From contig JAMXDE010000024.1 in NCBI GenBank assembly GCA_026770025.1, positions 310,001 through 374,000 of the forward strand: 64,000 nt of DNA, given 5' to 3'. Positions 1 to 64,000 of the stretch are shown in pieces. The stretch is from Craspedostauros australis (Eukaryota; Bacillariophyta; Bacillariophyceae; Mastogloiales; Achnanthaceae). A program made the position numbers and the translations under genes. How positions within the stretch are numbered: the first letter of the stretch is position 1; each line of letters begins with the position of its first letter. The notes under the pieces are model-generated. The model did no database searches. It was not told where the DNA came from and saw nothing but the letters and a program-made list of their open reading frames with translations.

Positions 1-401
1 GTCGATGTTGATGTCGATGGAGTTGTAAGAGCTGCAGCTTTTGAGTTTGTGTTGGGTGTTGTGGCTGCACATGGCGGTTTCGGACCATTCCCACTCAATG
101 ATTGTTGCAGAGTCGTCCGCAATGCTTGTAACCCTGCCTTGTCGAGGTACTTTTGAAGGTAGTACTTTCGTTGTCTGCTGGCGTCTCGCTGTGCAGAACC
201 AGCCTTGCCGAGGAGATGTTCAAACTCGTCACAGTGCCGTTTGAATGTATCGAAGCGCCTTGCACCAAGGAGGAAGTCCAAGATGGCGATGTCGACTTCC
301 GCTCGCATCGATTTTGAATTTGAGCGGGTGGGAGTTGCTCCACGAGGGAGACGCGATCCAGGAGTACCAGAAGCAGTGGTGTTGGTGGCTTGGTTGCTCA
401 T
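1..401 (-). CDS. Hypothetical protein, 5' part only; gene continues past the left edge
   Basis: Reading the minus strand from an ATG at 401 gives about 133 codons with no stop before the window edge. The N-terminus is Ser/Thr/Pro-rich and looks disordered (MSNQATNTTASG...). It is followed by a charged, probably helical stretch (AEVDIAILDFLLGARRFDTF, then a region rich in R, K, Q and Y), and then another Thr/Ser/Pro-rich tail. I do not recognise the family. Composition changes from low complexity to a well-mixed helical segment, which favours real coding sequence. It is divergent from the small gene at 1817, with the hexamer repeat between them. The start is the first ATG of the open frame; an internal Met about 31 residues on is the alternative. 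Confidence 0.5.
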   Translation of the reverse strand, partial: MSNQATNTTASGTPGSRLPRGATPTRSNSKSMRAEVDIAILDFLLGARRFDTFKRHCDEFEHLLGKAGSAQRDASRQRKYYLQKYLDKAGLQALRTTLQQSLSGNGPKPPCAATTPNTNSKAAALTTPSTSTS

Positions 402-950
402 CCTTGTGTTGTTTTGTGACGACGGATGAAGGGCGAACACACATTTTCCATTTTGGGCGAACTCACACGACCAATCGAGATAGGTGGCGTCATTGCCGAA
501 GCCTCGCGACACACACACACACAACACCCAAGGACGAAACTCATGGCAATTCCACACAATCTCCCACAGTCGAGGATGAGCACAGCCACAGCCCCACCAA
601 TTTAGAACAACAAACGAACACTGCAACGGCAACAACTACAAACAAGAGACTCTGAGAACACCGCAGGCAACGGCAGCCCTCGATGGGTCAATCAATAGAT
701 CAATCAACTGCGGAATACAAGCCACGCGGACCCAAACCAACGGCAATGCTGATGGTAACAGCAACAGGGACAACAGAGGACCCATTTGCGACAGGGAGGC
801 GGCGAGCAGGGCATGACTGTCTCATCCGACACAACTGAACACAGCTCAACTTGCACATCAACAGATAACAACGAGACCACGGCAATGACAACAGTATCCG
901 CCACAACAACTTCCACAACACTACATACCAGCATTCGTATCAGCGCGTGT
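402..950. other. Intergenic, presumed divergent upstream region
   Basis: No convincing gene. It contains a short AC-rich tract near 508-530 and A/C-rich sequence on the plus strand. It probably holds the promoter of the leftward gene; I see no specific motif. Confidence 0.4.
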
Positions 951-954
951 GGTA

Positions 955-1810
955 ACGCCTGAAGGAGCTTTGCCACAGCATCAGCAAAGGCATCAGCAAC
1001 AGTGATGGTATCAGCATCATCATCATCATCAGTGGCAATAGCAGCGGCATCTCCAACGGCCGCATCTGCATAAGCATTCGCATCGGCATCAGCATCGGTA
1101 TCAGCATCCGTATCAGCATTGGTATCAGCATCGGTATCATCATCCGCATCAGCATCCGCAACAGCATCCACATCGGTATCAGCATCCGCATCGGTATCAG
1201 CATCCGCATCCGTATCAGCATCCGCATTGGTATCAAAAACGGCCGCAGCAGCATCAACATCGGCATCAGCATCCACATCAGCATCCGCATCCGTATCAGC
1301 ATCCGCATCCGTATCGACATCCGCATCCGTATCAGCATCGGTATCAGCATCGGTATCAGAAACGGCCGCAGCAGCATCAACATCGGCATCAGCATCCGCA
1401 TCCGCCGCCGTACCAGCATCCGCATCGGTATCAGCATCCGCATCGGTATCATCATCCACATCAGCATCCGTAACAGCATCCGCATTGGTATCAGCATCCA
1501 CATCGGTATCAGCATCCGCATCGGTATCAGCATCCGCATCGGTATCAGAAACGGCCGCAGCAGCATCAGCATCGGCATCAGCACCGGTATCATACACGGC
1601 ATCATCAGCGGCATCGTCGGTGGCATCAGAAAGGTATCAGAAACAGCTGCCGCGGCATCGGCATTGGCGTCATCAGCATCCGTATCCGCATTGGTATCAG
1701 CATTGGTAGCAGCAACTGGATCATACGCGGCATCATCAGTGGCATCATCAGTGGCATCGTCGGCGGCATCAACATTGGCATCATCAGCATCAGCATCAGC
1801 ATCAACGTCA
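955..1810. repeat. Degenerate hexanucleotide minisatellite (GCATCN / GTATCN)
   Basis: About 850 bp are built from 6-bp units such as GCATCA, GCATCC, GCATCG and GTATCA, with higher-order blocks carrying a GCCGCAGCAGCATCA interruption near 1220, 1360 and 1555. Because the unit length is a multiple of three, several frames on both strands stay open and predict Ala/Ser, Asp/Ala or Met/Leu/Pro polymers. The right end runs into the coding sequence that starts at 1817. Confidence 0.9.
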
Positions 1811-1816
1811 ACAAAG

Positions 1817-2290
1817 ATGCCATTCAAATGGGCTGATGCAAAAAAGATCCTGGAGGAGGAATTGAAGGCAGGGACCATTACACAAGAAATGAAACCAAAG
1901 GAGATCTACGAAAGCCACGCTGAATTTGCAGATGTGAGCTACACCAACTTTCGCAGCAATTTGAATCGCCTTCGGAAAAAGTGGAAGCAAAATGAAGCGG
2001 ATGCTGCCGATGCAGAGAAAGCACTCGCTGCTTTCAAGAAAATGACAATTACTTCGAAGCCAACTGGCAAACTGAGATGGGATGGTTCTGAAGCACAGAA
2101 CATGATGAGAAGCGACTTCAAAGATGAACTATTGAAGTCTCTCACCCCCAGACAGCTGTACCAAAGGAGACCGTGCTATCAAGAGTTCCCAATGGAACAA
2201 TTTAGGAAGCATTTTCATGCAGCAAAGCGATGGAAGTACGAGTCGTTGTATTGGCAACAACGGAGGAAGGACAAAAAGAAGGCAAAATGA
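1817..2290 (+). CDS. Small two-repeat tryptophan-motif protein of a diatom-type family, 157 aa
   Basis: The protein has two related halves. Residues about 4-55 contain W-x-D-A-K-K-x-L-E-x-E-L-x-x-G, then a P-K-E-I-Y motif and an N-F-R-S-N-L-x-x-L-R-K-K-W helix. Residues about 90-145 repeat the pattern with W-D-G-S-E-A-Q, L-T-P-R-Q-L-Y and F-P-M-E-Q-F. From memory, this W-x-x-S-x-A ... (P)xx(I/L)Y ... F layout recurs in many unnamed diatom proteins; its function is unknown. The C-terminus is basic (KDKKKAK). I chose ATG 1817 because the sequence before it is the hexamer repeat. The frame is also open from 1664, which would add an Ala/Ser-rich N-terminus, and the repeat could be translated. No signal peptide is seen. 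Confidence 0.7.
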   Translation: MPFKWADAKKILEEELKAGTITQEMKPKEIYESHAEFADVSYTNFRSNLNRLRKKWKQNEADAADAEKALAAFKKMTITSKPTGKLRWDGSEAQNMMRSDFKDELLKSLTPRQLYQRRPCYQEFPMEQFRKHFHAAKRWKYESLYWQQRRKDKKKAK

Positions 2291-2556
2291 TGACAACGAT
2301 ACCAACAGATGTCCTGTTAATAATGTAATAGGTATCTGTAAGCCTACCTTGGCTGTTTCTGACAAATCCTTGACTGAGTTGGTGAGTATTTGTTGAATTG
2401 CCTTGGACAATACTCGTGCATTGCACGCTTACATTGTGATTTGTGTTCGTGTGATCAACACGTGCGTGGAGCCTGGAACGAGACACGAATCGCTCTGTGT
2501 GACGGAAATCGAATACATGGACTGCAACGATCACTCAATGGAAGTGTCACGATGAC

Positions 2557-2756
2557 GTTTCAATGAAAGTAATCACGATTCAATGAAAGTAATCACGATT
2601 CAATGAAAGTAATCACGATTCAATGAAAGTAATAACGTTTCAATGAAAGTAATAACGTTTCAATGAAAGTAATAGTGTTTCAATGAAAGTAATAACGTTT
2701 CAATGAAAGTAATAGCGTTTCAATGAAAGTAATAGCGTTTCAATGAAAGTAATAAA
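2557..2756. repeat. Tandem repeat, ten exact-length 20-bp units
   Basis: Ten adjacent copies of G(T/A)TTCAATGAAAGTAATNNC occupy exactly 200 bp. Variation is confined to position 2 (A or T) and to the TCA/TAA/TAG triplet near the unit end, and sequence variants are partly clustered along the array. There are no spacers, so this is a minisatellite and not a CRISPR-type array. Confidence 0.95.
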
Positions 2757-2920
2757 ATCGACGTTAACGCTTATAACGTCTACTTAACGTTGGATTCACC
2801 GTCTTCCATTGCTCCGTGGTTGACTCGATGGAGCCCACAGATGCGACAAATCGAACATGTCTGTTCGGAGCAGTCTGTACGTCGTCCGGACCCACTTTCA
2901 ACGTTTTTCCCGTGTCTTGC

Positions 2921-4741
2921 TGGGGGTGGCGAGAAAATCACCCCCTCGCTCGATGGAAGTGATTTCCATTCGTGCTGCACGAATGGAAATCATTTCCATC
3001 GAGAGAGTGTCATTTCCATCGGGAGAGTCCTGGCAAAAGTATCACTTCCACGCGGAGATATACATTCATCCAATCAGAGAACTGATATCGATGTCTACAA
3101 ACGCATTATTCTCTAGTCGATTTCTTGCTTCGAAAACAATCTAGTACTAGTATTGTCGTAGCTCACAACAGATTTGACAACCACATCCATGCTATCATCA
3201 AATTAGAGGATAACATCAGCCATTACAATATTACTTTGCCAAAATCTCCATTTATTGTCCGCCAAAGACTTCCAGGTCTAAAATGTCTAGATTCTAATCA
3301 AAGTGGAATCTGATGTGTGACTAGATGGACTACTTTCAGTCCTTCCAAGAACCAGAAATTCTTGAGAACTCTTGTTGGCACCATGTCGCATGTGACATGG
3401 CGCCTGGGGGCCTCTCGATGGAAATCGCAACAATGCGAAACCTCTCTATTAGAGAATTCTCGCAAGCAGCCACTTCCCGATTTCAAGCACCCACGAAGAC
3501 AGAGATGTGACACCGGTTTGGTTTGCTCCGAAATCACAAAAAGTTGTTCGGAGGAATCAAATTCGGAGCGTTTCGTGAACAAAAAGGTACTCAAATCGCT
3601 CCCCGGGGGCACTATTTAAGTCCTTGTAAGTCTACCCCCCGATCGCGTTGAGTCTACTAGCCTCCGTTGCGTTTGCCACTGTTGAACAATCTTCAATGAA
3701 TTTGTCGTTTCATTTATGTGGCTATCACTCTCTGTTGTTGAATTCCATGCTTCGTTGCTTTTGCATCTGCGTTCTTAGAGGCTTGTCATTCTCTGCCAAG
3801 GTGTCCTCGTCCGGTGAGAAGTTCGAAAGTTCTCGTCACAAACCCAAGCACTCTCTCCACTCTTAACCATATCCAGCATGAGCAAGAAGACTTGTGATAA
3901 CGTTTATGAGCAAATTGCTTGCAAACGTGCCAGACTTGCGCTCATCAACGCAGCAACCAGCCTAATTGACATGCGTGAGCAGTCTACATCTGGACAGAAG
4001 AGCGCAGTCTACAACGAAAGAAATTTATGATTGGTCAGTTCTGAAATTGCTACACGTGGAAGACCTTTTCGCGGGACACAACGAAATCGGGAAGAAATGA
4101 TTATCCCGGTTTCAAGAGCCCATTTGAAACCAGATTCCGATTTCGTTTTTTGGGGCGACCCCACAAGAAATGTCTCTATCTGGTTATGATTCCTCCGTGG
4201 GACTCCGAAATCGGGCTGCGAGAATTCTCTAATAATAGAGAGGTTTCGCATTGTTTCGATTTCCACTCAGAGGCCCCCAGACGACGTGTCACATACGACA
4301 TGGTGCCAACAAGAGTTCTCAATAATTGCTGGTTCTTGGAAGGACTGAAATTAGTCCATCTAGTCACACATCGCATTCCACTTTGATTAGAATCTAGACA
4401 TTATAGACCTGGAAGTCTTTGGCGGACGATCAGTGGAGATTTTGGCAATATAATATTACAATGGTTAAGGCTATACTCTAATTGGAGTACATTATGGAAA
4501 TGTTTATTGAGTCTGTTGTGAGCAACGATAATACTAGTACTAGCATGATTTCGAAGCAAGAACTCTACTAGAAGACAATTCTTTTGTAGACATCGATAGA
4601 AGTTTTATGATTGGATAATCACAAATCACCGCGTGGAAATGACACTTTTGCCGGGACTCTCTGAGTGGAAATGATTTCCATTTCTGCTGCAGAAGTGGAA
4701 ATCATTTCCACTCAGCGAGGGGGTGATTTCTCGCCACCCCC
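2921..4741. mobile_element. Foldback-type element with long imperfect inverted repeats
   Basis: The left arm (about 2921-3497) is an imperfect inverted copy of the right arm (about 4195-4741). The outer ends read GGGGGTGGCGAG and CTCGCCACCCCC. Each arm carries its own near-perfect hairpin built on GATTTCCATT/AATGGAAATC (about 2954-3004 left, 4668-4716 right). The core 3498-4194 contains further arm-like fragments. Sequence about 4171-4215 is echoed at about 4750-4820, so the right end is partly duplicated. No transposase is present. This suggests a non-autonomous foldback or long-TIR DNA element. I could not identify a target duplication. Confidence 0.75.
3878..4030 (+). CDS. Short ORF in the core of the foldback element, 50 aa
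   Basis: ATG at 3878 opens a 50-codon frame beginning MSKKTCDNVYEQIACKRARL, with a mixed, helix-like composition unlike random sequence. It ends where sequence resembling the repeat arms begins, so it may be the 5' end of a gene captured by the element. It is not recognisable and has no supporting homology that I know of. Confidence 0.2.
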   Translation: MSKKTCDNVYEQIACKRARLALINAATSLIDMREQSTSGQKSAVYNERNL

Positions 4742-4995
4742 GGAAAAATGTCTCTATCAGGTTATGACTCCCCTGTGGGACTGGGTGAGTGGAATGCGAA
4801 ACCTCTCTAATAGGGAGTTATCGCATGTAATTTGAAGGGTCCCGGCAAATACGAACTCCACGTGGAAGTAAAGTGAATTGACAATTTCTTATCCAATCAT
4901 AAGCGTCCGTTGTTGTCTGTTCGCATCTTCATTGTCCTTGAATTTGCCTTGTTTCTTTCTTGGACCAACGTGGATGTGAACGGTTCGAGTCGGCC
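4742..4995. other. Flank between foldback element and retroelement cluster
   Basis: Carries the partial duplication of foldback sequence up to about 4830, then unique DNA ending in ATGTG (4996-5000), the left target duplication of the retroelement cluster. No gene seen. Confidence 0.5.
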
Positions 4996-5000
4996 ATGTG

Positions 5001-5630
5001 TATTAGCGCACGCTAAATCTCTAACAATAGCGACACCCGTCGACCAATCAGAAATCTCCACTTTTCTCACCTTTTCCGTTCCGAACGGAAATTTTGGTCG
5101 AAAATCCGTTGTGTCAGATTTGTGTCGCATTTCGCGTCGCAAGAATCGTTTTCCCTCAATCACAGATCCAAAAATGTCGCGGAAATTGATTTCTTGCCAA
5201 GATGAGCCAATCTGCCCAATCAGGACAGACTTGGATCTTGGGTGTGACACGTGCGAATCTTGCCATGACCTTCTCAAGTGAATACGATCAATCGTGTGAT
5301 CGTACTACTAGCAACATCGTGAGAAGACGTAATTCGCAACACGGGCTATCGCGGTGTTTTGTTCATTGACTTTTGCACCTCATCTTCACGCAGTAACACG
5401 CACATTTGCCGTGTTGTCTCCGTGTTAATTTCACTTGCAATTTGCATGAGACCTGTCATGTCTCTCTCATGCTCACAGTTCCAAGAAGACAATCTTGTGA
5501 GCTCGACAGCATTCCAACTACCATACGAATAACTCAGTAAACAAACACTCTCCTCACCAACAACAACGACTTGATCACTCTACGTTCTCGGTGCGGTATC
5601 TTCAAACCCATCTACGATTACGTTCTAACA
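5001..5630 (+). repeat. LTR A, copy 1 (5' LTR of A1)
   Basis: 630 bp beginning TATTAG and ending TCTAACA. The 5' dinucleotide is TA, not the usual TG; three copies and the outer target duplication fix this boundary. The LTR contains several ATGs up to about 5470 and none after that, so transcription probably starts in its last third. Confidence 0.95.
5283..5304. promoter_or_regulatory. Palindromic site in LTR A
   Basis: TACGATCA-(6 nt)-TGATCGTA, a perfect 8-bp inverted repeat present in all three LTR A copies. It could be a factor-binding palindrome in U3 or an RNA hairpin. A CACGTG E-box-like hexamer lies about 35 bp upstream. Confidence 0.35.
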
Positions 5631-5647
5631 GATTAACAGTCGCAAGC
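5631..5647 (+). other. Primer-binding site of A1, tRNA-Asn anticodon-arm type
   Basis: GATTAACAGTCGCAAGC follows the LTR directly. Its reverse complement, GCTTGCGACTGTTAATC, has the form of a tRNA-Asn(GUU) anticodon arm: stem TGCGA and loop CTGTTAA. The same 17 nt follow the middle LTR (12188-12204) and the 5' LTR of element B (16545-16561). Confidence 0.75.
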
Positions 5648-5950
5648 TTTCACCTACTGAATTGATTGCGTGACAATCCATCCATCCTTCATCCCTCGTC
5701 CATCCACGAGCGATCCCTTCACCTTCCATCACGTGACGACGTGATTTCGGCTTTCCTTCGGCTTTCTCGCATCCGCAGAACGCCCTCCATTCGGTTCCTC
5801 TGCTGAGTTCGGGCCTTCCCACTCAGCCATCCAAGACTTCCTGCAGCACCCTCCCGCACCAGAAGACGATTCAGTCAGTGCACCCCAGCCTCAGCTATCC
5901 TTCAGCCTCCAGCATCCGCATCCACTCTCTCCATCCATCCATCGCCAATC

Positions 5951-8900
5951 ATGTCGACTCCTGAGATGGACCTCGCCACCCTGGATCACATCCTCGGTGT
6001 CATTGGCATTCCTTTGGACTCCACTCCTCGCGATATCATCGCCCATGCGGACATCGTCAGCCCTCTTGACCTTGTCTCGCTCACCGAAGATGATCTTCGC
6101 AGCTTCCAACTTCGTGATGATACCGAAGATGGCGAAACCATTGTCGCCGTGCTCGGCGTCAATCACATTCGCAAGATCCTCAACCTCGGCAAGTGGTATC
6201 TCACCCAAGCCATCCTCGACGACAACACCTGGAACGATCTCGATCGTACCTCGTTCATGGCGTTCACAGCTGAGCAGAACAACCCTTCCCTTCCATCTTC
6301 GCACTCGCATTCGACTGCAAGCTCTCCCATTCCGTCTCCGATGGGCATGGGCCACCACACCACTCCAGCATCCGCATTCCGTCCGGTGCCTGAAGAACCT
6401 CCGCATGTGAACTTCGCATTCGATCCTTCGGCATCGGTGCCTGATCCTGCCTTCCCGCAACCACCTGTGACTCCATCCATGGCACCCTCTTCCAACTTCC
6501 AAGGTGTCCATGCCATGGAGCTACCGGCTGACTACGTCAAGGAGTTCAGCAAGGCAACCAAGCAAGAGAGCCTGTCGCTCCCAACACTGAAGGACGACAA
6601 GCACTTCCTCACCTTCATGCGGACCTTCGAGACTCTTTCCTTCTCCCATGGACTCAACCACCATCTCGACATGGACTTCATGCCAGCACCCAAGGACGAG
6701 GCCTTCTTCGCAAGCCAGAATCGCTACCTCTTCGCCGTGCTCACTGAGCATGTCAAGACTTCCAAGAGTCGGCGCATCATCCGTGCCTACAAGAAGTCTT
6801 GCGATGGCCGCGCGGCCTATGCCGACCTTGTTGACAGCTACACCAGTGGCGTTGTCGGCGAGACTCTGTCCATCAAATACAGAGACACCATCGTCGCCTT
6901 CCGTCTGGACCAGACTTGGACCAAGACCCGCGAGCAATTCCTCGATGCTTGGGAAACCAAGCTCGACGACATCGAGGAGCTTGATGATGCATGCGTTGAC
7001 GAGGCAGTCAAGCAGCAATGGCTGCGCACCGCCATCGGTCCCGATGTCGACCTGACTCGGGCCTACACCAACGTCAAGTCCAACTCCCGCCAACGTCACA
7101 AGCAATCTCGCGGCTTCATCAAGGTGGGTGTCTCCTTCGAGGACCTCCTCGAGTTCGTTCGAGATGAGGCACAATCCCTCGACGCCAACCAGCCTCGCAC
7201 CACATCTCGGCGCAAGGTCAACAATGCCAAGACCGGCGGCTCTGCTGGCAAAGGCAATGGCAAGGACTACGCCAAGGACGACCGTCGTTCCATCCCCAAT
7301 GATGAATGGCGTGAGATGTCCAAGGATCAACGCAAGGCATTCCTCGAAGCAAAGGGAAAGTGGCGCAAGAACAAGGGCAAAGGAAAGGCTGACTCCCACC
7401 GAGCTGCCAACAACGCTGCCACATCTTCGGGCACCACCGACACTCCTTCCGCAACTCCATCCGCTGGTAACACGGACTCTTCCAAGGCTGGTGACCAGTC
7501 CACTGCCATCGATCGCCTTCTCGCACAGACCAAGTCCACCTCTTCGTCTGACGATACTCCTCAACTGGTCTACAAGGGCCAGACCTGGCGCCTTGCCAAC
7601 TCCACGGTGGTCCGGTACAGCTTCAACAAACTTGTCAAGGACCACTCTGGCTCTCTCGTCGACAGCGGTGCCAATGGTGGCTTGGCTGGCGATGACGTCC
7701 TCGTTCTCTGCAAGACAGGACACACCGCCGACGTCAGTGGCATTGGCGACTCCGCCATCGCCAACCTCGACATCGGTACGGTTGCTGGTCTCATCCAGAC
7801 CACCGAAGGGCCCATCATTGGTAAATTCCACCAATATGCACTCTACGGAAAGGGCAAGACCATCCATTCATCCAACCAGCTTGGTGCCTTCGGAATGGAT
7901 GTCAACGAACGCCCACGGAATCTCCCTGGAGGTCGCCAGACCATCATCACACCAGGAGGCCACATCATCCCACTGGCTGTCCGGCAAGGCCTATCCTACA
8001 TGGACATGGCCAAGCCTACCCGCTCCGAACTCGACAAGTATCCACATGTCGACTTCACCGCGGACGACGAATGGGACCCTTCTTCCCTCGACCAGGAGAT
8101 GAACCTCGACGACGTCGACGATGATGACGCCGCAGCACTCCAGCGCCGCGAGAACAACTCTACCGTTCTCACAGCCTACACTGGTGCTCGCCAAGCCGAC
8201 ATCGCTGACAATCCGGGCAGCATCATTGCCACTCGCAAGCCTGCTGACTACGAGGCCCTCCGCCCCCACTTCGGCTGGATACCAGCTCGTCGCGTTCGCG
8301 ACACTCTTCGGTGTACCTCTCAATGGTACCGTACCGCCGAGCGCTTCTCCATGCGCAAGCATTTCAAGTCTCGGTTCCCAGCGGCCAACGTCGACCGTCT
8401 CCATGAGACGGTTGCGATGGATACGCTCTTCTCCGATACCCCTGCTCACGACGACGGGGTTCCCGGCCATGGCGGCTGCACCATGCTTCAGGTGTACGTC
8501 GCCCTCGACTCTCGGTTCACGGCCGGCTTTCCCATGCCATCCGAGAGCCGCATCTCCGACACTCTCCGTGACTTCATCCGACGCCACGGGGCTCCTGACC
8601 TACTGATGTCCGACAACGCCAAGGCGCAGATCGGTAACAAGGTTATGGAGATCCTCCGGCAGTATCACATCCGTGATCACCAGAGTGAGCCCGAACACCA
8701 GCATCAGAACGGCGCGGAACGCCGGATCCAGGATATCAAACGCACAACCAACGGTGTGATGGATCGCACGGGTACTCCCGACCGCTTCTGGCTGATCTGC
8801 ACGCTCTATGTGGTTGATCTCTTCAACCACATCGCGCAGGTCACCGCTGGCTCCATCACCCCCCTTCAAGCCGCCTTCGGACAGCGACCGGACATCTCCA

Positions 8901-11533
8901 AGTTCCTGTCCTACCGATGGTGGCAGCCTGTCTACTACCGGGTTGACAACCCCACCTTCCCCAGCCAGTCCAAGGAGCGCAGTGGACGCTGGGCCGGTCC
9001 CTGCCTTCACAAAGGCGATGATCTTACCTTCTGGGTCCTCGACGACGAGACCCAACGACTTCTTCCTCGGTCTGCCATCCGACCTGCCGACGACTCTGCC
9101 ACCCGCAATCTTCGTGCGGACTTCCCCTTCCCCATTGTTGGGGAGGACGATGGCTCTGATGCCATGAATGTGGCGAATGGGGAGCCAGACGACGACATCT
9201 CCGTCCCTCCTGACTCCGACCCCATCGTACACTCCCTCGCCGATTCCATCCTGGCTGACCGCCGCGGCACAGACCCTGAAACAGTGGGGAATGCCAAGGT
9301 CCACATCCCGAAGTTCTCTCCCGAGGATCTCGTTGGGATGACCTTCATCCACGAGAAGGATGGCCAGCAAGTCAAAGCGGAGGTGGTGCAAAAGGTCAAT
9401 GACCTTGACGCAGCCAACCACCAACGTATCAAGATGCTACTCGCACTGGCCGATGGGGAGACGCATGACCTCATCTCCTACGTTGAGCTCGCCGACATCA
9501 TCGAACGGCAACAGGAGCACAACGACGACCCCGACGCCAAGTGGGAGTTCGACTCCATCATCGGACACGAGGGTCCTCTCCCATCTTCCTCTCCCTCCTA
9601 CAAGGGATCCAGCTTCAACGTCATCGTGAAATGGGGAGACGGCTCCACCTCCACCGAACCACTCTCCATCATGATTCAGGATGATCCTGTCTCTTGCGCT
9701 GCCTACGGCCGCCGCCACGAGCTGCTCGACGAGCCTGGCTGGAAGCGCCTCAAGCGCCTCGCCATACGCACCAATCGTCTCGAGCGACAGGTCAACAAGT
9801 CCAAGACCTTCAACCACGCTCCCACCTTCCAGTTCGGCGTCCAAGTCCCCCGCAACCACAAAGAAGCGCTGCGACTCGACGATAAGAACGGCAACACTCT
9901 CTGGGCCGATGCCGAGAAGAAGGAGATGGACCAACTCTTCGGGTACCATACCTTCAAGTCTCTCGGCAAAGGCGCCCCTGTCCCCTCCGGCTTCCAGAAG
10001 ATCCGCCTCCAATGGGTCTATGCTGTGAAGCATGACCTCCGCCACAAGGCGCGCTGCGTCGCTGGTGGTCATCTCACCGACCCCTGCAAGGATGCATCCT
10101 ACGCAGGTGTGGTCAGTCTTCGCTCTCTCCGCCTCTCCCTCCTCGCCGGCGAACTCAACGGCATTCCAACATGGGTTGGAGACATCGGCAATGCGTATCT
10201 TGAGGCCTTCACTCAAGAACGCATCTGCTTCATCGCTGGTGACGAATTCGGTGACTTCGCTGGTCATACCATGCAGATAGTCAAGGCACTCTACGGCCTG
10301 CGCACATCGGGCGCCCGATTCCATGAGGCTCTCGCCGACACCCTTCGCGACATGGGTTTCCTCCAATGCCGCTCCGATCCCGACGTCTGGATGCGTGACG
10401 CCAACTCCCATTGGGAGTACGTCTGCGTCTACGTCGATGATCTCACCGCGACGATGGCCGATCCCAAGGCTTTCTTCGACATCCTCTCTTCGAAGTACGG
10501 GTACCAGCTCAAGGGAGTTGGTCCTATCAAGTACCACCTCGGTGCTGACTTCGGCCGTGATCCCGACGGCACTCTCAAGCTCTCCCCGCAATCTTACATC
10601 AAGCGGATGATGGAGAACTACGAGCGCATGTTCGGCGAGCTTCCCCGCAAGATCAGCTGCCCCCTCGACAAGGCTGACAGTCCCGAGCTTGACACCTCTT
10701 CCGAACTCAGCGAAACCGACAAGCGCAAGTTCATGTCGCTCATCGGTGCACTCCAGTGGTGTATCTCCCTCGGACGGTTTGACATCTCTGTCGCCGTCAT
10801 GACGCTAGCACGTTTCCGCTCAGCTCCTCGCCAAGGTCATCTGGATCGCGCAAAGCGCATCTACGGATATCTCCGTAAGCACCCTGATGCTGCCATCCGC
10901 TTCCGCACCTGCGTCCCCCGCTTCGATCTTCACTACGAGGTTCCCAACCATGACTGGATCTACTCCGTCTACGGGAAGACCTCTGAGGAGATTCCGGTCG
11001 AGACCCCCGAGCCGAAAGGCAAACCAGTCCGAACCACCACGTTCGTTGACGCCAACCTTCTCCACTGCCAAGTCACCGGCAGATCCGCGACCGGTGCTCT
11101 TCATCTGGTAAACCAGACCCCCATCGAATGGTTCTCCAAGCGTCAAGGCACGGTTGAGACCGCCACCTACGGGTCCGAGTTCGTCACTGCCCGTCAAGCT
11201 ACGGAGCAGATCATCTCCCTCCGTCTTGCCCTTCGTGAAATGGGCATTCCGATCGACGGCCCCAGCTGGATGCTGGGTGACAATCAGTCCGTCATCACCT
11301 CCTCCACGGTCCCCAAGAGCATGCTCTCCAAGCGCCACAACGCACTGGCCTACCATCGCGTCCGGTCCGCTGTCGCCGCTGGCATCCTCTACTTCATCAA
11401 GATCCCCGGCACGCAGAACGTCGCCGACGTGATGACGAAGTTCCTTCCATGGGCTGTCTTCTGGCCCCTCGTGAAGCCCATCCTCTTCTGGAAAGGGCAC
11501 ACCGAGTCCTCTTCCCCGACCTACAAGACCTGA
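5951..11533 (+). CDS. Element A1 gag-pol polyprotein, intact, 1860 aa (Ty1/copia)
   Basis: Single uninterrupted gag-pol frame. Residues 1-about 420 are gag-like, and about 420-510 are Lys/Gly-rich with no CCHC knuckle. The protease has its D-S-G triad at D571. A conserved block with LPGGRQTI lies at about 655. The integrase core is D824, D888, E923, with only 34 residues between the last two and no HHCC motif upstream. Two SH3/chromo-like segments follow (about 1120-1190 and 1215-1270). RT has YVDD at 1494-1497, and RNase H begins with D1700 (VDAN, then ATYGSEF and GDNQSV). The start is the first ATG after the primer site; the 320-nt leader 5631-5950 contains no other ATG. Codons are strongly C-ending. 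It looks able to produce all proteins needed for its own transposition. Confidence 0.95.
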   Translation: MSTPEMDLATLDHILGVIGIPLDSTPRDIIAHADIVSPLDLVSLTEDDLRSFQLRDDTEDGETIVAVLGVNHIRKILNLGKWYLTQAILDDNTWNDLDRTSFMAFTAEQNNPSLPSSHSHSTASSPIPSPMGMGHHTTPASAFRPVPEEPPHVNFAFDPSASVPDPAFPQPPVTPSMAPSSNFQGVHAMELPADYVKEFSKATKQESLSLPTLKDDKHFLTFMRTFETLSFSHGLNHHLDMDFMPAPKDEAFFASQNRYLFAVLTEHVKTSKSRRIIRAYKKSCDGRAAYADLVDSYTSGVVGETLSIKYRDTIVAFRLDQTWTKTREQFLDAWETKLDDIEELDDACVDEAVKQQWLRTAIGPDVDLTRAYTNVKSNSRQRHKQSRGFIKVGVSFEDLLEFVRDEAQSLDANQPRTTSRRKVNNAKTGGSAGKGNGKDYAKDDRRSIPNDEWREMSKDQRKAFLEAKGKWRKNKGKGKADSHRAANNAATSSGTTDTPSATPSAGNTDSSKAGDQSTAIDRLLAQTKSTSSSDDTPQLVYKGQTWRLANSTVVRYSFNKLVKDHSGSLVDSGANGGLAGDDVLVLCKTGHTADVSGIGDSAIANLDIGTVAGLIQTTEGPIIGKFHQYALYGKGKTIHSSNQLGAFGMDVNERPRNLPGGRQTIITPGGHIIPLAVRQGLSYMDMAKPTRSELDKYPHVDFTADDEWDPSSLDQEMNLDDVDDDDAAALQRRENNSTVLTAYTGARQADIADNPGSIIATRKPADYEALRPHFGWIPARRVRDTLRCTSQWYRTAERFSMRKHFKSRFPAANVDRLHETVAMDTLFSDTPAHDDGVPGHGGCTMLQVYVALDSRFTAGFPMPSESRISDTLRDFIRRHGAPDLLMSDNAKAQIGNKVMEILRQYHIRDHQSEPEHQHQNGAERRIQDIKRTTNGVMDRTGTPDRFWLICTLYVVDLFNHIAQVTAGSITPLQAAFGQRPDISKFLSYRWWQPVYYRVDNPTFPSQSKERSGRWAGPCLHKGDDLTFWVLDDETQRLLPRSAIRPADDSATRNLRADFPFPIVGEDDGSDAMNVANGEPDDDISVPPDSDPIVHSLADSILADRRGTDPETVGNAKVHIPKFSPEDLVGMTFIHEKDGQQVKAEVVQKVNDLDAANHQRIKMLLALADGETHDLISYVELADIIERQQEHNDDPDAKWEFDSIIGHEGPLPSSSPSYKGSSFNVIVKWGDGSTSTEPLSIMIQDDPVSCAAYGRRHELLDEPGWKRLKRLAIRTNRLERQVNKSKTFNHAPTFQFGVQVPRNHKEALRLDDKNGNTLWADAEKKEMDQLFGYHTFKSLGKGAPVPSGFQKIRLQWVYAVKHDLRHKARCVAGGHLTDPCKDASYAGVVSLRSLRLSLLAGELNGIPTWVGDIGNAYLEAFTQERICFIAGDEFGDFAGHTMQIVKALYGLRTSGARFHEALADTLRDMGFLQCRSDPDVWMRDANSHWEYVCVYVDDLTATMADPKAFFDILSSKYGYQLKGVGPIKYHLGADFGRDPDGTLKLSPQSYIKRMMENYERMFGELPRKISCPLDKADSPELDTSSELSETDKRKFMSLIGALQWCISLGRFDISVAVMTLARFRSAPRQGHLDRAKRIYGYLRKHPDAAIRFRTCVPRFDLHYEVPNHDWIYSVYGKTSEEIPVETPEPKGKPVRTTTFVDANLLHCQVTGRSATGALHLVNQTPIEWFSKRQGTVETATYGSEFVTARQATEQIISLRLALREMGIPIDGPSWMLGDNQSVITSSTVPKSMLSKRHNALAYHRVRSAVAAGILYFIKIPGTQNVADVMTKFLPWAVFWPLVKPILFWKGHTESSSPTYKT

Positions 11534-11548
11534 ATGTCCGGGACACGC

Positions 11549-11557
11549 TTTGGGGAG
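11549..11557 (+). other. Polypurine tract of A1
   Basis: TTTGGGGAG abuts the middle LTR 16 bases after the gag-pol stop codon. It is the expected start of plus-strand DNA synthesis and is repeated before the last LTR (26571-26579). Confidence 0.7.
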
Positions 11558-12187
11558 TATTAGCGCACGCTAAATCTCTAACAATAGCGACACCCGTCGA
11601 CCAATCAGAAATCTCCACTTTTCTCACCTTTTCCGTTCCGAACGGAAATTTTGGTCGAAAATCCGTTGTGTCAGATTTGTGTCGCATTTCGCGTCGCAAG
11701 AATCGTTTTCCCTCAATCACAGATCCAAAAATGTCGCGGAAATTGATTTCTTGCCAAGATGAGCCAATCTGCCCAATCAGGACAGACTTGGATCTTGGGT
11801 GTGACACGTGCGAATCTTGCCATGACCTTCTCAAGTGAATACGATCAATCGTGTGATCGTACTACTAGCAACATCGTGAGAAGACGTAATTCGCAACACG
11901 GGCTATCGCGGTGTTTTGTTCATTGACTTTTGCACCTCATCTTCACGCAGTAACACGCACATTTGCCGTGTTGTCTCCGTGTTAATTTCACTTGCAATTT
12001 GCATGAGACCTGTCATGTCTCTCTCATGCTCACAGTTCCAAGAAGACAATCTTGTGAGCTCGACAGCATTCCAACTACCATACGAATAACTCAGTAAACA
12101 AACACTCTCCTCACCAACAACAACGACTTGATCACTCTACGTTCTCGGTGCGGTATCTTCAAACCCATCTACGATTACGTTCTAACA
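11558..12187 (+). repeat. LTR A, copy 2 (shared middle LTR)
   Basis: 630 bp, apparently identical to copy 1. It serves as 3' LTR of A1 and 5' LTR of A2, preceded by the A1 polypurine tract and followed by the tRNA-Asn-type primer site (12188-12204). There is no target duplication on either side. Confidence 0.95.
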
Positions 12188-12507
12188 GATTAACAGTCGC
12201 AAGCTTTCACCTACTGAATTGATTGCGTGACAATCCATCCATCCTTCATCCCTCGTCCATCCACGAGCGATCCCTTCACCTTCCATCACGTGACGACGTG
12301 ATTTCGGCTTTCCTTCGGCTTTCTCGCATCCGCAGAACGCCCTCCATTCGGTTCCTCTGCTGAGTTCGGGCCTTCCCACTCAGCCATCCAAGACTTCCTG
12401 CAGCACCCTCCCGCACCAGAAGACGATTCAGTCAGTGCACCCCAGCCTCAGCTATCCTTCAGCCTCCAGCATCCGCATCCACTCTCTCCATCCATCCATC
12501 GCCAATC

Positions 12508-15500
12508 ATGTCGACTCCTGAGATGGACCTCGCCACCCTGGATCACATCCTCGGTGTCATTGGCATTCCTTTGGACTCCACTCCTCGCGATATCATCGCC
12601 CATGCGGACATCGTCAGCCCTCTTGACCTTGTCTCGCTCACCGAAGATGATCTTCGCAGCTTCCAACTTCGTGATGATACCGAAGATGGCGAAACCATTG
12701 TCGCCGTGCTCGGCGTCAATCACATTCGCAAGATCCTCAACCTCGGCAAGTGGTATCTCACCCAAGCCATCCTCGACGACAACACCTGGAACGATCTCGA
12801 TCGTACCTCGTTCATGGCGTTCACAGCTGAGCAGAACAACCCTTCCCTTCCATCTTCGCACTCGCATTCGACTGCAAGCTCTCCCATTCCGTCTCCGATG
12901 GGCATGGGCCACCACACCACTCCGGCATCCGCATTCCGTCCTGTGGCCGAAGAACCTCCGCATGTGAACTTCGGATTCGATCCTTCGGCTTCGGTGCCTG
13001 ATCCTGCCTTCCCGCAACCGCCTGTGACTCCATCCATGGCACCCTCTTCCAACTTCCAAGGTGTCCAAGCCATGGAACTTCCGGCTGACTACGTCAAGGA
13101 GTTCAGCAAGGCAACCAAGCGAGAGAGCCTGTCGCTCCCAACACTGAAGGACGACAAGCACTTCCTCACCTTCATGCGGACCTTCGAGACTCTTTCCTTC
13201 TCCCATGGACTCAACCACCATCTCGACATGGACTTCATGCCAGCACCCAAGGACGAGGCCTTCTTCGCAAGCCAGAATCGCTACCTCTTCGCCGTGCTCA
13301 CTGAGCATGTCAAGACTTCCAAGAGTCGGCGCATCATCCGTGCCTACAAGAAGTCTTGCGATGGCCGCGCGGCCTATGCCGACCTTGTTGACAGCTACAC
13401 CAGTGGCGTTGTCGGCGAGACTCTGTCCATCAAATACAGAGACACCATCGTCGCCTTCCGTCTGGACCAGACTTGGACCAAGACCCGCGAGCAATTCCTC
13501 GATGCTTGGGAAACCAAGCTCGACGACATCGAGGAGCTTGATGATGCATGCGTTGACGAGGCAGTCAAGCAGCAATGGCTGCGCACCGCCATCGGTCCCG
13601 ATGTCGACCTGACTCGGGCCTACACCAACGTCAAGTCCAACTCCCGCCAACGTCACAAGCAATCTCGCGGCTTCATCAAGGTGGGTGTCTCCTTCGAGGA
13701 CCTCCTCGAGTTCGTTCGAGATGAGGCACAATCCCTCGACGCCAACCAGCCTCGCACCACATCTCGGCGCAAGGTCAACAATGCCAAGACCGGCGGCTCT
13801 GCTGGCAAAGGCAATGGCAAGGACTACGCCAAGGACGACCGTCGTTCCATCCCCAATGATGAATGGCGTGAGATGTCCAAGGATCAACGCAAGGCATTCC
13901 TCGAAGCAAAGGGAAAGTGGCGCAAGAACAAGGGCAAAGGAAAGGCTGACTCCCACCGAGCTGCCAACAACGCTGCCACATCTTCGGGCACCACCGACAC
14001 TCCTTCCGCAACTCCATCCGCTGGTAACACGGACTCTTCCAAGGCTGGTGACCAGTCCACTGCCATCGATCGCCTTCTCGCACAGACCAAGTCCACCTCT
14101 TCGTCTGACGATACTCCTCAACTGGTCTACAAGGGCCAGACCTGGCGCCTTGCCAACTCCACGGTGGTCCGGTACAGCTTCAACAAACTTGTCAAGGACC
14201 ACTCTGGCTCTCTCGTCGACAGCGGTGCCAATGGTGGCTTGGCTGGCGATGACGTCCTCGTTCTCTGCAAGACAGGACACACCGCCGACGTCAGTGGCAT
14301 TGGCGACTCCGCCATCGCCAACCTCGACATCGGTACGGTTGCTGGTCTCATCCAGACCACCGAAGGGCCCATCATTGGTAAATTCCACCAATATGCACTC
14401 TACGGAAAGGGCAAGACCATCCATTCATCCAACCAGCTTGGTGCCTTCGGAATGGATGTCAACGAACGCCCACGGAATCTCCCTGGAGGTCGCCAGACCA
14501 TCATCACACCAGGAGGCCACATCATCCCACTGGCTGTCCGGCAAGGCCTATCCTACATGGACATGGCCAAGCCTACCCGCTCCGAACTCGACAAGTATCC
14601 ACATGTCGACTTCACCGCGGACGACGAATGGGACCCTTCTTCCCTCGACCAGGAGATGAACCTCGACGACGTCGACGATGATGACGCCGCAGCACTCCAG
14701 CGCCGCGAGAACAACTCTACCGTTCTCACAGCCTACACTGGTGCTCGCCAAGCCGACATCGCTGACAATCCGGGCAGCATCATTGCCACTCGCAAGCCTG
14801 CTGACTACGAGGCCCTCCGCCCCCACTTCGGCTGGATACCAGCTCGTCGCGTTCGCGACACTCTTCGGTGTACCTCTCAATGGTACCGTACCGCCGAGCG
14901 CTTCTCCATGCGCAAGCATTTCAAGTCTCGGTTCCCAGCGGCCAACGTCGACCGTCTCCATGAGACGGTTGCGATGGATACGCTCTTCTCCGATACCCCT
15001 GCTCACGACGACGGGGTTCCCGGCCATGGCGGCTGCACCATGCTTCAGGTGTACGTCGCCCTCGACTCTCGGTTCACGGCCGGCTTTCCCATGCCATCCG
15101 AGAGCCGCATCTCCGACACTCTCCGTGACTTCATCCGACGCCACGGGGCTCCTGACCTACTGATGTCCGACAACGCCAAGGCGCAGATCGGTAACAAGGT
15201 TATGGAGATCCTCCGGCAGTATCACATCCGTGATCACCAGAGTGAGCCCGAACACCAGCATCAGAACGGCGCGGAACGCCGGATCCAGGATATCAAACGC
15301 ACAACCAACGGTGTGATGGATCGCACGGGTACTCCCGACCGCTTCTGGCTGATCTGCACGCTCTATGTGGTTGATCTCTTCAACCACATCGCGCAGGTCA
15401 CCGCTGGCTCCATCACCCCCCTTCAAGCCGCCTTCGGACAGCGACCGGACATCTCCAAGTTCCTGTCCTACCGATGGTGGCAGCCTGTCTACTACCGGGT

Positions 15501-15831
15501 TGACAACCCCACCTTCCCCAGCCAGTCCAAGGAGCGCAGTGGACGCTGGGCCGGTCCCTGCCTTCACAAAGGCGATGATCTTACCTTCTGGGTCCTCGAC
15601 GACGAGACCCAACGACTTCTTCCTCGGTCTGCCATCCGACCTGCCGACGACTCTGCCACCCGCAATCTTCGTGCGGACTTCCCCTTCCCCATTGTTGGGG
15701 AGGACGATGGCTCTGATGCCATGAATGTGGCGAATGGGGAGCCAGACGACGACATCTCCGTCCCTCCTGACTCCGACCCCATCGTACACTCCCTCGCCGA
15801 TTCCATCCTGGCTGACCGCCGCGGCACAGAC
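12508..15831 (+). pseudogene. Element A2 gag-pol, 5' part (gag, protease, integrase), split by element B
   Basis: Same protein as A1 from Met 1 to about residue 1108, with scattered substitutions in gag (for example around residues 139-205). Protease and integrase motifs are all retained. After the insertion point the frame runs 24 bp into the LTR of element B and stops at 15855, giving a 1115-residue truncated product that lacks RT and RNase H. The other part lies at 24292-26555. The 5' promoter and leader (11558-12507) are intact, so a gag-PR-IN protein could still be made. Confidence 0.9.
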
Positions 15832-16544
15832 TATCAACATCTAGATCGAAATTAGGTACCCATCTCCCATGACTGAAACGTGATTCACTATTTTTTGATT
15901 CGACTCGATTTGAGAGTATAGTCGAGTGAGTCTTGATACACGATTGATATTCGGTCACTACGGTCATCGAACATGACGTAGGCACTGACATCATCGTATG
16001 ACGTCAGAGGATCGGTCATTGTGATCCTCGGAATCGAGATTATGTTTTAGTCATGGTACGCTGACCTGTCTAGCCATGCCGAGTGCATCATCGAGCACGT
16101 GGCAACAATACTTAGGATCCAGAACAACATCGTCAGGGATGATGCAAGCTCCCCGCCGACGTAGACGGATCAACCCTTATGTAATCAAACAGAGATCAAG
16201 GCAGACAGGATCAGACAGAGATGAAGAAAGACCCAAAGGCGAGAATAACACGAAATATCGTGTAGACCGACATGCCATCTTGGGCAATGTTTTAGAAAAG
16301 ACTGCGAGAGAAACCACGAGGTAATCGAGCAGCGCGTTAGCAACCGTGCAATAGGCACCATCTTTAGAAATAGGAGATCATCATCTCATAATCCACACTC
16401 AATCATCAATTGACACACCAATAACTTAGCAACCAAATACACCAAACATCTCCAACTTCACCTATTGGATTGATCACCCAGGCGGCGTCGTAAGTGCAGT
16501 GTTTGGTGCTCCCCTCTTGTCCTGTGTGTAATTGCTGATTATCA
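15832..16544 (+). repeat. LTR B, 5' copy
   Basis: 713 bp from TATCAAC to GATTATCA, again TA...CA ends. It holds bZIP-type sites and a GAGGATC-(9 nt)-GATCCTC inverted repeat (about 16007-16029). A small Arg-rich frame (16076-16324) lies inside; the family B solo LTR lacks its start codon, so I do not call it a gene. No ATG occurs after about 16290, which fits a transcription start near there. Confidence 0.95.
15974..16006 (+). promoter_or_regulatory. Paired bZIP/CRE-like sites in LTR B
   Basis: TGACGT at 15974-15979 and the full palindrome TGACGTCA at 15999-16006. TGACGT/ACGTCA are the core of CO2/cAMP-responsive elements described in diatom carbonic anhydrase promoters. Both sites are kept in the 3' LTR and in the diverged solo LTR (38450-38457 and 38477-38482, inverted), which supports a role in transcription of the element. 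Confidence 0.5.
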
Positions 16545-18094
16545 GATTAACAGTCGCAAGCATCTATCGTGAGAGTGAACGGACACTGAAGTGCTGCGCA
16601 TGCCCTGGTGACATCACGCTGTCCCCTTCCTTTTGATTCCGGCCCAAGAAAGGCCCAACGCGTTCGTGACGACGGACCAATTGCTCGTGTGTGCAGATTG
16701 CTACGTGCCGCCACACCCGCTTTGCCCTGCTAAAGTGCAGAAAGGCTCACCCGCTGTTGCGAATATCGCAGGCGGAGTAATTCTTCCCTAAAACAACCAA
16801 GTATCGCACCACTGCGTTACTTACGATAGCCGGTCAGCTAAAAGACAAAGGTATAAAAGCCCGTGAAGCAAGTCACACGTAAACACTTGGCCTGGTCAGC
16901 ATCGACAAAGGTGAAAGCCCGTGAAGCAAGACACACGTAAAAACTTGGAGCGCAAAGGCCCTCTGAAACCTATCGGCAATCTCACCGTGAGTTGTCGCGA
17001 CCAGGTCAGTCGTTAACACTAAGTCTAAGCCGTACTTGAGATCGGTTAACGTCCAAAAGGGACGCAGAGATAACTGCTAACCAGACTAGCGTCTGCCCTT
17101 GACTGGGGAAGAAACGTGATCGGTAGAGATACCGCGGAAGCAACCCGTAAAGCTAGCATTGTGCTGATAGCAATATCACACAAGTGAGTCTAACGACACC
17201 GGAAGGCAGGTATACGCTGGACGAAAACGCGAGTGGTGGAACCAGGTGAATCAAAGCAGTTGCTGGCACCTGGGGGGCACCGCGCTCATTAGCGTGCAAA
17301 ATCCTGTTAGTATCAGGTACATCGGGCAAGCTGCTGCCAGATCTAAAAGACGTATAGCAAGCTGATCCGTGGCACTCAAAGGAGGCACGGATTGGATCGA
17401 AGGTCCAACTGGGTGAAACCAAAGGTGCACCACATCCTGGTGGAGCACAGCTGAACAAGCGCAAGAACACAGCGTTCGGAGAGACGAAATCCGAACGGGC
17501 AGGGCCATCCAACGCGCAATCCATCCGCGACGTTTCATCGTTTCAAGACCAACAAAATAACAACAATTCCATCAACAACGCCCATTTGCGCTCAGTCCAC
17601 CTTTCTGATTGGCTGTGAATTCCTACGGTTCATACAATCACTGGCGCGTCACATCGGCTCACAACTCCTTCGCCATCCCAGTCATCCATCGGACTTCGGG
17701 TCGCGCGCCAACAAATAATCCAACCAGGAAATTCACACGGTCCTGACTGACATTTTTCATCGTCTTCGCATTCGGTCAATCGGGAAATTCGCTTGGTCCC
17801 ATTGGGTGTTTTTATCAATCAGTCATCCAAGATCACCCAACTACAGTCCACTTCAGATACCGTTGACACCTTCGCCATCACTGGCGCTTTCCATCCGGCA
17901 CCACTTCCAATCCCGACAAATTCCGATAGGCACAGAAGTTCACCGTCACATTCTGGCGAACGTCTCGACATCACAGCGGACGGCGCAGTCATTTCCAAGT
18001 GTGACCACTTTCCTGGGAGCTGCGGGAAAATACTCGTCCGATAATAATAACAAATTGGACCAACGACCACATCATCGCAACGCCCAGCTACACG
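16545..18094 (+). other. Long, almost AUG-free leader of element B
   Basis: Begins with the tRNA-Asn-type primer site (16545-16561) and runs 1550 nt to the gag-pol start. Only one ATG occurs (16600-16602), and it opens a three-codon uORF, Met-Pro-Trp-stop. A direct repeat of about 40 nt (about 16847-16889 and 16903-16946) shares the core AAGCCCGTGAAGCAAG. Several perfect stems are visible: CCAGGTG/CACCTGG (17242-17272), ATCCGTG/CACGGAT (about 17364-17393) and CGTTCGGA/TCCGAACG (17473-17497). The region probably includes packaging and translation-control RNA structure. No protein-coding frame is supported. Confidence 0.6.
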
Positions 18095-21000
18095 ATGTCC
18101 AACGCAATCCCAATCAACGACCCCATCCTGGCGCACGTCCTCAGCGTTCTCGGATATGACGACTCATCCAATGAATGGCTTATCTTGCACAACGAAGAGA
18201 TCCAAACCATCATGGATTTCGCTTCGCTCCATCGCGAAGACATGCTCGATATGGACGTCACCATCCAGGTGCCTGATCCAGAATCCGACTACGTAGCCCA
18301 ACTGTCTAAGGTAGCAATCCGGAAATTCATAAATGCCATTGGCTGGTTCAGTGTTCAACCTAATCCCACTGCAGAGACATGGCGGGAACTCAACCAAGCT
18401 TCGTACATGGAGTATGTCGCCCGGGCGTTCACACCCTCGCCCGCATCCTCAGCTGCCATGCCCGATGGAACCACCAGCGCATTCCCCTTCGAACCAACGA
18501 AGACCGAACCAACGGAGAAGACTGGACGCGACCTCGCCGCAGATTTCAACCGTAGCATCAAGCGTAACATTAGCGACTACCCAAAGTTGTCTGATGACAA
18601 GTACTTCGCTACGTTCCATCGTCGTCTGCGTGCCACCGCTGCTGCTCATGGCATCTCCAATGTTCTCGATGTTGACTACACCCCATCCGATGAACAAGCC
18701 GAACTCTTCAAAGTGCAGTCCACCTTCATGTTCAACGTGTTTGTATCCAACCTGCAGACCACGAAGAGTAGGAAGTGTGTCACTCCATACGAATCGATCT
18801 GTGATGGACAAGCCGTCTACTGCAGGCTGGTCCGCGAGTACACCACCGGTGCCACCGCCGTCAACACCATCCGACGCATCCGAGACGAGATCATCAAGTT
18901 CAAGCTGGATAAACAGTGGCGCAAGACTCGTGAACAGTTTCTGGACCTGTGGCAACACAAGGTTCACGAACTTGAGGCTTTGCGTGATGATCCAATCGAT
19001 GACGCAACGAAGAAGGAGTGGTTGACCAACGCCATCGAGGCAGACAAGGCTCTGTACCAGTCTATCTTCCAGACTGACTACCTGCAGACCGCTATCCTGG
19101 CCTACTCACCTGGCAAGTCCGCAACCACCATGGAGTTCGATACCCTCGTTGAGCTCGTCCGTTCGTACGCTGTCCAACTCGATGGCCACGACGCCAACAA
19201 GCCAAAGCCGCCGCGCCAGGTCAACAACACCGACCAGCGCAAGCAACGCGGGAAGGATAAGGACGACGGACCCAATCTCTGGAAGCCCAACAAGGACTAC
19301 AGCAAGGAGACGCGAGAACGGCTGCCGCGAGAGGAGTTCCAGAAGCTGTCGGATAAGCAACGCAGCGACTTCCTCCAAGCCCGGCGAGCCAAGTCTGGAC
19401 GTGGTAAGAAGGACAAGCCTAGGCGTTCCGCCAACACCACCAACCGCAGTGGATCCACATCCAACCAGAACAACCAACAGGGCACTCAGACCAACGACAA
19501 TGGTAGTAACAATAACGAATCTAGTTCTACCGCTGGAACAGCCATCAACCGTATGCTTTCCAATGCCATGTCTAGCTCGTCCAGGAGCCCGCCGGCTACC
19601 CTCGTCGTTGATGGTCGCACCTACACCCTGTCTCACACGAACGTATCGTACAAGTTCAACAACACGAACGTAACTGTGCAAGGCGCATTGGTGGATGGAG
19701 GTGCCAACGGCGGTCTCGTTGGCGATGACATGCTGGTGATGGAGTCCACGTCCAACCGGGCCGATGTTTCTGGAATTGGTGACGCAGAGATCAAGGATCT
19801 GGCGCTGGTCACGGCCACCGCTGTCATCCAGACCATCTCAGGACCGGTGATCGGTTGGTTCCATCAGTACGCCAACTACGGGAAAGGGCGCACCATCCAT
19901 TCTGCCAACCAACTCGCGGCGTTTGGATTGGATGTCAACGAGAGACCCAAGAACCTCCCTGGCGGCCGGCAAACCATCGTCACACCAGACGGATTCATCA
20001 TCCCGCTCACCGTGCGTCAAGGCCTCGCATACATGGATATGCACAAGCCAACTCAGGCGGAGCTAGACGATCTGCCACACGTGTTCTTCACCTCCGACCA
20101 AGAATGGGACCCATCTGTCCTGGACGGGGAGGCTGATCTGGACAACATTCCTGCAACCGAACGCGGCGACGACGACGACATCGACATCACCATCTCCAAG
20201 TGCGTTCAGTACACTCAGTCCGCTGCAGCGCTTGGGGATGGGGAGAAGGCAATCAAGGCCGGGCCACGCAACATCGTGGGTAAAGCGCCCGACTTCCATG
20301 CGCTACGGGCGTACTTCGGGTGGATTCCAGCAGACCGCGTGCGTGACACTCTTGCATGTACTACCCAATGGTATCGCATGTCTGAGCGTTATCCCATGCG
20401 TAAACACTATAAGTCTAGATTCCCCGCAGCCAATGTCAACCGACTTCACGATGTTGTTTCCATGGACACGTTGTTCTCTGACACGCCTGCTCATCATGAT
20501 GGAGTCCCCGGACACGGTGGATGTACCATGGTACAGGTGTTTGTGGGATCCAACACGCGCCTCACAGCGGCGTACCCTCTGGCAAGCGAATCCCATGTTC
20601 CCCATGTTGTGCAAGACTTCATTCGGGAGCATGGTGCCATGGAGGTGTTGATGTCCGACAACGCCACGGCGCAGATCGGGGGCAAGATGAAGGACATCCT
20701 CCGGCAGTACTGCATCGCAGACCACCAGTCCGAACCACACCACCAACACCAGAATCCTGTCGAGCGACGCATCCAGGATATCAAGCGCACCACCAACGGC
20801 ATCATGGACCGAACTGGCACCCCTGCCAGGTTCTGGCTCATCTGCACCTTGTACGTCGTGGGACTGCTCAACCACCTGTCGCAGTCCACGGCTGGCCACA
20901 TCACACCCATCCAAGCCGCCACTGGCCAACGTCCCGACGTGAGCAAGTATCTCAACTTCCACTGGTGGGAGCCGGTGTACTACAAGGTTGGGAACGCTGC

Positions 21001-23554
21001 CTTCCCTGGCACCACGCAGGAACGACGTGGGCGCTGGGCTGGACCATGCGAGCACAAGGGTGACGAACTGACGTTCTGGGTACTTGATGATGCAACGCAA
21101 CGGCTGTTGCCACGCTCGAGCATCCGACGTGTGTCTGATGACGCGCGAAACCTTCGGGCAGACTACCCCCTGCCTGATTCTGGGGAGGATGGTAACGTAG
21201 GTGACGAAGCTAGCGCAACCGAAAATCCAGAAGATTTCGACAGTGACAGCACACCTAAAGCTAGACAACCCGTTGTGCATGCACTATCTGACCTGGTAGC
21301 CACATCACATGGAGAATCAGATCCAGGTGTAGTCAAAGTCCCCAAGTTCAGTCCTGATGAGCTGCTCGGGTTGACCTTCCTCCATCAACAGGATGGTCTC
21401 AAGTGGAGAGCTCGAGTGATCCGCAAGATCAAGGACGGTGACGCAGCCAACCATGACAACATCAAGATGCTGATCGCATACGGCGACGACGACACTGAAG
21501 AGCTCATCGCATACACGGATCTAGCTGACATCATCGAACAGCAACACGAGCAGGAGATCGGCGACGGGGAGATGTGCGTTTTCAAAGCCATCACCGGTCA
21601 TGAAGGTCCATTCCACTCCAGTCACAGCAAATACAACGGCTCCTCCTACAACGTAAAGGTACAATGGGAAGATGGCAGTGTGACCATGGAACCACTGGAT
21701 GTGATTGCCAAAGACGACCCTGTATCCTGTGCAAAGTACGCTGCAGACAACAACCTCCTCAGTCTGCCTGGCTGGAAGCGATTCCGTAAACTAGCAAAGA
21801 GAAAGAAGAAACTCAATCGTCTTATCAATGCTGGTAAACGCAAAACACGTGCACAAGGTCCTATCTTCAAGTTTGGTGTTCAGGTTCCACGGAACGGAAA
21901 GGAAGCACGCCAGCTTGACGAGAAGAACGGCAACTCCAAGTGGGTAGACGCTGAGAGAAAAGAAATGGCTCAGCTCCACGAGTATGGCACGTTCAAGGAT
22001 CTTGGAAAGAACACTCGGAAACCAGACGGATACAAGCAGATCAAGCTCCTCTGGGTGTACGACGTGAAGCACGACCTTCGGCACAAGGCAAGATGCGTAG
22101 CAGGAGGGCACTTAACGGATCCATGCAAGGATATGGCATATGCAGGAGTAGTCAATCTCAGATCATTCAGGATTGCACTGCTTGCAGCAGAACTCAACAA
22201 CCTCAAACCCATGGTGGGTGATATTGGTAATGCCTATCTAGAAGCCTACACAAAGGAGAAGATCTGTTTTGTAGCTGGTCCTGAGTTCCAAGAGTTTGCT
22301 GGTCACATGATGATCATTGTGAAAGCGCTCTACGGACTACGCACGTCTGGTGCACGATTCCACGAGTCTCTGGCCGACACACTCCGCGACATGAAGTTCT
22401 TTCAGTGCAAAGCTGACCCGGATGTGTGGATGAGGGATGCTGGTAGATGCTGGGAATACATCTGTGTGTACGTAGATGATCTGATGGCCGTCATGGAAGA
22501 CCCACAGTCATTCTTCGACACGCTCATCAACAAGTACAAGTACAAGTTGAAAGGTGTAGGACCAATCAAGTATCACCTCGGCGCAGACTTCGACCGAGAC
22601 AAAGACGGAACCCTGACTATGAGCCCGCAATCTTACATCAAACGGATGCTGGCGAATTACGAACAGGTGCATGGGGAGCTTCCACGGACCTACACCAGTC
22701 CCATGGAACACAACGACGCCCCCGAGCTAGACACATCACATGAACTAAACCCTGTAGAGACCAGACAGTTTCAATCACTCATCGGCGCCCTTCAATGGTG
22801 CATCACATTGGGACGGTTTGATATTGCTGCAGCTGTGATGACTTTGTCTAGATTCAGAGCTCAACCCAGGATTGGTCACATGGACCGCGCTAAACGTGTG
22901 TATGGATACCTCCGAAAGCGTTCTGATGCTGCCATCAGGTTCAGAACGGGAATTCCAGATCACGAGCGCTTCTTCAAGGTTCCTGACCATGAATGGATGT
23001 ACTCTGTATATGGTGACGCCGGAGAGGAGACCGCAGACGACGATCCAACACCCAAGGGCAAGGCAGTTCGAATGACGACGTTTGTAGATGCCAACCTCAT
23101 GCACTGCAAAGTGACAGGCAAATCTGCAACTGGTGTTCTCCATCTGCTCAACCAGACACCCATCGAATGGTTCAGCAAACGCCAGACCACTGTCGAGACT
23201 GCAACCTATGGATCGGAATTCGTCGCGGCAAGACAGGCAACAGAGCAAGTGATTGCGATGCGCCTCACTCTTCGTGCAATGGGGATTCCACTGGACGGAC
23301 CCGCCTGGATGTTCGGAGACAACCAGAGCGTGATCACTTCCTCCACAATTCCCAACAGTGTGTTGTCCAAACGACACAATGCATTGGCGTACCACCGCGT
23401 GCGTGCCGCAGTAGCTGCGAAGATCCTGCATTTCTGCAAGATAGACGGAACGGAAAACGTAGCCGACGTCATGACCAAGTTCCTTCCATGGGCGAAGTAC
23501 TGGCCGTTAGTGAGGCCGCTTCTGTTCTGGAAAGGAGAGACTCTGGGTGGATGA
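18095..23554 (+). CDS. Element B gag-pol polyprotein, intact, 1819 aa (Ty1/copia)
   Basis: Order of domains as in A1: gag without CCHC knuckle (basic, Asn-rich stretch at about 365-470); protease with D-G-G at D534 where D-S/T-G is usual; conserved LPGGRQTI block; integrase D791, D855, E890 (34-residue spacing, no HHCC motif); two SH3/chromo-like segments (about 1085-1150 and 1180-1235, the second with VQWEDGS and DDPVSCA); RT YVDD at 1459-1462; RNase H from D1665 with ATYGSEF, GDNQSV and NVADVMTK. It is clearly homologous to A1 over its whole length but strongly diverged, so it is a separate family of the same lineage. The start at 18095 is only the second ATG of the leader. Confidence 0.95.
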   Translation: MSNAIPINDPILAHVLSVLGYDDSSNEWLILHNEEIQTIMDFASLHREDMLDMDVTIQVPDPESDYVAQLSKVAIRKFINAIGWFSVQPNPTAETWRELNQASYMEYVARAFTPSPASSAAMPDGTTSAFPFEPTKTEPTEKTGRDLAADFNRSIKRNISDYPKLSDDKYFATFHRRLRATAAAHGISNVLDVDYTPSDEQAELFKVQSTFMFNVFVSNLQTTKSRKCVTPYESICDGQAVYCRLVREYTTGATAVNTIRRIRDEIIKFKLDKQWRKTREQFLDLWQHKVHELEALRDDPIDDATKKEWLTNAIEADKALYQSIFQTDYLQTAILAYSPGKSATTMEFDTLVELVRSYAVQLDGHDANKPKPPRQVNNTDQRKQRGKDKDDGPNLWKPNKDYSKETRERLPREEFQKLSDKQRSDFLQARRAKSGRGKKDKPRRSANTTNRSGSTSNQNNQQGTQTNDNGSNNNESSSTAGTAINRMLSNAMSSSSRSPPATLVVDGRTYTLSHTNVSYKFNNTNVTVQGALVDGGANGGLVGDDMLVMESTSNRADVSGIGDAEIKDLALVTATAVIQTISGPVIGWFHQYANYGKGRTIHSANQLAAFGLDVNERPKNLPGGRQTIVTPDGFIIPLTVRQGLAYMDMHKPTQAELDDLPHVFFTSDQEWDPSVLDGEADLDNIPATERGDDDDIDITISKCVQYTQSAAALGDGEKAIKAGPRNIVGKAPDFHALRAYFGWIPADRVRDTLACTTQWYRMSERYPMRKHYKSRFPAANVNRLHDVVSMDTLFSDTPAHHDGVPGHGGCTMVQVFVGSNTRLTAAYPLASESHVPHVVQDFIREHGAMEVLMSDNATAQIGGKMKDILRQYCIADHQSEPHHQHQNPVERRIQDIKRTTNGIMDRTGTPARFWLICTLYVVGLLNHLSQSTAGHITPIQAATGQRPDVSKYLNFHWWEPVYYKVGNAAFPGTTQERRGRWAGPCEHKGDELTFWVLDDATQRLLPRSSIRRVSDDARNLRADYPLPDSGEDGNVGDEASATENPEDFDSDSTPKARQPVVHALSDLVATSHGESDPGVVKVPKFSPDELLGLTFLHQQDGLKWRARVIRKIKDGDAANHDNIKMLIAYGDDDTEELIAYTDLADIIEQQHEQEIGDGEMCVFKAITGHEGPFHSSHSKYNGSSYNVKVQWEDGSVTMEPLDVIAKDDPVSCAKYAADNNLLSLPGWKRFRKLAKRKKKLNRLINAGKRKTRAQGPIFKFGVQVPRNGKEARQLDEKNGNSKWVDAERKEMAQLHEYGTFKDLGKNTRKPDGYKQIKLLWVYDVKHDLRHKARCVAGGHLTDPCKDMAYAGVVNLRSFRIALLAAELNNLKPMVGDIGNAYLEAYTKEKICFVAGPEFQEFAGHMMIIVKALYGLRTSGARFHESLADTLRDMKFFQCKADPDVWMRDAGRCWEYICVYVDDLMAVMEDPQSFFDTLINKYKYKLKGVGPIKYHLGADFDRDKDGTLTMSPQSYIKRMLANYEQVHGELPRTYTSPMEHNDAPELDTSHELNPVETRQFQSLIGALQWCITLGRFDIAAAVMTLSRFRAQPRIGHMDRAKRVYGYLRKRSDAAIRFRTGIPDHERFFKVPDHEWMYSVYGDAGEETADDDPTPKGKAVRMTTFVDANLMHCKVTGKSATGVLHLLNQTPIEWFSKRQTTVETATYGSEFVAARQATEQVIAMRLTLRAMGIPLDGPAWMFGDNQSVITSSTIPNSVLSKRHNALAYHRVRAAVAAKILHFCKIDGTENVADVMTKFLPWAKYWPLVRPLLFWKGETLGG

Positions 23555-23578
23555 ACAAGACTCCCGACTATAGGGGAG

Positions 23579-24291
23579 TATCAACATCTAGATCGAAATT
23601 AGGTACCCATCTCCCATGACTGAAACGTGATTCACTATTTTTTGATTCGACTCGATTTGAGAGTATAGTCGAGTGAGTCTTGATACACGATTGATATTCG
23701 GTCACTACGGTCATCGAACATGACGTAGGCACTGACATCATCGTATGACGTCAGAGGATCGGTCATTGTGATCCTCGGAATCGAGATTATGTTTTAGTCA
23801 TGGTACGCTGACCTGTCTAGCCATGCCGAGTGCATCATCGAGCACGTGGCAACAATACTTAGGATCCAGAACAACATCGTCAGGGATGATGCAAGCTCCC
23901 CGCCGACGTAGACGGATCAACCCTTATGTAATCAAACAGAGATCAAGGCAGACAGGATCAGACAGAGATGAAGAAAGACCCAAAGGCGAGAATAACACGA
24001 AATATCGTGTAGACCGACATGCCATCTTGGGCAATGTTTTAGAAAAGACTGCGAGAGAAACCACGAGGTAATCGAGCAGCGCGTTAGCAACCGTGCAATA
24101 GGCACCATCTTTAGAAATAGGAGATCATCATCTCATAATCCACACTCAATCATCAATTGACACACCAATAACTTAGCAACCAAATACACCAAACATCTCC
24201 AACTTCACCTATTGGATTGATCACCCAGGCGGCGTCGTAAGTGCAGTGTTTGGTGCTCCCCTCTTGTCCTGTGTGTAATTGCTGATTATCA
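23579..24291 (+). repeat. LTR B, 3' copy
   Basis: 713 bp, no difference from the 5' copy noticed by eye. Preceded by TAGGGGAG and followed by the CAGAC duplication and the resumed A2 reading frame. Confidence 0.95.
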
Positions 24292-26555
24292 CAGACCCTG
24301 AAACAGTGGGGAATGCCAAGGTCCACATCCCGAAGTTCTCTCCCGAGGATCTCGTTGGGATGACCTTCATCCACGAGAAGGATGGCCAGCAAGTCAAAGC
24401 GGAGGTGGTGCAAAAGGTCAATGACCTTGACGCAGCCAACCACCAACGTATCAAGATGCTACTCGCACTGGCCGATGGGGAGACGCATGACCTCATCTCC
24501 TACGTTGAGCTCGCCGACATCATCGAACGGCAACAGGAGCACAACGACGACCCCGACGCCAAGTGGGAGTTCGACTCCATCATCGGACACGAGGGTCCTC
24601 TCCCATCTTCCTCTCCCTCCTACAAGGGATCCAGCTTCAACGTCATCGTGAAATGGGGAGACGGCTCCACCTCCACCGAACCACTCTCCATCATGATTCA
24701 GGATGATCCTGTCTCTTGCGCTGCCTACGGCCGCCGCCACGAGCTTCTCGACGAGCCTGGCTGGAAGCGCCTCAAGCGCCTCGCCATCCGCACCCATCGT
24801 CTCGAGCGCCAGGTCCACAAATCGAAGACCTTCAACCACGCTCCCACCTTCCAGTTCGGTGTCCAAGTCCCTCGCAACCACAAAGAAGCGCTGCGACTCG
24901 ACGATAAGAACGGCAACACTCTCTGGGCCGATGCCGAGAAGAAGGAGATGGACCAACTCTTCGGGTACCACACCTTCAAGTCTCTCGGCAAAGGCGCCCC
25001 TGTCCCTTCCGGCTTCCAGAAGATCCGCCTCCAATGGGTCTATGCTGTGAAGCATGACCTCCGTCACAAGGCGCGCTGCGTCGCTGGTGGTCACCTCACC
25101 GACCCCTGCAAGGATGCATCCTACGCAGGTGTGGTCAGTCTTCGCTCTCTCCGCCTCTCCCTCCTCGCCGGCGAACTCAACGGCATTCCAACATGGGTTG
25201 GAGACATCGGCAATGCGTATCTTGAGGCCTTCACTCAAGAACGCATCTGCTTCATCGCTGGTGACGAATTCGGTGACTTCGCTGGTCATACCATGCAGAT
25301 AGTCAAGGCACTCTACGGCCTGCGCACATCGGGCGCCCGATTCCATGAGGCTCTCGCCGACACCCTTCGCGACATGGGTTTCCTCCAATGCCGCTCCGAT
25401 CCCGACGTCTGGATGCGTGACGCCAACTCCCATTGGGAGTACGTCTGCGTCTACGTCGATGACCTCACCGCGACGATGGCCGATCCCAAGGCTTTCTTCG
25501 ACATCCTCTCTTCGAAGTACGGGTACCAGCTCAAGGGAGTTGGTCCTATCAAGTACCATCTCGGTGCTGACTTCGGCCGTGATCCCGACGGCACTCTCAA
25601 GCTCTCCCCGCAATCCTACATCAAGCGGATGATGGAGAACTACGAACGCATGTTCGGCGAGCTTCCCCGCAAGATCAGCTGCCCTCTCGACAAGGCCGAC
25701 AGTCCGGAGCTCGACACCTCTTCCGAACTTAGCGAAACCGACAAACGCAAGTTCATGTCACTCATCGGCGCACTCCAGTGGTGTATCTCCCTCGGACGGT
25801 TTGACATCTCTGTCGCCGTCATGACGCTGGCACGCTTCCGCTCAGCTCCTCGCCAAGGTCATCTGGATCGCGCAAAGCGCATCTACGGATATCTTCGCAA
25901 GCATCCTGATGCTGCCATCCGCTTCCGCACCTGCGTCCCCCGCTTCGATCTTCACTACGAGGTTCCCAACCATGACTGGATCTACTCCGTCTACGGGAAG
26001 ACCTCCGAGGAGATTCCGGACGACATCCCCGAGCCGAAAGGCAAGCCAGTCCGAACCACCACGTTCGTCGACGCCAACCTTCTTCACTGCCAAGTCACTG
26101 GCAGATCTGCTACCGGTGCTCTCCATCTGGTCAACCAGACCCCCATCGAATGGTTCTCCAAGCGTCAAGGCACGGTTGAGACCGCCACCTACGGGTCCGA
26201 GTTCGTTGCTGCCCGTCAAGCTACGGAGCAGATCATCTCCCTCCGTCTTGCCCTTCGTGAAATGGGCATTCCGATCGACGGCCCCAGCTGGATGCTGGGT
26301 GACAATCAGTCCGTCATCACCTCCTCCACGGTCCCCAAGAGCATGCTCTCCAAGCGCCACAACGCACTGGCCTACCATCGCGTCCGGTCCGCTGTCGCCG
26401 CTGGCATCCTCTACTTCATCAAGATCCCCGGCACGCAGAACGTCGCCGACGTGATGACGAAGTTCCTTCCATGGGCTGTCTTCTGGCCCCTCGTGAAGCC
26501 CATCCTCTTCTGGAAAGGGCACACCGAGTCCTCTTCCCCGACCTACAAGACCTGA
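24292..26555 (+). pseudogene. Element A2 gag-pol, 3' part (SH3-like segments, RT, RNase H)
   Basis: The frame resumes at the duplicated CAGAC and runs open to the normal stop at 26555. It includes the YVDD motif of RT and the complete RNase H. It differs from A1 at clustered positions, for example near 24770-24830 and 25990-26130. It lacks its own start, so expression would need a chance upstream ATG, such as one in the last bases of LTR B. A2 as a whole is inactivated by insertion, not by point mutation. Confidence 0.9.
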
Positions 26556-26579
26556 ATGTCCGGGACACGCTTTGGGGAG

Positions 26580-27209
26580 TATTAGCGCACGCTAAATCTC
26601 TAACAATAGCGACACCCGTCGACCAATCAGAAATCTCCACTTTTCTCACCTTTTCCGTTCCGAACGGAAATTTTGGTCGAAAATCCGTTGTGTCAGATTT
26701 GTGTCGCATTTCGCGTCGCAAGAATCGTTTTCCCTCAATCACAGATCCAAAAATGTCGCGGAAATTGATTTCTTGCCAAGATGAGCCAATCTGCCCAATC
26801 AGGACAGACTTGGATCTTGGGTGTGACACGTGCGAATCTTGCCATGACCTTCTCAAGTGAATACGATCAATCGTGTGATCGTACTACTAGCAACATCGTG
26901 AGAAGACGTAATTCGCAACACGGGCTATCGCGGTGTTTTGTTCATTGACTTTTGCACCTCATCTTCACGCAGTAACACGCACATTTGCCGTGTTGTCTCC
27001 GTGTTAATTTCACTTGCAATTTGCATGAGACCTGTCATGTCTCTCTCATGCTCACAGTTCCAAGAAGACAATCTTGTGAGCTCGACAGCATTCCAACTAC
27101 CATACGAATAACTCAGTAAACAAACACTCTCCTCACCAACAACAACGACTTGATCACTCTACGTTCTCGGTGCGGTATCTTCAAACCCATCTACGATTAC
27201 GTTCTAACA
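26580..27209 (+). repeat. LTR A, copy 3 (3' end of the cluster)
   Basis: 630 bp, apparently identical to copies 1 and 2. Followed by ATGTG (27210-27214), matching the duplication at 4996-5000. Confidence 0.95.
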
Positions 27210-27214
27210 ATGTG

Positions 27215-27841
27215 GCAGCATGCGTGAAGCTGGCCCTTGCTTCGGCGCGGCCTTGTCCTTGGACAAGCAATTCCACATGCGTCGAGGCATGTATTAGATA
27301 AGTCTGTAGTTGTTGTTGTATCACATAGATTATAGTTTTTAACTATGCACCATAGGCGCTTTTGTGCCGCTTTGTTGATTCTGCATGAGTCATATAGCAG
27401 GAACGGATGATGCTGGGTAGGTTGCTGTCCTTGTGGTGTATTCGATTGTGTGAATTGGATGGTGGAGGTGAAGTGAGAGCATGCACGGTACGATAAGCGT
27501 CACTGGACGTCAACGGAAGGAGACGGGGCGGCACCCACGCGGTCAGCTGCGGGGCTCCAGCTTGTGGGCTGGGAGACGAGGCAATGCATCCACACTATTT
27601 GAGCTGGGGGAACAGTGGCTGCGATGTGGGACATGGCATGTAGCAGCGTGAGCAGCCATTCTGCTTGTCGTGGTTCCGACGTTGGGACCTGCTGGGCGAG
27701 CTGGCGAAGGTGGGTGGGGACGGACTGTGGTGGCAGCTCTTGGGGAGGCTTGGCAGTAGAATCGCATGCGCTGGGACATCGCATCGCGCTCTCCTTCTCC
27801 GTGAAGCACGTGGTTCCGACTAGGCTGCTGTTGCATCATCA
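27215..27841. other. Single-copy stretch between the A/B cluster and element C
   Basis: Sequence not recognisably from a retroelement. A minus-strand frame at 27500-27784 (94 codons, with a helical, Gln/Leu-rich middle) could be an exon remnant, but I could not link it to a family or to flanking exons, so it is not called as a gene. A CATCATCATGTGCC end leads to the target duplication of element C. Confidence 0.4.
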
Positions 27842-27847
27842 TGTGCC

Positions 27848-28529
27848 TGTTGGAAATCCGGGGTTAGTGTTAGTAAGACCTAATTCGTTGTTAGACCGTA
27901 CTATTCAGAACTGTGAGCTCATTCTCTTCAGCTCCTTTGCCTTTCGTTTCTCACATAGCATCTCCTGCAGCAGCATCGTGTTATACTGTTGCATTCATGC
28001 ATCTCATCATCATGAATCGTCGCTTGCATACATGAGATCGCATCCGCAGGCATCCCTTGTCATACCCATCGTCGTGCATATCCGTAGGCATTCTTTCCAT
28101 GCACCTTGTCGTGCATATCCTTATTCTACATTCCCTGCGGTACGATTCCACAGTCTTGCGTTTCGCTCTTGATCTCCTGACACCGAACTTTACGATTGGT
28201 GTCATGATTGGTGTCATGGATGATGCCCTTTCTGAGTTGTTCTAGTCCGTGCCTGACACGTGCCATGATCTCCAGATGGGGTGATCATCAATGTGTCGGT
28301 CATCATCTTCCTTCACAAGATTTAGATATCGTGGCCTTTTCTTGATTCATGGAGGACAGGCTTGTTTGCTTGGTAAGACTGAGGTCATTCCCGTGTGATT
28401 CGTGTCGTGGGTGGAATGGATAATATTCAATGGTGTGACGAATAATATCCAAAGGTGTGACGAATAATGTTGGGAGTTGCGGCAATCATGGGTATCTTTC
28501 CGACAGGGTCGTACCCTCGATTCCTGACA
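27848..28529 (-). repeat. LTR C, 3' copy
   Basis: 682 bp. Contains internal direct repeats, including two copies of GATTGGTGTCAT (about 28194-28218) and two of GGTGTGACGAATAAT (about 28433-28469), possible enhancer-type modules. Confidence 0.93.
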
Positions 28530-28604
28530 CCCTTCCATTGTCGCATCGACAACACATCACTCACTCTCTCACATTTTTCATAATTTCGCGTCCTCTCCTC
28601 TCCG

Positions 28605-31600
28605 TCACTGATCCATTGTGGAACGCAGTTGGATGTAGTGATCCCTGTGTTTCTCATAGATCTCCTTTTTGGTATTCTTCGTGAAGCCGTCTGCGATGTT
28701 GTCTTCAGAGCGCACAAATTTGGTTCTGGCCTCTCCGTTAGCGATCAGTTCTCGAATGAAATGATGTCGGATGTCGATGTGCCGTGTCCTGGCGGATGTT
28801 GATGGATTGGACGCAATGAAGATCGCTCCAACATTGTCAACCATCACATCTGCTGGTTTGTGCATCTTCAGTCCGATGTCGTTCATCAGTTGTGTTACGA
28901 AGCGAATTTCCTTTCCTGCCTCCGACAGGGCGACGTACTCTGCTTCCGTTGAGCTGAGTGTTACGCTCCGTTGTGCCTTTGATCTCCATATGATCGGCAC
29001 TCCTTGTAGTAGGACGATGTGCCCTCCTACGCTGATGCGATTGTCTTTGTCACCTGCGAATTCGCTGTCGGTGTATATTGCAATCTTCCATGCATCTTGG
29101 GTCAGTGGACTTGGTTTCATCTTCAGTCCATATTCTCTCGTGTCCCATACGAACTTCATGACTCGAAGCATTTCCTTGTATGCTGCAGCCGTTGGTCCAT
29201 CCAACACTTTGGTCAGTTCTCGCACTGCATTGGCGATGTCGGGTCGAGAGTGTTTCACCAGGTATAGCAGCATACCTACTCCGCTTTGGTATCTGCTGTG
29301 TCGCTGCTCGTCCACTTTGGGTGCATCGCTTTGCCTTTGGATGCCTTGCCCTGGTGTCCCAGGCGTTCCGTATCGTTGCAGCTTCAACACATCGCTTCCG
29401 AACGTATCGATGATGTTCTTTAGGATGTGTGGTTGGTTCACCCAACAGTTCGTCTTGTCGTGGTTGAAGATGATCTTGCAGCTCAGGTAGTCTTCGAGAT
29501 CTTCCTCCACCTTGACTCCGAACCGTTCCGCTCTGATATCCTTCACAAGCTTTTTCAATTCCTGCTCCTCTCCGATGCAGAGGCAATCGTCCACATAGGT
29601 GCCGATCAGTAGCAGTCTCCCTTCCTGATTCCGAATCAGCAGGCATGGGTCCACCTCGCTCTGTCTGAACCCTAGTTTGAATAGGATGTCGACGAGCTTC
29701 TTATTCCATTGTCTCGCGCTTTGCACGAGGCCGTAGATGGTTTTCTTGAGTAGCAGGCATTCGTCGGCTTCGTGCCTCATACCGTTTGGGCATTGCATGT
29801 AGATCTCTTCATTGAGGTCTCCATGCAGGAATGCTGTCTCAAAGTCGATGATGATGCTGTCCATGTGTAGTATCATCTTCATCGTGAGCATGATTCGATA
29901 TGTTGCATCATGTATCACTGGCGCGTGGTGTGCTGAGAAGTCGACTCCTGCGATTTGCGAGTATCCGCATGCCACGAGTCTGGCGCGGAATACCCCATTC
30001 CTCTTTTCCTTGAAGACCCATTTGGTCTTCACACACCGCCGATCCTTCGGCATCTGGTCCTTCTTGATTTTCTCCCATACTTTCCTTCTGGCCATATCAT
30101 AGAACTCTTTGTTGATAGCTTCGCGCCATTTCTTTCTTTTGTTGGGATCCGCATGGTCCCAGCAGTCTTCGAATGTGGTGGGGTCTAGCAGCATAGCGAC
30201 ATTCGCATGTTCTGCCCCTCCCTCATTTCGTTCGTCTTTCAATGCCTGGTCCGCAGCGGTGATATCATCTAGTCTCATCATTCCATGAGGTGTGTCTATC
30301 ATCGTACCTGCGATATCTCTGTTGAATATTGACCCGTCTGCGTGAAAGTCGGGTCCTCCTGTTTCCGGTGGAGTTGTGATGGTCTCTTCGGGCGTCACAT
30401 ATCCCTCGCTGTCATTAGGTTCTGACTCATCACTTGATCCGAGATCTCGCTCCTCCTCTGGGATTGGGTCGTTGTTATACCCGGCGAGAGCGCTCAGCAT
30501 CCTTGGCATGCGTATTACAGGTTCTGCGATAGGGGTGTCTTTGGGCTCTTTCTCGGCTGCTTCGTCTGCATTCCCCTCATCGTCCCTTCCGAATTCATCG
30601 TCGATCTCTTCGTTCGATTCATTTTCCCCTTGGGCAGGGAGCAAGCTATCTTGCCCTCGCGCAGCGTCATCAGTATCTTCTATTTCTTCGGCTCTGCTGC
30701 TGCGATCCGCGTCGTCGGCCTCCATGCTCTTGATGGTCTCCGATCGTCGCTCCCAAGTTGTTCTCGTAGCTCGGGTGTTCATACCCGACGTAGAGTCGTC
30801 ATCTTCTAGATCTATCAGCATAGATCTGTTGGCATTCTCGATACCTCTGAATTGCCCGTATGACTGATTCATCCATGTCACGTCTCTCGTGATTAGGATT
30901 TTGGTTGTAGCGAGATTCAGCATTCGATATACTCCTTTCGCGTGCGATTGGCCGTAGCCGACGAACATGGCTGGTCTGGATCTATCGTCCAGCTTAGCCT
31001 TTATCGTACGACCGCCAATGTATACCATCCTTATTTCTCCGAATTTTCGTAATCCATCCACGAATGTTGGGATCCGGTTGTTGAAGAGAACACATGCTGG
31101 TTCTCTTGTCTTTGTCTCGATAATATTTTCGAGCTGAGTCGCGGTTCGGGCTGCCTCCGCCCACAATTTTCCACGCACTGTTCTCGGTAGATGCGTTTGA
31201 TTGAGCATGGAGCGGACTTTCCCGTACAATGTTGCGAATTTTCTTTCCACGCGACCGTTCTGTTGGGGAGTGGAAGTGGCAGTGTATTCGAACGTTGGGC
31301 CAAATCCTGCGCTGAGAAGCTGTTTTTCCGCGGCATAATTCTCTCCCGCGTTGTCACATCTGATATTTTTCACATGTGCCTGTTGGTTGGTGTGAAGCCA
31401 TCGGAGGAGCGTGATCAGCTTTTCTCCGACTTCACTTTTCTCTTTCAAGAAGTAACTCCAGCAGTAATCACTGTAATCATCGATGACAAGGAGCCAATAT
31501 TTTCCTTGTCCGTAGCTGTGCGTTTGAACGCTCGATGTGTCAATGAACAACCGCTCACCAATTTCCTTTGCTCGGCGCTGCAGACGTTTTGTCATTGACT

Positions 31601-34556
31601 TCTGCTTCTGTTTTCCAATTGCGCAGTCAATGCATGCATGCAACTTGCCTGTGACATTCCAACCGTATCGTCCCGCTGTGCGAGAGATCGTGTAAGTGTC
31701 AACATGGCCTAACATTTTATGAATTTGGTTGATGTCCACCGCGGACCTGGTGGACACGCCGACATTGGCTTGGTCTTCGTGGGGAGGGGCGCTGATCATG
31801 TTCACTCCACTCACGAAACCGCTATGGGTTGCCATGAGTCTGTCGAACGTGATGCGTTGCCCGCGCTTCTCCAAGCTCATCACAACACCTTGGTTGCTGA
31901 TGTCGAAGCCGTTCTCGAGAGCTTTGTTGATGCTCAAGAGGTTCACCCACAGGTTGGGCACGAACTTCACTTGCTTGAGCACGATGGTAGCTTGGTTCCC
32001 GTTCTTCTGCATCACGACCATGCGTTTATCGCCAACTTTTGTTGCCTTGAGGTATCGGCCGCTGCCGATCTTGATGGAGTGGTTGGCCACTCGCACGTTA
32101 ATCATTCCCTCTTCGCTATTGGTGAGGTGGCATGAGGCACCGGAATCACCCAGCCACGTGTTTGCCTCGTGGTGGTCGGGGGCGATGGTGTGACGGAGTG
32201 CGCTTGCATCGTCGAGGTCACCGATCACCATGGCCATGTCTGGTTGAGCATCAGCCGCTTGGTAGATAGGGAGCTGGTTGAACTCCTCTGGGTCTCGTAC
32301 TCCTTGGTCACTTGGATGATGCATCCACATCAGCATCTCTGCGGCATGCTGAACCAGGCTGTCGATGAGCCCTCTGTGGATGGGAGGCAGGTTGAGCTCT
32401 TCAAGCCTTGCGTTAATGTGTTGCACGGCTTGCACCAGTTGCATTGGCGTGTACACGTCGATGCGGTGCATCATGTAGTAGAGCGTGCGAGGGTTCAGGC
32501 TTTCTCCTCCTCCTTCGGTGTACGCGTGCGCCGCGTCGCAGCACAGTAGGGCGAGCTCAGAGCGCACTTCATCAGCAACCATCATGTTGCTTAGAGAGTA
32601 TCTCATTGCGACATGCAAAGGTCCTGCAGTCCAGAGCTTCTGGCGGCGCGTCATGATGTCTTGGATCGTTGTTGGCGCCGCCCTTGCAGGGGGGTTTGCC
32701 AGTTGGATGAGGAACGGCGAGTTACGGCAGGTCTTGCACATGGCGTAGAGAGGGCCGCGCTGAAAACACAGCGGGCACCATCCTGCGGTGCTCCCTCCAT
32801 TGCGGGACGACTCTTCGATCATTCGATCGACCAGAGTCCTTGGTTCGGTTCGAGAGTAGATGGTGGAGGTGACACGATGGTCGACTCCAGGCATCGCTAC
32901 TTCATTCTCCATGATGTCTCCGACGTTGAGGGGTTCATCCTCGTAGACGATCCCGTCGAAGAGATTGTCTTCGTCGGTGTAATCATCTTCGTCGCTTGAT
33001 GGGAAGTGCTCGCGGTTGATGGTCTCAACTGCAGCAACTGGGGGTCCGTAGTATCCGTACACACTCGGGGTGTGGGCCTCTCGTTCCTCTTCAGAGTACT
33101 CGACCTCTTCTTCGAGGTCAAGTCCGGTCATGTCTTCATCGGTGGTTGCGAGGGCCATGTCGTTGATGAACGACTCGTAGTGCGCCATGTCGGTGGTGTT
33201 GATTGTTTGGTTTTTCTTGATGTTCGTGATTTCGTCGATTGTCACGATTCTTGGATTGGTCACATTTTTGACCTCAACAGGATCGGTTTCGAGCTCATCG
33301 GTGGGGAAACACACCAATTCTTCGTTGTTGACCGACTTGTCTTCGTCAGGTAACCACATTGATTCATCGGTCATCACGAGATCGATTTCGTCTTCTTCGT
33401 CGATAGCGGGCATCCACATGGGTTCATCTACCACGACGAACGCGGCGTTGTCTGCCGCAGTGTCTTCGGGTAGCCACATCGGTTCCTCGACCATCACGAG
33501 GGCGACGTCGTCTGTTCCGTCCATACTGTCGGTGGCCACGTTGGCGGCGTCGGCTGCTCTCATCGCTGCCTTCAACTTGAAGCACTCGAGGATCTTGTGT
33601 CCCTTCTTACCGCAGTACTTGCAGTTTCCGTTGAACTTAGTCTTGTCCTCAGTATCACTTCTCTTGTTCTTCTTCGGGGGCTTGCCACCTTTGTTCTTAG
33701 GCGCAGAGCGGCAGTCTGCCTTCTTGTGCCCGTAGGCGCCGCAGTTGCGGCAGTAGCCCTTGAAGCCACCAGTGGCGGCGAGTGCCATTTCTTCCTTGCT
33801 ATGGTTCTCGCGCTTACTACCTCCTTGCTTGATGTGGCGTGCGTCGTAGGTTGCACTCACGGCTTCGCGGATGTCTTCGATAGTCATCTGCTTTTCGATG
33901 TTCTCGAACTTGAGCTCGATGAGCTTCACATCCATTTCGTAGTCCCTCCCGAGAGCGTTGAGCACGAGCATGTGGTATTGCTCCATGTCCATGTTAACTC
34001 CCGCGTGCTTGAGGCGGTTGCGGATCACCTCCATTTCGGTGAGGAAGGTATCCGGATGTTCGCCTTTCTTCAATCGCATCCCGTTGAGTTGAGCCAACAA
34101 CTTTGCCTTCATTGGCGCAGTACGTTGCTCGTAGATGCGCTCGAGAGCCTTCCACGCCTTACGAGGGTCTCCACCCTCGTAGATGTTGCTCTCGCATCCC
34201 AACACAGCCATGAAGGCGACATCGCCTTCGGTAGTTTCATGGTTGATTGCCATGGTCAGTTCTTCAAACGCGTACTTGGCCAGAGCCATCTTGTACTCCG
34301 CCTTCTCGTCGGGAGACATGGCAGATAACTTCGAGGCCTTAAGCTTCTTCTCTTCGCTTCCCGAGATGGAGGCGAGAGGAGAGGGGTCAAAAGCCTCGGT
34401 TTTCACAATCACTTCACCCAAGTCCTTGAGATACAAGTCTCCATAACCCTTGCGGTTGGCGCGGGCGAGGAACTTCGCACTCCAAGCTTTCCAGGAGGAT
34501 CGCTTGCCGTCGAACATGATCATGTAACGATCGGTCTTACCGAGGAAGGACGTCAT
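28605..34556 (-). CDS. Element C gag-pol polyprotein, intact, 1983 aa (Ty1/copia)
   Basis: Gag at 1-about 260 (UBN2-like), then two CCHC knuckles at 269-282 (CRNCGAYGHKKADC) and 312-325. Three 20-residue acidic repeats carry MW(L/M)P at 360, 380 and 400. An acidic linker is followed by a CxxC-x9-CxxC zinc-ribbon-like motif (C594, C597, C607, C610) and a helical domain (about 611-770). The protease D-S-G is at D804. The integrase has HHCC (HKMLGH ... CIDC), a core starting at D1006, and D-35-E spacing. RT has YVDD at 1654-1657; RNase H starts at D1830 (YTDSEF) with SSTEAEY. The stop is TGA. The start is the first ATG downstream of the 5' LTR in frame. The extra region between gag and protease is unusually long for copia elements and I do not recognise its domain. 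Confidence 0.95.
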   Translation of the reverse strand: MTSFLGKTDRYMIMFDGKRSSWKAWSAKFLARANRKGYGDLYLKDLGEVIVKTEAFDPSPLASISGSEEKKLKASKLSAMSPDEKAEYKMALAKYAFEELTMAINHETTEGDVAFMAVLGCESNIYEGGDPRKAWKALERIYEQRTAPMKAKLLAQLNGMRLKKGEHPDTFLTEMEVIRNRLKHAGVNMDMEQYHMLVLNALGRDYEMDVKLIELKFENIEKQMTIEDIREAVSATYDARHIKQGGSKRENHSKEEMALAATGGFKGYCRNCGAYGHKKADCRSAPKNKGGKPPKKNKRSDTEDKTKFNGNCKYCGKKGHKILECFKLKAAMRAADAANVATDSMDGTDDVALVMVEEPMWLPEDTAADNAAFVVVDEPMWMPAIDEEDEIDLVMTDESMWLPDEDKSVNNEELVCFPTDELETDPVEVKNVTNPRIVTIDEITNIKKNQTINTTDMAHYESFINDMALATTDEDMTGLDLEEEVEYSEEEREAHTPSVYGYYGPPVAAVETINREHFPSSDEDDYTDEDNLFDGIVYEDEPLNVGDIMENEVAMPGVDHRVTSTIYSRTEPRTLVDRMIEESSRNGGSTAGWCPLCFQRGPLYAMCKTCRNSPFLIQLANPPARAAPTTIQDIMTRRQKLWTAGPLHVAMRYSLSNMMVADEVRSELALLCCDAAHAYTEGGGESLNPRTLYYMMHRIDVYTPMQLVQAVQHINARLEELNLPPIHRGLIDSLVQHAAEMLMWMHHPSDQGVRDPEEFNQLPIYQAADAQPDMAMVIGDLDDASALRHTIAPDHHEANTWLGDSGASCHLTNSEEGMINVRVANHSIKIGSGRYLKATKVGDKRMVVMQKNGNQATIVLKQVKFVPNLWVNLLSINKALENGFDISNQGVVMSLEKRGQRITFDRLMATHSGFVSGVNMISAPPHEDQANVGVSTRSAVDINQIHKMLGHVDTYTISRTAGRYGWNVTGKLHACIDCAIGKQKQKSMTKRLQRRAKEIGERLFIDTSSVQTHSYGQGKYWLLVIDDYSDYCWSYFLKEKSEVGEKLITLLRWLHTNQQAHVKNIRCDNAGENYAAEKQLLSAGFGPTFEYTATSTPQQNGRVERKFATLYGKVRSMLNQTHLPRTVRGKLWAEAARTATQLENIIETKTREPACVLFNNRIPTFVDGLRKFGEIRMVYIGGRTIKAKLDDRSRPAMFVGYGQSHAKGVYRMLNLATTKILITRDVTWMNQSYGQFRGIENANRSMLIDLEDDDSTSGMNTRATRTTWERRSETIKSMEADDADRSSRAEEIEDTDDAARGQDSLLPAQGENESNEEIDDEFGRDDEGNADEAAEKEPKDTPIAEPVIRMPRMLSALAGYNNDPIPEEERDLGSSDESEPNDSEGYVTPEETITTPPETGGPDFHADGSIFNRDIAGTMIDTPHGMMRLDDITAADQALKDERNEGGAEHANVAMLLDPTTFEDCWDHADPNKRKKWREAINKEFYDMARRKVWEKIKKDQMPKDRRCVKTKWVFKEKRNGVFRARLVACGYSQIAGVDFSAHHAPVIHDATYRIMLTMKMILHMDSIIIDFETAFLHGDLNEEIYMQCPNGMRHEADECLLLKKTIYGLVQSARQWNKKLVDILFKLGFRQSEVDPCLLIRNQEGRLLLIGTYVDDCLCIGEEQELKKLVKDIRAERFGVKVEEDLEDYLSCKIIFNHDKTNCWVNQPHILKNIIDTFGSDVLKLQRYGTPGTPGQGIQRQSDAPKVDEQRHSRYQSGVGMLLYLVKHSRPDIANAVRELTKVLDGPTAAAYKEMLRVMKFVWDTREYGLKMKPSPLTQDAWKIAIYTDSEFAGDKDNRISVGGHIVLLQGVPIIWRSKAQRSVTLSSTEAEYVALSEAGKEIRFVTQLMNDIGLKMHKPADVMVDNVGAIFIASNPSTSARTRHIDIRHHFIRELIANGEARTKFVRSEDNIADGFTKNTKKEIYEKHRDHYIQLRSTMDQ

Positions 34557-34623
34557 GGTGATGATGGTGAGAGTCGTTTGTTGCTGTGTTGGTGATGTTG
34601 GAAACGTAGGATTTCAATCGTAA

Positions 34624-34635
34624 CGTTTCGAAACG
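34624..34635. other. Perfect 12-nt palindrome beside the 5' LTR of C
   Basis: CGTTTCGAAACG abuts the 5' LTR exactly where a primer-binding site is expected. I found no convincing tRNA match for it or for the following bases. Element D has the analogous CGTTTATAAACG at the same place. Confidence 0.55.
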
Positions 34636-35317
34636 TGTTGGAAATCCGGGGTTAGTGTTAGTAAGACCTAATTCGTTGTTAGACCGTACTATTCAGAACT
34701 GTGAGCTCATTCTCTTCAGCTCCTTTGCCTTTCGTTTCTCACATAGCATCTCCTGCAGCAGCATCGTGTTATACTGTTGCATTCATGCATCTCATCATCA
34801 TGAATCGTCGCTTGCATACATGAGATCGCATCCGCAGGCATCCCTTGTCATACCCATCGTCGTGCATATCCGTAGGCATTCTTTCCATGCACCTTGTCGT
34901 GCATATCCTTATTCTACATTCCCTGCGGTACGATTCCACAGTCTTGCGTTTCGCTCTTGATCTCCTGACACCGAACTTTACGATTGGTGTCATGATTGGT
35001 GTCATGGATGATGCCCTTTCTGAGTTGTTCTAGTCCGTGCCTGACACGTGCCATGATCTCCAGATGGGGTGATCATCAATGTGTCGGTCATCATCTTCCT
35101 TCACAAGATTTAGATATCGTGGCCTTTTCTTGATTCATGGAGGACAGGCTTGTTTGCTTGGTAAGACTGAGGTCATTCCCGTGTGATTCGTGTCGTGGGT
35201 GGAATGGATAATATTCAATGGTGTGACGAATAATATCCAAAGGTGTGACGAATAATGTTGGGAGTTGCGGCAATCATGGGTATCTTTCCGACAGGGTCGT
35301 ACCCTCGATTCCTGACA
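34636..35317 (-). repeat. LTR C, 5' copy
   Basis: 682 bp, same sequence as the 3' copy by eye; carries the promoter of element C, reading leftward. Confidence 0.93.
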
Positions 35318-35330
35318 TGTGCCATTGCTC

Positions 35331-35800
35331 TGTTGGCAAGTTTGTTGGCAAGTTCTGCTCATGGATACTCTTGCGAGTGCGTAGGATGGTGTTGGTGGTG
35401 GTGGTAGTTACAATTCTGTTTGCTATTTCATTGCGTTGCTAGTCCGATGATGTCTTGGAGTCTCCCCACTATGAGTCGGCATGCAAGATGCTCTCTTATT
35501 TTTACTCATATTCTCTCTCTCTCTCTTTCTTGCATGTTGGTACTACATGATATCCTGTATATGATACAAACTCCGTATTTGATACATATTCTGTTGTCTT
35601 GTCCTCTACTGGCCCACTACTTTGCGTGTAGTCACCAATGTCTCATCCAAATTCCTCCTTGTATATCCATGATCTCGATGTCGCTCTGGTCATTGAATCT
35701 ATGCCTTCTTGTTCTGATGTGGAGACAGCTGCTGAAGTGGTGACATGATGACATCCTTTCAACATCAGCTGTCGTCTTCCATGGTCCTTCAGAATAGTTG
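35331..35800 (-). repeat. Diverged LTR relic of family D, minus orientation
   Basis: Starts TGTTGGCAAGTT (present twice in tandem, 35331-35342 and 35343-35354) and follows the reverse complement of LTR D with many changes, including the TTTGCTATTTCATT, CTATGAGTCGGCA and GTGGTGACATG segments. It fades after about 35800. Element C inserted within 15 bp of its end. Confidence 0.7.
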
Positions 35801-36218
35801 GATTTTGTGTACTGTTGTGACACGATCTGGAAGGGAAGGCCTTGCTGACTGCCAGTTTGAGGAAAATGTTTGATGCAGTTAGTGAGGGATGACCGTCTGG
35901 GAAGTAGTAGTGTTGACAATGAGTAGAGAAGTATGTTTTGTACTGATCTTGAGTTGTGCTATTGTTACTTGATAGTCCTGCATTGTGAGTTGGTCAGATG
36001 ATGAAGGTAAGATGAAGAAACAATGTTCACATGACTGGTGCGGCTCTGCACTGATCCTCAGAGGTTCAGTGTTGAGAATGGACAGGGCTCCTTGCTCTCT
36101 GTTGCTCTCACCATCTGCAGTAGCCTTCCAGCATTCAAGTAAAAGAGCTTGACATCTTGTTGAGGTTGCAAGTGGAGATACCGCAGGGATGGTTATAGGA
36201 ATTCACAGTCAGATTCCC
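35801..36218. other. Unassigned spacer between two family D LTR relics
   Basis: No gene or clear repeat. It may be internal or further decayed LTR sequence of the relic element on its left. Confidence 0.3.
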
Positions 36219-37045
36219 TGTCGAGATGTACATGTGAGTATATGTCGAGATGTACGTGTATATGTGCATCGTTCACCCGCTATTCTCTCATACGTACTTG
36301 GACGGTAAAACTACATTAGTATCGATAGTATGCTGTGATTTGTCAGAATCACAGTGGAAATGGAACACACAAAAATGGGCAGAATTTCTGGAGGAAATTT
36401 GCAATCAAAGATTTCTGAGAGAATTGGAAATATCGTCCGTCCATCCATCAATGGAGACGTTTGGTACCAAGCGAATCTCGAGGTACCCCCCCCCCCCCCC
36501 CCCCCCCCCCCAACTAAACCTCAGATGACAATATCATCTGACAGACCACTGCATCACCAATAGAACGTGACATCTGGAGAGCAGAAGGACACCTACTGAC
36601 GTCGACAGGATGTCATCGTGTCACCACGTCGACATCTGTTTCCATGTCAGAGCAGGAGGCAAAGATCCAATGACCGAAGGACATCAAGATCATGGATACA
36701 AGAGGCAAAGTTCAAATGGTAGGTACTCATGGAGTAGAAGCCAGTGAGGAATGAACGGAGTGTCGAATGCGGAGTACACATTGAACATGAAGTATCGTGT
36801 AGCACGAATACACGATATTGAGAGAGAGAGAGAATACGAAGAGTGGCGAGAGAACATCTCGCGTACCGACTCATAGTCGGAGACTGAATCTACAAAACAG
36901 ACAAACGCGCTGAGAGCATTGGGCAAGAGAACGAGCGTACACCAAGAGGATTGGAGTAGCCAAGTAATGAAATAGCAAACAGAACGACTATCAACCAACA
37001 CCGTCATCCACGATCGTAGGCTTCCAATCACGGAACTTGCCAACA
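36219..37045 (+). repeat. Solitary LTR of family D, plus orientation
   Basis: 827 bp beginning TGTCGAGATGTACATG and ending TTGCCAACA, matching LTR D end to end with moderate divergence. A run of 26 C (36486-36511) has expanded where LTR D has TTCCC. The flanks (ATTCCC and CCAGGA) do not match, so it is either a solo LTR whose duplication has decayed or one end of a rearranged element. Confidence 0.85.
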
Positions 37046-37063
37046 CCAGGATTGGGTGCCTCT

Positions 37064-37441
37064 ACAACAGGCATTCCTGCAGCAGCAGCAGTCGAGAAGG
37101 TCAGCCAAAAAATGGGGAGGCAGTTCGTGAGGTGCATATGGCATATAGCTTGGGATCAGTGGGCGTCACGCAACGAGATCCAGTTCGAAAGTCCAGACTC
37201 GGCCAAAGCCGAAATGATTCAGTCTCTGTGGGACAGGGCGAAATCACTGCGGCTCCGCCTCGAGCAGGACCAGGTCCTTCATCAACGACTTCTACAGACG
37301 GAGCCGGGAGAAACAGCAGCAACAGCACCAATCGCGGTATGGGTAGAGCAAGCTGCGCTCGCGCTTCATGAGCCGGCCGCCTCCGGCGCCCTGCTCAAGC
37401 GGCTCCAGTGTTGCAGACATGCACACCTAGACCCTGGTTAG
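37064..37441 (+). pseudogene. Gene fragment with WDxWxxRNE motif, truncated by the LTR
   Basis: An open frame leaves the LTR end and reads VSQKMGRQFVRCIWHIAWDQ followed by WASRNE, then a helical charged segment, and stops at 37441. The W-x-x-x-W-x-x-W-x-x-R-N pattern resembles the C-terminal part of reverse-transcriptase-associated hypothetical proteins found in algae; this is from memory and weak. The 5' end is missing because the family D LTR abuts it. Confidence 0.35.
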
Positions 37442-37911
37442 GAATACACGCAGTTCTAAAGTCCCGGACATACATATTACACGAGAAACAACACACGGAT
37501 TCCGTGCTCCCCTCGCGCCCGGCGCGAGGTTGAAAGAAGGCAGAGAAAAGCGCCACCGGCTCAGCCTCATAAGAGGGTTTAATCTTTGCGTTTTTATTTA
37601 TTTCTGCCTGTACGCTTCCATGTATGATATCTACGCCCACGTATCGGAGGCTCCTTCATGATCCAGCTGAGGAATGTTTGCTCATATCCTATTTCACCCG
37701 ATACAACATCCGCGGTGTGTTCCTGATGCTCTGAGGATTAGTGTCGTCAGATACGACCAGGGACTTCGACCAACGCTCATTTTTCATCCTTTGGAGATCC
37801 TGACTGCCTTATTGGAAGTCGTTGGTGGCCTCCAACCAACCCAACATGCAATCGCAATAGTTCTATGTAGACTGCGTCAAGAGCTGCTATTGGACAACAA
37901 ACTGCTGATCC
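37442..37911. other. Spacer with no recognised gene
   Basis: Includes a small inverted repeat, CTCGCGCCCGGCGCGAG (about 37514-37530). No coding evidence. It ends in ATCTC (37912-37916), the left duplication of the solo LTR. Confidence 0.4.
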
Positions 37912-37916
37912 ATCTC

Positions 37917-38624
37917 TGATAATCAGCAATTACACACAGGAAAAGAGCACCAAACACTGCACTTACTACGCCGCCTGGGTGATCAATCCGATAGGTGAAG
38001 TTGGAGATGTTTGGTGTTTGTTGTTGTTCTAATAGGTTGTGTTCAATTGATGATTGAGTTTGGATTATGAGATGATGATCTCCTATTTCTAATGATGGTG
38101 CCTAATGCACGGTTGCTAACGTGCTGCTCGATTACCTCGTGGTTTATCTCGCAGTCTTTCCTAAAACATTGCCCAAGATGGCATGTTGATTTACACGATA
38201 TCTCGTGTTATTCTCGCCTTTGGGTCTTTCTCCATCTCTCCTGGTCTTGCCTAATCTTGATCTCTGTTTGATCATATATGGATTGATCCGTCTACGTCGA
38301 CGAGGTGCATGCATCACCTCTGACGATGTTGTTCTGGATCCTAAATGTTGTTGCCACATGCTCGATGATGCACTTGGCTAGGCTAGACAGGTCAGCATAC
38401 CATGACTAAAATATAATCTCGATTCCGAGGATCACAATGACCGATCCTCTGACGTCATACGATGATGTCAGTGCCTACGTCAGGTTCGATGACTGTAGTG
38501 ACTGAATCTCAATCGTGTATCAAGACTCACTCGACTATACTCTCGAATCTAGTCGAATCAAAAAATAATGAATCACGTTTCAGTCATGGGAGATGAGTAC
38601 CTAATTTCGATCTAGATGTTGATA
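37917..38624 (-). repeat. Solo LTR of family B
   Basis: 708 bp, the reverse complement of LTR B from TGATAATC to GTTGATA, with scattered substitutions and small indels. It is flanked by ATCTC at 37912-37916 and 38625-38629. This is the expected product of recombination between the two LTRs of a full element, and it independently confirms the TA...CA termini. It is older than the insertion of element B at 15832. Confidence 0.95.
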
Positions 38625-38629
38625 ATCTC

Positions 38630-41082
38630 CATGATACGGTGACCAAGAGGTCTCTGTCATCGATAGTGGCAACAGATCCTTGAACAAGCCATGAATTAGC
38701 AGGGACGAAGTGCTTGCGCATCTGTTAGCGGACCTCTGTTAGTGGCAAAGTTGCGACAGAAGAGATGGCAACGAAAATCTTGCAAAACGAGGCTATGAAG
38801 AGGAGAGGGAGAGATATGCGTTGCCTGCAACTCAGGACACACCCATTAACGATCCTACGACCTCCAGGTCGCAGTTGATGCACTCACGATAACACTAGTT
38901 GTGGAGTGTTTTTTGAGTTTTACTCGTGATGAGTCGTGATAAAGTAGACTAAATTAGAGCACACCCAAAACCATCCAAACAACTGCTTATGATGTTATAT
39001 CTCAACAACGCACCATTTAAAATTAAAACTAGACAGTTCATTCGGACGCTTGGCTATCGTTTATTCTGAATATCTTAGTTAAATTTGTATGAACTTTATT
39101 TTTAATGTCGTTTTGGCTTGCTGTCTGTCAGGTGGTGGGTGCAAAAAATTCTCGATGGCACCATGCTGCCCTACCTTCACCACCCATGATCATCATTATC
39201 ATCCCTGGCATTTTCACAATCTGCGCACCACACTGGCTCCGGATACCCCCCATCTATCCACTCCATGAAGATCCTGCGCAGATAGCCGCATCTCATACTC
39301 CAAACTGTCCCTGCACTGAAACGCAGAATTTTCGAACACCCGATTCCGACACGGATGCCGTTCGGATTTGGATCCGTATCTCGTCGATACGATCCTTGCA
39401 GCTCCTTCACATGCCCCTCATGCGTTCCCACATTCTCTGGCGACACACTGATGTGTTCAGAATGGGTGGGGCGCTCATACCTCCAAAGGTGCACCTCCAT
39501 GTGATGATGCCATCATGATGTTTTTCCGACACCCAAAAAAATCCCTTTCGTGTGCATCCCAGGCTGCAGCCTCTTCCAGACCGTATCTGCGCAGGATACT
39601 TCGCCATGGCCATCTTGAGTTGATTCCTAACACATCTTGAATGGGTGGTTTGGCGATATGGGTGACTTTTCAATGGCACCCATCACCAGCGAAGTCACGT
39701 GATGTGTCCGCCGCCACCCGCCAAAAAACTCTTGCCCGCCACTTGTTTCTTGCGGAGGGCACCTTCCAGGCCACCCCCGACCCTCAAACTTCGTGTGCAT
39801 CTTCAACGTATCCTCTTGGATACGTCTTGCCCACCCATGGTCGTTGGAATGGCCTGTGCATTCCAGGCAGAGACCATATCCAATGAGCATATTTTCCTCC
39901 GAATCGTGTCATGTGCGCGTGGGCCTGCCACGGCCCCAAATAAGCCAAGATGACATCCCGCTCTCGCTCATCCACCAAACTTTCCATGGCGGTTCCGCCT
40001 ATGCCCTCAGATCTTGCACTGGACCGCTGGTTGTGGCAGTGCCGTCGATGCCATTCGACAGCGCTTGTGGAGTTTTGTTGTGTTTCTCCATTGTCGTGTT
40101 GTTGTGTTGTGTTTGGTGTTCTCAAACAGTTTTTGCTGTTGGGGGCCATGGAGATTAACCACAATTCTACCAAATGCGCCCATCAATGAGAACACTTTGC
40201 GAGTCCCGAATTGCACCTCCATTCCACAACGACACAGCGAAGGCACAAAATCCTCCTCACAAAATGGACAACGGAAACATTGCGCATCTGCGACGAGCTG
40301 CTGTTGATTCTCTGCTGCTTGTAGTCATAGCTTACACAGAATGTAGAATGACTGTGACCTTCCCACAAAGGAAAGAGTGGATGGTACAAGGCACCTTGTG
40401 ACCATTCTCCTGTGTTGTTCATGCCATTCTGTGGTGCGCTGCGCCGTGCTGCGCGTCGATGACTGGTGATGCGCTGTGCTGTGCTGTGCTGTGCTGTTCT
40501 CCTTGTGTGCCTGGTGTGCGTCGCGACCAGCCAATCTCGTACAATCAGCTTGCAACCTCTATTGACACACAGCTAGTATTCACCATGAGTTCCCTTGTTG
40601 TTAGACCATGTGTGCTGAATCAATCCAATCGTTGTTCGAGTTTTGAGTCCTTTGTGTCAATCACGCTTCGATTCGAAAGATCCAAGAAAACTACTCGATA
40701 GAATTCGGAAAATGTGATGCGGGTTTCAGACCCAAGACAAAATTAGGAAGATGATCCAAGAGGATCAAAGAGACTCTATTAGACCTCCAAACATGTGTCA
40801 TTGCACATGTTTGGACACAGATACACTAATTAGCAAGAGTAACCAGAAGTTTGGCATGGTTACAACATGATGGACAATGGTGAATAGCACCATTAGTGGA
40901 GCCAAGAAGTAGAAAACAGGAAGATGATGAGCTCTTATTGATGAGCTCATAATCTCAACAAACTTAACTTTGTAAACCATCACTTCAAACAAGCACACAC
41001 AATAACACAGTTCTATCAACCTTCACCAACATTGGACGTAGTTGTATCATCCCGCAACCACTGAACTCTTCACCTCGCAAGC
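38630..41082. other. 2.4 kb without a supportable gene
   Basis: Short open frames on both strands have no recognisable domains and biased composition. Contents seen: an AT-rich stretch (about 38900-39110), a (CTGTG)n microsatellite of about five units near 40468-40495, and a perfect 12-bp hairpin with a 6-nt loop at 40786-40815. The last part is presumably the upstream region of the transposase gene. Confidence 0.4.
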
Positions 41083-43629
41083 ATGCTGCGCGCTGGTGAC
41101 TGTGTGAAGGTGGCATCCCACCAGAGCTCAAGCGGCAGGGTCCATGACCTGGGCGTATGTCATGTTGATTTTGCAATGAAGCAGACCACGGACGGCGCTA
41201 CAGTCAAACGCAATGGGCCTCTTGCACCAGGAGAGGTGGCAATGGTCATGGTGACCCCAGTGATGGGGCAGAGCCGAATGTATGTTGTTCGCGAGGATCT
41301 GTGCACACCACACAGCCTCGCTACCTTCGCACGGACTCGCACTGCTGGAGGCCTTGCTAAGCCTTCCCTCCTTTCTCCCCAGCATCACTCCGTCGCTGCC
41401 ACGCGTGTCAACAACAAGGCTAAGCCCCCCACACCATCCCCAACTACCACAGAATCGCAAGAAGCCAAAATCGCCGCTTTTCTCGAGGTCTCGCGGCGTC
41501 AGAAAGCAACAGCAATCGCCCAGCTCACGAACCAGATGAAGAAAGGCGCGAAAACAAAAGGATGGTTGCAAAAGGATGGAGGGCATAGTATTGCTAAGCC
41601 TGGTAATCTTAGCAAGCGCCTTGACAAAGAAGACAATCGGAACTACACTGTTCTCTATTTCAATTTGGGTGGGATTCCTGAACATGCAGAGTTGATCGCC
41701 CATGCATGGGGTATCAACCGCACCACAGTGGGGCGCAACATTGTGAAATTCCAAACGGAGACGCTCGAATGCAAGAAGCGAAGTGACGCAGGCAGCAGCA
41801 TCTTCACCTGCCCCATCAAGCAACGACAGTACTTCACGCAGCGCGCAGCCTTTGAGAAACAACTACGTCTTCGACATCCAGAGCAACAGTTCAAGAACGA
41901 CGAAATTGCTTCTGCCTATGCCTCTGCTTCGCCGGAAGAGCTGGCATCCGCAAAAGTGCTGGCTGATTTGTGGTTGGAGCGTGGTCCCTTCCTGCAATTT
42001 GAGCTCCAGGATGTGTTGCGACGGTGCAATGGCGCAATCTCGTGGGACAGAATTGCATGGAAACTGGCAGGCAGCGGAAACCCGCAAGTCGTTGGTCCGA
42101 AGTGTATTCGCAAATTCGTCATGGGATTGGAAGGCAGTGAGTACCGTTCTACAACAATACTCCCTCTGATCAATGGCACCACTACAGCAAAGCGCGACAT
42201 CTGGGCTCAGGACTTCTGTGTGTTCTGGGAATCAGCTGAGCTGTTTGAGAATACGCAAGTTGTCCTTGTCCACATGGACGAAAAGTGGTTCTACTCCATT
42301 GTCGCTCGCATGCATCTGAAACATGTGCCCCAGATGGGAGTTAAGCCTGTGAAGCAGACTGTGCATCACAAGTGTCACATTGACAAGACCATGGCAATTG
42401 CATCAACAGCATTTGCCCCAACAAATAACTGTTTTGCGAAAGGAGGAAAGGCGTATAAGGTGAACTTCGAACGTGTTGGGCGCATGGTCCGAGCGCAGAA
42501 GACCACGTACAAGCGAACTTGGGTCTCGCCAACCAAGTACAAGCACCTTCCTGATCCCGAGAAAATCTCTCGCAAGAAGGGTGAACTGTACTTCCAACCA
42601 CTGGAAATCACGGGCAGCAAGGAAACAGATGGTCATCGTGTTAAGCCCAAGCCGAAGTACAGCCTCAAGAAATTCTTCCGCGAAAAAGAACTCCCCGCAC
42701 TGGATTCGCTCGCCAGCAAAATCAAGGCCGAAACCGGAAAGAACGTGGTGATTCGGTACCAGATGGATGGCGCAGGGCCACACAGAGACACGGAGCTACT
42801 TAGATTCATCAACAAGGAGTTCGACAGTCGCGGATGGCACTTACAACTGCAACCACCAAATTCTCCCATCACGAATGTGAAAGACGATGCGATATTCCCA
42901 GCGATGTCAAAACACGTGTCAGTGTATCAAGGTGAACACCATGGAAGCCGATTGCTTACCACTGAGGCATTGTGGAATGCTTGTGGAACCTGTTGGAAAC
43001 AATTCAAGCTGGACAAGGTGGCTAGCGCGTATGTTCGCCACCATCAGATTGCCTACGCAATTTGTGCTGCAAAAGGAGGTGACGAATTTGTGACGGAGCG
43101 CAAGGGACTGCACATGAATGTGCGGAAACAAACGTCCACGGAATTCGACAAAGAGGGCAACAAGATCGGCGTTACCGTGTCTCACACGGACTTCGTGTTG
43201 GAGGAGGATGAGGCTACCCGCGCGACCACCAACAAACCAACTGCAACAGACAACAAAGGCAAATCAGCTGACTTCAAATACGCCAAGCCCGACATCAAAG
43301 GTATGTACGATGATGCGCTCAAGGTGATGGCTGTCAGTGGACTGCAGTGCCTGAAAACGAATCTGCCAACAACCAGCAGCCTCATTCCGTTGCTGGAGAA
43401 GCAAATCGTTGCGACAACCAGAGCCAACGAGGAGGCTGAGCAACAGAAGAAAGACGAGAAGAGAAAGAAGCAACCCAGCAAGAGCAAAGCCGACATCATT
43501 GAGCCTTGCAACAACAACAGCAAAGCCAAAGCAGCACCCACCATGAACACATTCGAAGTGGCCATGTTCGTTGGCAAGGACGAGCATCACAGCAAAGCAG
43601 AGCAGGATACCAACACAGCAGAGATGTAG
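41083..43629 (+). CDS. Mariner-like (IS630/Tc1-mariner superfamily) DDE transposase, 848 aa
   Basis: Likely cuts and moves a mariner-type DNA transposon. Residues about 180-230 hold an HTH-like segment (HAWGINRTTVGRNI), as in plant mariner-like transposases. Catalytic motifs: VHMDEKWF with D399, YQMDGAGPH with D562, and QPPNSPITNVKDDAIF with D601 or D602. The D-D spacing is 38 or 39, near the DD39D of plant elements. The usual SPD of the third motif is SPI here, but the catalytic Asp position is kept. N-terminal (about 1-110) and Lys/Ala-rich C-terminal extensions are long for the family. The frame is intact. I found no flanking terminal inverted repeats or TA duplication, so it may be immobilised, domesticated, or bounded by short or diverged ends. 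Confidence 0.85.
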   Translation: MLRAGDCVKVASHQSSSGRVHDLGVCHVDFAMKQTTDGATVKRNGPLAPGEVAMVMVTPVMGQSRMYVVREDLCTPHSLATFARTRTAGGLAKPSLLSPQHHSVAATRVNNKAKPPTPSPTTTESQEAKIAAFLEVSRRQKATAIAQLTNQMKKGAKTKGWLQKDGGHSIAKPGNLSKRLDKEDNRNYTVLYFNLGGIPEHAELIAHAWGINRTTVGRNIVKFQTETLECKKRSDAGSSIFTCPIKQRQYFTQRAAFEKQLRLRHPEQQFKNDEIASAYASASPEELASAKVLADLWLERGPFLQFELQDVLRRCNGAISWDRIAWKLAGSGNPQVVGPKCIRKFVMGLEGSEYRSTTILPLINGTTTAKRDIWAQDFCVFWESAELFENTQVVLVHMDEKWFYSIVARMHLKHVPQMGVKPVKQTVHHKCHIDKTMAIASTAFAPTNNCFAKGGKAYKVNFERVGRMVRAQKTTYKRTWVSPTKYKHLPDPEKISRKKGELYFQPLEITGSKETDGHRVKPKPKYSLKKFFREKELPALDSLASKIKAETGKNVVIRYQMDGAGPHRDTELLRFINKEFDSRGWHLQLQPPNSPITNVKDDAIFPAMSKHVSVYQGEHHGSRLLTTEALWNACGTCWKQFKLDKVASAYVRHHQIAYAICAAKGGDEFVTERKGLHMNVRKQTSTEFDKEGNKIGVTVSHTDFVLEEDEATRATTNKPTATDNKGKSADFKYAKPDIKGMYDDALKVMAVSGLQCLKTNLPTTSSLIPLLEKQIVATTRANEEAEQQKKDEKRKKQPSKSKADIIEPCNNNSKAKAAPTMNTFEVAMFVGKDEHHSKAEQDTNTAEM

Positions 43630-43742
43630 CTGCAAATCAAAGTAGTAGTATTATATGTTATAGGCACACCTGTGATTGGAGTGCCTGTGTGCACATCGTC
43701 TGTTTGATGGCATGGAGGATTGTGATGTGTGATGTGTGGTGT

Positions 43743-43822
43743 GTGGTGTGGTGTGTGGTGTGGTGTGGTGTGGTGTGGTGTGGTGTGGTGTGGTGTGGTG
43801 TGGTGTGGTGTGGTGTGGTGTG
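43743..43822. repeat. (GTGTG)n pentanucleotide microsatellite
   Basis: About 80 bp of TGGTG/GTGTG units, nearly perfect over the central 60 bp, lying about 110 bp after the transposase stop codon. Confidence 0.95.
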
Positions 43823-44286
43823 TGATGTTTGTTTTGTGTTTTGTGACGAGTGGTGTGAATTGTGTGACGCGGACCGTATTTTTGTGTCGTGAATGGTGTG
43901 CGTCGTGGAGCCATCGCGTCGTGGAGCCGGCACGTTGTGTTGTGCCGTTCTGGTCGGAAAATTTCCATCCGAACCACACACAAAAACGCTCCAAGGCCTC
44001 AACTGCGTCGATCGGAGCGCCAGCACAATCGGTGTGTGTCGCACAAACCAATCGAATGGCAAAGCCTCCTCTTGGTTGGTACCGCACTCGTACATCTGTA
44101 CCACATCGTGCCATGCCAGTATTCCGCTTTCTCTTCATCACACATGTGCAACCCTCGCGATCGTTGCTGCCATCAAGTCCAAGCGTCTGTACTCGTCACT
44201 GGAGCACCAACGATGCATCCTCTGATCATTCATCTCTGCTCGTGCCCTGCCGACGGCGCTGCCACTAGCACAATCGTCATGTATTG

Positions 44287-44312
44287 GTAGAGTAGAGTAG
44301 AGTAGAGTAGAG
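44287..44312. repeat. (GTAGA)n microsatellite
   Basis: Five uninterrupted GTAGA units. Confidence 0.9.
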
Positions 44313-44998
44313 CGCAACGAATCCACACCATACCATGCTCATATGCTATACTATGCTATGTTGTGATGTGCTAGTGCAGCTCCTATAATATGTTACATTC
44401 GATGAGCTATTCCGTCGTCTGCGTGCTGAAGACGAACACGCAGGACGCCCCCTTCTGCAGATACAGACGTTCTGGGTAACCAAACGTGGCATCACCGAGT
44501 CTTCGTTTTAGTTCGCACATAACGTTTCCTCGCTGAGCTGGCCTCGAACAAGACAAGTTTAGAATACTCGACGAGTTGTACGACAAGAACGCAAGTGCAC
44601 TCGTATGGATGTCTGGACGGAGTGGTTGAAACTGTAGTCAAGTTGTGTGGTTCATCTTCGGATATGCTCCCTTGAAGTCATGGGCAAAGGTACCATATCA
44701 TGCTATACTAGCACATGGAAGTACGAGAATGCACAACTGGCAAGGCGCAGCACAGCACAGGATGCAAACGATTGTTCCATGACTGTATTGTAACATGTAT
44801 TCTATTCTTCGATCATCGTGCCATATGCAACGATGGAGTTGAGTTGAGCCATTCGTTCTGAATATGGATCGCATCCATGCTGTCTTGCCGCTGCGGAAGA
44901 TGCGACCGTATGAGCATGGGCGTACATGTGGATACGTCGTGATGTTTGTACTCCCACTCCTGTTCGCGCCCTGAGAGTGCGGTCAGCCATTTCATTTT

Positions 44999-47721
44999 TC
45001 AAGAGCATGCATCGTTATTTTGTCCAGGGCAGTCGTTGGATGGGCTGTCGATGGTGTAGGTCCAGCCAGGAGAGCCGCTGCACATGTCTGTCGCCATGCA
45101 GTCCTGACAGTTGCTTGGAGCCGCGCAGGTGTTCGCCGCCACGACCAGATCATCAACCGCCAAGTTGGAGTTTGCAACACCGTTACAGCTGTCTTGTGAC
45201 AAGCATGTGCCACTGCCAATGGTGATACAACCGAGAGTCTTGAACGGGCCAGCGTGAACATTCTGACTAGCGCGTTGTCCCTCACAAGCGTTCATCCCCA
45301 CGTCGATGTTGGCAAGCGTAGGCGTGGAGATACTGGCAGACTGGGCAGCGCAAATTCCATGGCCTTTGCAGCCATCCACGCCATTGCGTCCTCCGCTTTG
45401 CATCCGGATGTTGCCATAGATGTTCTGCCCAAGATTCTCGCAGCTGTTTGTGCTGGTGCATGCGGCTGGCCCGATGATCTGGTAGCCAATGGTGGCCGTG
45501 GCGCTGGGAGGGCTGGAAAAAGATCCAATATTCTTGCAGGATTTTGGTCCCAGACAGCTGCTGAGGATGATGGCATCCTTCGAAACCTCTTCGCAGGAAC
45601 TATCACTTGCACATGAGTCCAGGGTGATGATGATGTCGCCCCTGAGAGTCCAACCAAGAGTTCCTCAGCGGCAGGCCCCGCCCACAGCACCGCATCTCGT
45701 GGATAGGCTTGCGGCGTTCGCAGTGAGAAGGATGCCATCGCCTTCGAGAGCAGTGAGGATGGCTGCGATTGCTTGGGGGTCATTCTTGATGCGATCAAAT
45801 CGTACCTGCGCCTGTTGCTGCGACGTCCGGCTGCCTTGGTCGTCATCGCATCCGAAGATGCTTTTCACGAACCTGTCCTTGTTCGTTGGGAGAGACTCGT
45901 TGTTGTTGACGAATTGTGCGCATGTGCCCACATCATCATCGCAGAGGACGACTTGTCTGGAGGTGAAGCCCGCAGTAACCTCCCCAGCCTCATTCAAGCA
46001 AAGGGTCTGCAGGGTGGTCTTGTTGATGGTTGGGGAGTTTGTTGGAACAAAAGTTGACAGATCGGATGGCTGCTCTGTCGGAATCATCGTTGGGGTATCG
46101 CTTGCCAGCGGAGAAGGGGGCGAAAGTTGGGCAATCTGTTGGGCGTTGGTCTTTGTTGATGCAGAATTGATCGACCCTTTTCACTGGTTGGGTCGCCATC
46201 GACGTCTTTGGGGCAGGCGACGGCAGCATCGTAGATAATGAAGACTTCGTCGCTGTCGCAGTTGGTTTTTGTCATGCATTCGTAGCATGCGCCGCTGCTG
46301 TCACAGCCATAGTCTGGCACAATGATGTCAGTTGTCACTGAGTCACCGAATCCCAATCCCGGGCAAGCGTAGGCTGCGGCGCAGGCATTGTCGCCGATGC
46401 TCAAGCTGCCCTGAATCTTCGCAGGTGATGGCAACGATGTGCATGTGCAGTCGTAGTAACCGCTCGCATGTGCTGCGGTGCATGCATATTCACCAAGGCA
46501 TGCGTTGAACCCAATTCTGACGTGGCTCTGGGAACGGCTGGGCCCGTACTGTTCAACGCGGTAGCCAACGCTCGCACAGGCGTAGGGTCCAACGCAGGCG
46601 CCGCTTTGTATGATGGCGTCTCTGTAGGAGTATGTGCCAGCAAGGACGCAGGAAAGATAATCAGTGCAGGCCAGTTGACCAATGAAGGTGACACCGTATG
46701 TTGGGTGAGGACCATAGCAATTGGAAACATAAAGAGAGTTCATGCCGGCGCATACCCCTTTGCTGGTACAGGATGAAGCCAGGACCAATGTGTTTCGTCC
46801 CATCCTGTCGCAAGATCCAGACCCAATGCAGGCAGTGGTGGCAATGGTCATGAAACTGTAACCGTCGGCGCTGGTACAGTGATACTTCTCTGCACAGCTT
46901 GGAGCCCCAGCGTCCTGGCACATGTAGTAGATGTCCTCGCCACCAAGAGCTGTGAGCAGAGTGGTGCCGGCGGCGGACAATAGCTTCAGCTCCTCAGCTA
47001 GCAAGGGGCTGGACGCATATCGGTTGAATAGCTTGTGCGCATCCCCCTTGGTCAAGAGGCCAGCGCATGCAAAGTAATTCTGCAATCCTGGTGTGCTTCG
47101 AACAGCAGTGACGGCCTTGCGGTACGATGTCTTGGATGGATTGCAGATGATGGTCTTCGGCTCGGATGCCTCCGGCGGAAAGCATGGCGGCGCAACATCT
47201 GGCTCGCAGGCCACGGAGATGCTGGAATCAAATGCAAACGAGATGGTTGTCGGTGCAGATGTAGGCCCTGATGTCGGCATGCTGGTTGCTCCGCCTGTTG
47301 GCTGGTCAGTCGGTGATGAGGTAGGCCTCAGGGTTGGATTGCTGGTCGGCAAGGCAACTGGCCGCCCAGTTGGCCTTGAAGTTGGTGCCCCAGTTGGTGG
47401 CAAGGTTGGTGTAGAAGTCGGTGTTGTCGTCATTATTCAGGCCAACGCAGTTGGTGCCAATGTAGGAGAGCTGGTAGGCGAACTGGTTGGTGCCACACTG
47501 GGATTGCTGCTTGGATTGTTGGACGGTGCTCCCGTCTGTTTGTTACCCTTGACGTTCTTTGGAATGAAACCACCGTCGCCCTTCAGCAGTCTGGTTGCCT
47601 GCATCGCAACATGAAGTTCGTTGGTTGGGTCAATCAATCTATGGCCGCGAAGGATGGCATCGATCGTCTTGCATTCGGCGAGCAAGATCGCCGTGATGGT
47701 AACTGCCTTGAAGTTGAGCAT
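44999..47721 (-). pseudogene. PT-rich, Cys-repeat secreted-type protein, broken by two TGA codons and a frameshift
   Basis: Reads from ATG 47721 with a weak signal-peptide-like start (MLNFKAVTITAILLA). It then enters a Pro-Thr-rich linker (repeated S-x-P-T), followed by Cys-rich repeats of the type AC-x-G-x-x-AC or SC-x-G-x-x-AC alternating with I/V-G strands, suggestive of a beta-helix or wall-associated protein. In-frame TGA codons lie at 47439-47437 (inside the PT linker, which continues after it) and 45667-45665. The frame shifts by one base near 46174-46181, in AAAAGGG on the coding strand. Coding character continues across all three breaks to the stop at 44999. It is probably a recent pseudogene; unrecognised introns or assembly errors are alternatives. 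Confidence 0.7.
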
Positions 47722-49038
47722 CTTCGGTTTCCACGTGATCTTTGCTTGGTTGTGGTTTGCTGGAATGCTGTTTCTTTCCTCTCGAATTTGGACGAGCGGT
47801 TTACTATTGCTCGTATTTGCTTCAAGGCTCCTTCACACTCGTGGCTGGATTGGTACTTTCGGTTGTGTTGATGTCGTCCCTTGCGCCTTGGCGTTCATGC
47901 AGGAGGATCGTGCTGCACGGTTGCGCAGGATGCATACCGTACCACGTTGATCATGTGCGCACCGCATGTTATCGGAGAAGAAAAATGGAAACAGCAACAG
48001 TGGCAAGAATGTGGATTGGCTGAGCTGTGCATGCATCATTCACAGGATTGGCAGCCGAGGTGAAGACGATGTCGTGGTGATTGGCAAAGCACTGTCGTCT
48101 GCGTCGTACAGATCGCCAATGCGCTTCGTCGTATTCCGAGACGATTGGATGTTGCTGGTTTCCATTGTGAGACTGGTCAACGTGGAGTGTTGTTGGCTGT
48201 CCTGGCCTGGCACATTCTGTTGTTGCCGCGCGCAGTCATCATCTTGTCTTGCGGAGGAAGAGTCACACGATGTCTCTTCCTCTGTTGTGACTCGTTTCTC
48301 ATGACGTGGAATACGTTCCCTGTGACGTAGAAGACGGATCAGCGAGAGCAAACACACAATAGCTCTAAATATCCAATCGCCGTTTCTCCCAAAAGCAAGC
48401 AAACCAGTGACAACAAGGGGCCAAAACTCCACAACTAGTGTTATCGTGAGTGCATCAACTGCGACCTGGAGGTAGTACCATCATTTTGGTCTCAACGCGT
48501 GATGCAATAACATGAAACAAAGTACATAGATCAGAACAGTCTAAACTAAAATTCTATGCTACAGAGAAGAAGCCGATCCAGTCATGTTGGTCGCCTTTCT
48601 TCGTAGGTCACGAACGAGTCATGAGTACCAATGTGAAATCCGAACGTGAGTGCCACATGTGACATCAACACAGGGGTGTTCATGTGAAATGCGATAGGCC
48701 TTTGTTGAAGCGCGATTCTTGTCCTCTTCAGCGAATGAAACAGAGAACAAGAGAGAAGGGACCAGGTCGAACAGAGTGCGCAACTCCAGGCGCTGAGAGG
48801 CATGTGTGGAACCACATGTGGCCAGCCTCAGCGGATGTTTGCGTTGCTGAATGGATGTTGCCTCGCTTCCTCCGTCCGCCCTGGTGACTTCCAAAGAGGA
48901 GGTGGAGTCATGATGACGCGAAGATCCCATTTGTCCATCCTCTGAGCCACTCGGACGTTGCATATTCTGCACGAGTAGAACACTCACGGCCACGATAACA
49001 GCAGCAGAGTACCAACACGAGCATCCAACACCAATGGT
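47722..49038. other. Region between the Cys-rich gene and the ATPase gene
   Basis: No gene that I can support. A minus-strand frame at 48619-49050 (143 codons, with one hydrophobic stretch) overlaps the ATPase start and is not convincing. It presumably holds the divergent promoters of the two flanking genes. Confidence 0.4.
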
Positions 49039-52000
49039 ATGGCATCTCACCGCTCTTTGAGGACCACCGGAGTACTCCCTATGGCATCAGCGAGGTCCAG
49101 TGCCTCCCCAACACCCGCTGCGGCGATGGGATCAACAAGTAACATGGCATCTCCTTCCACTTCAGCCACACCACAATGCAGCAGGACATCGCTTCGCCTT
49201 CACGACACCGTCTTGACGTCAGGAAATGACTTCTACGATGATGGATACAATGAGGTCGAGCTCGACACAGAAGTGCCAAGCTCGCTCTTTGGCAATCGCC
49301 GCAGCGGCAGTGATGATGGCAACAACGATGGCAACAACGATGGCAACGACGATGGCAGAGATGGAATGTTTGGACGTGAGGAGGAGCTGCGAACACTCCA
49401 TCACACATTCAAGCAGATGATACACAATTCCAAATCAAAAAGAAATAGGGATAGGAAAGGGACCGCCCAGAAGTCTTCCGTGAATACCACCCTTCCGTCT
49501 CAGACATCTATGGATGTGACCACCGATCGATCCTTCGTTCCAGCCGCCTTCGTTTGGGGTACCAGCGGTACGGGCAAGTCCAAGCTCGTCGACGTCTTCT
49601 GTGATCAGTTGCTCCAAACGACCAATACCCGCAAAGGCAGAGGAGTCCGTGTGCTGAAGGGCAAATTCCAGGAGCATCAGCAAGGCAATCCCTTCTCCGC
49701 CATCACCCAGGCGCTGTCCGATTGGTGCAAGCAGCTGACTCCCTCGCATTCATCACTGACGCCCATCAAGGAGGTCGGCAGTGGGGAGAGGTATGAAGAG
49801 ATGAGCGATGACGATGATGAAGATGTGGATGTGGATGTGGATATGGATGCAGATGGCCACCCAGCGAAAACAGCAGACGATCATCTCAAGACGGACAAGC
49901 AGCAGCACCACAGCTCGAGCCACTCATCCGAGCTGCAACGTCTCCGATCCATCATCAGATCAAGCAAGCTCACGATGCAACAGAAGGAAGTCCTTGTAGC
50001 ATTCGTACCGGCGCTATCCATCCTCCTCAATGACGATGACGACAACAGCGTCGTTTCCATCGCATCCTCCAATGCACGATATTCTCACCTTCCACAGGCA
50101 TCATCGACAGACACATCATGGAATCAGTTCCAATACACCTTCACTCAGCTCTTGACCCTCATCTCATCCAAGCACCACCCGGTGGTGATGGTGATGGATG
50201 ATTTGCAATGGGCGTCACAAGAGTGCATGAATCTCATGTCCACAGCCATGTATCAACCCCACTTCCTATGGATTGGCACAATCCGACAAGAGATCGATCC
50301 GCAGTGTCTGGATGAGGTGATGGAGTTGGATGCTGATCTTCCCTTCATGCGCCTCCTCGATGATATGCGGTTGCAGTGCGCGACAGCATCATCGGGACCG
50401 ATGAGGACGATGACGACACCATATACCGACATTCACCTGCAGAACTTCAGCAAAGAGGCACTACGCGACTGGGTGTCGCAGCTGTTTGATCAGGACGATG
50501 ATGTCGTGGATGAAACCACCAAGCTCCTGCACGAACAGACCGCAGGCAACATCTTCCACACCATCCACCTGCTACAGGACATGGAGCGCACCAAGGCTTT
50601 GACATACAGCCGCATCACGTTCCAGTGGGAGATCGATGCTTCCCGGCTCAGTTGCACTCCAAGCAACAACAACACCAACAACCACAACATCAGTGATGGC
50701 ATGGGCGGCAGCAGCCACGCCGCAGCAAACGGTGTGGTCCAACTCATCACATCCAGACTACGATCTCTGCCTGTTCCATTGCAGAGAGCACTCGTGCTGG
50801 CGTCGTACATCCGATCCTCGTTCGAGCTGGGCGTACTACAAGCGGTGTGGGACTACGAAGCACAGCACAACTCCACCGGCGGTGACGTCCTTGCCACTCC
50901 TGGAGGCAAAGTCAACGAGGCGGACGCTGGCAAGTCGCTTGCAGAGTGGTTGGAACAAGCTGTTCTGGAGGGCCTCCTCGCAAACTCCATCGGCGCTGCA
51001 AGCTATCGCTTCGCACACGACCGCATCCAACAGGCAACGCGTGATCTCGTGCCGTTCGGAGAGGCGCGCATGAAGCTTCGTCTGCGGATCGGGCAGTGTC
51101 TGTGGGACTTCTGCACAAACACCACCAGCAGCAGTGGTGGCGGTGACTCGCCCAACACAGTCACTGATCGAGGAAGCGACAGCGGTATCTTCTTCATCGC
51201 AGCCGACCATCTCAACTGCGCCCCAACCAAGGATCATCTGACATCGACTCGGCGCAATCTGCAAGTCGGCGAGCATGCACTTCAGATCGCCGCTTTGGCG
51301 CCTGCTGCGACATACCTCCAGCTTGCGAACACTGCACTACGCAAGGTGAAAGGTAACCTGTGGCAAGACTACTACGATCTGACGATTCGATTGATGCGTG
51401 CTCGATGTGACGTCGAGCTCTCTCTCAGCCGATTCGACTTGGGATATTCGTTGGGAAACGCGGTGCTTGAGCATGCACGTTCTGCTCAGGACAAGCTCCC
51501 TACGTACATTGCAATTGCCAGTGCTCTCGGCAGGCAAGATGACCATGCGAAAGGGTTACAGTTGGCCCAAGAGGGTGCCCAGATCTGTGGCGAGTATCCC
51601 AAGCGATGGTTTGCGTTCCATGGCATATCGCAGCTTCTTTCTGTCAGAGCCTACTTGAAGAGGACAACAGTGAAGCAGTTCTTCGAACAAAATCCGATCA
51701 CCGACAACCCACAAACATTGCTCTCAATGCACCTATTGAAGGAGCTTGGCATACGAGCGTATTCATGTCAAGACATTATGGCATGGATGGTGGCAACCAT
51801 GCGAACGATGCAGATGACGAGGCGAGATGGCATCTGCGAGTATTCTGCTGGCGCCTTGATTTCCTTTGCCATGATCCAAGCAGGCTTGGGCGAGTTTGCG
51901 GACGCACGCAAGTCCGCCGAACTTGCAAAGGAGATGACACTTAGGGTGGGCCGTGGGACGAGGACAGAGGGATGGATATATTACACCGTCGCCATGTATG

Positions 52001-53178
52001 TGGATTCGTTCTTCAAGCCATGGAGTGAAGTCTCCCAGGACTTTCAATATGCTTACACGTCGGCCATGGCAGCTGGCGATGTCGAGCTCAGCGTGCTAAT
52101 CCTGAATGCGAACGTAATGTTCTCGTTCTTCGATGGGCGCCCCCTCCCCTTCGTCGTACCGGCCGCAAGGTCTCTCTTCGAGCACATGGAGATATACAAG
52201 GTCGATGTATTTCGGGGTACACGCGATGAATTGTTCTTGTTATGCAACTGTATGCAAAACACGATCGAAGTGGAATGGGAGACACTCATGGATGTCAACA
52301 AATATGAACACACGAACCCATTCGAACGAACCTCCGCTTATTGGGGTCGCCTCTACATCGCGGTGTACTTCGGCAAGTTCGAATACGCGGAGAAGATGGA
52401 TCATCTGCTCACGACGAACGGCCTGGACGACCAAAGCTTTCCTTTTGTGACATCAGTCCCTTTCCTCTGTGGGTTGATGGCTTCTCATCGATACCGACAG
52501 ACAAAGAAGAAGAAGTACCTCAAGATGCTCCGGCAACGCAAGCGGGAGCTGAAGAACATGTGCGACCAGAAAGGAATCAGTGTGCACTATCTGTACTTGA
52601 TTCTGCGCGCTGAATGGAAGGCCATCAAGGTTGGAGCCACCAGCTCTGCCCTCGTGGACACCTGCTACGACAATGCCATCATGCATGCCAGAGCCGGAAA
52701 CCATCTTGACTCAGCAGGGCTCGCGAGTGAGCTGGCGGGCAAGCAGCTGCTGAGGAGAAGCGGCGGCAAGGACCCTCGCATCCGTGGCTACTTCACCCAG
52801 GCGTTAGGCTTCTACGAGAGATGGGGCTCCGTCCCCAAGGCCAAGAGTTTCCGTGAAGAGTACGGTGACTACGTTGATGAAGATCGTGTGCGCAAGATGA
52901 AGATGGACAACAGCCTCGTCGGGCAAATCAAATCCATCGATCTTCGCGATCAGTCGCAGGAGCATCACAGTCATACGGGCCACACCCAAGATCTGATGTC
53001 ACATGGAACACCAGGCAATGGACTTGCCCAGTCTGTTTCCGACATGATTTCTAAAGGGCAGGCAAGCAAAGATCCAACAGCGAGAACGCCGAGCGATGAC
53101 AACGCGAGAAGCAACGAATCGGCGGAGAGTGCTGTCGATGATGACAACATGTCTCAGCTGGCAGATTCATCGCAGTAG
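49039..53178 (+). CDS. PknK-like AAA_16 ATPase with TPR-type C-terminal region, 1379 aa
   Basis: Resembles the predicted ATPase module found next to kinases and cyclases in signalling proteins (STAND/COG3899 type). FGREEEL near 111 is the usual entry motif. Walker A is GTSGTGKS at 174-181, and Walker B is VVMVMDDLQWAS with D387. A winged-helix-like region ends with YRFAHDRIQQA at 656, a family hallmark. About 730-1260 is helical and TPR-like. The C-terminus is Ser/Asp/Asn-rich and probably disordered. Low-complexity inserts occur: Asp-rich at about 255-275 and Asn-rich at about 540-560. No kinase or cyclase catalytic domain is present. The ORF has no visible intron. The first in-frame ATG was taken as start. 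Likely cytosolic nucleotide-dependent switch; partner unknown. Confidence 0.85.
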   Translation: MASHRSLRTTGVLPMASARSSASPTPAAAMGSTSNMASPSTSATPQCSRTSLRLHDTVLTSGNDFYDDGYNEVELDTEVPSSLFGNRRSGSDDGNNDGNNDGNDDGRDGMFGREEELRTLHHTFKQMIHNSKSKRNRDRKGTAQKSSVNTTLPSQTSMDVTTDRSFVPAAFVWGTSGTGKSKLVDVFCDQLLQTTNTRKGRGVRVLKGKFQEHQQGNPFSAITQALSDWCKQLTPSHSSLTPIKEVGSGERYEEMSDDDDEDVDVDVDMDADGHPAKTADDHLKTDKQQHHSSSHSSELQRLRSIIRSSKLTMQQKEVLVAFVPALSILLNDDDDNSVVSIASSNARYSHLPQASSTDTSWNQFQYTFTQLLTLISSKHHPVVMVMDDLQWASQECMNLMSTAMYQPHFLWIGTIRQEIDPQCLDEVMELDADLPFMRLLDDMRLQCATASSGPMRTMTTPYTDIHLQNFSKEALRDWVSQLFDQDDDVVDETTKLLHEQTAGNIFHTIHLLQDMERTKALTYSRITFQWEIDASRLSCTPSNNNTNNHNISDGMGGSSHAAANGVVQLITSRLRSLPVPLQRALVLASYIRSSFELGVLQAVWDYEAQHNSTGGDVLATPGGKVNEADAGKSLAEWLEQAVLEGLLANSIGAASYRFAHDRIQQATRDLVPFGEARMKLRLRIGQCLWDFCTNTTSSSGGGDSPNTVTDRGSDSGIFFIAADHLNCAPTKDHLTSTRRNLQVGEHALQIAALAPAATYLQLANTALRKVKGNLWQDYYDLTIRLMRARCDVELSLSRFDLGYSLGNAVLEHARSAQDKLPTYIAIASALGRQDDHAKGLQLAQEGAQICGEYPKRWFAFHGISQLLSVRAYLKRTTVKQFFEQNPITDNPQTLLSMHLLKELGIRAYSCQDIMAWMVATMRTMQMTRRDGICEYSAGALISFAMIQAGLGEFADARKSAELAKEMTLRVGRGTRTEGWIYYTVAMYVDSFFKPWSEVSQDFQYAYTSAMAAGDVELSVLILNANVMFSFFDGRPLPFVVPAARSLFEHMEIYKVDVFRGTRDELFLLCNCMQNTIEVEWETLMDVNKYEHTNPFERTSAYWGRLYIAVYFGKFEYAEKMDHLLTTNGLDDQSFPFVTSVPFLCGLMASHRYRQTKKKKYLKMLRQRKRELKNMCDQKGISVHYLYLILRAEWKAIKVGATSSALVDTCYDNAIMHARAGNHLDSAGLASELAGKQLLRRSGGKDPRIRGYFTQALGFYERWGSVPKAKSFREEYGDYVDEDRVRKMKMDNSLVGQIKSIDLRDQSQEHHSHTGHTQDLMSHGTPGNGLAQSVSDMISKGQASKDPTARTPSDDNARSNESAESAVDDDNMSQLADSSQ

Positions 53179-53367
53179 ACAGAGGAAACGAGTATAATTG
53201 TCAAACATGTACAAGTAACTACGGAAGACGTATTGGCCCGTTGTTGCGTGCCCTAGTCGGAGCTCTTGTTGATTATTTGTGAGTGTTGTCCGAAGACAAC
53301 CCCCCAACCAGTATTTGACTAATACGATTAGTAAAAGAGTATGAAGTAAGGAATTCAGTGAGAATTG
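53179..53367. other. 3' flank of the ATPase gene and presumed 3' end of element E
   Basis: On the minus strand, TTGGGGGG followed by TTGTCTTCGGACAAC (about 53291-53313) looks like a polypurine tract leading into an LTR start. No second LTR was found, so the limit of E on this side is uncertain. Confidence 0.35.
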
Positions 53368-54089
53368 TCATGCCCCTTGATCTCGTGGTAAACCTGCATA
53401 GAACAGAGTTGTGACAAATGATGTGAGTGCTGGCTTTGCCAGCGCCTTTGTGAGCATATCCGCAAAGTTCCGTTTGGATGGGACATAGACTGGAACAAGG
53501 ACTCCAGCTCCCACTGCTTCGCGGACTCTGTGGAATGAGACTGCCACATGCTTCTTTTGTAGCAAGCTGTCTGCAATGGTCGTGTTCGATATCACTGCAG
53601 CATTGTCGCCGAACGTGATCGTTGGCGCTTTGGCTGTGACTCCCAGCGATCGGAGTGCGTATTGGAGTGCAATGATTTCCTCGGTAGCCGAGCGCATTGC
53701 ATTGAATTCTGCTCCGTACGTTGATGTTGTGACTGATGTCTGGCGTTTGCTGGAGAAGTGCACTGGGGTGCGTCCCAGGAATATGATGATGCCGGTGTTC
53801 GATCTCCGCATGACCAGATCATGTGCATGGTCCGCATTGACGAAGGTGCACATTTGGATCTCAGGGTATATTGCTGCCGGTGCCTGATCGTCAATGTCCT
53901 CGGCCGCTTCAGGGTACTCTTCCTTCATCTGTGCAACCATCTCTGGGTTGGGTGATTCTGGATTGAAGTTCTTGAATGCGATGGGCTTTGAGTCGATCAT
54001 GGTTCTGAGGGTTGATTTGTTCTTGAGGTATCCCCATATCTTAAGTGCTCGTGTGAGATGCCCTTTTCGTGGCATCGATGTGAAACGTG
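53368..54089 (-). pseudogene. Element E pol, RNase H part (minus strand), cut by element D
   Basis: The minus-strand frame continues from the insertion point of D through the end of the RT connection region (MPRKGHLTRALKIWGYLK) into RNase H: C-x-F-V-N-A-D, STYGAEFNA, FGDNAAV and NFADMLTKAL, stopping at 53368. It aligns with the same region of A and B, so E belongs to that lineage though clearly diverged. The first RNase H acidic site reads V-N-A-D where A and B have V-D-A-N. Confidence 0.85.
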
Positions 54090-54884
54090 TGTCGAGATGT
54101 ACATGTGAGTATATGTCAAGATGTACGTGTATATGTGCATCGTTCACCCGCTATTCTCTCATACGCACTTGGACGGTATAACTATACTCGTGTCGATAGT
54201 ATACTGTGATTCGTCAGAATTACAGGGGAAATGGAACACACGAAAAGGGGCAAGATTTCTGGAGGAAATTTGCAAATAACGATTTCTGAGAGAATTAGAA
54301 ATCTCGTCCGTCCATCCATCAATGGTACCAAGGAATCTTGAGGTACTTCCCAACTAAACCTCAGATGACGATATCATCTGACAGACTACTGCATCACCAA
54401 TGGAACGTGACATCTGGAGAGCAGAAGGACGCCTACTGACGTCGACAGGATGTCAACATGTCACCACGTCGACAGCTGTCTCCAAGTCAGAGCAGGAGGC
54501 GAAGATACGATGACCCATGAAGACCATGGATACTGAAGGTGAACTTCAAATGGTAAGTACTCATGGAGTAGCAGTCAGTACTGAATGAACGGAGTGTCGA
54601 ATGCGGAGCACGCATCGAACACGGAGTATCGTGTAGCACAAGCACACGATGGTGAGAGAGAAAGAGAGAGAGAATACAGAGAGGAGCGAGAGAGGATCTT
54701 GCGTGCCGACTCATAGTCGGAGACTGAATCTACGAAACAGATTGAAGCGCCGAGAGCATCGGGCAAGAGAACGAACGGACACCGAGAGTATCGGAGTGCC
54801 AACGTAATGAAATAGCAAACAGACGACTATCAACCAATACCATCTTCCACGATCGTAGGTTACCGTGAGCGGAACTTGCCAACA
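54090..54884 (+). repeat. LTR D, 5' copy
   Basis: 795 bp, TGTCGAG to GCCAACA (TG...CA). Includes TGACGTCGAC (about 54437) and a GA-rich tract (about 54655-54680). Confidence 0.95.
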
Positions 54885-54896
54885 CGTTTATAAACG
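54885..54896. other. Perfect 12-nt palindrome beside the 5' LTR of D
   Basis: CGTTTATAAACG occupies the expected primer-binding position. Compare CGTTTCGAAACG in element C: the same CGTTT/AAACG arms, different centre. Confidence 0.55.
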
Positions 54897-54966
54897 ATAG
54901 ATCAGGGCGAGCCCGCGAATCGTATCGTGCGAGGAAGACGAACATCATTCAAGAGCAGCAGGCTGA

Positions 54967-57900
54967 ATGAGCGAGGAAGAGGAATTGAAAGAGATCCCTC
55001 TGTCCAATCCGGCTATCAAGAGAGAAGAAGGTGCGAGTGAGACTCCACCACGAGAAGAGAAGGAAGCAGCCGCGGCTACTGTCCTATCAGGCGCAGACGC
55101 AAGCGCAATCGACGAGACCGAAGAAGAACGGTCTGCAAGACTACATCGTAAGGAGAAGAGGATTCTCGAGGCGATCAAGCAAGAGGAGACTGGTGTGACG
55201 AAGAGCATTCGCACAGCCAAACAGAGTGGGAAAAGTGAGACACCACCAGGAGGAGAATTTGTGACGAAAACAATCTCCGCGCAACAACAGGCGAAACTCG
55301 AAAAAGTGACAACACAGAAACAGACGGAAATCAAGGGCGCGAGCGCACCAACGACGAAACAACGAACCAACATGGCGACATCAGCCAACATGAACAAGCG
55401 ACGCATCAAGGCGCCGATGTTCAGCGGTGAACAGGAAGACTATAGCGCATGGGAGTCCCAAGCGAAGGCATACGCTCGTGCACAGAAAACGAGAGACGTG
55501 ATGTTGGGCAAGACCAAGGTGCCAACAGTGAGCGAGATCGCGGCAGCCGCCGATGAAGACAAGGAAGCGATGGAGGAGATCTACGAGCTGGGATGCGACT
55601 GCTTCAGCGATCTGATCCTCATGATGGATGCAGAGAAAGGAAAAGGTAAGCAAGCCATCCAGTACATCAACCAATGCATCTCCGACGACTACCCCAAAGG
55701 AGACGCACACGGAGCGTGGAACGTTCTCGCGGAGAAGTTCCGACCATCCGACGCAGTGACGAAGATCAAACTCAAGCGCCAATTCAACAACGAAAAGATG
55801 AAGAGAGACACGGACCCCGACATCTACATCACGCAACTCGAGAGTCTACGATCGCGTCTCCACGATGTCAAATACGAGATCTCGGACGAGGAAATGGTCA
55901 TGCAAATCCTCAGCACGGTGAGCAACGAGTACAGAACTCACATCGTGAACTTCCAACACCAACTCACGTTCAATCCGGAACTGGTCACCATCAACTCGAT
56001 CAGAGGGGTACTCCGTACTGCATACGCCACTCACAGAGGAGGCAAGGCATACGTCGACGACTTCCAAGACAGTAACACGAAGAGCAACGACACCGGCTTC
56101 ACAAGCACCGGTAACTTCAAGGGTACTTGTCACAACTGTGGCGTGTATGGCCATAGATCCGCCGATTGCCCAGAACGCAAGAAATCGAACAACAAGAAAA
56201 ACAACAACAACAACAACAAGATGAACGGAAAACGCAACAAGGGAAGCGGCTTCAAGGGCAAGTGCAACTACTGCGGCATCTTTGGACACCGTGAGGCGGA
56301 GTGCCGAAAGAAGAAGTTCAACGAGAAGAAGAAGGCCGACGAACAGGCCAACACAGCAACGCAAGGACACGACAAGAGCGGGCACGAGATGGTACTCTCT
56401 GCGAAAGACATGCCGCTCTGCATGTTGGTGTCCGACGACTACATCGAAGACTCCTTCTTCGATAACTTCGAATACGTCGGGAGTGACGACGAAGTGCAGG
56501 ATGATGAGATCATCCCGGAGTGGCTCAGCGAGGAGCCAATCATCCACGAGGTGGATCCAAGACGCGAAGTGAGCTACGAATGCTGCTTCAACGCGCACGA
56601 CCTGATCGGTTCATACGGCGACGAAGCTGAGATGGACGAGGCCAACGATAACGACATCGAAGAGGCCATGAGTGATGACGACGACGACGACGCCGACGAG
56701 AACGGCGCAGATGAAGACGATGAGGCGAACCGCGCCGCGGCGCCTCCTCCTCCAGCAGCGGGGAACAACAGATCGGGCATCTTCGACGAAGATGACAGCG
56801 ACGAATCCGAGGACGGCAATCATCCAGACGACAGCTTCAATCCAAACGAGCGTGTCGTCTACCCAGGGAACATCGACTTCCCACCTATTGAGGATCCCAA
56901 CAGCGTCGATTACCTCCTCCGTCACAGCACCATCCCGAATGCAACAGCAACAGCATTGATAATCCAAAAGCAGCTCATCTTTGACGCCGTAATGGAAGCG
57001 GGGATGCGAGTGTTCCCAGGAACAACACGAGGAGCACTCATGCCAATATGGGTGAACATGATGGGATCCATCCTATCCGAGCACTTCGAATCAATCGAAG
57101 AGATCCTCGCCAATGCAATCATCATCAACCGCATACTGGAAGGGAACGACTCAGAAACGATCCCAGAGACGGATCTGCATTACATCCTTGGAGGATGCAT
57201 GCGCGTGCTCTTGCGAGAGCGATCACGCGTCCACCCATACGATCCTGTTACAGGATCACATCGAAGCAACACAATTCCATCGGACTACGCGCAACTACCC
57301 GATGACATGGATGACGGAGATCATCATCCTCCATACAACGAAGATGGAGTCCACGAAGACGACGACGACGGCAGCTTCAACGACGAGATAGCTGCGGCAG
57401 CCGTGGAGCAACTCCACGAGCTGAGCACCAAGTACAAGGACAAGGTCAACAAGGACACCTGGCTCGCCGACAGCGGAGCTTCGTGTCACATCGTCAACTC
57501 GGACGCCGCTCTCTTCAACGTGCGGCACATCAAGTCCTTCGTCCAAGTGGGAGACAGCACGAAGCTAGACTCTCCCAAGATGGGATCCATTCGCTTGAAA
57601 GTCAAACAGCGAGACAACACTGGCCACGTCATCCGGCTCGATGATGTGAAGTACACACCCAAGATGGCGGTGAACCTTTTCTCCACGAACAAGGCTCTGT
57701 ACAACGGTTACCAGCTTGGTAACAACGGCATTCTGATGGACATCATCAACGGATCCGGAACGAAGATCGTGTTTGATCGAGTCTTCCCCACATCCAATGG
57801 ATTCATCACGGGAGTACAGATGCATCCCATCATGCCAACAGACGACGACAAGGCTTGCACAGCCATCGTCAAGAATCCATCCAAGGAGATCAGCGCGGTG

Positions 57901-60900
57901 AACCTGCACCGAATGCTCGGCCACGCGCCACTCGAAACCATGAAGCGGACGGCCGCTCAGTACGGATGGAAGATTATCGGCGAGATGCCGGTATGTCGCG
58001 ACTGCGCGGTCGCGAACGCAAGAGTGAAGAATATTCCGAAGGCAACCATTCCGAGAGCAACTCGCCGTGGCGAACGGCTCTTCATTGATATAAGTTACAC
58101 TAAACACATAAGCTTCGGAGATAAACGCTACTGGACCCTGATCGTGGACGATTGCACGGATCACTGCTGGAGTTTCTTTCTCAAGAACAAAAGTGATCAA
58201 CCAGGATACATCAAACGATTCGTCCAGACGATCAAGTCACAGACTGGTGACCAACAGATCATCTTCCGAGGTGACAACAGCGGAGAGAATAAATCCACGC
58301 AGGATACTCTCATCGATGCAGGACTCAACGTGAAATTCGAATACACGGCATCGAACACGCCGCAACAGAACGGCAGAGTGGAACGCAAGTTCGCGTACCT
58401 CTACACCAAGGTCCGCTCCATGCTCAACGGAGCACAGCTCGACGAAGAATATAGGCATGGCCTGTGGGCAGCGGCTGCTAGCACTGCCACCGCCATCGCC
58501 AACATCACCGTAGCGAAGAACCAGAAGGAATCACCACATCGACAATTCTTCGGCAACGATCCACCATATGCGGACGCGCTCCGCACGTTTGGAGAGGTAG
58601 GTGTTGTGAAGACCACCTACGGCGGGATCACCGCCAAACTCAAGAACAGAGGAGAAGAGATGGTGTTCATCGGATATGCACACCAACACGCATCAGGAGT
58701 CTACAACATGTACAGACCATCGACAAAGTCACTCATCTGTTCACGGGACATCAAGTGGCTCAACCAATCATACGGACAGTTCCGTGGCTGGGCACCAGCA
58801 CCGAACATATCCAATGAAATAGGAATAACGGACGCAGACGGCTTCACAACCATCGGACGGAAGGGAGCAACGCCAAGGACGGCAACGCGTCAAACATCGG
58901 AAGCGAAGAGAGTATCTTTCGCTGATAGCAACAGATACTACATCCTATCAGACAGCGATGATGAGGATAATGAGGACGACGGAGTAGTGACTCAACTAGT
59001 CCAGAATGACGAGGAAGATCGGAGCGAATCCAATCATGAGGATGACGAAATCCTACCCTCCGGCGACGAAGCCGATAACGAGACAGGTGTCACCCCTCCG
59101 AATACACCAGCGAGGTCTACATATGACACACCATCCAGACCTCCACCAAGCAAACCAAACAAACGTGACATAGCTAGAAAGGAGAGGATCCGACGTCACG
59201 AAGCACGAGGCAGGAAGGGAGAAGCTAATCCCAAGTCAACTGCAGGGAAGAGTATTCCCAGAGCTCTGCGCGAGCTCGCAGACTTCAACGAACGAGGTCG
59301 AAAGGAAGAAGGCTATGAGAGCGATCCATCATCCAACGAGGCGAGTGACGAACTCAGCGACGAGATGATCGACGACTCCAACAACGAAACTACAGATGAT
59401 GAAGAAATCGAAGACGAAGATGAAGAGATCGAGATCACCCATCATAGCACAACAGGACTATACGGAATGAATGCAATCATCACCGAATCACCAGCGATCG
59501 ACATCGGATTGTCGATGCAGGACGAGAACAAGGAACCAGAGAAGCACATCGAACCTACAACGTTCGACGGAGCCTTCAATCACCCAGATCCTATCCATCG
59601 GAAGGGATATCGAGCAGCCATTAAGAAGGAGTTCGACTCCATGAATACACGCAAGGTGTATAGCAAGATCAAACGAGACGCCATCCCACGCGGCCGCAGA
59701 TGCTGCAAGTGTAAATGGGTCTTCAAGCTGAAGCGTGACGGCACACATCGAGCGCGGCTCGTTGCATGTGGCTATTCACAAGTCGCAGGAGTAGACTTCC
59801 AAGAGCATTACTCACCCGTCATCCATGACGTGACCTATCGGGTCATGATGGTGATCATGCTAATCAAGAAGATGGACTGCGCACTCGTCGATGTCGTAAC
59901 GGCATTCCTACATGGAGACCTCGACGAGGAGATCTACATGAACTGTCCCAACGGGATGGATCATCAACCAGACGAAGCCCTGACCCTACACAAGCCAATC
60001 TACGGACTTGTACAGAGCGCCAGGCAATGGTTCAAGATGTTGGTATCGACCCTCAAGAATATCAACTTCGAACAGAGCGCAGCAGACCCGTGCCTGTTCT
60101 ACAGGAAGACGAACGAAGGAAGCATGATCATAGCCATCTACGTAGACGATTGCTTCTGTTGTGGAGACTCCAAGGCACTGGAGACCTTCCTGAAGGATAT
60201 CCAAGGCAGCAAGTTCAAGGTGACAATCGAGCGCGGACTCGGAGACTACCTCAGCTGCAACATTGAACTGAACCATGACAAAACTAGAGCGACATTGCGT
60301 CAACCACATCTCATCCGACACCTCATCGAAGAGTTCGGAACCAAGGTTGAGAAGATGCAACGCTATGGAACACCGGGAACCCCGGGCCAAATCATCGTAC
60401 GACCATCCGAAGATAACGGACTGCAGAAGGTCGGACCGGAAGAACATGCCGAATACCGCCGAGGCGTCGGTATGCTACTCTTCCTCATCAAACACTCGCG
60501 ACCAGATATCGCGAACCCTGTGAGGGAACTCTCCAAGGTATTGATTGGGCCCACCAAGGCCGCAATGAAGGAGATGTATCGGATCATCAAGTATGTGATC
60601 GATACAAAGGACTATGGATTGAAGATCCATCCAGCGCGTCCAGACGACGACGGCTGGGACATGGAGCTCTTCTGCGATAGCGAATATGCAGGAGACAAGA
60701 ACACAAGAATCAGCGTAGGGGGATTCATCCTATACCTGTGCAAGGTACCAATCCTTTGGCGATCCAAGGCACAGAAGGCCGTCACACTCAGCTCATCCGA
60801 AGCAGAATACGTTGCCCTTTCCGAAGCGGCAAAGGAAATCTTCTTCGTTGTGCAGCTACTCGAAAGTGTGGGCGTCCCAGTGAAGACACCGATCAAGGTC

Positions 60901-61137
60901 CGTGTGGACAACATCGGAGCGATCTTCATCGCCAAGAACCCATCAACATCCCAACGATCGCGGCACATCGACGTGCGCCATCACTACGTGAGGAACATGG
61001 TAATCAACAAAACCATCGAAATCATTTTTGTCAAATCCGAGCAGAACACAAGCGACGGATTCACCAAGAACATCAAGGCCGACTTACAACGTGAACACGA
61101 GAAGTCGTACCTTGACACATCGAGAACATTCGAATGA
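54967..61137 (+). CDS. Element D gag-pol polyprotein, intact, 2056 aa (Ty1/copia)
   Basis: A charged N-terminal extension of about 140 residues precedes gag. Two CCHC knuckles start at C388 (CHNCGVYGHRSADC) and C433 (CNYCGIFGHREAEC). A long acidic stretch (about 480-640) is followed by a helical region of unknown fold (about 648-770). The protease D-S-G is at D835. The integrase has an HHCC motif (HRMLGH ... CRDC), a core from D1041, and D-35-E spacing. An acidic linker precedes RT, which has YVDD at 1725-1728. RNase H starts at D1904 (CDSEYAGD) with SSSEAEY. It is related to element C throughout pol. It lacks the CxxC-x9-CxxC motif and MWLP repeats of C. The start is the first ATG after the LTR and an 82-nt leader. 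Confidence 0.95.
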   Translation: MSEEEELKEIPLSNPAIKREEGASETPPREEKEAAAATVLSGADASAIDETEEERSARLHRKEKRILEAIKQEETGVTKSIRTAKQSGKSETPPGGEFVTKTISAQQQAKLEKVTTQKQTEIKGASAPTTKQRTNMATSANMNKRRIKAPMFSGEQEDYSAWESQAKAYARAQKTRDVMLGKTKVPTVSEIAAAADEDKEAMEEIYELGCDCFSDLILMMDAEKGKGKQAIQYINQCISDDYPKGDAHGAWNVLAEKFRPSDAVTKIKLKRQFNNEKMKRDTDPDIYITQLESLRSRLHDVKYEISDEEMVMQILSTVSNEYRTHIVNFQHQLTFNPELVTINSIRGVLRTAYATHRGGKAYVDDFQDSNTKSNDTGFTSTGNFKGTCHNCGVYGHRSADCPERKKSNNKKNNNNNNKMNGKRNKGSGFKGKCNYCGIFGHREAECRKKKFNEKKKADEQANTATQGHDKSGHEMVLSAKDMPLCMLVSDDYIEDSFFDNFEYVGSDDEVQDDEIIPEWLSEEPIIHEVDPRREVSYECCFNAHDLIGSYGDEAEMDEANDNDIEEAMSDDDDDDADENGADEDDEANRAAAPPPPAAGNNRSGIFDEDDSDESEDGNHPDDSFNPNERVVYPGNIDFPPIEDPNSVDYLLRHSTIPNATATALIIQKQLIFDAVMEAGMRVFPGTTRGALMPIWVNMMGSILSEHFESIEEILANAIIINRILEGNDSETIPETDLHYILGGCMRVLLRERSRVHPYDPVTGSHRSNTIPSDYAQLPDDMDDGDHHPPYNEDGVHEDDDDGSFNDEIAAAAVEQLHELSTKYKDKVNKDTWLADSGASCHIVNSDAALFNVRHIKSFVQVGDSTKLDSPKMGSIRLKVKQRDNTGHVIRLDDVKYTPKMAVNLFSTNKALYNGYQLGNNGILMDIINGSGTKIVFDRVFPTSNGFITGVQMHPIMPTDDDKACTAIVKNPSKEISAVNLHRMLGHAPLETMKRTAAQYGWKIIGEMPVCRDCAVANARVKNIPKATIPRATRRGERLFIDISYTKHISFGDKRYWTLIVDDCTDHCWSFFLKNKSDQPGYIKRFVQTIKSQTGDQQIIFRGDNSGENKSTQDTLIDAGLNVKFEYTASNTPQQNGRVERKFAYLYTKVRSMLNGAQLDEEYRHGLWAAAASTATAIANITVAKNQKESPHRQFFGNDPPYADALRTFGEVGVVKTTYGGITAKLKNRGEEMVFIGYAHQHASGVYNMYRPSTKSLICSRDIKWLNQSYGQFRGWAPAPNISNEIGITDADGFTTIGRKGATPRTATRQTSEAKRVSFADSNRYYILSDSDDEDNEDDGVVTQLVQNDEEDRSESNHEDDEILPSGDEADNETGVTPPNTPARSTYDTPSRPPPSKPNKRDIARKERIRRHEARGRKGEANPKSTAGKSIPRALRELADFNERGRKEEGYESDPSSNEASDELSDEMIDDSNNETTDDEEIEDEDEEIEITHHSTTGLYGMNAIITESPAIDIGLSMQDENKEPEKHIEPTTFDGAFNHPDPIHRKGYRAAIKKEFDSMNTRKVYSKIKRDAIPRGRRCCKCKWVFKLKRDGTHRARLVACGYSQVAGVDFQEHYSPVIHDVTYRVMMVIMLIKKMDCALVDVVTAFLHGDLDEEIYMNCPNGMDHQPDEALTLHKPIYGLVQSARQWFKMLVSTLKNINFEQSAADPCLFYRKTNEGSMIIAIYVDDCFCCGDSKALETFLKDIQGSKFKVTIERGLGDYLSCNIELNHDKTRATLRQPHLIRHLIEEFGTKVEKMQRYGTPGTPGQIIVRPSEDNGLQKVGPEEHAEYRRGVGMLLFLIKHSRPDIANPVRELSKVLIGPTKAAMKEMYRIIKYVIDTKDYGLKIHPARPDDDGWDMELFCDSEYAGDKNTRISVGGFILYLCKVPILWRSKAQKAVTLSSSEAEYVALSEAAKEIFFVVQLLESVGVPVKTPIKVRVDNIGAIFIAKNPSTSQRSRHIDVRHHYVRNMVINKTIEIIFVKSEQNTSDGFTKNIKADLQREHEKSYLDTSRTFE

Positions 61138-61157
61138 CCGAATGCACACAGGAAGGG

Positions 61158-61952
61158 TGTCGAGATGTACATGTGAGTATATGTCAAGATGTACGTGTAT
61201 ATGTGCATCGTTCACCCGCTATTCTCTCATACGCACTTGGACGGTATAACTATACTCGTGTCGATAGTATACTGTGATTCGTCAGAATTACAGGGGAAAT
61301 GGAACACACGAAAAGGGGCAAGATTTCTGGAGGAAATTTGCAAATAACGATTTCTGAGAGAATTAGAAATCTCGTCCGTCCATCCATCAATGGTACCAAG
61401 GAATCTTGAGGTACTTCCCAACTAAACCTCAGATGACGATATCATCTGACAGACTACTGCATCACCAATGGAACGTGACATCTGGAGAGCAGAAGGACGC
61501 CTACTGACGTCGACAGGATGTCAACATGTCACCACGTCGACAGCTGTCTCCAAGTCAGAGCAGGAGGCGAAGATACGATGACCCATGAAGACCATGGATA
61601 CTGAAGGTGAACTTCAAATGGTAAGTACTCATGGAGTAGCAGTCAGTACTGAATGAACGGAGTGTCGAATGCGGAGCACGCATCGAACACGGAGTATCGT
61701 GTAGCACAAGCACACGATGGTGAGAGAGAAAGAGAGAGAGAATACAGAGAGGAGCGAGAGAGGATCTTGCGTGCCGACTCATAGTCGGAGACTGAATCTA
61801 CGAAACAGATTGAAGCGCCGAGAGCATCGGGCAAGAGAACGAACGGACACCGAGAGTATCGGAGTGCCAACGTAATGAAATAGCAAACAGACGACTATCA
61901 ACCAATACCATCTTCCACGATCGTAGGTTACCGTGAGCGGAACTTGCCAACA
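61158..61952 (+). repeat. LTR D, 3' copy
   Basis: 795 bp, identical to the 5' copy as far as I can see. It begins 20 bp after the gag-pol stop codon, preceded by the purine tract AGGAAGGG. Confidence 0.95.
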
Positions 61953-63532
61953 AACGTGAGAGAGAAGAAGTTGCAAATGCGACGTCGAAACGTCCGAGCT
62001 GTACAACCCAGTTCAGCATGCCAATGAGCTGCTGGAACTGCTGTTGCTCGCCAGGTGTTAGTAGTGGCGTATCATCTGTTTCTGGATGATCCTTGCTCTT
62101 CATGGGTACATGTTGATCATGCAGTTCCCCATGGAGCCGTTCGATCTTGTCCAGCGCATTGGAAATGTATTTGTTGCATCCGACACTCCATTTTCCTTTT
62201 GCGTTCCTGGAGTAATTGTTGCCAAGATAGTACTTCGGTGGTCCAATGTCTTTGACAGTGTAGACTTGTTGGATTGCTTTCATGTACTGATCTGGGTCTT
62301 TGGCGACTATCTTGAAGTCGTCCACATGGGTGCAGATGTAATCGTATCCAGAGTCATCTCTGTGCTGGATCCATACATCTTGGTCATGCCGGGATGGCGT
62401 GAATCCCATTGATGAGAGAGTGTTAGCGAAGTGTGCATGGAATCGTTGAGCGCTCGACCAAAGACCGTACAGTGCTTTCTTGAGCACAATGACTTGTCCT
62501 TCTTTGTCATCAAATGCCTTTCCTGCTGTTGTGTAGATCTTCTCATTGGTATACGCATTTACGAATGCGTTGCCTACATTGCCACATAGCTGTTGCAGGT
62601 TGTTTGCATCTGCTATCGCATCGAGGATGCGGACGCTTGTCGACTTGACGGTTGATGAGTAGACTCGGATGTTATCAGCCAGCTCGATGAGGTGCCCGCC
62701 TGCTACCAAGCGCCCCTTGCGTCGCAGGTCTTGCTTGACCACGAATATGAGTCAGAGTTTCGTGCTCTGGTAGTCTGCTGGTGGTTGGTATGTCGATGGG
62801 TGGAATTTGAAGCAGTCGAGTTCGATCAATGCGTCGATCTCTTTCTTTGCCGCGCCTCTCCATAGGTGGTTCCCATTGGCTTCATCCAGTTGCAATGCAT
62901 GTTTCATGTTGCGTGGGACCTCGACACCGTATTGGTATACAGTGGCGAAGTAGTCTCTTTTCGGCTTCTTCTTGCCTGGACGGATTCGTCTGGTGATGAT
63001 GATGTTGTCATTCTCATCCATTGTGAAGGCTCGAGTCTGCTCGATTCTGCGGATTCTGCGCCTGATGGCTCGCAGTGCATGTTTTTGCCCACTTGAGTAG
63101 GACTTGCGATTGTCGATTGTGTCGACCGTTGCGTTGTGGTTTGTTGTCGATGATGTACCTTGCTACCATTTCGGGATGGTCTGCTTGAATCACGTCATAT
63201 CGGAACCATTGCGTTTCAGTGTTGGACCATTGTACGTTGAAGTGCAGATGTCCGTCTCTGAATGCATGGCTGAGGATCGATTCGATTGCCAAGTCGTCAG
63301 ATTTCTTGTTTTCGACCTGATTTCGGAACAGCTCGTCATGCTCTCTCTCGATGAGAGAGGACTCACGCCCCTGAGAGCAGTGCTCCAGAGGATCTGGCAT
63401 TGCTGTGACTTTGGAGTCATCGTTCTCCTCAGAGATGTTACCTGTGGATGCGTCGCCGTCGTCATCCGAGATGACGCCGTGTGCAGTATGCTTTGTCGGA
63501 TTGCTGTCGTTGGGTATGATATTTATTAGCAC
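61953..63532 (-). pseudogene. Element E pol, integrase C-terminus to RT (minus strand), frameshifted
   Basis: Three minus-strand segments in different frames make up the rest of E. 63532-63014 holds an SH3/chromo-like segment (FNVQWSNTETQWF). 63021-62752 holds YGVEVPRNMKHALQLDEANG and the RT N-terminus. 62750-61953 holds VKQDLRRKGRLVAGGHL and the RT core, ending at the D insertion. The RT active site reads H-V-D-D where A-D have Y-V-D-D. Frames break near 63015 and 62750, and an in-frame TAA precedes the first segment. The gag, protease and integrase core are absent from the window. E was dead before D landed, or has decayed since. Confidence 0.85.
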
Positions 63533-63690
63533 AACGCTTTATTCACCTGATTCGTTTTCTGATTAGTCTGTCCTTGTATGTGCTGAAACGATGCTTTACT
63601 CCGACACATGATTTTCGGCATAAGAGGGACACACTAGGGAGAACATCAGAGATTCGGTCTGGCCATCGCCCGGCAAACATGTGATGCCCA
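63533..63690. other. Short unassigned stretch right of element E
   Basis: Contains the in-frame stop upstream of the E remnant; no gene or repeat recognised. Confidence 0.3.
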
Positions 63691-63694
63691 ATTC

Positions 63695-63890
63695 GATCTG
63701 ATATACTTCCCAACTAAACCTGAAATGACAACACACTCGATGACCTCAAGCATCATCAATGGAATGTGGAATCGACAGAGCCATGGAACGGTGATAAGTG
63801 ACGTCGACACAGAAGACATCATCGCCACATCATGGGTCATCTCCACATCAGAACAAGATCGGATTCGAGGTGCAATGACTGAGAGCTGAC
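63695..63890 (+). repeat. Diverged LTR relic related to family D
   Basis: ACTTCCCAACTAAACCT followed by (A/T)GACG-like and GACGTCGACA segments in the same order as LTR D positions about 54345-54500, but with many substitutions and indels. It probably continues weakly to the window edge. Confidence 0.6.
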
Positions 63891-64000
63891 CTTGAAGACA
63901 GCAACATGAGATACAACTCAATGAAGATAACATAAGAACCAGAAGTCACTCAACCCAAACAGTGTCTTCACTCACCAGCTTGTCACCCTCGTCCTGAAAG

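Follow-up and report, generated by a model that had tools for sequence, protein, structure and literature searches.

The locus raises the question of how ribosomes reach a start codon that lies behind about 1.5 kb of untranslated RNA. The window, the whole stretch of 64,000 nucleotides that was analysed, is from Craspedostauros australis (contig JAMXDE010000024.1, positions 310,001 to 374,000, forward strand), and its segment 16545–18094 forms the untranslated leader of an LTR retrotransposon of the copia type (RVT_2), referred to here as B. The initial annotation had described a leader with a single AUG, which opened a three-codon upstream frame (uORF), and had attributed the lack of others to selection for cap-dependent scanning. 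The features of B, and the leader of the related element A, are as follows.

5631–5950, + strand: leader of element A with the same primer site, ATG-free (0 ATG vs 2.7 expected, P 0.03)
15827–15831: left copy of the target-site duplication CAGAC (5 bp)
15832–16544, + strand: 5' LTR of B, 713 bp, zero mismatches against the 3' LTR
16383–16544, + strand: putative transcribed end of the LTR with the probable RNA 5' end, from the ATG pattern among copies
16545–16558, + strand: primer-binding site, 14-nt complement of tRNA-Asn(GUU) positions 27–40, anticodon arm
16575–16589, + strand: alternative uORF site, MNES/MNEN/MNEF-stop, in 33 of 65 copies; GTG in the window copy
16600–16611, + strand: uORF Met-Pro-Trp-stop, pyrimidine at -3; ATG here in 31 of 65 copies
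16603–18094, + strand: ATG-free leader
16665–17564, + strand: conserved, partly structured non-coding core of ~900 nt, found in B copies only
16856–16890, + strand: 35-nt direct repeat within the core, copy 1
16914–16948, + strand: 35-nt direct repeat, copy 2, 94% identical
17565–18094, + strand: faster-changing gag-proximal leader, ATG-free (pairwise difference 0.05–0.17; 0 ATG vs 6.0 expected)
18095–23554, + strand: gag-pol, single frame of 1819 aa, start AUG with A at -3
23579–24291, + strand: 3' LTR of B, identical to the 5' LTR
24292–24296: right copy of the target-site duplication CAGAC

The B LTR boundaries were set from tandem copy A1, where the site is empty; CAGAC is present on both sides of B and once at the matching empty site. 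B is nested inside the second tandem copy of element A, which occurs as two tandem copies with a common middle LTR (LTRs at 5000–5630, 11557–12187, and 26579–27209). When gag-pol of B was searched against Pfam in three pieces, the RVT_2 reverse transcriptase domain (PF07727, 7.6e-24) was found in the last third, and the first two pieces, in which integrase and gag were sought, gave no match. The CoDi elements of diatoms have a single gag-pol frame, as does B. CoDi-like diatom elements belong to Ty1/copia (PMC2806351; clade placement according to PMC5445492), and CoDi and B are alike, by description only, in the diatom host and the copia-type RVT_2 reverse transcriptase; the main text of PMC2806351 does not contain the terms 'leader', 'untranslated', or 'primer binding' and offers no leader comparison. 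The tRNA genes for comparison with the primer site were predicted with ARAGORN. The primer site together with the last five LTR bases was unchanged in 63 of 65 B copies, a count in which a tolerated change just ahead of the site was scored as a mismatch, and a primer site for the anticodon arm of tRNA-Asn was common to B, A, and the sampled related families. Minus-strand DNA of B is probably primed from this internal part of tRNA-Asn. The primer site of the fungal copia element FunCo1 is likewise complementary to an internal tRNA segment, there of tRNA-Lys (PMC5445492), whereas B appears to use the anticodon arm of tRNA-Asn.

Several other features were recorded during the analysis. The window contains two tandem arrays (963–1651 and 2512–2791), one spaced by multiples of 3 nt and the other built of a 20-nt unit, an inverted repeat of 442 nt (3010–3451/4233–4674, 84% complementary, 781 nt between the arms), and a 1379-aa frame at 49039–53178 that includes an AAA_16 ATPase domain. 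In element D, the LTR (34636–35317, minus strand) has 21 ATGs between 34919 and 34710 on the coding strand and is followed by a leader of 79 nt; this richness in ATG is the opposite of the LTR tail of B. The silicon transporter family PF03842 gave 88 matches on many contigs, about 32 of them nearly full-profile. Such a set of silicon transporters is unusually large for a diatom, and the presence of many of these genes by itself marks the host as most likely a diatom.

An exact count agreed with the initial annotation for the window copy. Consecutive ATGs on the + strand were at ...16272, 16287, 16600, and 18095, with the one at 16600 alone ahead of the gag-pol start, and this ATG opened the reported Met-Pro-Trp-stop (ATG CCC TGG TGA). 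The annotation had put the expectation for such a sequence at about 20 ATGs and had seen none in 16603–18094; in 5000 dinucleotide shuffles, 16603–18094 had an expectation of 19.6 and a minimum of 7 against an observed count of 0, and 16545–18094 contained 1 against 21.4 expected (lowest shuffle 10). The annotation had also proposed shuffles and a comparison of strands, and these placed ATG far below the shuffles while the reverse-strand control, CAT, was at expectation (30 vs 28.8 in 16545–18094; 28 vs 27.6 in 16603–18094). The gag-pol of B showed a slight excess of ATG (120 vs 106.9 expected, 500 shuffles). In 16603–18094, ATG was the most depleted of the 64 triplets, with CTC next (0.42 of expectation); CTG, ATC, and GTG were in excess in the leader, an arithmetic result of the missing ATG that carried no separate signal. 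The same segment was the longest ATG-free run of the window on either strand (next longest, 812 on the + strand and 437 on the - strand). The statement that the LTR lacked ATG after about 16290 also held, with 0 vs 5.0 expected in the LTR tail 16290–16544 (P 0.0006). Along the leader, 17113–17412, 17413–17712, and 17713–18094 each contained 0 ATG with P <= 0.0085, and 16612–16811 and 16812–17112 said little because few ATGs were expected there anyway (just 2.5 and 1.8; P 0.03 and 0.10). The leader was non-coding, with 16–20 stops per frame and a longest open stretch of 126 codons; the copies also differed by indels of 8, 16, and 32 nt, which likewise counted against coding.

To see whether the pattern of one copy held for the family, copies were sought by leader DNA and by gag protein in the 74.8-Mb genome of 90 contigs. 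The numbers of copies are lower bounds, since they derive from the best 40 of 72 matches by leader DNA and the best 131 of 263 by gag protein, and at least one further B copy (C48) lay outside the set. The working set had 69 B copies including the window copy, and 65 leaders (58 distinct) were aligned after exclusion of L054, L075, L076, and L081, in which the leader was shortened or absent; the rows of this alignment are related copies and not independent observations. In L075 and L076, a B gag without its start codon was joined to sequence resembling the end of the LTR of an element C, and these two are probably nested insertions. The tree, structure counts, and diversity profile were made without L082, and a second diversity profile without L010, L031, and L038.

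The aligned leaders were 1541–1635 nt long, and ATG counts of one, two, three, and four were found in 27, 30, 4, and 4 rows, respectively. The description of the leader as having one AUG was therefore correct for 27 of the 65 copies, the window copy among them, and did not extend to the other 38, which had at least one further AUG. Among the rows with a single ATG, 26 (including the window copy) had the short uORF, and L060 had a different AUG. Four ATG sites were recurrent, namely 16575 (33 rows), 16600 (31 rows), 17138 (21 rows), and 17221 (19 rows), the last of which opened 23 codons in most rows; eleven further sites were each found in one row only. AUGs are thus not strictly excluded from the leader, as those at 17138 and 17221 are both common. 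Even so, the 58 distinct leaders averaged 0.78 ATGs downstream of the uORF, with no more than 3 in any of them, where 18.5 were expected.

The frequencies of ATGs gained among the copies indicated that new ones are being removed. In 16612–18091, with the window copy as the reference, 9 of 11 ATG gains were found in a single copy, compared with 6 of 23 CAT gains (Fisher P 0.0035) and with 44% of all 1080 triplet gains; the result with L011 as the reference was similar (9/11 vs 6/22, P 0.0078). With either reference, ATG had the highest single-copy share among triplets with at least 8 gains. The signal was clear in 17565–18091 (ATG 4/4 vs CAT 1/10, P 0.005) and was not significant in 16612–17564, which is mostly core (5/7 vs 5/13, P 0.35), nor in the LTR tail (2/5 vs 1/8). 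Because the test was not significant in 16612–17564, the absence of ATG there could partly reflect conservation. ATGs off the four recurrent sites were present in 3 of 49 rows with a gag-pol frame of at least 1780 aa vs 5 of 15 rows with a shorter one (P 0.014); L020, which had no frame length, was omitted from this comparison, and L035, whose frame was cut by the contig end, was scored as broken. L059, L066, and L079 had full-length frames despite extra AUGs. A simpler test by site across the leader as a whole counted 12 ATG gains where 24.0 were expected; it was given no weight because TGT, AGA, GAC, and TAG fell lower still.

The contexts of the remaining AUGs differed from that of gag. In every context examined (32 of 33, 31 of 31, 21 of 21, and 19 of 19 rows, respectively), the recurrent upstream AUGs at 16575, 16600, 17138, and 17221 had a pyrimidine at -3, whereas the gag AUG had A at -3 in the 62 B rows examined and in 19/19 relatives. 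A purine at -3 was present in 5 of the 11 single-row leader ATGs and in 2 of 6 leader ATGs of relatives. In the LTR, ATGs with A at -3 recurred at 16316 (8 rows), 16334 (6), 16369 (3), 16372 (3), and 16380 (2), and past 16380 ATGs occurred in single rows alone, at 16484, 16526, and 16531. ATGs with A at -3 thus recur as far as 16380 and are almost absent beyond it; this is most simply read as an RNA start after ~16382, and the 5' UTR would then measure roughly 1.55–1.7 kb.

We extended the comparison to related families whose gag proteins were 30–43% identical to that of B. From about 59 non-B gag matches, 19 were picked before their leaders were seen; L097, in which a B-like LTR occupies the leader position, was excluded. 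The resulting nineteen leaders, including that of element A, fell into 7 sequence clusters and were 202–500 nt long, so that the leader of B has an extra 1.05–1.35 kb. They contained 6 ATGs vs 109 expected (lowest of 1000 shuffles, 84), and 14 of the 19 had none, counts slightly biased toward ATG-free leaders because the first in-frame ATG of each open frame was used as its start; CAT was present 274 times vs 243 expected. The initial annotation had noted that the leader of A is ATG-free; this was correct, although with 0 vs 2.7 expected it is weak evidence for A alone. It had also named relatives with many leader ATGs as a finding that would speak against its reading, and no relative or copy in the sample had more than four. 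AUG avoidance is thus a property of the clade as sampled, which B spreads over a leader ~three to eight times longer. Taken together, the copies and the families show an AUG avoidance in the leader that is clade-wide, strand-specific, and current.

These results are good evidence that gag-pol is reached by scanning of the whole ~1.55–1.7-kb leader from the RNA 5' end, which we regard as quite likely. In such a model, the RNA would start in the last part of the 5' LTR and run through the tRNA-Asn primer site to the gag-pol AUG, and ribosomes loaded at the 5' end would scan the full leader, so that a new AUG would divert them and be selected away. The AUGs that persist in many copies would be harmless, having a pyrimidine at -3 and short frames that are closed long before gag. 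The uORF would be bypassed by leaky scanning, or by reinitiation with almost 1.5 kb of AUG-poor RNA as room, and the conserved core would have to remain transparent to scanning. The claim of selection for cap-dependent scanning was thus supported by copies and families as to scanning, and cap dependence would be its default form.

If ribosomes shunted, if an intron were removed, or if a promoter lay downstream, part of the leader would be freed from selection against AUGs. No such freed part is seen in the segments with enough expected ATGs to tell, which favours scanning of the whole leader. In a shunt of the plant pararetrovirus style, ribosomes would take off at the uORF, jump over a structured leader, and land near gag. 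Pararetroviruses have a long leader whose 5' part includes a short uORF that terminates ahead of a stable stem (PMC5902531). B resembles them in that, in 64 of 65 rows, a uORF of 2–4 codons lies close to the start of the very long leader, and structured stretches are present at 16724–16905, 17266–17505, and 17988–18091. However, column-shuffle scores of whole stretches showed no exceptional structure around or after the uORF of B (z +1.33 for 16545–16723, 56 of 60 shuffles as low; z -1.31 for 16605–16783, 7 of 60), and the part that would be bypassed is AUG-poor. A skipped region could gain AUGs freely, yet the window copy has no ATG after the uORF and new ATGs look purged in 17565–18091. The sole candidate for a long-range pairing, 16575–16593 with 17849–17867, was rejected since other copies do not keep it. 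We therefore regard a shunt as very improbable. A second promoter within the leader could yield the translated mRNA and confine the full leader to packaged RNA. There is a precedent in BARE of barley, a copia element that, like B, has one frame and an untranslated leader, and that is translated from a separate downstream promoter, with separate RNA pools for translation and packaging (PMC3735527). The window copy has TATAAAAG at 16852–16859, but this TATA form is not conserved, being found in just 24 of 65 copies, and depletion reaches upstream of it (0 ATG vs 5.7 expected in 16383–16599, and 0 vs 2.8, P 0.028, in 16603–16852), which makes such a promoter improbable.

Diatom genes can undergo splicing, and an intron could sit in so long a leader. 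That splicing takes the bulk of the leader out of the gag-pol mRNA, an outcome that the initial annotation had said would refute its reading, nevertheless seems barely credible. An intron would be free of selection on AUGs, yet every tested segment after the uORF lacked ATG. Among the copies, a single gap of at least 60 nt relative to the window leader was found in 0 of 65 rows, and similarity of the four copies with a shortened or absent leader (L054, L075, L076, and L081) began at 17243, 18097, 18097, and 17567, with no common point. It was equally hard to credit that ATGs are lacking through conservation of a structured RNA whose ancestor was ATG-free by chance. The core is conserved and the frequency test was not significant in 16612–17564, as such an explanation would have it, but the faster-changing gag-proximal 530 nt was also ATG-free, with new ATGs confined to single copies (4/4, compared with 1/10 for CAT), dissimilar leaders of related families were equally depleted, and the reverse strand showed no depletion.

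Within the favoured reading, in which the whole leader is scanned, the uORF was considered separately. A uORF of 2–4 codons was present at one of two sites in 64 of 65 copies, and both sites were used together in none. The peptides were MNES, MNEN, and MNEF at 16575 and MPW, MPS, MSW, and MP at 16600; the length stayed at 2–4 codons while the peptide varied, and that so short a frame persists in this way suggests a role independent of the peptide. The surrounding 16560–16612 was one of the leader's most variable blocks: among its 24 distinct sequences, 22 had exactly one ATG, one had two, and one had none. On a tree of the remaining leader, the uORF class changed 15 times, compared with an average of 21.6 changes and never fewer than 16 when the labels were shuffled 200 times, which means that the 5' block was often exchanged against the rest of the leader; the pattern of exactly one uORF is weak evidence alone for that reason. 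The two forms appear to be linked haplotypes, which would explain much of this pattern. L060 used neither site, yet had a full-length gag-pol frame, and it looks like a recombinant of both haplotypes.

The annotation had proposed the uORF as a possible control and an alignment to look for its conservation. In B copies the uORF was indeed kept at its two sites with its length, but L060 lacked it, as did 18 of the 19 relatives, L087 alone having a similar frame (MLNA). One version of such a control is a selected switch in which reinitiation tunes gag-pol to initiation-factor activity under stress, as in GCN4/ATF4, where a short permissive uORF far upstream is paired with a second, inhibitory one; in B, a second upstream AUG (17138 or 17221) was present in 36 of 65 rows, and the window copy had neither. 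The single ATG in 22 of 24 sequences of a highly variable block and the constancy of length under change of peptide would agree with a switch. Against it stand the full-length frame of L060, the near-absence of the uORF from relatives, the linkage of the two alleles as haplotypes with L060 resembling their recombinant, and the weak context, which equally fits an AUG that is merely tolerated. We consider a switch possible though doubtful; it would be compatible with scanning through the leader and is not its alternative. Rous sarcoma virus also has short frames upstream of gag, and these are described as attenuating gag-pol initiation (PMC2657110).

The finding that is new here is the ~900-nt core, which is less variable than the LTR or early gag. 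Its pairwise difference was 0.01–0.07 per 75-nt window, mostly 1–5%, compared with 0.05–0.18 in the LTR, the first ~365 nt of gag, and the remaining leader. Within it, 16830–17540 had 96–100% identity in the best 40 of 71 candidates, all of them B copies. Rfam, which also bears on a possible IRES, had no family of any kind for the leader at E <= 5 nor for the window at gathering score, and a search of IMG/VR for related loci found none. Folding compared with column-shuffled alignments gave z -3.6 for 16724–16905 and z -3.8 for 17326–17505, and in 4 of 26 windows 0 of 60 shuffles were as low. Single-sequence folds of the window copy had z below -2 in 4 of 40 windows (lowest, -4.1 at 17590–17739), and covariation was sparse, with 0–3 pairs per window changed on both sides. 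The core is thus partly structured; column shuffles are the chief support, and single-sequence folding and covariation speak against a strong claim. The core is constrained at least as strongly as the beginning of gag, which points to a role for the RNA itself, and our guess is that the core may serve the RNA stage of the life cycle, i.e. packaging, dimer formation, or export. Leaders of the HIV-1 type are likewise long structured 5' UTRs that serve translation and packaging, and how ribosomes pass retroviral leaders is debated (PMC2657110). HIV-1 5' UTRs are about 350–775 nt (PMC2657110), whereas that of B is 1.55 kb or more, and a packaging role in B is conjectural. A speculative and rather unlikely extension is that B captured a structured module that combines an RNA function with a scanning track gated by the uORF, so that gag-pol output would follow the initiation state of the cell (e.g. 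under nutrient stress).

Upstream AUGs are generally depleted in eukaryotic 5' UTRs, and uORF starts are in a weaker context than starts of coding sequences (PMC7889888). The same force would act on B, but there depletion is near-total over 1.5 kb of a mobile element, and the purging is visible. The rule is ordinary; what is unusual is the combination of 1.5-kb length, near-absence of AUG, and a conserved core restricted to one family. Among the open-access matches listed, no title or opening of an abstract dealt with a diatom or copia leader that lacks AUG. Where AUGs are tolerated and where they are purged also gives a rough prediction of the RNA 5' end from sequence. The B family, with dozens of copies, an AUG-poor leader of 1.5 kb, and a conserved core, is a natural experiment on how far the 40S subunit can scan in a natural mRNA and on how a retroelement balances a long functional leader against translation.
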